A stretch of 37,045 nucleotides of DNA from NCBI GenBank assembly GCA_902806085.1, contig CADCVH010000046.1, positions 1-37,045 on the forward strand, in the 5' to 3' direction. Numbering within the stretch: the stretch's first letter is position 1; every line of letters begins with the position of its first letter. The DNA comes from an uncultured Rubrobacteraceae bacterium. GTDB lineage: Bacteria > Actinomycetota > Rubrobacteria > Rubrobacterales > Rubrobacteraceae. Under the pieces are notes generated by a model. It searched no databases and was not told the origin of the DNA. It worked only from the letters and a program-made list of their open reading frames with translations. A program made the position numbers and the translations under genes. Shown here piece by piece: positions 1 through 37,045 of this stretch.

Positions 1-336
1 AGGCTCCAGCGCGTGCTCCACAACCTCGTCTCGAACGCCCTGCGCCACACCCCGGCCGACGGCACCGTGGCCCTGCGCGCCGCCCGGCAGGGCGTTGAGG
101 TCCAGGTCGAGGTCTCAGACACCGGCGAGGGCATCGCCCCGGAGGACCTGCCCCGCGTCTTCGAGCGCTCCTTCCGAGCCGAGAGGTCGCGCAGCCGTGC
201 GTCGGACGATGACCCCGGCGCCGGCCTCGGCCTGGCGATAGCCAGGGGCCTCGTCGAGGCGCACGGCGGCACTATGGACGTAGAGAGCAGACCGGACCGG
301 GGCTCGCGCTTCCGCTTCACACTCCGCCGCGCCTAG
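1..336 (+). CDS. Sensor histidine kinase, C-terminal ATPase domain (5' end outside window)
   Basis: The reading frame is open from base 1 and ends at a TAG at 334-336, so only the last 111 residues of the protein are present. They form a HATPase_c domain: N box (HNLVSNALRHTP), G1 box (DTGEGIAPEDLPRVFER) and G2 box (GAGLGLAIARGLVEAHGGT). This domain binds ATP and phosphorylates the kinase's own histidine before transfer to a response regulator. The His box, HAMP and sensor regions lie upstream of the window, so the stimulus cannot be judged. The spacing of the boxes and the ending shortly after the G2 box are typical of HPK1-type two-component kinases. No response regulator follows; any partner must be upstream. 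Confidence 0.93.
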   Translation, partial: RLQRVLHNLVSNALRHTPADGTVALRAARQGVEVQVEVSDTGEGIAPEDLPRVFERSFRAERSRSRASDDDPGAGLGLAIARGLVEAHGGTMDVESRPDRGSRFRFTLRRA

Positions 337-512
337 GAGGGTCCGGGGATCCCCGGTCAGTGGGCGGAACCTTACGCCTTACTTACGGTTTGGTGGTCTG
401 GGTCAGAACGCCGTTGTTGGGCGCACCGGCGCGTGTGAGAATCGCCGCGTCGGGCTGAACGCATCGGTTGGTGGGATGGATAGACGAAACGGGACCCTGG
501 TGGAAGGCTGGC

Positions 513-1205
513 ATGGTTGAACCGACGCTCGTCGTCGCCGCCGTCGCCGGGCTCGCGTCTTTCCTGTCGCCCTGTATGCTGCCTGTCATCCCGGCCTTTC
601 TCGCCCAACTAGCGGGTACGTCGCTCGACATCTCCGACTTGAGGCGGCGGGACGTACTACTCGGCACGGTGCTTTTCGTGGCCGGGTTTTCGGTGGTCTT
701 TGCCGGGCTCGGGGTGACGCTTGGGGCGGCGTTTCAGGGGGTGGCGGCGGAGGCCTTCGCCTGGCTCTCGCGGGCGGCGGGGACGGTCGTGATCCTGCTC
801 GGACTGCACCTGACGGGGTTGCTTCGTCTCCCGCTGCTCGACCGCCAGCGCTCCCCGCGGTACCGTTCCGGGCACCTGGCACCCCTGCTGTTCGGGGCGT
901 CCTTCGGCGTGGCGTGGACACCGTGCGTCGGGCCGATCCTGGGCAGCACGCTCGCCCTCGCGACCACGCAACCGGCCGCGGCGTTCCCGCTGCTGCTCGC
1001 GTACGCCGGCGGGCTCGGGGCGCCCTTCTTGCTCGTCGGCCTCTTCCCGTCGCGCGTCCTGTCGTTCTTGAAGGGGCACCGCAGGGCCGCGGCGCGCCTG
1101 CACGTGGCGTTCGGGGCCGTCCTGATCGGGCTCGGCGTCCTCGTCTTTACGAACAAGCTGAGCCTGCTCGCCAACTTCCAGCTATTGAACGAGGTGCTTC
1201 TGTGA
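513..1205 (+). CDS. CcdA/DsbD-family transmembrane electron-transfer protein
   Basis: A 230-residue polytopic membrane protein of the CcdA (DsbD beta-domain) family, which carries reducing equivalents from cytoplasmic thioredoxin across the membrane. The two expected redox cysteines are visible in SPCMLP (Cys21) and TPCVGP (Cys138), each at the start of a hydrophobic segment, and about six membrane segments can be counted. The ATG at 513 is preferred over the TTG at 468 because GGAAGG lies 5-6 nt upstream and the protein then begins just before the first membrane helix. Its stop overlaps the next start by 4 nt (GTGA), so it is probably translationally coupled to the thioredoxin-like gene. The pair resembles a split form of the fused DipZ protein of mycobacteria. 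Substrates are not evident. Confidence 0.9.
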   Translation: MVEPTLVVAAVAGLASFLSPCMLPVIPAFLAQLAGTSLDISDLRRRDVLLGTVLFVAGFSVVFAGLGVTLGAAFQGVAAEAFAWLSRAAGTVVILLGLHLTGLLRLPLLDRQRSPRYRSGHLAPLLFGASFGVAWTPCVGPILGSTLALATTQPAAAFPLLLAYAGGLGAPFLLVGLFPSRVLSFLKGHRRAAARLHVAFGAVLIGLGVLVFTNKLSLLANFQLLNEVLL

Positions 1206-1984
1206 GATCCGTGGTCCCGCGTCCGATCCTGCTCTTACTCGCCCTGGTCGCGGTGGTCTGCGCCATCGCCTTTATCGAGCTGCGCCTCGACGCCAGAGGC
1301 TCCGTCCCGGCTGAAGCCAGCGAGAACACGCCCCCCGCCGAGATGCAGTCAGGTCCAGAGGCCCCGCCCGTCGAGGAGACGCCCGATGCCGCCGAGGGCG
1401 AACGGAAGGCGAGCGCACCTCCATCGCCCGCCCGCAAGCAAGAGCAAGGCCCCGAAGACCACGCCGCAAAAAGGAAGGCGGACCCGGTCATCTCCGACGC
1501 GGAGCGGATCGCCGGGAAAGAAGACGAGTACCGGCGGGCGGAGGAGATCTCCAACCCGTCCGGCTTCGTGAACGCGGACGGCTTCTCCATAGAGGAGGCC
1601 GCCGGGGGAAACGTCGTCCTGCTGGAATTCTGGACCTACACCTGCTTTAACTGCCAGAATGTCCAGCCCCATCTAAACGCCTGGCACGAGGCGTACGCAG
1701 ACGACGGGTTGCAGGTTGTAGGCGTCCACACGCCGGAGTTCGGGTTCGAGCGCGAGTACGCCAACGTGGAGGCCGCCGTTCGGGAGGCGGGCATCGAGTA
1801 CCCCGTCGTGCTGGACAACGGCTACGCCACGTGGGACGCCTACGACAACCGCTACTGGCCTGCCATCTACCTGATCGACGCCGACGGCTTCGTCCGCTAC
1901 AAGCACTTCGGCGAGGGCGCCTACGGCACGACGGAGCAGAAGATCGAGGATCTACTCGCCGAGAGGAACCGCGTCTCGGGCTGA
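1202..1984 (+). CDS. Membrane-anchored thioredoxin-like protein (DipZ/TlpA type)
   Basis: A 260-residue protein starting at a GTG that overlaps the ccdA-like stop by 4 nt. Residues 8-25 are hydrophobic (signal anchor). Residues 30-110 are a low-complexity Pro/Glu/Ala/Lys linker, and the rest is a thioredoxin fold. The active site is CFNC (Cys148, Cys151) within FWTYTCFNCQNVQPHL, followed by GVHTPEFGFE and the cis-Pro region YWPAIYLID. The FWTYTCxNC signature is that of the thioredoxin-like domain of DipZ proteins. It most likely acts outside the membrane, reduced by the upstream CcdA-like protein, in disulfide reduction or cytochrome c maturation; which of these is not shown. A longer frame runs upstream to 914 but is antiphase to the ccdA-like gene and is not credible. 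Confidence 0.9.
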   Translation: MRSVVPRPILLLLALVAVVCAIAFIELRLDARGSVPAEASENTPPAEMQSGPEAPPVEETPDAAEGERKASAPPSPARKQEQGPEDHAAKRKADPVISDAERIAGKEDEYRRAEEISNPSGFVNADGFSIEEAAGGNVVLLEFWTYTCFNCQNVQPHLNAWHEAYADDGLQVVGVHTPEFGFEREYANVEAAVREAGIEYPVVLDNGYATWDAYDNRYWPAIYLIDADGFVRYKHFGEGAYGTTEQKIEDLLAERNRVSG

Positions 1985-2060
1985 CCGATACCGGAGCGGG
2001 GAGGTCACCACGTAGCCCGGCGCCCCGTCTCGGGAGCGCATCGGAGCGCCGGGCTGGCGG

Positions 2061-4340
2061 CTACGGCGAAGGGCGGGAGATATGCTCACCCGGGGTCAGG
2101 AGTTCGGCCCCGTCGTCACCTCCGCGCGGGTTCCAGAGGTTGCGCAGGTGGTAGCTCAGGAGCAGGAACAGACCACCGAAACCGAGGAAGAGCAGGACGC
2201 GCCAGAGCGGGTCCAACCCCGCGAGGTCCCACAGAAAGAGCTTGGCGACGACGAGGAAGAGCGTCGCGACGCCCCCCTTGATGAGGTACCCATGGTCCCG
2301 GCGCAGCCCGGCGACGAACATCGCGGCGCCCGTGAGGCCCCAGGCGACGGTGACGTAGGCGTCCGGGGAGCCCGGCAGCATCTCGAACTCGCGCCAGAAC
2401 CAGGCGAGCAGGGCCGCGTGGGCGGCAACCCAGTAGACGATGGTCGCCTTCCGGTCCCCGGAGATCCACGAGCTAACCAGGATCAGGGCCACGACGGCGA
2501 GGTCCGCGAGCCCCGGGAGGTTGAACACGGCCGTCCCCGAGTCCCCAGGGAAGCCCATCCCCGCCGCGAGCCTGCCGGCGAGCCACAGCCCGACGAAGAC
2601 GGCAAGGGCGTGCGCCCCGCCCGTCGTCCCCCACTCGGGACGCCGTCGCGAGAGCAGGTGAAGCCCCGCGGCGTAGAGCGCCAGGGCCACGAGCGCGTAA
2701 GCCCCGTCGGCAAAAGGGACGAGCTCGTGCAGGAGCAGGCCCGCCACCGCCGCGTGCCCGAAGACCCGGTACACCCGCCGGACCTCCGGCCGCCCTATCG
2801 CGGTGGAGGACGCGAAGGTGAGGGCCACGACGGCGAAGCCCACGAGCGCGGGCGTGTTGAAGAACGGGATCTCCTCGTACGAACCGAAGAGACGGTCCAG
2901 GGTCCCACCCGCGAGCAGGGGGAAGATCCAGGCCCCAACGATCGCGAAGAGCGCGTGCCCGATGAGGGCGACGATCTTGTCCGGGAGCCGTCTTGCAACG
3001 AGGTGCAGAGCGGCGGCCTCGGCGGCGAGCGCGAGCAGCAACGTCTCCCCCTCCAACAGGAAGACCAGGGAGAGCGTGGCGAACAGGAGCGCGACGATGG
3101 CCTGCGTGTACGAGACATGCCCCCCGCGCTCGACGCGCCGGAACCCGGCCCAGGCCAGAGCGTGGGAGGCCGAGATCCCGATCGCCACCAGGCCAAGTGT
3201 GGTCGCTCCGGGGCTCCACACCAGCTGCGTCATCCAGAGCAAGACTAGCGGCGAGGCGAACGTAACGGGGTGCGCCGGCGTTCCCTCGTTCAAGAAACGT
3301 TCGTTATCCGCCAGGAGCAAACGCATCGGGGCACTGATCTCAGGGGACCGCCAACGGCCCGGGTTCGCGGAGCGAAGCGCCTCCCGTGCGGAAGGCACGA
3401 GCCACAGCGAGATCCAACCGAACAGGGCTCCAACCTGCAACGCCACCCCATCTGAGAGAGGCGGCGTGCCTACCGAAGCGACACCGGCGTGACCGGTAAG
3501 CAGGACGGCCCAATAACCCACGAACGCGACCAGCAAGAGCGAACGCCACCCCTTGAGGAGATACATCCCCATCGCGCCCGCCAGGACGAGCCCCGCGTAG
3601 AGGACGAGGCCTCCGATATCTCCCTCCCCGTCGTAGAGCAGAAAAGGTGTTGCGAGGCCGCCGGAGACCCCGATAACGGCCAGCGCGGCCCCGTCTTGGC
3701 GCAGCGCCAGCGCGAAGGCGAGCAGGGTAACGGCCACCATGAACGCGAACGCCACGGGATGGGAGAACACGCCGAGCATCCCGTACGCCGCGAACCCGGT
3801 GATGTAGTACGTCCCGATCCCACCCCCGAGCACCACCTGCGCGAAGGCCCGCCGGCCCGCGTAGACGCGCAGCCCGACCCACACGAGCGCGCTCCCGAGC
3901 GAGATGCCGAGGCCGACCCGCACCACTGGCGTCAGCAGGACCTGAAGCCAGCCTCTATCCCACGAGAACTTGAACAAGAACACCACGCCCATGAGAAAGA
4001 GCGCGATGCCGATCTTGTTCATCCACCACTCCCACCGCCGCAGGTTCGCAAGCTCGAAGGGCAACTCCAGACCCCGCCACACACCTTCGGACGACTCACG
4101 CGTTCCCGTCACCCAAGAGCCTCCCTGCAACGTCCCATCCGAGACCTCAGGCTCCGGGACGGAAACCGCTTCCTCCCGGGGGGCGACAGCGGCCTCCGGG
4201 GCCAACTCGGCCCGGTCCGGGACCGCCCCCTCCACAGACAACGCCAGGCGCAACCGATGAAGCTCCAGTGCGTGATCCTCAACGTCGGCCTCCAGGCGCC
4301 GCACGCGCTCCTCCAGGTTCTGCCCACCCTCGCGTATCAT
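2061..4340 (-). CDS. DUF2339 family multi-pass membrane protein
   Basis: A 759-residue protein with a short N-terminal coiled-coil-like stretch (about residues 1-40, EERVRRLEADVEDHALELHRLR), a charged variable linker to about residue 90, and then more than twenty hydrophobic segments to the C terminus. This architecture and the first helices (WEWWMNKIGIALFLMGVVFLFKF, then a glycine-rich GLGISLGSALVWVGLR segment) are those of DUF2339 predicted membrane proteins. Their biochemical role is unknown. The ATG at 4340 has GGGAGG about 8 nt upstream and overlaps the stop of the preceding gene by 4 nt (ATGA), so the two are one transcription unit. No catalytic motif was recognised. Confidence 0.85.
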   Translation of the reverse strand: MIREGGQNLEERVRRLEADVEDHALELHRLRLALSVEGAVPDRAELAPEAAVAPREEAVSVPEPEVSDGTLQGGSWVTGTRESSEGVWRGLELPFELANLRRWEWWMNKIGIALFLMGVVFLFKFSWDRGWLQVLLTPVVRVGLGISLGSALVWVGLRVYAGRRAFAQVVLGGGIGTYYITGFAAYGMLGVFSHPVAFAFMVAVTLLAFALALRQDGAALAVIGVSGGLATPFLLYDGEGDIGGLVLYAGLVLAGAMGMYLLKGWRSLLLVAFVGYWAVLLTGHAGVASVGTPPLSDGVALQVGALFGWISLWLVPSAREALRSANPGRWRSPEISAPMRLLLADNERFLNEGTPAHPVTFASPLVLLWMTQLVWSPGATTLGLVAIGISASHALAWAGFRRVERGGHVSYTQAIVALLFATLSLVFLLEGETLLLALAAEAAALHLVARRLPDKIVALIGHALFAIVGAWIFPLLAGGTLDRLFGSYEEIPFFNTPALVGFAVVALTFASSTAIGRPEVRRVYRVFGHAAVAGLLLHELVPFADGAYALVALALYAAGLHLLSRRRPEWGTTGGAHALAVFVGLWLAGRLAAGMGFPGDSGTAVFNLPGLADLAVVALILVSSWISGDRKATIVYWVAAHAALLAWFWREFEMLPGSPDAYVTVAWGLTGAAMFVAGLRRDHGYLIKGGVATLFLVVAKLFLWDLAGLDPLWRVLLFLGFGGLFLLLSYHLRNLWNPRGGDDGAELLTPGEHISRPSP

Positions 4341-4747
4341 CGTCCATCCTCCCTTCGGTGCCCACCCTCTGCCACCCCGGCCTCCCCGTCCGCCTCACGG
4401 AGCGCCTCTTCCAACAGATCCGGCAACCCCCGCAGCTCTCTTAGGGCCGCGACGGGATCCCTCTCAACCGAAACCGAAACCGCGGCGAACCGGCGCCAGA
4501 ACTCCCGCGCCGCTGCGCGTTCCTCGTACGCGGCCACACCACACACCCGCTCCTTCTCGGCGAGCCGGATCGCACCGGGGCACAGCGCCGAGGTCCTCGC
4601 CTCGGCCACCCGCCTCAAATGCACGTCCTCCACGGAATCCGGCAACTCAGCCTCCGCGTACCCGCCGCGAAAGACGACGACCCAGAGCGCGAAGACCACA
4701 ACCCCAATCCCCATCACCAGCAATACGACCAACGCAACACCCTCCAC
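4337..4747 (-). CDS. Small single-pass membrane protein, function unknown
   Basis: A 136-residue protein starting at GTG 4747. Residues 3-26 are a strongly hydrophobic membrane segment (VALVVLLVMGIGVVVFALWVVVF truncated at its ends); the remainder is a charged, Ala/Glu/Arg-rich domain with two cysteines (CPGAIRLAEKERVC) and a helical C-terminal part. The family was not recognised. The 3' end overlaps the DUF2339 start by 4 nt, implying co-translation and perhaps a shared membrane complex (inference). No convincing Shine-Dalgarno site precedes the GTG. A palindrome 20-47 nt upstream of the start suggests regulation of this two-gene unit. Confidence 0.7.
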   Translation of the reverse strand: MEGVALVVLLVMGIGVVVFALWVVVFRGGYAEAELPDSVEDVHLRRVAEARTSALCPGAIRLAEKERVCGVAAYEERAAAREFWRRFAAVSVSVERDPVAALRELRGLPDLLEEALREADGEAGVAEGGHRREDGR

Positions 4748-4767
4748 ACGCGTCCGCGATACTTACA

Positions 4768-4794
4768 CTGTATATTTACGACGTAAGGTAACAG
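4768..4794. promoter_or_regulatory. 27-bp dyad upstream of the DUF2339 operon (candidate operator)
   Basis: The sequence reads CTGT-N4-TTACG-A-CGTAA-N4-ACAG, symmetric around base 4781, in an unusually AT-rich stretch. It sits 20-47 nt upstream of the GTG at 4747, where a leftward promoter is expected. The symmetric half-sites suggest a dimeric repressor or activator site. The cognate regulator is not identifiable here. Confidence 0.45.
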
Positions 4795-4840
4795 AAGCTG
4801 GAGGGTTGCGCCAGGGACGAGAGCTAGTTCTTAACGAGAA

Positions 4841-5098
4841 TTAATTCGGCCGGTAGCTTGGGTCCGAGGATTCAAGATACGTGGTGTGGTGATCCCGGGT
4901 TGCTCCTCGCCGCGAAGGGTTGCCGTAGACGTATTCGCGTGTGCGGCTCAGCGAGTGCTCGTCGCGAACGGCGTGTTCGTAGTAATTGCGCTGCCACAGC
5001 ATTGCGCCGGGCGTGTCTCGAAGGTCGTTGATACGTTTGGTGGACACCGTCTCTAACGCCCCAATCAGGCGTCCCAGCGGTTTACGTTTCGTCACGAG
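4841..5098 (-). pseudogene. REP-associated tyrosine transposase (RAYT/Y1_Tnp) C-terminal remnant
   Basis: About 85 codons on the minus strand, from roughly 5098 to a TAA at 4841-4843, read VTKRKPLGRLIGALETVSTK, then RINDLRDTPG, LWQRNYYEHAVRDEHSL and REYVYGNPSRR. These are characteristic of the C-terminal half of RAYT/IS200-type Y1 transposases (TVSTKRIN, WQRNYYEHxxRDExSL, IxxNPxRW). The N-terminal half with the HUH metal site is missing: upstream the same frame runs into trpC antiphase sequence. This is therefore a 5'-truncated, inactive relic next to the 3' end of the trp operon. A REP-like palindrome lies just beyond it at 5112-5139, which fits the known RAYT-REP association. Confidence 0.75.
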
Positions 5099-5111
5099 GT
5101 CGCGTGGATCT

Positions 5112-5139
5112 GTAGGGGCGGTTCGCGAACCGTCCCTAC
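5112..5139. repeat. REP-like palindrome at the trpC 3' end; possible terminator
   Basis: A 28-bp inverted repeat with half-sites GTAGGGGCGGTTCG and CGAACCGTCCCTAC (one mismatch) and no spacer. It overlaps the trpC stop codon (5136-5138). It could end trp transcription, but no U-tract follows. The sequence style and the adjacent RAYT relic favour a REP-like element. Related GC palindromes occur at 11448-11468 and 25131-25166. Confidence 0.65.
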
Positions 5140-5903
5140 GGTAAGGATGCCAGCTTTGCCACGAGACGCGGGTCGCGCATCGCCGCCTCCCCGACGAGTA
5201 CGGCGTCGGCCCCCGCGTCGCGCAGCCTCCTTGCATCCTCGACGGTCTTGACGCCGCTCTCGGCGACGAGGGTCGCGCCGGCGAGCTTCGGGGCGAGGGT
5301 CTCGAAGGTCCCAAGGTCGACGGTGAAGTCGCGCAGGTTCCGGTTGTTGACCCCGATGACGCGGGCGCCGGACTCCAGGGCGAGGTCCGCTTCTCCTTCG
5401 GAGTGGATCTCCACGAGCGGGGTCAGGCCGACCTCGACGGCCAGGGAGACGTAGCGGGCGAGTGTGGCCGCGTCGAAGAGGGCCGCGATGAGGAGGACGG
5501 CATCCGCGCGGGTGCCGGCTTCGAGGACCTGGGCCTCGTCCACGGTGAAGTCCTTGCGGATCACGGGCAGCGCGGTGCTGTTCCTGGCGGCGTCGAGGTC
5601 TTTGAGGGAACCCTTGAACTGGTCCGGTTCGGTCAGGACGGAGAGGCACCTCGCGCCTTCCCGCTCGTAGCCGATGGCCCACTCCGTGGGGTCGACCTCG
5701 CGGATGGGGCCGGCGGAGGGGGAGGCGCGTTTGATCTCGCTTACGACGGAGAGGCCGGGGCTGGCGAGCGCGGCGGCGAAGTCGCGTTTATCGAAGAGGA
5801 GCGCCTCCTGGTAGAGGGCGTTGAGGTCCGTGGTGTCGCGGAGCTCGCCGGCGCGGACGAGGGCCGCGGCGGCCAGTTCTTCTAGCACGGTCGCGCGGCT
5901 CAC
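5136..5903 (-). CDS. trpC: Indole-3-glycerol phosphate synthase
   Basis: A 255-residue (beta/alpha)8-barrel enzyme that converts carboxyphenylaminodeoxyribulose phosphate to indole-3-glycerol phosphate in tryptophan synthesis. Diagnostic motifs run in order: SEIKRASPS (catalytic Lys, about residue 58), LTEPDQFKGS, VIRKDF (second catalytic Lys), VEIHSE, GVNNRNL and LVAESGV with the following phosphate-binding glycines. Length is normal and no key residue is missing. The start is a GTG at 5903 that overlaps the trpD stop by 4 nt (GTGA), so translation is coupled. It is the last gene of trpG-trpD-trpC. Some end sequences around the stop belong to a REP-like palindrome. Confidence 0.97.
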   Translation of the reverse strand: MSRATVLEELAAAALVRAGELRDTTDLNALYQEALLFDKRDFAAALASPGLSVVSEIKRASPSAGPIREVDPTEWAIGYEREGARCLSVLTEPDQFKGSLKDLDAARNSTALPVIRKDFTVDEAQVLEAGTRADAVLLIAALFDAATLARYVSLAVEVGLTPLVEIHSEGEADLALESGARVIGVNNRNLRDFTVDLGTFETLAPKLAGATLVAESGVKTVEDARRLRDAGADAVLVGEAAMRDPRLVAKLASLP

Positions 5904-6925
5904 GGGGCACCCGTCTTGCGGCGGGTGGCCTTCACGAAGTCTTCGAGGGCCCTCTCGGCCGCCCCGGTCTCTATGGACTCCTCCGCCCGGCGGACGCCGT
6001 CTTCGACGGTCTCTGTATCGCCTGAGACGAAGATCGCGGCGCCGGCGTTCAGCAGGATCACATCGCGGGCGGCGCCGGTCTCTTTGCCAGAGAGAACGTC
6101 GCGCAGGATGCGGGCGTTGAGGTGCGCGTCGCCGCCTATTAGGCCGTCGGGGTCATGCCGCTTGAGGCCGAAGTCTTCGGGCGAGACCTCGTACTCTTTT
6201 ATCTCCCCACCGGATACCTCGGCGACTATCGTCTTGGCACTCGTCGTGATCTCATCCATCCCGTCCGTCCCGTGGACGACGAGCGCCCGCTCCGCCCCGA
6301 GGTCCCTCAAGGCTTCGGCGACCGGCCGCACAAACGCCCCCCCGAAGACCCCGACGAGCTGGCGCTTCGCGCCGGCGGGGTTCGTCAACGGCCCGAGCAG
6401 GTTGAAGATGGTCCTGAAGGGAAGCTCCGCCCGCACCGGGGCTACGAACCGCATCGCGGGATGGTGCGTGCGGGCGAACATGAAACCAATGCCGGCCTCC
6501 TCTATGCACCTGGAGACCTGCTCGGGCGTGAGCTCTATCTCGGCGCCAAGCGCCTCCAGCACGTCGGCGCTCCCGGCCCGGCTCGTCGCCGCCCGGTTGC
6601 CGTGCTTGGCGATGACCACACCCGCGCCGCGCGCCACGAAAGCCGCCGCGGTAGAGACGTTTATGGTCCCCTTGGCGTCGCCGCCGGTCCCGCAGGTATC
6701 CACGACGCCGGGCGGGGCCTCGACCGATGCGGCGAAGCGGCGCATGGCGCGGGCGAAGCCGACGATCTCCGGCACCGCCTCGCCCTTGACCCTGAGCGCC
6801 GTCAAAAGAGCCGCCGTGGCCGCCGGGGGGACCGTGCCCTCCATGATCTCCTCCAGCGCCCGCTCGGCCTCGCCCTCGGTCAGGGGCTCTCCCCCGGCGG
6901 CCTTGCGGAGCGTCTCGCGGAGCAC
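5900..6925 (-). CDS. trpD: Anthranilate phosphoribosyltransferase
   Basis: A 341-residue enzyme that joins anthranilate to PRPP, the second step of tryptophan synthesis. Visible motifs are the PRPP loop DTCGTGGDAKGTINVST, KHGNRAATSRAGSADVLEALG, the helix FMFARTHHPAMR, LLGPLTNPAGAKRQ and VVHGTDGMDE. The GTG at 6925 is chosen because GGAAGGG lies just upstream and homologues begin near this LRETLRKAAGG helix; the frame stays open upstream to 7255 only as an overlap with trpG. There are 2 nt between the trpG stop and this start and a 4-nt overlap with trpC downstream, so the three genes form one tightly coupled operon. Confidence 0.96.
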   Translation of the reverse strand: MLRETLRKAAGGEPLTEGEAERALEEIMEGTVPPAATAALLTALRVKGEAVPEIVGFARAMRRFAASVEAPPGVVDTCGTGGDAKGTINVSTAAAFVARGAGVVIAKHGNRAATSRAGSADVLEALGAEIELTPEQVSRCIEEAGIGFMFARTHHPAMRFVAPVRAELPFRTIFNLLGPLTNPAGAKRQLVGVFGGAFVRPVAEALRDLGAERALVVHGTDGMDEITTSAKTIVAEVSGGEIKEYEVSPEDFGLKRHDPDGLIGGDAHLNARILRDVLSGKETGAARDVILLNAGAAIFVSGDTETVEDGVRRAEESIETGAAERALEDFVKATRRKTGAP

Positions 6926-6927
6926 CG

Positions 6928-7491
6928 CTACCCTTCCAGGAAGTTCTTGAGCAGGTCGCGCCCCCGGCGGGTCAACACGCTCTCTGGGTGAAATTGGACG
7001 CCCTCCACGGGGAAGTCGCGGTGGCGCACACCCATTATGGTGCCGTCTTCGGTCCGGCTCGTCACGATGAGGCAGTCCGGCAGGGACTCCGGCTCTATAA
7101 CGAGCGAGTGGTACCTCGTCGCCTCGAAGCCCTGGTCGAGCCCGGCGTAGACGCCCTCGCCGTCGTGCAGGATCTTCGCGGTCTTCCCGTGGACCGGCTC
7201 GCCGCGCACGATCCTGGCCCCGAACGCCTGCCCGATGCTCTGGTGGCCCAAACACACCCCGAGCAGCGGCGTCTCCCCGCCGACCTTCTCTATAAGCTCG
7301 ACGGAGACCCCGGCCTCGTTCGGCGTGCAGGGCCCGGGCGAGACGACTATCCTGTCGGGGCGGAGCGCGGCCACCTCCTCAGGCGTTACCTCGTCGTTGC
7401 GGCGCACGAGGACCTCGGCGCCGAGCTCCCCCAGATACTGGACGAGGTTGTACGTAAAGGAGTCGTAGTTGTCTATGACGAGAACCCGCAT
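6928..7491 (-). CDS. trpG: Anthranilate synthase glutamine amidotransferase component
   Basis: A 187-residue class I glutamine amidotransferase that supplies ammonia to TrpE for anthranilate synthesis. The N terminus MRVLVIDNYDSFTYNLVQYL and SPGPCTPNEAG are typical of TrpG/PabA. The catalytic triad is Cys80 (GVCLGHQ), His168 and Glu170 (QFHPE). Only context separates TrpG from PabA, and the following trpD and trpC support TrpG. The gene starts with ATG at 7491 and is the first gene of the operon in this window; the upstream gene is divergent, so trpE (and trpB/trpA) must be encoded elsewhere. The 51-bp divergent gap at 7492-7542 must hold its promoter. TrpG may serve both tryptophan and folate synthesis (inference). 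Confidence 0.94.
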   Translation of the reverse strand: MRVLVIDNYDSFTYNLVQYLGELGAEVLVRRNDEVTPEEVAALRPDRIVVSPGPCTPNEAGVSVELIEKVGGETPLLGVCLGHQSIGQAFGARIVRGEPVHGKTAKILHDGEGVYAGLDQGFEATRYHSLVIEPESLPDCLIVTSRTEDGTIMGVRHRDFPVEGVQFHPESVLTRRGRDLLKNFLEG

Positions 7492-7542
7492 GAGCCCCGG
7501 AATTCTAGCCCATCCTCCCCGGACGAACAGGGGGACGGCCTC

Positions 7543-8493
7543 GTGACCCTGCTCCTGACCGAAGACCAGGTCGAGGAACTCCTCGACATGCCCGCGACAC
7601 TCGACGCCGTCGAGGCCGTCCTGCGCCAGCAGGCGGAGGGCCGCGCCACCAACCGCGCCCGCCGCCGCGTCGCCCTCCCGAAGAGCGGCCTGAACGTCAT
7701 GTTCGCCGGCGCCCCCGAGATAGACGCCTTAGGCCTCAAGGCCTACACCGTCGCCAGGGGCGGCGCCCGTTTCTACACCATGCTCTTCGATCCGGAGAGC
7801 GGGGAGCTCCTCTCCATCCTCCAATCGGACCGCATGGGCCAGATGCGCACGGGTGCGGCGACCGGCGTCGCCACGAAACACCTCGCCCGCGAAGACGCGA
7901 AGACGCTGGGCATCTACGGCGCGGGCTGGCAGGCCGAGAGCCAGCTCGAGGCCATAGCGGCCGTCCGCAACCTCGAACGCGTGATCGTCTTTAGCCGCAG
8001 GGAGGATTCTCGCAAGCGGTTCGCCGAGAAGATGGGCGCGAAGCTCGGGATGGACATAGAGACCACCCACGCCGCGGAGGAGCCGGCCGTCCAGGACATC
8101 GTGGTGACCGTGACCTCCTCAACAGAACCGGTGCTCCTCGGCGAGTGGCTCAGGCCGGGGACCCACGTAAACGCCGCCGGGTCGAACTTCCTGCTCAAGA
8201 GCGAGATCGACCGCGAGGTCGTCCGACGCGCCGCCTTTGTCTGCGTCGATTCGCGCGAGGAGCTGGGCCTCGAAGCCGGCGACCTCTTGCCGGCCCTCGA
8301 GACCGGCGCCCTCCTACCCGAGGCCGTCTACGAGCTAGGCGGGGTCATCGCCGGCCAGGTCCCGGGGCGCCGGAGCCCGGATGACATAACCCTCTTCGCC
8401 AGTCAGGGCCTGGCCCTCGAAGACCTCGCCGCCGCCCGCGTCGTCTACGACCGCGCCGTCGAGCGTGACGTCGGCCAGAAGATAGAGTTTTAG
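7543..8493 (+). CDS. Ornithine cyclodeaminase/mu-crystallin family protein
   Basis: A 316-residue NAD(P)-binding protein. Family features are KSGLNVMFAGAP with LGLKAYTV near residues 45-70, the substrate/nicotinamide segment SDRMGQMRTGAATGVATKHLA, the Rossmann glycine motif GIYGAGWQAESQLEAI, and THVNAAGSNFLLKSEID. Members include ornithine cyclodeaminase, alanine dehydrogenase, ketimine reductases and related enzymes, and sequence alone does not fix the substrate here. Start: GTG at 7543 with GGGGGA about 7 nt upstream; the longer open frame overlaps trpG and is rejected. The gene diverges from the trp operon and ends against a long hairpin element at 8492-8606 shared with the convergent LacI gene. 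Confidence 0.88.
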   Translation: MTLLLTEDQVEELLDMPATLDAVEAVLRQQAEGRATNRARRRVALPKSGLNVMFAGAPEIDALGLKAYTVARGGARFYTMLFDPESGELLSILQSDRMGQMRTGAATGVATKHLAREDAKTLGIYGAGWQAESQLEAIAAVRNLERVIVFSRREDSRKRFAEKMGAKLGMDIETTHAAEEPAVQDIVVTVTSSTEPVLLGEWLRPGTHVNAAGSNFLLKSEIDREVVRRAAFVCVDSREELGLEAGDLLPALETGALLPEAVYELGGVIAGQVPGRRSPDDITLFASQGLALEDLAAARVVYDRAVERDVGQKIEF

Positions 8494-8606
8494 GTTCGAG
8501 GCTCTAGGTCGCCTTCTTCGAAGGCTCTCAGGTTCTAGGGGTGGGTCGTCGGGTCCGGGCTCCGACAACCCACCCCTAGAACCTAGAACCTCAAAACCTC
8601 GAACCT
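8492..8606. terminator. Nested hairpin element between convergent genes (repeat family C)
   Basis: The inner arms 8530-8552 and 8562-8584 are complementary at 22 of 23 positions around a 9-nt loop (AGGTTCTAGGGGTGGGT... with its complement). Outer arms AGGTTCGAG (8492-8500) and CTCGAACCT (8598-8606) pair around it, and a third small hairpin GCCTTC-TTC-GAAGGC sits at 8511-8525. The element lies exactly between the stops of two convergent genes, as a bidirectional terminator would. The AGGTTCTAGGGGTG-type arms recur at 19294-19371, and related TAGGTTC/TAGGCTC heptads at 16603-16762 and 18458-18497. Confidence 0.75.
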
Positions 8607-9711
8607 ATCCCCGGGGCGCCGCCGTGGAGTCCCTTACGACGAGCCTGGTTCGCAGCATCTTCGGGGTCTCCGGCTCCTCCCCGCCCAGCCTGGCGACGAG
8701 CAACCTGCCCGCGAGGAGACCCTTCTCGACGTGGTCCTGGTGGACGGTGGTTAGCGGCGGGTTGGAGCGGGCGGCCTCCGGAACGTCGTCGAAGCCGACG
8801 ATGGAGAGGTCGCCGGGCACCGAGAGGCCCATCTCCCTGGCGGCCTCGATAGCGCCGAAAGCGAGCTGGTCGCTGATGGCGACCAGCGCGGTCGGGCGCG
8901 GGTCTATGCCGAGCAGGACCCTGGCGGCGTTGGCTCCCTCTTCAGGATCGTTCTCGGGGCACTCGTAGACGGGGACGGACTCCCACGCCACGCCCATGCC
9001 CTCGACGGCGCTCCTGTAACCTTCGAGACGCAGACGCGTGGACCTGAACGCAACCTCTGCCTGCCGGTCCGGGCCCGCGAGCCCGCCGACGGGCTGCGGG
9101 GCGAGCTCGTAGGAGACTATCCCGATGCGCCGGTGGCCGAGACCCACGAGGTGCTCCGCGGCGGCGCGGGCGCCGCCCTCGTCGTCGACGCCCACGCGGG
9201 ACATGTCTTCGGCGAAGACCTCCGGCGGGTCGTCGACGAGCACGGCCGGCAGCCGCCTGTCGCGGACCGCCCCGATCATCTGGTCCCCCTCGGCCATGCA
9301 GTAGACGACGAAGCCGTCGACCGCGGCGGCCCTCACGGCCTCAGGGTCGTGGCGGCCCGAGATGGATCCTGGTACGAGCAGGAGCCCGAGGCCTGCCTCC
9401 TCCGCAGCCCTGGAGACGCCCTCGAAGAAGAGCACCGCCGCGGGGTCCGCGAAGGCGTAGGAGAGCCTGTCCGCGTAGAGGACGCCGATGGCCCCGGCCC
9501 GACCGCGCCTCAAGCCCCGAGCGGTCGGGTCGGGGCCCGCGTAACCGAGCCGCCGGGCCGCCTCCATTACCTTCTCGCGCGACTCTTCGGAGAGCTGATC
9601 CGGGCGGTTGTAAGCGTTCGATACGGTCGCCGGCGACACCCCAACCTCGGCCGCCACCTCCTTCAAGGTGGCCCGCCGTCTCCTGACCCCTTCTGCCGGG
9701 TTGACGCCCAT
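8605..9711 (-). CDS. LacI-family transcriptional regulator
   Basis: A 368-residue repressor. Residues 14-60 are the LacI helix-turn-helix and hinge helix (TLKEVAAEVGVSPATVSNAYN, then SEESREKVMEAARRLGY). The remainder is a periplasmic-binding-protein-like effector domain (GAIGVLYADRLSY, VVYCMAEGDQM, GHRRIGIVSYE, ISDQLAFGAIEAAREMG and the hallmark VPGDLSIVGFDDVPEA). It probably senses a sugar and controls the divergent rightward genes for a carrier and an alpha-glucosidase; the ligand is inferred from context only. Start ATG at 9711. A palindromic AT-rich site lies in the 61-bp divergent gap to the next gene. Confidence 0.93.
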   Translation of the reverse strand: MGVNPAEGVRRRRATLKEVAAEVGVSPATVSNAYNRPDQLSEESREKVMEAARRLGYAGPDPTARGLRRGRAGAIGVLYADRLSYAFADPAAVLFFEGVSRAAEEAGLGLLLVPGSISGRHDPEAVRAAAVDGFVVYCMAEGDQMIGAVRDRRLPAVLVDDPPEVFAEDMSRVGVDDEGGARAAAEHLVGLGHRRIGIVSYELAPQPVGGLAGPDRQAEVAFRSTRLRLEGYRSAVEGMGVAWESVPVYECPENDPEEGANAARVLLGIDPRPTALVAISDQLAFGAIEAAREMGLSVPGDLSIVGFDDVPEAARSNPPLTTVHQDHVEKGLLAGRLLVARLGGEEPETPKMLRTRLVVRDSTAAPRG

Positions 9712-9731
9712 AGAACCCGTATGATAGCCTA

Positions 9732-9758
9732 CTGAATCGATTAAGTAAAACGATTCAG
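9732..9758. promoter_or_regulatory. Candidate LacI-type operator in divergent promoter region
   Basis: CTGAATCG (9732-9739) and CGATTCAG (9751-9758) form a perfect 8-bp inverted repeat separated by 11 nt. The left half also sits in a TGAATCGATTAA imperfect palindrome with the central CG typical of LacI-family operators. It lies between the LacI start (9711) and the GTG at 9773, in the only AT-rich part of the gap, so it could serve autoregulation and control of the rightward operon. Confidence 0.6.
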
Positions 9759-9772
9759 AGAGGTGGTGCGGC

Positions 9773-10237
9773 GTGGTCGGTCTAATGGACGTTCGGGAGC
9801 AGGTAGACCTGGACTACGCCCGGGCGCGGCGGCGGGCGCTTGTCGGCAGGTTGATGGCGTGGGTCGGGAGGCGGTGCCGGGCTTTGTGCGCCTTTGAGGA
9901 GGCGCGGCGGGAGCGGGGGGCTGAGAACCGGCGCTACGTTGGCCGGAGGGTTGTGGAGGTTGGCCGGGTGGTCGGCAGCGTTGGCCGGTGGCGGGAGTTC
10001 GACGGCGGGTTCATGCCTACAAGGGCCAGCGCGGGGCGGTGGAAGAGGGTGGATCTCGCGTTCCGCACCGGGCGGGATCTCCCGCCCGTCGTCCTGTACA
10101 AGCTCGGGGGCGACTACTACGTCGTCGACGGCAACCATCGCGTGAGCGTGGCGCGTTTCGAGGGCGTGGAGATGATCGACGCCGAGGTCACAGAGTTCTT
10201 TCCCCGCCACGCCAATGCCCCGCGGGTCGCCGGGTGA
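9773..10237 (+). CDS. ParB-like N-terminal domain protein
   Basis: A 154-residue protein. Its C-terminal half (about residues 85-145) reads RVDLAFRTGRDLPPVVLYKLGGDYYVVDGNHRV (shown in part: DLPPVVLYKLGG, VVDGNHRVSVARFEG), matching the ParB/Srx fold signature DGNHRxxxA. The N-terminal half is Arg-rich and helical (VDLDYARARRRALVGRL). Without a helix-turn-helix or partner ParA it is unlikely to be a partitioning protein; stand-alone ParB-like domains can be nucleotide-hydrolysing or DNA-associated, and the role here is unknown. GTG 9773 is preferred because GAGAGGTGG lies 7-9 nt upstream; ATG 9785 is an alternative. The stop overlaps the MFS start by 4 nt (GTGA). Confidence 0.75.
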   Translation: MVGLMDVREQVDLDYARARRRALVGRLMAWVGRRCRALCAFEEARRERGAENRRYVGRRVVEVGRVVGSVGRWREFDGGFMPTRASAGRWKRVDLAFRTGRDLPPVVLYKLGGDYYVVDGNHRVSVARFEGVEMIDAEVTEFFPRHANAPRVAG

Positions 10238-11400
10238 CGGGGCGGCCCGAACAGGATATCCGGCGCGCCAGGCGGGCCGTGCTCGCCGTCTTCGCCCTCA
10301 ACGGGTTCGCGCTCGGGGGCTGGTTCGTCCGGATACCGGCGGTGCAGGAGCGGCTGGGGCTCGGGGAGGGGTTGTTAGGTGTCGCGCTGCTAGGTACCGC
10401 CGTCGGGGCGCTGGCGGCGATGACGGCGGTAGGCGCCCTTATCTCCCGTTTCGGCAGCCGGCCCGTGGTCGGGGTCTCGGCGGTGCTGCTCGCGGTCTCC
10501 CTGATCCCGCTGGCCATAGCACCCAACCTGCCCATCCTCGTCGCGGCGCTAGTCCTGGTCGGCGTGGGCAACGGCGCGCTCGACGTCTCCATGAACGCCC
10601 ACGCCGTGACCGTCGAGGAGCGCTACGGGCGCAGGGTCATGTCCTCCTTCCACGCCGCGTTCAGCTTCGGCGCCCTCGGCGGCTCCGTGGTCGGAGGTCT
10701 CGTCGCCGCGGCCGGCATCGGCGTCCTCCCCCACTTCCTCGCCGTCTTCGCGGTCGTGATCCTCGCCACCGTCCCGGCCTACCGGGCGCTCCTGCCGTCT
10801 GACGCGGACGCCGCCGAAGGCGGGGCGCCGGCGTTCGCCCGCCCCACGCGGGCGCTCCTCGGCCTTGGCATCGTCTCTTTCTGCGTCCTGCTCGGCGAGG
10901 GCGCGATGTCCGACTGGTCCGCCGTGTACCTGGACAACACCCTCGAGACCGGCCCCGGCTTCGCCGCGGCGGGCTACGCGGCCTTCTCGCTCTCCATGGC
11001 CCTCGGCCGCCTCTTCGGTGACGACCTGGCCGAGAGGTTCGGACCTGCCCGCCTGGTCCGCCTCTGCGGCGCCGTGGCGGCCGTGGGCCTGGGCGTCGCC
11101 CTCGCCGTCGGCAGCCCGGCCTTCGCCCTCGTCGGCTTCGCCTGCGCCGGGGCGGGCTTCTCCGTCGTCTTTCCCCTCGCGCTCAGCGCCGCCGGGGGGA
11201 CGGAGGGCGTGGCCACGGGACCGGCGCTCGCCGCCGTCTCGACCGCCGGTTACACGGGCTTCCTCATAGGCCCGCCCGCCATCGGCTTCGTGGCCGAGGT
11301 CGCAGGCCTCGGCACGGCCCTCTACCTCGTCGTGGGCCTCAGCACCGCCGTCTTCCTTCTCGGCGGCACCGTCAGGCCCGGAGGCGGCAAGGCAAAGTAG
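10234..11400 (+). CDS. MFS transporter, YbjJ-like
   Basis: A 388-residue carrier with about twelve hydrophobic helices. After a short cytoplasmic N terminus (RPEQDIRRARRA), the first helix reads AVLAVFALNGFALGGWFVRIP, and GNGALDVSMNAHAVTVEERYGR, about residues 105-130, is typical of YbjJ/FucP-like sugar or drug MFS proteins. The start is GTG 10234, overlapping the ParB-like stop, which implies translational coupling. It lies between the LacI operator and the alpha-glucosidase, so uptake of a sugar is plausible (inference from context only). A 9-bp stem hairpin follows it at 11448-11468. Confidence 0.88.
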   Translation: MTGRPEQDIRRARRAVLAVFALNGFALGGWFVRIPAVQERLGLGEGLLGVALLGTAVGALAAMTAVGALISRFGSRPVVGVSAVLLAVSLIPLAIAPNLPILVAALVLVGVGNGALDVSMNAHAVTVEERYGRRVMSSFHAAFSFGALGGSVVGGLVAAAGIGVLPHFLAVFAVVILATVPAYRALLPSDADAAEGGAPAFARPTRALLGLGIVSFCVLLGEGAMSDWSAVYLDNTLETGPGFAAAGYAAFSLSMALGRLFGDDLAERFGPARLVRLCGAVAAVGLGVALAVGSPAFALVGFACAGAGFSVVFPLALSAAGGTEGVATGPALAAVSTAGYTGFLIGPPAIGFVAEVAGLGTALYLVVGLSTAVFLLGGTVRPGGGKAK

Positions 11401-11447
11401 CCCGTAGAATGCCAACGTTAGCCAGGCCCGACGCGCCCAAGGCGTAA

Positions 11448-11468
11448 GGGCGGGTTCCGAACCCGCCC
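11448..11468 (+). terminator. GC-rich hairpin between MFS and GH31 genes
   Basis: GGGCGGGTT and AACCCGCCC are perfectly complementary around a 3-nt loop (CCG). There is no U-tract. It lies 48 nt past the MFS stop and 24 nt before the GH31 start, so it could attenuate read-through or be a REP-like element like the palindrome at 5112-5139. Confidence 0.55.
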
Positions 11469-11491
11469 GCCAACCAACCGGAGGTAACACG

Positions 11492-13918
11492 ATGATAGAG
11501 AGGCGGCCGGAGACCGGCGGAGCGTACGAGCCGCTCGGCGCGGGGGATCTCGTGGACCACGGCGACAGGGGGCTCCGGCTGAGGTCCGGCGCGGCCACGA
11601 TAGAGGTTACGGCGCTCGCCCCCGACCTCTTTCGCGTCGGCATGTTCCCGGAGGGCCGGGCGCCGCAGTACCGGACGGAGGCCATCGCCAAAGAGGACTG
11701 GGAGCCCGTGGAGATCTCCATGCAGCAGTCCGACGACGAGCTAACGCTCTCCACGACCGCGGCCACCGCCCACGTCTCCCTCGACCCTTTGCGCGTCCGG
11801 TTCACGGACGGCTCGGGCAGGGAGTTCGCCGCGGACGATGAGGCCCTTGGCATGGGCCCGGTAGTTGCTCCGGGGGCTGACGTGTTCAGCCAGCCGCTCG
11901 GGAGCCCGGTCCGGCTCTACAAGAAGCGGGCCGCGGGCGAGCGGTACTTCGGGTGCGGGGAGCGTACGAGCGGGCTGGAGAAGACGGGCTCCCACCAGGT
12001 CTTCTGGAATGTGGACCCGCCGGCCGGGCACACGGCCTCGTTCAACAACCTCTACTCTTCCATCCCGTTCGTCCTCTCGATGGCGGGCGGCAAGGCCCAC
12101 GGCCTCTTCTTCGACAACACCCACCGCGTCGAGCTCGACCTGGCGCTCGAAGACACGGACCGCGCCTACTTCGGCGCCGAGGGTGGGGACGTCGTCTACT
12201 ACGTCTTCTGCGGCCCGACCCCGGCCGGGGTGCTCGACCGTTACACCGAGCTCACCGGACGCATCCCGATGCCCCCGCTCTGGTCGCTGGGCAACCAGCA
12301 GTGCCGCTACTCGTATATGGACGAGGCCGAGGTAAGGGACGTGGCGCGCAACTTCAGGGAGCGGGACATCCCGTGCGACGTCATCTACCTGGATATCCAT
12401 TACATGGACGGCTACCGCGTCTTTACCTGGAACAAGGAGAGGTTCCCGGACCCTGAGGGACTGATCTCGGACCTCCACGAACAGGGCTTCCACGTCGTGA
12501 CCATCGTCGACCCCGGCGTGAAGATAGACGAGGACTACCCCGTCTACGTCGAGGGCCGCGAGCGCGACCTCTACTGCAAGACGAAGGAGGGCGAGGAGTA
12601 CCACAACGTCGTCTGGCCCGGCCTGTGCGCCTTCCCGGACTTCACGAGCCCCGAGACGCGCGGGTGGTGGGGTGAGAACCACAAGGTGCTCACGGACGTG
12701 GGCGTCGATGGGATCTGGTGCGACATGAACGAGCCGGCGCTCTTCGTCCCCCGCCAGTCCACGATGCCCGACGACGTTGTCCACCCCGGTGGCGCGAACG
12801 GCGGCCCGAAGTGGCACGCCCAGATCCACAACACCTACGGCTCCCTCGTCGCCCGCGCCGCCCGCGAGGGCCTGCTCAAGCTGAAGCCAGACGAACGTCC
12901 CTTCGTCATAACGCGGGCGGGCTACTCGGGACTCCAGCGGCACGCGATGCAGTGGACGGGGGACAACTCGAGTTGGTGGGAGCACCTCTGGATGAGCATG
13001 CCCCAGCTCCAGAACCTGGGTCTCTCCGGCGTGGCGTGGGCCGGGGTGGACATCGGGGGGTTCTTCGGCGACTCGAACGGCGAGCTTCTCGCCCGCTGGA
13101 CGGAGATGGGCGTCTTCCAGCCGTTCTGCCGCAACCACACCGCCATAGGCACCCGCCGCCAGGAGCCGTGGGCCTTCGGCGAGCCCTACGAGTCTGTCTG
13201 CCGCGAGATGATCAAGCTCAGGCAGCGCCTCCTCCCCCACCTCTACACGCTCTTTGAGGAATGCCACCGCACCGGAGCCCCGATCCTGCGCCCCCTCCTC
13301 TTCGAGTACCCCGAGGACGAGACAACCTACACGGCCGACGACGAGTTCCTGCTCGGCGACGCACTCCTCGTCGCCCCCATCTTCCGCCCCGGCATCGAAC
13401 ACCGCCACGTCTACCTTCCAGAGGGCTCCTGGACCCACTTCTGGACCGGCGAGCGCCTCGAAGGGCCGGCGCACGTCCTCGCCCACGCGCCTCTAGGCGA
13501 GCCCGCCGTCTACCTCAAGGCCAACACCCCGCTCCCGATGGGACCGGACGCGCCCCATACCGGCGCCGCGGCTACCGACCCGCTGACCGTCCTCGTCCAT
13601 CCCGCCTCAGGCGCCGCCCTGGGTTCCACCTCGCTCTACGAGGACGCCGGCGACGGCTTCGGCCACGAGAGCGGGGAGTACGCCCGGCGCGAGATTTCCT
13701 GTGAGGCCTCCGAGGATCGGATAATCGTCCGCTTCAGCGCGCGCGAGGGCTCGTTCGTGCCGCAGAGGGAGACGGTTCTGCTGGAGTTGCGCGGCGTCGA
13801 GCCGGCGCGGAGCGTCTCGGTAAACGGCGGGGCCGGTGAGTCGGGGCCGACGGATAGAGGCCTCGTGGTGACCCTGCCAGAGGTGGTTGGGGAAACCGTT
13901 GTAGAAGTGGTCCTGTAG
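11492..13918 (+). CDS. Glycoside hydrolase family 31 alpha-glucosidase
   Basis: An 808-residue cytoplasmic enzyme (no signal peptide) that hydrolyses terminal alpha-linked glucose. The layout is that of GH31: N-terminal beta-sandwich (about 1-250), (beta/alpha)8 barrel and C-terminal beta domains. The nucleophile is Asp411 in WCDMNEPA and the acid/base is Asp491 in WTGDNSSWWEH; PLWSLGNQQCRYSY, DVIYLDIHYMDGYRVFTW, ITRAGYSG and GVDIGGF are further signatures. The start is ATG 11492 with GGAGGT 6 nt upstream, the best ribosome site in this locus. Substrate could be maltose/isomaltose oligosaccharides or other alpha-glucosides; alpha-xylosidase activity is not excluded. Likely works with the preceding MFS carrier under the LacI regulator. 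Confidence 0.95.
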   Translation: MIERRPETGGAYEPLGAGDLVDHGDRGLRLRSGAATIEVTALAPDLFRVGMFPEGRAPQYRTEAIAKEDWEPVEISMQQSDDELTLSTTAATAHVSLDPLRVRFTDGSGREFAADDEALGMGPVVAPGADVFSQPLGSPVRLYKKRAAGERYFGCGERTSGLEKTGSHQVFWNVDPPAGHTASFNNLYSSIPFVLSMAGGKAHGLFFDNTHRVELDLALEDTDRAYFGAEGGDVVYYVFCGPTPAGVLDRYTELTGRIPMPPLWSLGNQQCRYSYMDEAEVRDVARNFRERDIPCDVIYLDIHYMDGYRVFTWNKERFPDPEGLISDLHEQGFHVVTIVDPGVKIDEDYPVYVEGRERDLYCKTKEGEEYHNVVWPGLCAFPDFTSPETRGWWGENHKVLTDVGVDGIWCDMNEPALFVPRQSTMPDDVVHPGGANGGPKWHAQIHNTYGSLVARAAREGLLKLKPDERPFVITRAGYSGLQRHAMQWTGDNSSWWEHLWMSMPQLQNLGLSGVAWAGVDIGGFFGDSNGELLARWTEMGVFQPFCRNHTAIGTRRQEPWAFGEPYESVCREMIKLRQRLLPHLYTLFEECHRTGAPILRPLLFEYPEDETTYTADDEFLLGDALLVAPIFRPGIEHRHVYLPEGSWTHFWTGERLEGPAHVLAHAPLGEPAVYLKANTPLPMGPDAPHTGAAATDPLTVLVHPASGAALGSTSLYEDAGDGFGHESGEYARREISCEASEDRIIVRFSAREGSFVPQRETVLLELRGVEPARSVSVNGGAGESGPTDRGLVVTLPEVVGETVVEVVL

Positions 13919-13932
13919 CGAGGTTTGGGGGG

Positions 13933-14814
13933 TTGCGGCGGGTGTTCCGTTCGGCGCTGATCCTGCTCGGCAGCCTCGCGGCCGGGTACCTGGGCCTCTG
14001 CCTGTTCGTCGTCTACAAGATGACCGGCGCGAGGGGCCGCGCGCCCGAGGCCACGCCGACCAACGCCGGCCTCGACTACGAGAGCGTCGGGCTCACGAGC
14101 ACCGACGGCGTCCGCCTCTCCGGCTGGTGGATACCGGCGGGCGACTCCCGCCGCGCCGCGATCCTCGTCCACGGCTGGGGCGGAGATAAATCTGACGAGC
14201 ATGTCCTGAAGACCGCGCCCGTCTACCACCGCGAGGGCTACAACGTGCTCGTCCTGGATCTCCGGGCGCACGGAGAGTCCGGCGGGGGACGCCGCACGCT
14301 CGGCTACCGCGAGACGCGGGACGTCCTGGGCGCGCTACTCTGGACCCGAAAACGCGGCTACCGGCCGGAAGATACCGTGCTCCACGGATGGTCCATGGGA
14401 GGCACGACCGTGGTGCGCGCCGCGCCGGGGACGGGGGTAGCCGCGGTCGTTCAGGAGGCCGGATACGCGGACCTCCCGCGCCTGCTCGAGAGCGCCATAC
14501 CCCGGATCGCCGGCCTCCCCCGCCTCTTCGTCCCCGGCGTCCTGCTGGCGGGCCGCCTCTGGCCCGACTTCGATCCCTGGTCCGTCCAGCCGGGGCGCGA
14601 GGCTTCGAAGCTCTGGAAACAAGGCGTGCCGCTGTTCGTCATCCACTCGACCATAGACGGCGTCATCCCCATCGAGCACGCAAAGATGTTCGCCGGGGCG
14701 CACCCGGGGGCCAGGGTCTGGATCCTGGACGGCCACGACCACGTCGAGGCCTTCGCCCACCCCGAGTACGAGGAGAGGCTGCGGTCCTTCCTCCAGGGGT
14801 CCAGAGAAGCATGA
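13933..14814 (+). CDS. Membrane-anchored alpha/beta hydrolase
   Basis: A 293-residue alpha/beta hydrolase with an N-terminal hydrophobic anchor (residues 7-29). The nucleophile elbow is GWSMGG (Ser154); likely charge partners are the Asp in HSTIDGVIP and the His in DGHDHVEAF. ILVHGWGGDKSD supplies the oxyanion loop. This is the family of YqkD/YfhR-like hydrolases, with unknown esters as substrates. TTG 13933 is taken as start, following the G-run 13926-13932; GTG 13942 is also possible. Only 14 nt separate it from the GH31 gene, so it is likely in the same transcript, though a link to sugar use is not shown by sequence. Confidence 0.85.
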   Translation: MRRVFRSALILLGSLAAGYLGLCLFVVYKMTGARGRAPEATPTNAGLDYESVGLTSTDGVRLSGWWIPAGDSRRAAILVHGWGGDKSDEHVLKTAPVYHREGYNVLVLDLRAHGESGGGRRTLGYRETRDVLGALLWTRKRGYRPEDTVLHGWSMGGTTVVRAAPGTGVAAVVQEAGYADLPRLLESAIPRIAGLPRLFVPGVLLAGRLWPDFDPWSVQPGREASKLWKQGVPLFVIHSTIDGVIPIEHAKMFAGAHPGARVWILDGHDHVEAFAHPEYEERLRSFLQGSREA

Positions 14815-14823
14815 ACCCTTACT

Positions 14824-14846
14824 GGTCCTGAGTTCAGATCAGGGCC
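14824..14846. terminator. Bidirectional terminator-like hairpin
   Basis: GGTCCTGA (14824-14831) pairs with TCAGGGCC (14839-14846), one G-U pair, around a 7-nt loop. It lies between the convergent alpha/beta hydrolase and HAD genes; the HAD stop codon is in the loop. Confidence 0.5.
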
Positions 14847-15481
14847 CGCAGGTTCGGGTCGGTAAAATCCTTCGCCACCATGAAGACGCCAGCCTTTCGC
14901 AGCTTCTCCGGTTCCTGGGTGGAGGTTATGCCTACGGTGGGGATGCCGGCGCCCACGGCCGAGGCGATGCCTGATACGGAGTCCTCAAAGGCGAGGGCCA
15001 CTTCCGGGCCCACGTCGAGCTTCTTTAGGGCTTCGTCGTACGGGGCCGGGTCGGGCTTGACGGCCTCGACCTCGATTGAGAGGACGATGGTGTCGAAAAA
15101 GTCCTGGAGCTTTAGGGCCGGCAAGACCGCGCCGACGTTCTCCGCGGGGGCGTTGGTGACGAGGCCGGTCGCGAGGCCGCGGGCCCGTATCTCCTGCAGA
15201 AAGTCCAGGAGTCCGGGGAGCGGCTCGAGGTCGACGGCGAGCTCCCGGAAGCTCATCTCTTTGGCCTCCGAGATCGAACGCCCCTCCTCGTCCGAGAGGT
15301 CCGGCAACAGGTCGCGCACGACCTCGGCGTTGGACCGGCCGCTGATGTTCTCCCTGTAGAACGCCTCGTCCACCTCTATCCCGTGGGGCAACAGGACCTC
15401 CACCCACGTCGGCAGGTGCAACGAGTCCGTCTCGGCGAGCGTCCCGTCGAGGTCGAAGAGCAGGGCCCGGTAGTGGCCCAC
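14834..15481 (-). CDS. HAD-superfamily hydrolase, beta-phosphoglucomutase-like (copy 1)
   Basis: A 215-residue HAD protein of subfamily IA. Motif I is LFDLDGTLAETDS (nucleophile Asp in DLDGT), motif II LVTNAPAEN, the lysine is in EAVKPDPAPY, and motif III is FEDSVSGIASAVGAGIPTVG. A helical cap lies between residues 17 and 85. Such proteins are sugar-phosphate phosphatases or phosphomutases. The start is a GTG at 15481, only 7 nt after the upstream HAD gene, with no strong ribosome site, suggesting coupling. It is paralogous to the next gene (same cap motif SGR..., LPDLSDEE). Nearby sugar genes suggest a sugar-phosphate substrate (inference). Confidence 0.9.
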   Translation of the reverse strand: MGHYRALLFDLDGTLAETDSLHLPTWVEVLLPHGIEVDEAFYRENISGRSNAEVVRDLLPDLSDEEGRSISEAKEMSFRELAVDLEPLPGLLDFLQEIRARGLATGLVTNAPAENVGAVLPALKLQDFFDTIVLSIEVEAVKPDPAPYDEALKKLDVGPEVALAFEDSVSGIASAVGAGIPTVGITSTQEPEKLRKAGVFMVAKDFTDPNLRALI

Positions 15482-15488
15482 GGCCCGG

Positions 15489-16139
15489 CTAGTCCCAGCC
15501 GAGAAAATCGTAGAGTGCCGGGTCCATATAGTCCCCGACGACGATCTCGACCCCGGCCTCCAGGAGATCCTCTGGCGGGTGTCCCGTGGTTATGCCCACG
15601 ACCGGGATGCCGGCCTCCACCGCGGAACTGACCCCGGTCGGGGAGTCCTCGAAGGCGACAACCTCTTCTGCCGGGAGGCCCAGCTCTTCGAGCGCCCGCT
15701 CGTAGGGCAGGGCGGCGGGCTTGTCTTCCTCCGCGTCCTGCGGGTGGATGACGGGGTCGAAGGCGCCGTGGAGGCCGAGCGGTTGCAGGATCTCGCCGGC
15801 GTCCTCCACGGTGGAGTTCGTGACCAGGACGAGGGGCAGGCCGCGCCGGCGCGCCGCCTCGATAATCCCGCGCAGTCCGGGGAGGGGGCCGATCTCGCTG
15901 GCCCTCTGGCGGGCGCGGAGCTCTTCGGTCTCAAGCAAGCCCTCGGCCTCCTCATCGGAGAGGTCGGGCAGGACGCGCCCGACCCCCTCCCGGTCGACCC
16001 TGCCGCTGAGGTGCTCCTCGTAGAGCTCGCGGGTCACCTCCACCCCGTATGGCCTGAGCACCTCGATCCAGTTCGGGAAGTGGACGGCGTCGGTGTTCGA
16101 GAGGGTGCCGTCGAGATCAAAGAGAAGTGCCTTTGGCAT
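15489..16139 (-). CDS. HAD-superfamily hydrolase, beta-phosphoglucomutase-like (copy 2)
   Basis: A 216-residue HAD subfamily IA protein: motif I LLFDLDGTLSNTD, motif II LVTNSTVED, lysine in EEDKPAALPYERAL, motif III FEDSPTGVSSAVEAGIPVVG. It shares with copy 1 the pattern ALLFDLDGTL..TD..H...W.EVL.P.G.EV, the cap SGR and LPDLSDEE, and nearly the same length, so the two are tandem duplicates that have diverged. ATG 16139 is the start; an AT-rich stretch (16141-16160) upstream could hold the promoter for both. Substrate is unknown; the two copies may differ in specificity. Confidence 0.9.
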   Translation of the reverse strand: MPKALLFDLDGTLSNTDAVHFPNWIEVLRPYGVEVTRELYEEHLSGRVDREGVGRVLPDLSDEEAEGLLETEELRARQRASEIGPLPGLRGIIEAARRRGLPLVLVTNSTVEDAGEILQPLGLHGAFDPVIHPQDAEEDKPAALPYERALEELGLPAEEVVAFEDSPTGVSSAVEAGIPVVGITTGHPPEDLLEAGVEIVVGDYMDPALYDFLGWD

Positions 16140-16197
16140 GGGCCGGAATTATATGCGATCGCGCATCGCCCCGCAGAACGGTGGATCTTGCGGGCCC

Positions 16198-16587
16198 CTA
16201 GAGCTCGTAGAGGACCATGTTCAGGGCCCGGGTGACGATCAGGAGCGCGCCGATGTACAGAAGTATGAAGAGGTGCCCCCGCTCCCGGCGCTTACGCAGT
16301 GGGCTCGTCTTGTACTCGGCCATCGCCAGGAGTACGCCGATCGCGCACAGTCCCCACACCCAGTAGAACGCGAAGTACCGCGCGAAGTTGCCGGGGTCGG
16401 GGTGGAGCGTCGCCCACGCGAACGCCGCCGTTACGGAGGCCGCGAGCGAGACGCAGAGGATGAACAGCACCCTGTTCGCCCGCCCCCTGCGGTCCCAGGC
16501 CAGCCAGCCGGCCAATGTCTCTATTATTCCGCTCACGCCAGCCATGTTAGCAGCCCCGGAGAGCCCGATCGGTAAAAGCTTTGCCAC
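16198..16587 (-). CDS. Small integral membrane protein, function unknown
   Basis: Up to 129 residues with three hydrophobic segments: RVLFILCVSLAASVTAAFAW, YFAFYWVWGLCAIGVLLAMA and LFILLYIGALLIVTRALNMV. A basic stretch (YKTSPLRKRRERGH) between helices 2 and 3 should be cytoplasmic. The family was not recognised. The start is uncertain: GTG 16587 gives the longest form, while ATG 16545 (115 residues, MAGVSGIIETLAGW) fits a normal membrane protein start; neither has a good ribosome site. It is followed leftward after 58 nt by the HAD genes and may be co-transcribed. Confidence 0.65.
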   Translation of the reverse strand: MAKLLPIGLSGAANMAGVSGIIETLAGWLAWDRRGRANRVLFILCVSLAASVTAAFAWATLHPDPGNFARYFAFYWVWGLCAIGVLLAMAEYKTSPLRKRRERGHLFILLYIGALLIVTRALNMVLYEL

Positions 16588-16602
16588 CCACGAAAGGGAC
16601 TC

Positions 16603-16762
16603 TCAGGCTACAGGCTCTAGGCATTAGGGATGCGGTACGCAGCCCGGAGCCCGACATCGCAACCACGATTAGTTCAAAAGAGCATCATGCCCGCGGCATC
16701 CTCGCTCTACAATCCCTCAAAACCTAGAACCTAGAGTCTCAAACCTGATGCCTGTAGCCTGA
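16603..16762. repeat. Inverted repeat with TAGGCTC/TAGAACC heptads (family C)
   Basis: TCAGGCTACAGGC (16603-16615) and GCCTGTAGCCTGA (16750-16762) are a perfect 13-bp inverted repeat about 134 bp apart. Inside, a left part with GGCTCTAGGCATTAGGGAT faces a right part with AATCCCTCAAAACCTAGAAC, which is partly complementary. The 185-bp gap between the membrane-protein start and the YbaK stop contains nothing else recognisable. The style matches the elements at 8492-8606, 18458-18497 and 19294-19371. Confidence 0.65.
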
Positions 16763-16772
16763 TATCTACGAT

Positions 16773-17252
16773 TCACCTCACCCGGATCACGCGGGCGGCC
16801 GTGATCCTCTGCAGCTCTCCTGGAGCGAGGCCGAAGACGACGTGCGTGTGTCCCGCGGCCGACCACACCTCGTTCTCCGCCAGAAGGTCCTCGTCGAGAA
16901 AGGTTGCGGGTGTCTCGGCGTGGCCCACAGGCGGCACGCCGCCGATGGCGAAGCCAGCGTTCTCGCGCACGAAAGCGGCGTCGGCCTTCTCGATGGGCTC
17001 CCCGGCGAGGGCCGAGATCCTCCCCTCGCTCACCCGGTTGGGGCCGCTCGCCAGCACGAGCACCGGATTGCCCGTGTCGGCCCCCCTGAAGACGAGGGAC
17101 TTGACGATCTGCTCGACCCGGCATCCCAGGGCCGCGGCCGCGTCCTTGGCGCTCCGCGCGGTCGCCTCAAGCTCCACGAACTCGGGCGAGGCGCCCCGCT
17201 CCGCGAGCACCGCCCGTACCCGCCGTACGCTCTCCCTGTCCCCGTAACCCAA
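16773..17252 (-). CDS. YbaK/EbsC-type aminoacyl-tRNA deacylase
   Basis: A 159-residue protein of the YbaK/ProX family, which clears mischarged tRNA (Cys-tRNAPro or Ala-tRNAPro type). Signatures are QIVKSLVFRG with the conserved Lys51, VLASGPNRVS, GFAIGGVPPVGH and the final segment EVWSAAGHTHVVFGLAPGELQRIT. Length matches stand-alone YbaK-like proteins. The TTG at 17252 is taken as start since GGAGG lies about 9 nt upstream and no ATG or GTG fits better. It diverges from the MFS gene with a 74-bp gap. Exact tRNA specificity cannot be read from sequence. Confidence 0.9.
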   Translation of the reverse strand: MGYGDRESVRRVRAVLAERGASPEFVELEATARSAKDAAAALGCRVEQIVKSLVFRGADTGNPVLVLASGPNRVSEGRISALAGEPIEKADAAFVRENAGFAIGGVPPVGHAETPATFLDEDLLAENEVWSAAGHTHVVFGLAPGELQRITAARVIRVR

Positions 17253-17313
17253 ACCCCGGCCTCCGTATCTCTTGTGTGCGGGTCATCGTACTGGCAGTTG
17301 CCTCCACCGGCAG

Positions 17314-17319
17314 TAGAAT
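17314..17319 (+). promoter_or_regulatory. Candidate -10 element for a leaderless MFS transcript
   Basis: TAGAAT ends 7 nt before the GTG at 17327, so transcription would start at or next to the start codon. No ribosome site precedes this GTG. No good -35 is at 17 nt; evidence rests on the -10 match and spacing. Confidence 0.35.
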
Positions 17320-17326
17320 AACCGCC

Positions 17327-18460
17327 GTGCGACGACTCCTCATTCTCTGCTGCGCCATCGTTCTGGTCGACACGATCTTCTACGCCGCCCTGACCCCGCT
17401 CGTCCCTTACTTCAACGAGGAGTTCGGGCTCTCAAAATCCGCCGTCGGCCTGCTCGGCGGCGCGTTCGGGGCTGGGGTGCTGGCGGGCGCGGCGCCCGGC
17501 GGCTACCTGGCCTCGCGCGTGGGGGTCAGAGTAGCCGCCCTCGTCGGCCTGGCGCTCATGAGCCTGACGAGCATCGGGTTCGCGCTGGCGGACGAGACGT
17601 GGCTGCTCGTCGTCACGCGGTTCGTCGGCGGGTTCGGGAGCGCGCTCTCGTGGGTGGCGGCTTTTACCTGGCTCGTGGCGCGGGCGCCGGAGGAGCGGCG
17701 CGGGGAGCTTATAGGGGTGATGCTCAGCGCCGCCGTTGTCGGCGCCCTCCTCGGCCCCGCCTTCGGCAGCGCCGCGGCCATCGTCGGCCTCGTCCCGGCC
17801 TTCGCGACCGTCGCGGTCGCCGGCCTCGTCATCGCCCTGTGGGCCCTCTTCGAGCCGGCGCCCGCGCCGACGGGCGGCGGGTCCCTCCTGGGGGCGCTTA
17901 GGACCGTCCGGAGCACCCCGGCCCTCCTCACGGGCCTCTGGTTTATCGCGCTCTCGCCCCTCCTGTTCTCGGCCCTGACCGTGCTCGTCCCGCTCGACCT
18001 CACGGTAGTGGGGTGGGGGGCCGCCGCCGTCGGCGCGGTCTTTCTCGTGAGCGCGGGGTTCGAGACCGTGATCCATCCGTTGCTCGGGCGCTGGACGGAC
18101 CGCATCGGCTACCGCCAGCCCGTGGTCGCCGGCCTGCTCGTCTCGATGGGGATACTCCTGGTCCTCGTCTGGGCCGTGAACCCGTGGCTCGTGGCAGGTC
18201 TCGTCGTGCTCGCCGGAGGCGCCTTCAACGCCCCCCTCGTGCCCGGAACGGCGCTCTTCTCGCGCGGCACCGACAAGGCGGGCCTCGACCAGGCCGTCGC
18301 CTTCGCCATAACCAACTTCGCCTGGGCCTCGGGCTACGCCGTCGGCTCCCCTTTAGGCGGGTTCCTCGCCGACCTCGGGGGCGACGCGCTCTCGTACTTT
18401 TTCCTGATGGGCGTCTGCGCGCTGACCCTATTGCTCGTGCGGCAGGTGGCGCGGAAGTAG
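17327..18460 (+). CDS. MFS transporter, drug/sugar type
   Basis: A 377-residue carrier with about twelve hydrophobic helices. It begins LLILCCAIVLVDTIFYAALT with LVPYFNEEFGLSKSAVGLLG, and then GGYLASRVGVRVAALVG in the loop 2-3 region, where MFS proteins have their G-x-x-x-D/R-x-G-R motif. The GTG at 17327 is preferred to 17276 because the protein then begins directly before the first helix; the region upstream is the divergent promoter. Substrate is not identifiable. The YbaK-type gene diverges from it, and a family C heptad array starts at its stop codon. Confidence 0.85.
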   Translation: MRRLLILCCAIVLVDTIFYAALTPLVPYFNEEFGLSKSAVGLLGGAFGAGVLAGAAPGGYLASRVGVRVAALVGLALMSLTSIGFALADETWLLVVTRFVGGFGSALSWVAAFTWLVARAPEERRGELIGVMLSAAVVGALLGPAFGSAAAIVGLVPAFATVAVAGLVIALWALFEPAPAPTGGGSLLGALRTVRSTPALLTGLWFIALSPLLFSALTVLVPLDLTVVGWGAAAVGAVFLVSAGFETVIHPLLGRWTDRIGYRQPVVAGLLVSMGILLVLVWAVNPWLVAGLVVLAGGAFNAPLVPGTALFSRGTDKAGLDQAVAFAITNFAWASGYAVGSPLGGFLADLGGDALSYFFLMGVCALTLLLVRQVARK

Positions 18461-18497
18461 GTTCTGGGCTCTAGGTTTTAGGCTCTAGGTTCTGGGG
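18458..18497 (+). repeat. Tandem TAGGTTC/TAGGCTC heptad array (family C)
   Basis: About 40 bp made of degenerate heptads (TAGGTTC, TGGGCTC, TAGGTTT, TAGGCTC, TAGGTTC, TGGGGCTC), beginning inside the MFS stop codon TAG at 18458-18460. No second, complementary arm follows, unlike the elements at 8492 and 19294; it may be a half-element. Confidence 0.6.
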
Positions 18498-18551
18498 CTC
18501 GGTGTCGGGGTTACTCTGGCCGGGCTCTTCTCTCATATACTCTATATCGTC

Positions 18552-18557
18552 TATAAG
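18552..18557 (+). promoter_or_regulatory. Candidate -10 element for the GST gene
   Basis: TATAAG lies 18 nt before the GTG at 18576, in the AT-rich stretch 18531-18560. A weak TTCTCT lies 18 nt further upstream. The ribosome site GGAGAAGGA (18566-18574) is close to the start. Confidence 0.35.
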
Positions 18558-18575
18558 CGACGAACGGAGAAGGAC

Positions 18576-19274
18576 GTGTCCCAGCCAATCGAGCTTTACT
18601 ACTGGCCGACGCCGAACGGGTGGAAGGCTTCGATCTTCCTGGAGGAGCTCGGGTTGCCCTACGAGGTCAGGCCCATCAACATCGCCGAGGGCGACCAGTT
18701 CGAGCCCGAGTTCCTAAAGATCAGCCCGAACAACAAGATGCCGGCCATCGTGGACCCCGAGGGGCCGGACGGCGAGCCCATCTCGGTCTTCGAGTCCGGG
18801 GCGATCCTGATCTACCTGGCAGAGAAGACCGGCCGCTTCCTGCCGGCCGACCCGCGGGGCCGGTACCGCGTGCTCGAGTGGCTTATGTTCCAGATGGGCT
18901 CGGTCGGACCGATGCTCGGGCAGGCCCACCACTTCCGCCAGTACGCCCCGGAGACGATCCCCTACGCCATAGAGCGCTACACGGACGAGGCGGCCAGGAT
19001 CTACCGCGTCATCGACCGGCGCCTCGCCGAGTCCGAATTTATCGCCGCCGACGAGTACACCCTCGCGGACGTCGCCGTCTTCCCCTGGCTTCGCTCCCAC
19101 GAGAACCAGGGCCAGGACCTCGCCGACTACCCGAACCTGGCGCGCTGGTACGAGGCCGTCGAGAGCCGCCCCGCCGTGCAGCGCGGCGTCGAAGTCCTGG
19201 CCGAGTACCGCCGACAGCTCAAACGCGACATGGACCAGGAGACCCGCAGCACCCTCTTCGGAAACAAGAGGTAG
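18576..19274 (+). CDS. Glutathione S-transferase family protein, Nu-class (YfcG/Ure2-like)
   Basis: A 232-residue protein with an N-terminal thioredoxin-like domain (TPNGWKASIFLEELGLPYEV, KISPNNKMPAIVD, VFESGAILIYLAEK) and a C-terminal helical domain (MFQMGSVGPMLGQAHHFRQY, DEYTLADVAVFPWL). The TPNGxK start and FQMGSVGPMxGQ helix are typical of YfcG-like Nu-class GSTs, which act as disulfide-bond oxidoreductases rather than classical transferases. Many actinobacteria lack glutathione, so the natural thiol may be another compound (inference). Start GTG 18576 with AGGA just upstream. It ends next to a hairpin element. Confidence 0.92.
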   Translation: MSQPIELYYWPTPNGWKASIFLEELGLPYEVRPINIAEGDQFEPEFLKISPNNKMPAIVDPEGPDGEPISVFESGAILIYLAEKTGRFLPADPRGRYRVLEWLMFQMGSVGPMLGQAHHFRQYAPETIPYAIERYTDEAARIYRVIDRRLAESEFIAADEYTLADVAVFPWLRSHENQGQDLADYPNLARWYEAVESRPAVQRGVEVLAEYRRQLKRDMDQETRSTLFGNKR

Positions 19275-19293
19275 ATGGGAGGCTTTAGGCTTT

Positions 19294-19371
19294 GAGGTTC
19301 CAGGGGTGCGTCCGACATTCGCCGTCGATGGCGTGTGGTACTTCAGTATCGCCAGGCACCCCTAGAACCTC
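19294..19371. terminator. Hairpin element between convergent genes (family C)
   Basis: GAGGTTCCAGGGGTGC (19294-19309) and GCACCCCTAGAACCTC (19356-19371) pair at 15 of 16 positions across a 46-nt loop. It lies between the stops of the convergent GST and GlcG-like genes. The arms share AGGTTCnAGGGGTG with the element at 8530-8584. Confidence 0.65.
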
Positions 19372-19386
19372 TAACCCCGGAGCGTT

Positions 19387-19788
19387 CTAGAAAGCTGCTG
19401 CGCCGGCTCCGGCTACCTCCTGATCCTGGTCCACTGTACCCGTGCTGACGCCTATGGCGCCGACGATGTCGTCGCCGCGGCGTAAGGGTATGCCGCCGGC
19501 GAAGATGACCAGCCGGCCCCCATGGGCGTCGCTGAGGCCGAAGAGATCCTGGCCCGACTGGGTGAGCTCGTTGAGTGCCTTCGTCTCCGTCTGGAAGGCG
19601 ATGGCGGTGTAGGCCTTGTTGATCGAGATATAGATGCTTCCGATAAACGCATCGTCCATGCGGACGTGGGACTTGAGGTGTCCCCCCGCGTCGACGACGG
19701 CTATGTCCATCGGGCAGCCGATCTCGACCGCCTTCTCCTCGGCCGCGGCTATTACCCGGCGCGCGTCCTCTAGCGTTATGGTCTCCAT
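19387..19788 (-). CDS. GlcG/HbpS family protein (DUF336 fold)
   Basis: A 133-residue single-domain protein. It shows the family pattern TLEDARRVIAAAEEKAVEIG, IAVVDAGGHLKSHVRMDDA, SINKAYTAIAF and GGRLVIFAGGIPLRRGDDIVGAIGVSTG. HbpS binds haem and serves as an extracellular redox sensor in Streptomyces; GlcG is linked to glycolate or diol utilisation. No signal peptide is seen. The ATG at 19788 has GAGGAGG close upstream. It follows the substrate-binding protein gene by 12 nt in the same direction, so they probably share a transcript. Haem binding is not shown by sequence. Confidence 0.88.
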   Translation of the reverse strand: METITLEDARRVIAAAEEKAVEIGCPMDIAVVDAGGHLKSHVRMDDAFIGSIYISINKAYTAIAFQTETKALNELTQSGQDLFGLSDAHGGRLVIFAGGIPLRRGDDIVGAIGVSTGTVDQDQEVAGAGAAAF

Positions 19789-19800
19789 GCCTCCTCCTCT

Positions 19801-21420
19801 CTATCCGCCGCCCTGCCGCGACCAGTGGCCCTCGCCCACCTCCGTCTCGGCGAGCTCCAGCGTGGCGGCGTGGCCGGTAAAGTCCACGTGCTTGTTGACG
19901 GCTACGAGCGCCTGCGGGCAGCACAAAAAGACGTTCAGCGCCTCGTCGTGGACGAGTTTGTCCAACTCCTTGCCGATCTCACCAAGCTTCTCCGCGTCTG
20001 TCTGCGTGATGGATCGGCCCATCAGGTCCTCGAACTGTGGGAGCACGGGTCCTGCCCGGAAGGCGCCGCCGGAGTGAAAGTACTCGCGGTGGATCACCGC
20101 CGGAGGGTAACCGGCCGCCAGGTCGAACCAGGCATGCACGAGCACGTCGAAGGGCAGGGGCAGGTTCTTCTCCACGAGCGCCCGCTGCGCGGCCACCAGG
20201 CTCTCATCAGGGATGATCACGAGGTCCACTTCGAGCCCCAAAGAGTCTCTGAAGCTCTCGGCCAGGTGCCGGGCAACAGCCTCGACGTCGCCCGTGGTCG
20301 CAAGCCTCAAGGCACGATCCTGCGGCCACCCGGCCTCTTTCAGGAGCCTCTTGCCTTCCTCGGGGTCGTGCGGGTAGGGCTCCAGGTCGTCCGGCGACTC
20401 CCAGGAGTATGGCGGCGCCATCGCGGCGACAGGATGAGCGTACCCGAAGAAGACCTCCCGGATCAGGCGCCCGCGGTCGACGGCGAGGTTGAGGGCTTTG
20501 CGGACGCGGACATCATCAAGTGGCGCCGCGTTCCGGTTGACGAGGCCGGAGACCACGCGCATGGCGTCGATGGCGACGAGGTTCGCGTGCTCGGAGTCCT
20601 TTACCCTTTCGGCATCCGCCGGGGAGACCTCCGTGACTATGTCGACTTCGCCCTCCGTGTCGCATACGAGGTCGAGCGCCGCAGCGTGCTCGATGTCGTT
20701 GCGGAAGACGACCCTCTCCAGGCGAGGACCGCGCTCCTTGTTCCAGTGGTCGGTGTTCGCTTCGAGGACTACCCTGTCGCTACGCGGCAGGTTCGTCGGT
20801 AGCCAGGTGCAGGTAAAGGGTTCGGCCTCGATGATCGCGATCTCGGCCTCCCAGGAGGAGAAACCCTCGACGAGGGTGAAAGGTCCCGAGCCCCACGGGC
20901 CCGGAGCGTCGATCGCTCACCAGTGTCCTTCGCCGGAGCCGTACTTGCGATACCCGAAACCCTCCTCCTCCCAGAAGCGGGTGCTCGCGATGTGGAACCC
21001 CCGGAACTTCGCGAGTGCCAGCCCGTCGGGCTCTGGGAACTCAAAGCGCACCGTGTACTCGTCGGGGCACACAACGCGGGTGTCGGGATGGAAGTTCAGG
21101 TACGTCCCCGGCGGGTGCGGGGCCTTCCACTTCTGGACTTCGTCGAAAGCCCGCTTGATGCTCCATGCCGTCAGCGGCTCGCCGTCCTGGAAGCGCACGC
21201 CCTCCCTTACCTTGACGACGAGCGTGCTGCCCTCCCACCGGGAGTCCTCCATGCACGCCCCGACGATGTTCCCCCCCTCGTCGGTGCGGACCGGCTCCTC
21301 CATCGTATTCCAGGTGATAAACAGCCAGTTCAACGGGTGGGGGTCCACCACGTTGACGGTGCCAACCGGCGTGCGGGCACCCCCTTCGGCGGCTGGCCGC
21401 CGCGCTACCTGACCAGTCAT
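19801..21420 (-). pseudogene. ABC transporter substrate-binding protein (family 5), in-frame TGA
   Basis: The frame from ATG 21420 (ribosome site AAAGGA) to TAG 19801 spans 540 codons, but codon 168 (20917-20919) is TGA. The N-terminal part ends SGEGHW; after the TGA the same frame continues AIDAPGPWGSGPFTLVEGFS and onward without another stop to EVGEGHWSRQGGG. The whole encodes an SBP_bac_5-type solute-binding protein (EGVRFQDGEPLTAWSIKRAF, TYLNFHPDTR, RVRKALNLAVDRGRLI, RLLKEAGW). Loss of a single codon, with W before and A after, suggests a TGG-to-TGA change or a sequencing error. There is no signal peptide or lipobox at this start, odd for the family. It precedes the GlcG-like gene and is likely co-transcribed. 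Confidence 0.8.
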
Positions 21421-21558
21421 GCTTGTTTCCTTTCCCAAAGGATTGACAGCAAGAAGGTTAACAGAGGCCCTACCCCACGCAACCATAAGCGTCTTCACGA
21501 TCCTCTAGGCCGGATCCGGCGCGTATAATCCCGCGGATGACGGGAAGGTCAGGCTAAG

Positions 21559-22293
21559 ATGCTCGCCGGCTACGGCGCTGGAGAGAAGGGCGCGCGGGAG
21601 GCCGCCCGCGGGGGCGCCGCAGTGGTGGTCGTCGATGCCTACAGGGCGAGCACCACGATCTCGGTGCTCGTAGCCCACGGAGCCCGGGTCGTGCCGGTAG
21701 CCTCCATCGAGGAGGCGGAGACGTACCCCGCCGACTTCCGCATCGGAGAGCGCGGCAGCGCGAAGGTTCGGGGCTTCGACTTCGGCAACTCCCCGACGGA
21801 GGTTGAAGAGGCGCGCATACCGGAGGGTTCCACCGTGGTGCTCTCCTCCACGAACGGGACCAGGATCATCGAGGCCGCCAGCGGCTCTCCTGCCATCTTT
21901 ATCGGGGCCTTCGTCAACGCCAGGGCCGTCGCAGAAGAGTTATTGAACTCGGCCACAACCGACTCCCGCGTCGTTGTCGTCGGCTGTGGGTGGCGGGGAC
22001 GCAGGTCTTCGGAAGACGAGTCGGCGGCCGGGGAGATCCTGGGCCACCTCCAGAGCGGCGGCGCCGGCCTCGACGACCGCGCCGAGCGCATCGTAAGGGA
22101 TCACCGCGAACGCCCCAGAAAGGCACTCCTCAGCAACACCGCCGCGCGCAGGCTCAGGCGCCTCGGCTACGAGAGGGACCTCGATTTCTGCCTCGCGCCG
22201 GACACCGTCCCCGTCGCCCCGCGTCTGGTGGACGGGGCCTTCGTGCGGTCCGGTTCGCCGGCCATCAGCTCTTGTTCCTCTCAACCTAGCTGA
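21559..22293 (+). CDS. ComB-family 2-phosphosulfolactate phosphatase
   Basis: A 244-residue protein of the ComB family. Signatures are VVVDAYRASTTISVLVAHGA, IGERGSAKVRGFDFGNSPTE and VLSSTNGTRIIEAA, followed by a GAFVNARAVAE helix. ComB removes phosphate from 2-phosphosulfolactate to give sulfolactate (coenzyme M route in methanogens). Bacterial members occur without the rest of that pathway, and no sulfolactate gene is present here, so substrate identity is inference. Start ATG 21559; an AAGG is 12 nt upstream. It diverges from the substrate-binding protein gene and converges on TetR1. Confidence 0.85.
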   Translation: MLAGYGAGEKGAREAARGGAAVVVVDAYRASTTISVLVAHGARVVPVASIEEAETYPADFRIGERGSAKVRGFDFGNSPTEVEEARIPEGSTVVLSSTNGTRIIEAASGSPAIFIGAFVNARAVAEELLNSATTDSRVVVVGCGWRGRRSSEDESAAGEILGHLQSGGAGLDDRAERIVRDHRERPRKALLSNTAARRLRRLGYERDLDFCLAPDTVPVAPRLVDGAFVRSGSPAISSCSSQPS

Positions 22294-22366
22294 CGGCCCG
22301 GTAAGCTAGACACCTCCCAATCAAGTGGCCGGCAAACAAACCGGGTAGGGTACGGTGACGGATCGC

Positions 22367-22924
22367 TCAGGAGCGCGCCATCCCCTTCAGCAACGCTTCC
22401 AGGCCGAAATCGACCCCGCCTCCTCCCGGCTTCTTCTCGCCGAACAACCCCGCCTGATCCAGCCCGGCGGCGCCGTGGAGCAGGCCCCAGACGGCGACGG
22501 TGGCCTCGGCGGCGACCCCCTCGCCCGCCACGTCCCCGAGTAGGCCGGTCGCGAAGCTCCAGAGGTCCTCGCGCGCGGGGCGGGACTCCGCGGGGAAGGC
22601 GTGCTGGGCCATGACCGTGCCGTAGAGCGCCGGCCGCGTCCGGGCGAAGCCGAGGTAGGCCGCCGCGAGCGAGCGGACGGCGTCGGCGCCCTCCCGCCCG
22701 CGCACGGCGCCCTCAACCTCGGCCAGGAGCAGTCGTGCCCCCTCGTCGGCGACGGCGGCGAGCAGCGCGTCGCGGTCGGCGTAGTAGCGGTAGAGCGCGT
22801 TCGGGGCGAGGCCGAGCGCGGCGGCCACGGCGCGCACGGAGAGCCGATTGGCGCCACCGCGCTCGACCTGGGCCATCGCCTCGTCCAGGATCTCTCGGGG
22901 ACTCGTCTTCGCGGGGTACGGCAT
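22367..22924 (-). CDS. TetR-family transcriptional regulator (TetR1)
   Basis: A 185-residue repressor with an N-terminal helix-turn-helix (SPREILDEAMAQVERGGANR, then LSVRAVAAALGLAPNALYRYYADRDAL, residues about 8-55) and a helical ligand domain. A WHG-like C-terminal domain is suggested by YLGFARTRPALYGTVM. ATG 22924 is preferred over TTG 22948; it has no ribosome site, and a TACACT hexamer ends 7 nt before it, suggesting a leaderless transcript. It faces a rightward promoter flanked by inverted repeats (22929-22980), which it likely controls. The effector is unknown. Confidence 0.88.
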   Translation of the reverse strand: MPYPAKTSPREILDEAMAQVERGGANRLSVRAVAAALGLAPNALYRYYADRDALLAAVADEGARLLLAEVEGAVRGREGADAVRSLAAAYLGFARTRPALYGTVMAQHAFPAESRPAREDLWSFATGLLGDVAGEGVAAEATVAVWGLLHGAAGLDQAGLFGEKKPGGGGVDFGLEALLKGMARS

Positions 22925-22928
22925 GATG

Positions 22929-22991
22929 GATAGTGTACACCTTGACAACCGGAGGCGCTAGATGTACAGTGTTCACTATCAAGATGTACAT
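22929..22991 (+). promoter_or_regulatory. Sigma70-type promoter flanked by operator repeats
   Basis: TTGACA (22942-22947) and TACAGT (22965-22970) are separated by exactly 17 nt, a good rightward promoter. GATAGTGTACAC (22929-22940) and GTGTTCACTATC (22969-22980) form an 11/12 inverted repeat around it, and a TGTACA core recurs three times (including ATGTACAT at 22984-22991). The site sits between TetR1 and the SDR genes. Confidence 0.65.
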
Positions 22992-23048
22992 GAGACACCT
23001 TGAACCAGGCGCCGTGGCGGTGCCGTGGCGACGACAAGGAGGACGAAC

Positions 23049-23170
23049 ATGAGCACGTAGACGGTAGAGCGGTTCATCGCCGCTTTGCAAGGCAAAGACG
23101 TCGAGCCGTCTCGGTCTCGTTCGGCGGCGACGCGGCGGACGCGATGCGGTTCGAGGGGAAGGGGCGTGGG
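23049..23170 (+). pseudogene. Decayed NTF2/SnoaL-like gene start
   Basis: AAGGAGG at 23037-23043 precedes ATG 23049, but the fourth codon is TAG: M-S-T-stop, then TVERFIAALQGKDVEP in frame. A one-base shift after that gives VSVSFGGDAADAMRFEGKG. Together these resemble the start of NTF2-like polyketide-cyclase-fold proteins (MSTxTVERFIAALQxxDVEPLVxLF). The gene is broken by a nonsense codon and a frameshift and replaced by repeat A from 23214. It was presumably the first gene behind the rightward promoter at 22942. Confidence 0.5.
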
Positions 23171-23213
23171 GGTGGAGAAGGACGCTCGGGTGCTCGAGGC
23201 CGAAGGATGGCGG

Positions 23214-23327
23214 TTTGCGGCCAGTTCGGGAGATTTCACGGTTTCGGTGTGAAATGACCGTAACCGTAGGCGCGTTCTGCCGGTCCTCGCTCCGGGCGGA
23301 CGATGCACACTTTTTGGCGAGGTTTCC
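23214..23327 (+). repeat. Repeat family A, copy 1
   Basis: TTTGCGGCCAGTTC, GAGATTTCA and GATTTCGG-like blocks, then CTGCCGGTCCTCGCTCCG and TTTTTGGCGAGGTTT. The same block order is found at 29821-29926, and the second half, inverted, at 27391-27452. Within the first part ATTTCAC and GTGAAAT pair. It ends just before the ribosome site of the SDR gene. Confidence 0.7.
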
Positions 23328-23342
23328 TACAAGGAGCATGAA

Positions 23343-24161
23343 ATGATACAGGCAGACAAACAGACGATCTTCATCACGGGTGCCGCCTCGGGCATCGGGA
23401 GAGCGACGGCCCAGTACTTCGCGGAGCGTGATTGGAACGTGATCGCCGCGGACCGCAAGCCGGAGCAGGACCAGGAGCTCGCGGCGCTATCCAACGTCGA
23501 GCAGGTGGCGTTGGACATCACCGATCTGGACCAGATCCACGGGGTGGTCGGCGACGTCACGGGCGACAGGCACATCGACGTGGTGTTCAACAACGCCGGC
23601 TACTTGCTCGCGGGGCCGATGGAGAGCTTCACCGATCAGCAAGTGCTCGACCAGGTCACGACGAACCTGCTCGGCCCGCTTCGCGTCACCCAGGCGTTCA
23701 TCCCCCACTTCCGGGACAGGGGCGAGGGACTCTTCATCAACACCACCTCGCTGAACGCGCTTATCGCGGCCCCGTTCATGGGCGTCTACACGGCGACGAA
23801 GGCCGGGCTCGAGCGCTGGAGCTTCGGCCTGAACCTGGAGTTGAACCCGTTCGGGATCCGGGTGAAGACGATCATCCCGGGGATCGTGAAGACCAACCTC
23901 ATGAGCAATGCGACCCTCGTCCAGGGGGCCCCGTACGAGGAGCACATCAACAAATTCCTGTCGGCGCTCGGAGGTCCGGGCCTACTGGAGGTCGCGTCCG
24001 AGCCGGAGGGCACCGCCGCGGTCGTCTTCGAGGCGGCGACCGACGGAAGCGACCGTATCCGCTATCTCACCGACCAATGGGCCATCGAGAACGTGTCGAA
24101 GACCATTGGACTCGGCGAGGAGCAGACCCAGGCCATCGGGGCCAGGGCGATGTTCGGGTAG
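23343..24161 (+). CDS. Short-chain dehydrogenase/reductase (SDR1)
   Basis: A 272-residue classical SDR. The dinucleotide-binding motif TGAASGIG is at residues 12-19, NNAG at 83-86, and the catalytic set Ser136, Tyr149 and Lys153 (YTATK). The Asp at the end of strand 2 (AADRKPEQ) suggests NAD rather than NADP preference (inference). ATG 23343 has AAGGAG about 5 nt upstream. It is the first intact gene behind the TetR1-facing promoter; a repeat A copy and a decayed gene fill the leader. A hairpin follows at 24211-24238. Substrate is unknown. Confidence 0.93.
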   Translation: MIQADKQTIFITGAASGIGRATAQYFAERDWNVIAADRKPEQDQELAALSNVEQVALDITDLDQIHGVVGDVTGDRHIDVVFNNAGYLLAGPMESFTDQQVLDQVTTNLLGPLRVTQAFIPHFRDRGEGLFINTTSLNALIAAPFMGVYTATKAGLERWSFGLNLELNPFGIRVKTIIPGIVKTNLMSNATLVQGAPYEEHINKFLSALGGPGLLEVASEPEGTAAVVFEAATDGSDRIRYLTDQWAIENVSKTIGLGEEQTQAIGARAMFG

Positions 24162-24210
24162 CAGAACACTTCGGCCGAACAACCCCTGGCCGGCAGCAAG
24201 CCCGATCCGA

Positions 24211-24238
24211 GTGGGCGCCGCGGATATGTGGCGCCCAC
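24211..24238 (+). terminator. Hairpin between the two SDR genes
   Basis: GTGGGCGCC (24211-24219) and GGCGCCCAC (24230-24238) are perfectly complementary with a 10-nt loop, 50 nt after the SDR1 stop. No U-run follows. It could end or attenuate the SDR1 transcript. The 176-bp gap holds nothing else clear. Confidence 0.5.
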
Positions 24239-24337
24239 CCGCCATCTGGCTCCAGCCCTCCCATCGCAGGACCCCGGCCGCTCGACCCTTGACCCGCAGC
24301 AGAATCCACGTACTACCGCAGTCGGAAGGAGCTAACC

Positions 24338-25126
24338 ATGGACCTGAAACTGGAAGGCAAGACCGCGATCGTTACCGGCGCGAGCAAAGGTATGGGTTTG
24401 GCGACGGTCCGTGCGCTGATGGGTGAAGGTGTGACGGTCGTTGGCGCGTCGCGGACCGTGACGCCCGAGCTCGCAGAGACCGGCGCGTACACCGTCACCG
24501 CGGACCTTTCGGCGCCCGACGCTCCGTCCCGCGTCGTGTCCGAAGCCCTCGCACGGCTCGGCGGTACCCTCGACGTGCTGGTCAACAACGTCGGCGGCGG
24601 AGATTCGGGTCCGTTCGGAGCCGGCTTCCTCGACGTCGACGAAGCCTTGTGGCAGAGCACCTTCGAGCTAAACCTCTTTGCGGCGGTGCGGACAACCCGA
24701 GCCGCCCTGCCGGCGCTACTCCAGGCACGCGGGGCGATCATCAACGTCTCGTCCGACTCCGCCCGCCGCCCTGCCACCGCGCCGTTGGCGTACGGAGCCG
24801 CGAAAGCCGCGCTGAACGCCTTCGGCAAGGGGATCTCGGAGGAGTTCGGACCCCAGGGGGTGCGGGTCACCACCATAAGCCCCTCCGCCACCCGCACCGC
24901 CCTTTGGGATGGGGAACAGAGCTTCGGGGCCGACCTGGCCGCCGCCATGGGCGTGAGCCAGGGGCAGATGATCGAGGCGATGCCGGCGCAGATGGGCATG
25001 CTGACCGGGCGTCTCATCGATCCCGAAGAGATAGCGAACGCCATCGTCTACCTGGCGTCACCACTCGCGTCGAGCGTGCACGGCGCGAACTGGGTTATCG
25101 ACGCGGGGGTATCCAAGACCGTCTGA
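24338..25126 (+). CDS. Short-chain dehydrogenase/reductase (SDR2)
   Basis: A 262-residue classical SDR: TGASKGMG at residues 13-20, NNVG at 83-86, Ser138/139 and the YxxxK pair Tyr152/Lys156 (YGAAK), and the C-terminal GANWVIDAGVSKTV tail of the FabG-like group. GASRT after strand 2 suggests NADP(H) preference (inference). ATG 24338 has GGAAGGAG 7 nt upstream. It shares direction with SDR1 after 176 bp and may belong to the same TetR1-controlled set. A large palindrome follows its stop. Confidence 0.93.
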   Translation: MDLKLEGKTAIVTGASKGMGLATVRALMGEGVTVVGASRTVTPELAETGAYTVTADLSAPDAPSRVVSEALARLGGTLDVLVNNVGGGDSGPFGAGFLDVDEALWQSTFELNLFAAVRTTRAALPALLQARGAIINVSSDSARRPATAPLAYGAAKAALNAFGKGISEEFGPQGVRVTTISPSATRTALWDGEQSFGADLAAAMGVSQGQMIEAMPAQMGMLTGRLIDPEEIANAIVYLASPLASSVHGANWVIDAGVSKTV

Positions 25127-25130
25127 CCAC

Positions 25131-25166
25131 CGATCGGGGCGAACCTCGCGAGGTTCGCCCTGATCG
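25131..25166 (+). terminator. 36-bp near-perfect palindrome after SDR2
   Basis: CGATCGGGGCGAACCTCG (25131-25148) is followed without spacer by CGAGGTTCGCCCTGATCG (25149-25166); 17 of 18 positions pair. It starts 4 nt past the SDR2 stop. It may be a terminator or a REP-like element. Confidence 0.65.
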
Positions 25167-25283
25167 CCACGCACAGCATACCCGTGCGCATATTTGGCAG
25201 GCGAGGACGGCGGAGAATCCCTCCTTTTCTGCCAGGCCCCGCTGCAGCCATACGTTGCGCTATTCTTGGCCGGGCTGGAACGT

Positions 25284-25345
25284 TATTCACCCGAGTGCGT
25301 GGAAGGGGCGTTCCCCGAACTTCGCCCTGAGAGGGTTCTCCGAGA
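25284..25345 (+). repeat. Repeat family B, copy 1
   Basis: TATTCACCCGAGTGCGTGGA, AGGGGCGTTCC, CGAACTTCG and GAGGGTTCT blocks. Matches copies at 26163, 26878, 29941, 33061 (inverted) and 35786. Confidence 0.75.
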
Positions 25346-25379
25346 ATCGCCCCAGAACGCCCCGATCCCGGTGGTACTC

Positions 25380-26108
25380 CTACCCGGCCTTCCTCATGTC
25401 CAGGTAGTGCTTGCGTTCCCCTTCGTCGAGGTGCTCCACGGCGTAGCGGAGCATCGTGCGCGGCATCGCCGCGGCGTGCTCGTCGAGGAAGGCCAGGAGC
25501 CTCCGACGGTCCTTCTTGCCCGCCTCGCGCAGCCAGCCGCCGGCGGCCTTGTGGATAAGGTCCTCCTCGTCGTCGAGCAGCACCTCGGCGATCCGGAAGG
25601 TGTCGTCCACGTCACCCTGCCTGATGAAGAAGTAGGTGCTCACGATGGCGGTGCGCCGTTCCCACATGTTCTCCGAGCGCGCCAGCTCGTGGAGGACGTC
25701 GCGCGGCTTGTCGAACAGGTAGCCGCCGACCACGTAGGGGGCGCCGAGGTCGACCAGGTCCCAGTTGTTGATCCTGTCCGTGCGCCGCATGTAGAGGTCG
25801 AACAGCTCCTTCCTGCGGCCTTCCGGCGTCCTCTTGCGCCGGGCCTGCTTGTCCATGATGCTCAGTCCGCCGGCGCGCACCTCGTGGATCGGGCTCTCGA
25901 GCAGCTTCCCGATCTCGCCGGGGGGCATCTCTATGAACTCCTTGGCGAGCGCGAAGACCTGCCCCATGCGCACGCCTATAAACTCGTCGCCCTCGCCGTA
26001 CTCCCCCTCGCCCAGCTTGAAGTAGCGGCGGTACTTATCGCGCTGCTCGGGCGAACGGTGCGCGTACAGCCGCTCGACGAACCGCTCCGCGTTGGCGTCC
26101 TCTGCCAC
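25380..26108 (-). CDS. DNA alkylation repair protein, AlkD-like
   Basis: A 242-residue all-helical HEAT-repeat protein. AlkD-type proteins are DNA glycosylases that remove positively charged alkylated bases such as 3- and 7-methylpurines. Signatures are YFKLGEGEYGEGDEFIGVRM near residue 25, NNWDLVDLGAPYVVGGYL, and DEEDLIHKAAGGWLREAGKKD with the catalytic-cleft Asp/Trp residues, then PRTMLRYAVEHL. GTG 26108 is chosen because GGGGAGG is 7 nt upstream and it gives the normal length; the open frame to 26426 is not supported. Repeat B copies flank it on both sides. Confidence 0.93.
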   Translation of the reverse strand: MAEDANAERFVERLYAHRSPEQRDKYRRYFKLGEGEYGEGDEFIGVRMGQVFALAKEFIEMPPGEIGKLLESPIHEVRAGGLSIMDKQARRKRTPEGRRKELFDLYMRRTDRINNWDLVDLGAPYVVGGYLFDKPRDVLHELARSENMWERRTAIVSTYFFIRQGDVDDTFRIAEVLLDDEEDLIHKAAGGWLREAGKKDRRRLLAFLDEHAAAMPRTMLRYAVEHLDEGERKHYLDMRKAG

Positions 26109-26162
26109 CCTCGACCTCCCCGTTTTCCGTGACGAACACCACTCGTGCTGCGTATTCTTGCC

Positions 26163-26228
26163 TATTCGCCCAGCCTCGTAGAAGGGCATCCCGCGAACTT
26201 CGGGCGCAGGGGGTTCTAAGAAGTTCCC
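26163..26228 (+). repeat. Repeat family B, copy 2
   Basis: TATTCGCCCAGCCTCGTAGA, AGGGCATCCCGCGAACTTCG and GGGGGTTCTAAGAAGTTC. GAACTTC and GAAGTTC can pair. It lies in the divergent gap between the AlkD and GFA-like genes. Confidence 0.75.
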
Positions 26229-26343
26229 AAGGCCTCGTACCGGCAGAGTACTTGTGTGAACGCGCCAGTTGTCCTCTAGGTCCGCTTCCGTATGATGATG
26301 CGGGTAGCCCCTTGAAGGCGAGAGGAAGGGACGCAAGCACCTC

Positions 26344-26856
26344 ATGGCTGAGACAGCGAAGGACGCCGCGCTCGCCGTGTGCTCGTGCGGCAAGGTCGAG
26401 TTAGAGGCCACCGGCGAGCCCATCATGAGTGTGGTCTGCTACTGCGGGAGCTGCCAGGAGGGCTCGCGCCAGATGGAGGCGCTCCCCGACGGGCGTCGCA
26501 CTTGCGGGCCCGACGGCGGCACCCCCTACGTCGCCTACCGCAAGGACCGCGTCGCTTATCCGATGGGCTCGGAGCTCCTGCGCGACCTGAGACTAGCGGA
26601 GGAGTCGCCCACGCGGCGGGTCGTGGCGGGGTGCTGCAACTCACCCATGTTCTTGGACTTCGAGAAGGGGCACTGGCTGTCGGTGTACCGGTCGGCGCTG
26701 AGGGGCGCCCCGCCCCCGGCGGAGATGCGCGTCCAGACGAAGTCCAAGCCCACTGGCGTCGAGCTGCCTGAGGACATACCGAGTCACAGGGGATATCCGC
26801 TGCGGTTCGTCGCGAAGCTTCTCCGCGCCCGGGCCGCAATGCTGTTCGGTGGTTGA
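26344..26856 (+). CDS. GFA/CENP-V-like zinc-binding protein
   Basis: A 170-residue protein with a C-x-C (Cys13, Cys15), C-x-C-x-x-C (Cys32, Cys34, Cys37) and GCCNSPMF (Cys97/98) cysteine pattern. This is the layout of GFA (glutathione-dependent formaldehyde-activating enzyme-like) zinc domains, though the last motif is a CC pair rather than CxxC, so it may be a divergent subgroup. Enzymatic activity is uncertain even for better matches. Start ATG 26344; GAGGAAGGGA lies 12-20 nt upstream, further than usual. It sits among repeat B copies 2 and 3. Confidence 0.7.
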   Translation: MAETAKDAALAVCSCGKVELEATGEPIMSVVCYCGSCQEGSRQMEALPDGRRTCGPDGGTPYVAYRKDRVAYPMGSELLRDLRLAEESPTRRVVAGCCNSPMFLDFEKGHWLSVYRSALRGAPPPAEMRVQTKSKPTGVELPEDIPSHRGYPLRFVAKLLRARAAMLFGG

Positions 26857-26877
26857 GCCCGGGGCCGAGCACGCCTC

Positions 26878-26942
26878 TATTCACCCGAGTGCGTAGAAGG
26901 GGGCTTCCGCGAACTTCGCGCCGAGGGGGTTCTAAGAAGTTC
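26878..26942 (+). repeat. Repeat family B, copy 3
   Basis: TATTCACCCGAGTGCGTAGA, then GGGGGCTTCCGCGAACTTCG and GGGGGTTCTAAGAAGTTC. Inner arms GAACTTC (26911-26917) and GAAGTTC (26936-26942) are perfectly complementary. It is the best preserved copy. Confidence 0.8.
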
Positions 26943-26971
26943 GTCCTGAGGGGCTCCCGGAAGTCAGACAG

Positions 26972-27376
26972 CTAGCCAGAAGTGTCGGCGACGACCAACA
27001 GCCGATCCTTTCCCGCCCACACGTTGCCGGTAGCAACCACCTGCGCTTCACCCGGCTTAGAATCTCTCGGGACGTCCAGCTTCAGCTCGATGGAGTTGCC
27101 TGGGTCGGCGACGACGGTCGCCAGCCTCCACGTCCGGGACCCCTGGCGGAACTCGACGCTGACATCGCGGTCGGGACCTTCCTCGGCGGCCGGGTTGTCC
27201 ACGCAGTCGGCGGCGAAGCCGTCCCCGGTTATGCGCAGCGTCTGGCCCGGCTCGGCACGCGTCGGGTGCACCCGAAGGGTGGCGCTGCCCGCGCAGACCG
27301 CCTCCCCTTGCCCGCCGCTGGTGCACCCCAGGGTGAGCACGCACAGGATCAGGTTCAGGACGAAAAAGCGGCGCAT
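26972..27376 (-). CDS. Putative lipoprotein with TIG-like region
   Basis: A 134-residue protein with a lipoprotein signal: MRRFFVLNLILCVLTLGC, with Cys18 the likely lipidated residue. The rest is a beta-rich domain with GQTLRITGDGFAADC, resembling the start of an IPT/TIG immunoglobulin-like domain, and VVADPGNSIELKLDVP. Two further cysteines (after the lipobox and in the domain) may form a disulfide. ATG 27376 is the start. Function is unknown. It is enclosed by repeat B copy 3 downstream and repeat A copy 2 upstream. Confidence 0.75.
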   Translation of the reverse strand: MRRFFVLNLILCVLTLGCTSGGQGEAVCAGSATLRVHPTRAEPGQTLRITGDGFAADCVDNPAAEEGPDRDVSVEFRQGSRTWRLATVVADPGNSIELKLDVPRDSKPGEAQVVATGNVWAGKDRLLVVADTSG

Positions 27377-27390
27377 ACCCTGTCCATCCG

Positions 27391-27452
27391 AGACCTAGCC
27401 AAAAACCTCGCAACGCCCGCGCGGAGCGAGGACCGGCGGAACGCGCCGGTCC
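27391..27452 (-). repeat. Repeat family A, copy 2 (inverted, partial)
   Basis: Read on the minus strand it gives GCGCGTTCCGCCGGTCCTCG, CTCCGCGCGGGCGTTGCGAG and GTTTTTGGCTAGGTC, as in copies 1 and 3, but lacks the TTTGCGGCCAG part. GGACCGGCG and CGCCGGTCC can form a hairpin in it. It touches the cupin stop codon. Confidence 0.65.
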
Positions 27453-27459
27453 TTGCGGC

Positions 27460-28014
27460 TCAATCGGGGCGTTTGGCGCCCTCGCTCGCGAGCGGGTAAA
27501 AACCCAGCAGCCTTCCCGCTCCCGCCAGGACCGCGAACAGCGCGCGCTCCAGGGGACGCGGCAGGACGGTCGGGCGCTCGACGTCGGGGAAGCGGTGGAG
27601 AACCGGGGCCACCGTCAGGAGGTACGCAAGGCCCTCCCTCCCCGAGTTGTTCGCCGCCGTGATCTCCGCCAGGAACCCCTCGAAGCGCCCCGCCGGGCGC
27701 ATCTCGGCGACGAAACGCAGCTCTCCCTCCCCGGCGTTCCTGGGCAGGTGCCTCGCGCCGCGCGGGACCACGGACGACCCCCCCGGCCCCAGCAGGCGCT
27801 CCTCCTCGCCGTCCACCGTGAGCCCCAGCGTTCCGGAGAGGACCTCGAAGCGCTCCTCCTGGTTCGGATGGGCGCTCGTGGGACGCCGACCCGGGCCGGG
27901 GCGGGCCTCGTCCTCGATCCTCACCGACTCGCCGCCCGTCTCCTCCGCGCTCTTTAGAACCTCGTAGCGCTCCCCGAACCTCCCGTCGTAGAGCACGTCG
28001 CCCTTCCTAAACAC
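27460..28014 (-). CDS. Cupin-domain protein
   Basis: A 184-residue protein with a cupin beta-barrel (about residues 25-105): PTSAHPNQEERFEVLSGTLG with His and Glu at cupin metal positions, GGSSVVPRGARHLPRNAGEG with the second His motif, and a C-terminal helical tail (EGLAYLLTVAPVLHRF). Substrate is unknown. It starts with GTG 28014, 8 nt inside the 3' end of the SnoaL-like gene, with AAGGAG 6 nt upstream, so the two are co-transcribed under the TetR2 operator. Confidence 0.85.
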   Translation of the reverse strand: MFRKGDVLYDGRFGERYEVLKSAEETGGESVRIEDEARPGPGRRPTSAHPNQEERFEVLSGTLGLTVDGEEERLLGPGGSSVVPRGARHLPRNAGEGELRFVAEMRPAGRFEGFLAEITAANNSGREGLAYLLTVAPVLHRFPDVERPTVLPRPLERALFAVLAGAGRLLGFYPLASEGAKRPD

Positions 28015-28465
28015 GGCCTTCTCCTTCCTGCGCCGTCGGCACGAGCCCGAGCTGCCCGAAGAACTCCAGGCCGTTCAGCTCGTCCCAATGCTCGACGAAC
28101 CTGCCGTCCTCCACGCGCCAGACGTCGATGCTCGTCATCTCCACGCGCCGCCCCGTGGGGGCCGCCCCCATGAACTCCCCGGTGTGCGTCGCCCGGTAGG
28201 TGAACCTGCCCGCCAGCCGGTCCCCGGCCTCGCTTGCGAAGGCGTCCTCGACCGTCACCTCGGTGTCCGGGAACGCCGCAAGCCAGTACGCCCAGAACCG
28301 CTTGTTGGCCTCAAGGCCGTCCTCCACGTAGCGGTTGTGGTTCACGTAGCCCTCGGACAAGAGCCCGTCCAGCAGGCCCACGTCCCCCTCGTTGAGCACC
28401 CCGGCGAAAGCGTACGCCATGGCCTCGCCGGCTCGGCCGGCCTCGTTACCCCGTTGCTCCGTCAT
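28007..28465 (-). CDS. SnoaL-like (NTF2-fold) ester cyclase-type protein
   Basis: A 152-residue protein: NEGDVGLLDGLLSEGYVNHN, KRFWAYWLAAFPDTEVTVED, GRFTYRATHTGEFMGAAPTG and IDVWRVEDGRFVEHWDELNG are typical of SnoaL-like polyketide-cyclase-fold proteins that often carry unassigned hydrolase or isomerase activity. ATG 28465 has AAAGGAT 6 nt upstream. It is the first gene of a two-gene unit with the cupin gene. A palindromic site at 28561-28575, also found beside tetR2, lies upstream of it. Confidence 0.88.
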   Translation of the reverse strand: MTEQRGNEAGRAGEAMAYAFAGVLNEGDVGLLDGLLSEGYVNHNRYVEDGLEANKRFWAYWLAAFPDTEVTVEDAFASEAGDRLAGRFTYRATHTGEFMGAAPTGRRVEMTSIDVWRVEDGRFVEHWDELNGLEFFGQLGLVPTAQEGEGRV

Positions 28466-28560
28466 CTTCGATCCTTTCTCTTCGGTGGTGCCGATCTTCC
28501 GTCCTCGAACCCGTTACCGTTCCGGCATCCGGGGCCTCCTTTCAGCAAAGATGATGCATT

Positions 28561-28575
28561 TCTAACAGCGTTAGA
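28561..28575. promoter_or_regulatory. TetR2 operator-like palindrome (site 1)
   Basis: TCTAACAGCGTTAGA, arms of 6 bp with a 3-nt centre. Sites at 29254-29266 and 29268-29282 carry the same CTAAC-N3-GTTAG core. It lies 96 nt before the SnoaL-like start and behind the tetR2 stop. Confidence 0.7.
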
Positions 28576-28613
28576 CAGAGACAAAAAAGAGAGGCTCGAC
28601 GCACCGTTCGCGC

Positions 28614-29219
28614 TCATCCGCGCTTCCACGCGGCCAGGGCGTCGCGCACGGCCTTCTCGCCCAGGCGTTCGGCTTGCTCCTCGCCGCCTTCCATGCGCCC
28701 CGCCATGGTCAGGGCCACCAGGCCGTGCACGGCCGCCCACAACGCGAGCACCTCCTCGGCCACGTCGGTCGCCTCCTTTCCGCGCCCACGCATCGCCTCC
28801 TCCACGGCCAGTCCGACCTCGTCGCCCACGCGCTGCCCCTCCTCCCAGGTCTCCGAGGCGGCGAAGGGGACCCCGCCGAGCCCGTACATGACCTGGTAGA
28901 GGTCCGGGGAGCCCCAGGCGAAGCGCAGGTAAGCGCGGGCCACCGCGTACAGGGCCCCCTCCGCGTCGGGGGCGTCCTCCCTCGCCGCCCGGACGGCGCG
29001 GGCGAGGTCCCCGAACCCGCCCTTCAGCAGCTCGAAGAGCAGGTCGTCCTTGGACTCGAAGTACTCGTAGACCACCGGCGCCCTGTAGCCGACCCGGTCG
29101 GCGATCTTGCGCACGCTAACCGCACCCCAGCCCTCCTCGGCGGCCAACTCCCGGGCGGCGGAGAGCAGGCCGGCCTTCCCGACCCTCTTCCTGCGCGTCT
29201 GCTTCCGCTCTCCGGTCAC
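28614..29219 (-). CDS. TetR/AcrR-family transcriptional regulator (TetR2)
   Basis: A 201-residue repressor with the helix-turn-helix at about residues 15-62 (KAGLLSAARELAAEEGW, VSVRKIADRVGYRAPVVYEY, FESKDDLLFELL). The C-terminal domain matches the WHG-type fold (AYLRFAWGSPDLYQVMYGLG, ALWAAVHGLVALTMAG). It is followed leftward by the SnoaL-cupin pair and carries two operator-like palindromes upstream. Start GTG 29219; the nearest ribosome site is weak. Effector unknown. It most likely represses itself and the downstream pair. Confidence 0.9.
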   Translation of the reverse strand: MTGERKQTRRKRVGKAGLLSAARELAAEEGWGAVSVRKIADRVGYRAPVVYEYFESKDDLLFELLKGGFGDLARAVRAAREDAPDAEGALYAVARAYLRFAWGSPDLYQVMYGLGGVPFAASETWEEGQRVGDEVGLAVEEAMRGRGKEATDVAEEVLALWAAVHGLVALTMAGRMEGGEEQAERLGEKAVRDALAAWKRG

Positions 29220-29253
29220 CCAATCCCATCCCGTGTTCGGCGTCTGCTATGTC

Positions 29254-29282
29254 CTAACAGCGTTAGTTCTAACACCGTTAGA
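29254..29282. promoter_or_regulatory. Two adjacent TetR2 operator-like palindromes
   Basis: CTAACAGCGTTAG (29254-29266) and TCTAACACCGTTAGA (29268-29282) differ by one base in the centre and lie one nt apart, 34 nt before the tetR2 start. The site at 28561-28575 has the same core. Confidence 0.75.
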
Positions 29283-29332
29283 CGTGCCTGTCAAGCGGCG
29301 CGCGTGGTGTCGGAAGGCGTGGTGCCGCGGGC

Positions 29333-29811
29333 TTAGAGGGCCGCCGGGTAGGGGAAAGGCGCCTGCTGGAGGGCCTCGGGGCGGCGACGGGACCTGACGG
29401 CGTAACCTTCGGGCCTGGGGGCCTTCGGCCATCCCGCGTCACCGAGGAGGTCCTGCGACTCGAAGGGCCTGGGCTGCGCCGTCCCGTGGCGGACGGCGAA
29501 GAGGCGGGGGTTCGTCACGGCCTCGAGCTTGGCCCCCGCGGGAGCGAGGCATCGTAGAGACTCCCCATGCCTCCGTCGCGGAACGCGGCGATCCTGCGGT
29601 AGAGGGTGCGTTCCGGGGTCCCGGTCTCGTCCGCCCGCTCGGGCACCGGCTCGCCGAAGAGGACCAGAGGCCCGATCCTCTCGTGCTCCACCTGCTCGTC
29701 CCAGGCGCGCAGGAGTTCGATCTGCTCCCATTCGTGCGTGGGGCCTACGCGCCGCTTCTTCCGCCTTCCCATGCTTCCCCCCCAGGGAGCCGAACGTGGG
29801 TAGGATGCCAT
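29333..29811 (-). pseudogene. Internally deleted transposase (IS481/rve-type) relic
   Basis: From ATG 29811 the frame encodes WEQIELLRAWDEQVEHERI, PLVLFGEPVPERADETGTPE and RTLYRRIAAFRDGGMGSLYD, the N-terminal helix-turn-helix of IS481-like transposases. Near 29530 sequence in another frame takes over, with EAVTNPRLFAVRHG, RPFESQDLLGDAGWPKAPRP and EGYAVRSRRRPEALQQAPFP, to a TAA at 29333, resembling the end of such a transposase. The DDE catalytic core between them is gone, so this is a deletion derivative. The tail match rests on memory of related proteins. Repeat A copy 3 lies 9 nt beyond its start. Confidence 0.6.
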
Positions 29812-29820
29812 GAGTTAGGG

Positions 29821-29926
29821 TTTGCGGCCAGTTCCAGAGATTTCATGATTTCGGGGCGAAAAGCGCGGGTGTGCCTTCTGCCGGGCTCGGCTCCGCGCGG
29901 GCGTTGCGAGGTTTTTGGCTAGGTCT
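29821..29926 (+). repeat. Repeat family A, copy 3
   Basis: TTTGCGGCCAGTTCCAGAGA, TTTCATGATTTCGGGGCGAA, then CTGCCGGGCTCGGCTCCGCG, GGGCGTTGCGAGGTTTTTGG and CTAGGTC. Its block order matches copy 1. It ends 14 nt before repeat B copy 4. Confidence 0.7.
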
Positions 29927-29940
29927 CTCCATCCTACCCC

Positions 29941-30010
29941 TATTCACCGGAGTGCGTGGAAGGAAGATTCTCCGAAACTCGCGCCCACGGTCCCGCATAT
30001 CCGGGTCCCT
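29941..30010 (+). repeat. Repeat family B, copy 4
   Basis: TATTCACCGGAGTGCGTGGA, AGGAAGATTCTCCGAAACTC and GCGCCCACGG. The inner GAAGTTC arm is lost. It lies immediately after repeat A copy 3. Confidence 0.65.
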
Positions 30011-30491
30011 ATGAGAGCGTTTCGGCCTTCAAAACTGCGCGACGGGCAAAGTAGTCAACGCAAGATGTGGCGGTGCCGAATAGATATGCATCGTACAGCA
30101 TCACGGCACCTCGAGAAGCACGGGAGTGCTCCCTCTCGCAAACCCCGCACGTCGGTAACCGGGCGACCGAGAGGGACTCGCCGAGAGGATCGCGGCCCCG
30201 CGAACCTTCATGGCTCGAGGCCGGAGGCGGACTAAGACTTGCTGGAAGGATGAGAGCGGCAAGGCGCTGGCCACCAGCTTCTGCCTCGGAGGCCCCCGAA
30301 AGGCTGTACAAACGGGAGAGATGATCTCGGCGGGCCTGCCCCCTCTCACCCCGTCCCTTGCGGTACACGTCCCCCGAGCACCGCCGTGGTCACCCTAAAC
30401 TCCCGCATGAAGCGACAGGAGCGCCCGAGGCCCCGACCCGAAGAAGCGCCCACACCCTGCAAAGGACGCGGACTTCGACCGGGGGTAGACG

Positions 30492-30584
30492 TAGCGCGCG
30501 GAAGCGCGCGGAAGCGCGCGGATCGACTTCGCGCGATACAAAGCCCATTTCTATGCTGCATAACGCCTATCGCGCGGTCGCGCG
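30492..30584 (+). repeat. Left GC-array arm of the central island
   Basis: TAGCGCGCGGAAGCGCGCGG with a third GCGCGCGG unit by 30521, then ending in CGCCTATCGCGCGGTCGCGCG (30564-30584 in full). That 21-mer is repeated exactly inverted at 31261-31281. About 1.4 kb around this (30011-31387) contains no confident gene. Confidence 0.75.
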
Positions 30585-30758
30585 CCGGGAACGGGAGGCA
30601 TCTAATTTCCATCCCCAGGATGTGCTACCTATCGAGCTCACTAGCTGAAGGCAGGAGACTCCGATGACCTCTCCTTCCAGGGACAATACGCTGCAGCCGA
30701 GACATCTGTTGTTACCCCAAACTCTCTATCACCTTCACAGGTATAGACTGTCTATATC

Positions 30759-31103
30759 CTAAGGTAGGTAACGGTCCTCCTGACTACTGATCCGATACGT
30801 CATGGCTTGATCTAGTAGTAGGTCCATCTCCTCGTAAGGCCGTTCAAGGAGAAGCCTTTGATAGAGGCAGCTTGGTAGCATTGCGGGGGCGCCGGTACCG
30901 GCGCCCCTAGGGGATCCGAGGGCTACATCTCCGGCACGAATCATCACCAAAGGGATAGATGCCCCTTCATCCTCCTGCACCCGGTAATGAGGATAGCGTC
31001 GATGGAAACTACCTAGAGGTAGTAGTACGAAACTATCGCCTCTCCACCGACTATCCGCTGTCCTGTCTAGTGCTACCGCACAGGGGTACATGACAGAGGA
31101 CAT
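30759..31103 (-). CDS. Unrecognised ORF in less GC-rich island (doubtful)
   Basis: A 114-codon frame (MSSVMYPCAVALDRTADSRW..., ending SSQEDRYLP) inside the GC-poor segment between two inverted GC arrays. Codon use is unlike neighbouring genes: third positions are about half A/T, and CTA and GTA are common. No domain was recognised and no ribosome site is clear. It may be a foreign gene of different base composition, a decayed one, or chance. It contains a 22-bp perfect palindrome at 30886-30907. Confidence 0.25.
   Translation of the reverse strand: MSSVMYPCAVALDRTADSRWRGDSFVLLPLGSFHRRYPHYRVQEDEGASIPLVMIRAGDVALGSPRGAGTGAPAMLPSCLYQRLLLERPYEEMDLLLDQAMTYRISSQEDRYLP
30886..30907. repeat. 22-bp perfect palindrome
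   Basis: GGGGCGCCGGT followed by ACCGGCGCCCC, 11/11 symmetric, overlapping a second palindrome CCCCTAGGGG to its right. It is an isolated GC block in a relatively AT-rich segment. Confidence 0.6.
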
Positions 31104-31260
31104 TGGTGGAGGACTTCTCCCTGGAGGAAATCATATCGTTGCTGATGAGGAACCTCCGATAGACACGGTTGAAGCCAATAGGGGTAGCCAAGCAATTGCA
31201 CTAAGGCTCGGAGATACCGGTGGATTGACGTCCTCGAAAAACCGTTGCCCTCGTCGAGCC

Positions 31261-31352
31261 CGCGCGACCGCGCGATAGGCGGAAACCCTGTTTGAGAGTG
31301 GCTTCCTAGCGCGCGGTCCCTTTCCGCGCGCTACCGCGCGATCGCGCGCAAC
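31261..31352 (-). repeat. Right GC-array arm of the central island
   Basis: CGCGCGACCGCGCGATAGGC plus G (31261-31281) is the exact inverse of 30564-30584. Further right, TAGCGCGCGG and CCGCGCGCTA form a hairpin with a 7-nt loop (31308-31337), then CCGCGCGATCGCGCGC. Confidence 0.7.
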
Positions 31353-31387
31353 CTCACTGCAGGGGGGATCGCCTCTGGGTCTCGACC

Positions 31388-31483
31388 TCACCCTGGCCGG
31401 CCTGTTCGGGATGCTGGTGCAATAGGATGGGGCAAGCGGTCCCAGACGCTGATCACTCCCTCCTCCTCTCCCTTCTCCGCCAT
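31388..31483 (-). CDS. Possible 31-residue small ORF
   Basis: ATG 31483 with GGAG about 5 nt upstream reads MAEKGEEEGVISVWDRLPHP to a TGA at 31388, 8 nt after the stop of the 118-residue gene. It is too short to judge coding from composition. It could be translated from the same transcript. Confidence 0.25.
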   Translation of the reverse strand: MAEKGEEEGVISVWDRLPHPIAPASRTGRPG

Positions 31484-31491
31484 CGCTGCTC

Positions 31492-31848
31492 CTACTCCCC
31501 CCGCTGCCGTTGCCCCCGCATGTGGCGGCGGAACAGGACGCTGAGCAACGCCTGGGCGTCGGCCAGCTCCCCGGCCGGGAAGCGTCCGTCGGCCATGCGG
31601 CGGAGCGTGGAGTTCTCCACCCCTAGCAGGCGCGAAGTCTCGAAGTCCAGCGCCTCCACGACCCCCTCCCCGTATATCTCCTCTAGCTCCCCCCTCTCGA
31701 ACCACGCCGTCCGGCGCCCGAGGTGCTCCTCGACGGCGTCCCAGTCCTCCTCGCGTGGGGCCAGCTCCCCGGCCGAGGCGCGGAAGTGGTACGGTTGATC
31801 TCCGCCCGCGGAGGTGAGGCGCCCGCGCGCCTCCTCGGGGGGCACCAC
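31492..31848 (-). CDS. Conserved-looking acidic protein, function unknown
   Basis: A 118-residue frame with GC-biased codons and an acidic composition: DQPYHFRASAGELAPREEDW, LGRRTAWFERGELEEIYGEG, VVEALDFETSRLLGVENSTL and RRMADGRFPAGELADAQALL. The segment SRLLGVENSTLRRMADGRFP looks like a helix-turn-helix of the XRE style, but I am not certain. GTG 31848 is the most upstream start codon, without a ribosome site. The frame is open upstream to about 31962 (SKQRWDHRPPRAW precedes the start) with no start codon, so the gene may be 5'-truncated. Confidence 0.5.
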   Translation of the reverse strand: MVPPEEARGRLTSAGGDQPYHFRASAGELAPREEDWDAVEEHLGRRTAWFERGELEEIYGEGVVEALDFETSRLLGVENSTLRRMADGRFPAGELADAQALLSVLFRRHMRGQRQRGE

Positions 31849-32004
31849 CCACGCCCGCGGCGGCCGATGGTCCCAGCGTTGCTTAGAGCCGCCTGAAACG
31901 GTTTCTGAGCCGCGGCGGCGCTGCCAGGCGGCAAGGGGGCCGGTAACAGTGCCCGGGCACTAGAAAGGCCTATATGCCTCACCCGGATGAGCGGCTGGGT
32001 TTAT

Positions 32005-32292
32005 CTACGGCGCATATCAGGCCGCATGGGATCACTTTGCCCCAGCCACGACCGCATCCTCCCAGCGCAGGATCTGGACATATCGATTGTATTCCTTGAC
32101 TACAGCGCATAAAGGGCTGCGGGAAGGCGTACCTCGGTCCGATGGACACGTCGTGGGGGTGGCGGGCCCAACCTCCACCGCGCGTCTCCGGCCGCACCGG
32201 GCCGTCGTCCCCGATCCGCGGCCGCATCCCCGCGGCGCAGGATCCGGACACACCGGCTGCATTCCTTGACTACGGCGCATATCGGGCCGCGG
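32005..32292. repeat. Degenerate direct repeats (CTACGGCGCATATC units)
   Basis: A 75-bp unit at about 32043-32118 (CCGCATCC, CAGCGCAGGATCTGGACA, ATTCCTTGACTACAGCGCAT) recurs at about 32213-32292 (GCGGCGCAGGATCCGGACAC, ATTCCTTGACTACGGCGCAT), 170 bp apart. A further half-unit TACGGCGCATATCAGGCCGC starts near 32006. The stretch 31962-32403 has no credible gene; on the minus strand the units read CAVVKEYNRYVQILR and CAVVKECSRCVRILR in different frames. Confidence 0.6.
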
Positions 32293-32403
32293 TGACTGTC
32301 CACTACCGCACGTGCCAGGCCGCGCCTTACCGTTCCATCGTCCGCGCACTTACACGGCGCGTAGTCCCCGTTGGGTAGGCCAGCAGCCCCGGGAAGTGCC
32401 GGG

Positions 32404-32580
32404 TCAGGCGGCGGTGGCACTCGTCGGTACGGGCGTCCGTTGATTCGGCGGCGCCGCGGCGGTCGGTATCCCGTCGTGCTCCCCGGCGGACAACGCGGCC
32501 TCATCCTTCGCCACCATCGCCCGGATGCGCTCGCACTCCCGCAGCACCAGCGCGAACCTGTCGATCTCTTCGTCGGTCAT
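32404..32580 (-). CDS. Small 58-residue protein, function unknown
   Basis: ATG 32580 encodes MTDEEIDRFALVLRECERIR, then AMVAKDEAALSAGEHDG and a Pro/Thr/Ala-rich tail, ending at TGA 32404. The first 35 residues form an amphipathic helix-like stretch; the tail seems disordered. The upstream gene ends 8 nt before, with GGAGGG at about 13 nt from this start, so it is probably translated in the same operon. No family was recognised. Confidence 0.5.
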   Translation of the reverse strand: MTDEEIDRFALVLRECERIRAMVAKDEAALSAGEHDGIPTAAAPPNQRTPVPTSATAA

Positions 32581-32588
32581 GCCGTCTG

Positions 32589-32915
32589 CTATCCCTCCGC
32601 CGGCGTCCCGCGGGCCCGCCGCCCGTCGCGGTGGCCCCGGTAGTAAGCTAGCCTCTCCTCATGGCCCGCCCATCCCGCGAGGTTCGGGTTCTCGGGGAAC
32701 GTCCGCGGCGGCCCGAAACGGCCATCCTCCCAACCGCTCCTGTAGGCCGGGTCCTCCCTCAGGACACCGAGCTCCTCGATCGCCTGCTGCTCCCGGATCA
32801 TCTCCGTTTCCTCCAACGTAGTCTCCAAGGCACATCCTTCGGCGCTCCCCAAGCTGGCAACCCCGACGGGGTAGCGGAGGCGGCATTCCCGAACTGTTGG
32901 TTTCTCCTGGGCCAT
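32589..32915 (-). CDS. Small 108-residue protein, function unknown
   Basis: ATG 32915 has an excellent ribosome site (GGAGGAG, 6-7 nt upstream). The protein has an N-terminal TVRECRLRYPVGVASLGSAE, a helical middle ETEMIREQQAIEELGVLRED and a charged C-terminal part with PAYRSGWEDGRFGPP, WAGHEERLAYYRGHRDGRRA. It contains two cysteines and no membrane segment. It is followed after 8 nt by the 58-residue gene. Function was not recognised. Confidence 0.6.
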   Translation of the reverse strand: MAQEKPTVRECRLRYPVGVASLGSAEGCALETTLEETEMIREQQAIEELGVLREDPAYRSGWEDGRFGPPRTFPENPNLAGWAGHEERLAYYRGHRDGRRARGTPAEG

Positions 32916-33060
32916 CGTCGCGCTCCTCCGTGGATGGGTTCTGCTTGTACTAGAATCCTAGCTTGGCAGCGTGAGGTGACACGGGGGTTACAGGCCGGCC
33001 AACGTTTGATAACCAAGTAGCAAAGATGCGGAGTTGTGCAGCCCTCCCATGATCCTGTGC

Positions 33061-33105
33061 GGACTAAGTTCGCGGAACAAGCCTTCCACGCGCTCGGGCG
33101 GATAG
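33061..33105 (-). repeat. Repeat family B, copy 5 (inverted)
   Basis: On the minus strand: CTATCCGCCCGAGCGCGTGG, AAGGCTTGTTCCGCGAACTT. It lies in the 298-bp gap 32916-33213, which shows nothing else clear. Confidence 0.65.
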
Positions 33106-33213
33106 TGGGCAATTACGGAGCGGACGCCCGCCCGGTCCCTCACGAGGGGGAACTGAGGTCGCGCCGGCGCGGAATCGGCCAGGGTGGGATCATGCCTAGC
33201 ACGCGGGAGGTCG

Positions 33214-35718
33214 TTACTGCGCGGCCACGAACTCCTCGTAGGAGAGCTCGGGCATGAACAGGTCGTACTCCTCCTGGCCGAACCTGTGCTGCCAGGCGCC
33301 GTACTCCCGGACGAAGTAGGTCGTGCGCGTCGAAGAAGTGCCGTCCCCGTAGGTGAGGGTCAGCGTGACTTCCACAACCTGCTCGTTGTCGGTTCCTACG
33401 CTCTCCGCGGAATCGATGTTGTAGATCACGGAGCCGTTGTCCGCGAACCACTGGTTCTTGGCGAACCACTCCTCCTCCGTGAACAGGCTCTGGGTCTCGG
33501 AGTCGAGGTTCTCGTAGGTGTAGGCCCAGTCCCCCACCCCCGCGGCCCTGTAGTACTCCCCCGCCGCAGCCTCCGCCTCGGCCACGGGGTCCTCGGCGCC
33601 GGGACCGGAAGAGTCCGGAACCTCGACCATGCTGGAGAGGGCACGCCGGGCGATCTCCCCGGAAGGGTCTTGGAGCGGCACGCGCAGGACGTAGTGGTGG
33701 CCCTCCCTCTCGAAGGAGCCTTCCCAGAAGGGGCCCTGGTTCACCAGCTCGCCTTCCTTCGGCTCCATGTAGCGGAGGGTGGCCTCTGTGCCGTCGGGCA
33801 GGTCCACCGCCTCCTCCTTCGTGGCCTCGAAGACCTCTGAAGCCTCGTAGGGGGGTTCTGGGGCGGCGGCGAGGGTGCCGACGTCGTTGGCGTGGACGTA
33901 GCTCTCGACCACGTTGCCCGTGGGCCTGTAGAGGGAGAGGACCCCGTACCCATCCCCGCCCCGGTCGGCGTCCACGGCGACGTTCCCGAGCTCCTCGGGC
34001 AGGTCGGCCGGGAGCATGATCGGCGCTGTGGTCGTTTGCCTCAGGGTGGGCAGCAGCGGGTCGAAGGTGGGGTCGGCCTCAGAGTCCACTCCCTCGGGCG
34101 GGATAGACACCACGGTCGGCTCCGGCGGGGCCGGTCCGTCTGGGGGCGGCGTTGCGCCCGAGGGTTCGGGCGTCGCAGACGGACCGGGCGACCCGTCGGG
34201 GGCCGGTTGCCCGCCCGCGGCCAGGGGACCGGCGGGCTGGGCGACACCCGAGGAGGTGTCGGCGAACAGGATGGGCAGGCTCGCGAGCACGAGCGCCCCG
34301 CTGACAAGCGACGCGGCGACGAAGGCGCGGCCGGGGCGCGGGGTGGGGAAGGCGTCCCCCCCGGAGAGGAGCCCCCCCAGCGCGCCGAGGACGGCGCCTA
34401 CCGGCACAAGCAGTAACAGCCAGGCCAGGGACGCCCGGAACGCCACCTCCAAGCTCGCGGCCCCGGCCAGGGTCAGGTCGGCGCTCGCGCCAACGAGCAC
34501 GGCCGCGAGGAAGGCGGTCGCGGCGTAGGGCAGGGCGACCAGCGCGCCCCGTTGCCACTTGGTTCCCGGCGGTGCCCCGCGCCCGGCGACCAGGCCGCCG
34601 ACGAGGAGGCCGAAGATGGGGCCGATCAGGAGCAGGCGCCACGCACCGCCCCACGGCCAGTCGCCGAGGAGGGAGACCCGCAGCGGGACGTCCGAGAGGG
34701 CTTGTCCGACCAGCGGGATGCCGGACAGGTCCGGCGCGTTCTGGAAGCCCACGGGGACTCCGTGCGCCAGCAACCACAGGTTGCCGAGGGCCACGGGCAG
34801 GAGCGCGAAGACGGCGCCGACCGCCGCGAGCACGTCACCTATAGATCCGCCCCCGAGGCTAGGCCGGGGCAGGGCTTGGGGCGCCTGCCGCACCGGCTCG
34901 GGCGCGCCCGAGCCCTGCGCGAGCGCGACGATCAAGGCGATCACGAGCGCCACGGCGAGGGAGACGCCTACGGCCCAGAGGGCGCCGCGGAGTACCTGTC
35001 GGGCCCACGCCGGGAGCAGGGGACCCCGGGAGGCCGCCGACCCCAGCGCCGTCCCGAGCCCCACCCACAAAAAGCCGCGCAGGGCGGCCGAGAGCGGGTC
35101 GGAGGCGAAGCGGACCGCGACGTCTCCGGTCTCGGAGGAAGCGGTACCGAGCAAGGCTAGCAGCGCGACGAGGAGGGCGTAGGCGAGGGCCGCAGTGATC
35201 GCGAAGAGGGCCGCTGTCCGCGCGCGATGCCCCAAGAGCCGCCCTGCGAGGAGCGAAGCGAGGAAAGGCACGAGCGCGAAGGAGGTGATGGGCAGCCCGA
35301 GGCGGACGGAGCCGCCGATGCCCAAGAGCGCGGGGACGGGCGGCACGTCCACGGAAGCGCCGCCCCCGTGCATCAAGGCGAAGAGCGCGAGCCCCACGGT
35401 CCCGGGAACGGCGGGGTCCTGGAACGCCCCGCGGGCGGCGAGCGCGGCATATATCGCGGCCACCAGAAGGCCAGCGCAGACGAGGGCGAGCAGGAGCCCG
35501 AGAAGGGCGTCCCGGCCCGCGCCGGGGAACCGCAGGCTCTGCGTGCCGTGGCCGCCGGCCCGTCCTTGCGGCCGGGGCATCTCCCGGGTGGTCTGCCCGT
35601 CTCCGGAACCGAAAGAGACACGGGCCCCACAATTCCCGCAGAAGGCGTCATCCGGGCTTGCCTGAGCCCCGCAGTTGGTGCAGTACCGTCGGGGTCGCTC
35701 GGGGCTTCCCTGTTGCAT
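33214..35718 (-). CDS. Zinc-ribbon multi-pass membrane protein with C-terminal exported domain
   Basis: An 834-residue protein. The N terminus carries a zinc ribbon: Cys13-x-x-Cys16 (YCTNCGAQ) and Cys27-x-x-Cys30 (FCGNCGAR). About twelve hydrophobic segments follow (residues 65-490), then a Pro/Gly/Ser/Thr-rich linker with PGPSATPEPSGATPPPDGPA, and a C-terminal region of about 260 residues. Its last part (EYYRAAGVGDWAYTYENLDS, NGSVIYNIDSAESVGTDNEQ, YGDGTSSTRTTYFVREYG) resembles an NTF2-like DUF4878-type exported domain (tentative). ATG 35718 has GGAGGGGG upstream. Function is unknown. Confidence 0.8.
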   Translation of the reverse strand: MQQGSPERPRRYCTNCGAQASPDDAFCGNCGARVSFGSGDGQTTREMPRPQGRAGGHGTQSLRFPGAGRDALLGLLLALVCAGLLVAAIYAALAARGAFQDPAVPGTVGLALFALMHGGGASVDVPPVPALLGIGGSVRLGLPITSFALVPFLASLLAGRLLGHRARTAALFAITAALAYALLVALLALLGTASSETGDVAVRFASDPLSAALRGFLWVGLGTALGSAASRGPLLPAWARQVLRGALWAVGVSLAVALVIALIVALAQGSGAPEPVRQAPQALPRPSLGGGSIGDVLAAVGAVFALLPVALGNLWLLAHGVPVGFQNAPDLSGIPLVGQALSDVPLRVSLLGDWPWGGAWRLLLIGPIFGLLVGGLVAGRGAPPGTKWQRGALVALPYAATAFLAAVLVGASADLTLAGAASLEVAFRASLAWLLLLVPVGAVLGALGGLLSGGDAFPTPRPGRAFVAASLVSGALVLASLPILFADTSSGVAQPAGPLAAGGQPAPDGSPGPSATPEPSGATPPPDGPAPPEPTVVSIPPEGVDSEADPTFDPLLPTLRQTTTAPIMLPADLPEELGNVAVDADRGGDGYGVLSLYRPTGNVVESYVHANDVGTLAAAPEPPYEASEVFEATKEEAVDLPDGTEATLRYMEPKEGELVNQGPFWEGSFEREGHHYVLRVPLQDPSGEIARRALSSMVEVPDSSGPGAEDPVAEAEAAAGEYYRAAGVGDWAYTYENLDSETQSLFTEEEWFAKNQWFADNGSVIYNIDSAESVGTDNEQVVEVTLTLTYGDGTSSTRTTYFVREYGAWQHRFGQEEYDLFMPELSYEEFVAAQ

Positions 35719-35785
35719 GTTTGGTTCCCCCTCCGCCCTCGAGCGCCTCTTACGCCGACGATTCTACATGAGCGAACCCGGCGTC

Positions 35786-35830
35786 TATCAACTTAGGTGC
35801 GTGGAAGACGGATTCGCCCACGTTTGCCTG
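35786..35830 (+). repeat. Repeat family B, copy 6 (weak)
   Basis: TATCAACTTAGGTGCGTGGA, AGACGGATTCGCCCACGTTT. Only the GTGCGTGGAAG core and spacing are conserved. It lies in the 178-bp gap 35719-35896. Confidence 0.45.
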
Positions 35831-35896
35831 CATGATCCTGCCTAGTCCTAGCCCGCTACGGCCCAAAATGCAGGGTACCCGGCCTGAGGCCGCGAA

Positions 35897-37045
35897 CTAC
35901 TGGGCGACACGATCCCCGCGGTCCTTGATGAACCGGTCTCTGCCCTGGCCGCCGTCCAGGATGTCGTTGCCTCGCACGCCGTCCTTGGAGTCGAGGGTGT
36001 CGTTGCCGAAGCTGCCAAGCAACTGGTCGCGACCGGCGCCGCCCACGAGGGTGTCGTTGCCAGATAGGCCCCGGATCACGTCGTTGCCGCCGAGCCCGCA
36101 GATCCTGTCGCTGCGCGGCGTGCCCTTGAGGACGTTGTCGCCGTTGTTGCCCCTTATGGTGCAGCGGTTGGGCTGCGGTTTCTCGCTCCTCTCCGAGTCG
36201 TCGTTGCGCGAGGAGCACCCCGGGTCTTTGAGGTCCACCTTGCCGTCGCCGTCGTTGTCCTTGCCGTCGTCGCACTTCGGGTCGGGTTCCGGGGGAGGCT
36301 GCTGGGCCTCGCAGGACTCGGTGAGTGCGGCACCGGCGTCAACGAGCCCTGCGCCGAATTCCGGGTCCTTACCGTCGGGACCGAGGTCCTTCGCCGTGCA
36401 CTCTAAACGGCGCTTGATCTGCGCGTTGTTGAAGTCGCGGTCGGCGAGCAGCCCGGCGACACCCGCCACGACGGGCGAAGAGAAGCTCGTGCCGCTAAGG
36501 CGGCTGTAGGTGTCGGGCGGATCCGCATCAGTGGTCAGGATGCCCACGCCGGGCGCCGTGATGTCCACGTACCTGCCGAAGCTCGAGAACGAAGCCCGCC
36601 GGTCGTTCTGGTTTGTGGCGCCGACGGCGATAACGCGCCCGTATGCGGCCGGGTAGTTCGCCGGGTTGCCTTCCCGGGCGGAGTTGCCCGCGGCGGCCAC
36701 TATCGTGACACCCTCGGCGTAGGCGGAGTTTATAACCCTCTTCACGGCCCGGATGTCTTTTTCCGTGCCGAAGGAGAGGTTTAGCACGTCCGAGTCCTGC
36801 TCGACGGCGTACTGGATCGCCTGTATGGCGTCGCCGACGGTGCCGGAGTCCGATGTGTAGAACTTGCCGGCGACAACGGAGCAGTCGGGGCACGCGCCCG
36901 CGATACCCGTGTCGTTGCTGGTCTCGGCGGCGGCCACGCCCGCCACCGCCGTGCCGTGGCTGACGCTGTCGAGGTCCTCGGCCACGGGATCCCCAGGCCC
37001 CGGCCCGACGAAGTCGTGCTGGGCAACCACCTTGGCGTCGAGATC
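35897..37045 (-). CDS. Subtilisin-like serine protease with calcium-binding repeats (5' end outside window)
   Basis: The 3' 382 codons of an S8 peptidase. The catalytic His is in SVSHGTAVAG (about residue 30 from the edge), AAAGNSAREGNPANYPAAYG carries the oxyanion Asn, and the catalytic Ser is in SGTSFSSPVVAG (36485-36487); the Asp motif must lie beyond the edge. After the catalytic domain come a CDDGKDNDGDGKVDLKDPGC acidic repeat and hemolysin-type GGxGxD repeats (ICGLGGNDVIRGLSGNDTLV, GGAGRDQLLGSFGNDTLDSK, LDGGQGRDRF). These bind calcium and fit a secreted protein. The signal peptide is not in the window. Confidence 0.92.
   Translation of the reverse strand, partial: DLDAKVVAQHDFVGPGPGDPVAEDLDSVSHGTAVAGVAAAETSNDTGIAGACPDCSVVAGKFYTSDSGTVGDAIQAIQYAVEQDSDVLNLSFGTEKDIRAVKRVINSAYAEGVTIVAAAGNSAREGNPANYPAAYGRVIAVGATNQNDRRASFSSFGRYVDITAPGVGILTTDADPPDTYSRLSGTSFSSPVVAGVAGLLADRDFNNAQIKRRLECTAKDLGPDGKDPEFGAGLVDAGAALTESCEAQQPPPEPDPKCDDGKDNDGDGKVDLKDPGCSSRNDDSERSEKPQPNRCTIRGNNGDNVLKGTPRSDRICGLGGNDVIRGLSGNDTLVGGAGRDQLLGSFGNDTLDSKDGVRGNDILDGGQGRDRFIKDRGDRVAQ

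Follow-up and report, generated by a model that had tools for sequence, protein, structure and literature searches.

A G+C-poor island enclosed by inverted-repeat arms in an uncultured Rubrobacteraceae bacterium, a candidate lineage-restricted structured non-coding RNA

The island and its surroundings

The window analysed here, a stretch of 37,045 nucleotides, is one contig (CADCVH010000046.1) of the 4.4-Mb genome of an uncultured Rubrobacteraceae bacterium (assembly GCA_902806085.1). It contains a gene-poor stretch (about 29320-33150), flanked by a TetR-family gene (28614-29219) and a gene encoding an 834-aa zinc-ribbon protein (33214-35718). Several short ORFs of this stretch are without family match, and at 29515-29811 a possible HTH fragment of transposase type gave weak matches below the cutoff. 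Matches to the 834-aa zinc-ribbon gene in other members of the genus are only partial-length. No tRNA was found in the window, the scanned neighbours include no identified gene for replication or partition, and neither a promoter-like site nor a terminator-like site adjoining the island was detected. The island lies within the gene-poor stretch and is composed of the following features.

30494..30584 (+): left arm, with three tandem AGCGCGCGG(A) units and the 21-nt perfect inverted repeat (30564-30584) at its end
30585..31260 (+, with either strand possible as sense): G+C-poor non-coding interior with an excess of complementary 5-/6-mers, the proposed RNA body
30886..30907 (+): perfect 22-bp palindrome GGGGCGCCGGTACCGGCGCCCC, local hairpin possible on both strands
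30992..31037 (+): possible hairpin with loop E / sarcin-ricin signature, hand-drawn from sequence
31042..31111 (+): possible long hairpin closed by CUCCACC...GGUGGAG and containing GUCCUGUC/GACAGAGGAC and GUGC/GCAC as inner helices
31261..31349 (+): right arm, with the 21-nt inverted copy (31261-31281), an TAGCGCGCGG/CCGCGCGCTA hairpin (31307-31333) and an CGCGCGATCGCGCGC end

Several further elements were observed around the island. An intergenic repeat of about 45-110 bp (core GGAAGGAAGATTCTCCGAAACTCGCG), which is interspersed in many copies across the genus, is located at 29873-29984; two conspecific contigs (C98 and C187) both diverge from the window within this repeat, at 29958-29976, which indicates rearrangement or misassembly there. 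To the right of the island, the gene-poor region holds two 119-nt direct copies (32004-32122 and 32174-32292, 74% identical), as well as a 118-aa ORF (31492-31848, -) with gene-like codon-position bias (third-position G+C 0.92) for which neither Pfam nor NCBIfam gave a hit above the cut-off. A second copy of the 834-aa zinc-ribbon gene is present elsewhere in the same genome (G000:C20:39799-41496), with protein pieces that are 81-89% identical and one in-frame stop in one piece.

According to the sequence and repeat search, the 21-mer CGCCTATCGCGCGGTCGCGCG at 30564-30584 (+) has a perfect inverted copy at 31261-31281, exactly where an earlier reading of the sequence alone (hereafter the sequence-only reading) had placed it. 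This pair is the longest perfect inverted repeat of the window at spacings up to 2 kb (the runner-up is 17 bp); none of 100 window shuffles gave a match to it with up to three mismatches allowed, and a chance origin is not expected. The repeat is enclosed by 89-nt arms (30496-30584 and 31261-31349), which are 72% complementary and have 676 nt between them. The arrays reported for the two arms were likewise recovered, namely three GCGCGCGG units at 30494-30521 on the left and the TAGCGCGCGG hairpin at 31307-31333 on the right. Several variants of the motif TA[G/T]CGCGCGG are clustered within the arms in both orientations, and two G-U versus three A-C mismatches were counted between the arms, that is, no G-U excess. 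A search of the bacterium's own genome with the arms retrieved nothing beyond the locus itself, which is single-copy, and the tandem motif array of the arms has no second occurrence elsewhere in the genome.

The interior (676 bp) has a G+C content of 53.6%, versus 68.1% in the whole window, where no other 675-bp stretch is as low; CpG is depleted, and TAG/CTA are enriched. All six frames are interrupted by stops (5-17 per frame), and third-position G+C in the longest interior ORFs is 0.51 and 0.43, compared with 0.82-0.94 in the neighbouring genes and candidate genes. Neither the interior nor the 114-aa ORF within it matched Pfam or NCBIfam, and no recognisable transposase is present inside. 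The lower G+C, the weak third-position bias and the lack of a transposase, all three of which the sequence-only reading had noticed, are thus borne out, and the interior is apparently non-coding.

Folding and complementary words

In the folding check, which the sequence-only reading had also proposed, both strands were folded, and the whole element was found to be very stable (z -6.6 on the + strand and -6.5 on the - strand, 20 shuffles per strand), with mean pairing probabilities of 0.7-1.0 in the closing-stem helices. With 200 shuffles per strand, the interior alone gave modest values of -1.3 on the + strand, where 18 shuffles folded equally well, and -2.2 on the - strand, where 2 did, so the whole-element signal comes mostly from the arms, and a z of -6.5 was tempered as proof of RNA structure. 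A second signal, which is independent of energy models, comes from complementary words. The interior contains 112 inverted 6-mer pairs, compared with 69.5 +/- 10.3 in shuffles (z about 4), and its reverse-complementary 5-mers also exceed shuffles, while direct 6-mer pairs (76 versus 64.0 in shuffles) are not significantly in excess. The inverted-word excess is absent from three neighbouring segments; among 162 positions along the window, the interior has the highest complementary-word excess, with several others reaching z 3.0-3.5.

The G-bulged sarcin-ricin motif (loop E) has as its sequence signature a GAA opposite an AGUA between two helices. In the possible hairpin at 30992-31037, GAA (31005-31007) would face AGUA (31024-31027) between two helices, the inner one being ACUACC/GGUAGU. 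A scan of both strands located this signature twice in the entire window, one of these in the island, and at least one loop E-like motif turned up in about 7% of the island's composition shuffles; the minimum-energy fold of the + strand gives this segment other pairing than the hand-drawn hairpin. The neighbouring hairpin (31042-31111) has a probability of 0.98-1.0 in the - strand fold, whereas the + strand fold favours long-range pairing. As to the sense strand, energy points to the - strand, while loop composition (unpaired A 36% in the + strand fold) and the loop E motif point to the + strand.

Conspecific copy and homologue searches

Within a collection of 84,980 species, the only relative of the element was found in a conspecific Rubrobacteraceae MAG, AVDCRST_MAG01 (contig CADCUW010000098.1). 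This MAG, presumably the same record as genome G005, matches the window at 99.8% identity across 7 kb, and the differences over those 7 kb consist of one substitution, a gap of one base and the absence of one 10-bp unit. The missing unit is the left-arm AGCGCGCGGA (30493-30502); this could be an assembly effect, because both assemblies are drafts, and the closing stem is still predicted to be stable with one unit less.

A search of relatives was another check proposed by the sequence-only reading; when the genus, 39 genomes of the family and 296 of the phylum were searched with BLASTN, just the two conspecific copies were retrieved. Short matches in two other genomes (G119 and G232) covered no more than 25 nt of the GC-rich arms and were judged to be chance. 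The module at 30985-31115, searched as a covariance model, likewise retrieved just the two conspecific copies from 39 family and 396 phylum genomes. This model is based on two identical sequences with a structure drawn by hand, and only few candidates were scored per genome in the larger sets, so weak homologues may be missed; weak matches in two genomes (G136 and G170) had broken pairs or lacked the second hairpin and were also judged to be chance. Blastn against plasmids and phages gave no related record, and exact 17-19-mer matches in viral contigs were short and isolated, with no related locus. Judged from these searches, the element appears so far to be limited to one species and lineage-restricted.

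Interpretation and comparison with known elements

Our best reading, held tentatively and with somewhat less than even confidence, is that the locus encodes a candidate lineage-restricted structured non-coding RNA, about 860 nt long, whose ends are joined in a GC-rich stem. What is observed of this reading are the two arms, an interior that is non-coding and the complementary-word excess, and structured RNAs in GC-rich genomes commonly lie below the genome G+C. The RNA ends (30494-30584 and 31261-31349) would pair into a long, interrupted GC-rich closing stem, and the 676-nt interior would fold into many shorter helices; we infer transcription, processing of the ends and a cellular role as further steps. 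Counted against the RNA are the modest interior fold z, the failure of the searches to retrieve a homologue other than the conspecific copy, the lack of a G-U excess in the arms, of a promoter-like site and of a terminator-like site adjoining the island, the chance frequency of the loop E signature (about 7%) and the absence of its hairpin from the + strand minimum-energy fold. The suggestion of a folding non-coding RNA in the sequence-only reading has moderate support: the complementary-word excess, the stable closing stem, the non-coding interior and the loop E signature speak for it, while the fold of the interior alone is modest.

The sequence-only reading had also suggested a mobile or foreign insertion, and the strongest alternative, which we consider unlikely, is of this kind: a decayed G+C-poor segment with terminal inverted repeats, MITE-like or an IS remnant, in a gene-poor mosaic region. 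It would account for the G+C drop, the CpG depletion and the TAG/CTA enrichment of the interior, and is consistent with the surrounding short or unassigned ORFs (including the possible HTH fragment), with relatives that lack the element and with the partial-length matches to the right-hand neighbour gene in other genus members. Like MITEs and IS-derived elements with terminal inverted repeats, the island has a non-coding core between inverted repeats; however, it is single-copy, its own genome yielded neither further copies nor an autonomous partner that shares its terminal repeats, and its arms and tandem array are unmatched elsewhere there. The search for target-site duplications gave no convincing candidate, since all that it returned were low-complexity GCGCGC/CGCGCG matches of 6 nt within the arms, the interior lacks a transposase, and the complementary-word excess inside is unexpected of a decayed gene. 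These results speak against a transposon whose relatives are active in the same genome, and the mobile part of the suggestion has little support. The locus may still be an old insertion or a block acquired as a whole from elsewhere, because it is absent from all searched relatives and no syntenic empty site was found among them, the genus matches to the 834-aa gene being only partial-length.

Slightly less probable again is an element acting at the DNA level, in which the array of TA[G/T]CGCGCGG motifs in both orientations would serve as protein-binding sites or form a cruciform, with the interior as spacer. The clustering of motif variants in the arms fits such an array, as does the left-arm unit number, which is not the same in the two MAGs, a kind of variation found in tandem arrays of binding sites. 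However, the complementary-word excess inside and the 21-bp perfect match between the arms are left unexplained, and the scanned neighbours gave no replication or partition gene. An unrecognised small protein gene or genes, such as the 114-codon open frame at 30759-31103 (-), is very improbable, because that frame lacks codon-position G+C bias (0.65/0.48/0.51, versus 0.76/0.50/0.94 in the TetR gene), has no Pfam or NCBIfam match, and has the conspecific copy as its sole relative in plasmids, 84,980 species genomes and viral contigs (weak family-level matches, E 0.02-0.1, were taken as chance).

For the structured RNA that we favour, two kinds of known RNA offer comparisons. Pre-rRNA processing stems are long inverted repeats that close a structured RNA of sub-genome G+C, and the long inverted repeat of the island also closes a lower-G+C candidate RNA. 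The analogy suggests that the stem of the island would keep the two RNA ends paired and could be a substrate for a double-strand RNase. Rfam does not identify the interior as rRNA; two interior 10-mers presumably resemble 23S rRNA, and the idea of an rRNA piece was dropped as no rRNA model matched.

Like ROOL, GOLLD and OLE, the island is several hundred nucleotides long and non-coding, with many helices, here predicted (PMC12286853). This comparison is one of kind, not family, because no Rfam family matched: covariance models including ROOL, GOLLD, OLE, HEARO and group I/II introns gave nothing at gathering threshold in the window, and a permissive scan of 30300-31500 gave nothing meaningful up to E 5. 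ROOL is found in phage or prophage, often close to tRNAs (PMC12286853), whereas the window has no tRNA, no related phage (blastn) or viral-contig locus was identified, and the island is known from one species only. It also differs from these RNAs in its long, GC-rich closing stem made of repeated units.

Some large structured bacterial RNAs form RNA-only cages or dimers (PMC12286853). It is possible, though rather doubtful, that the island represents a new class of large (about 860 nt) predicted RNA in Rubrobacteraceae, with a GC-rich stem of roughly 90 nt and a variable number of 10-bp units, which might assemble into a ROOL/GOLLD-like multimer. Large structured bacterial RNAs without assigned function are few, and the Rubrobacteraceae candidate, if true, would add a class to them.
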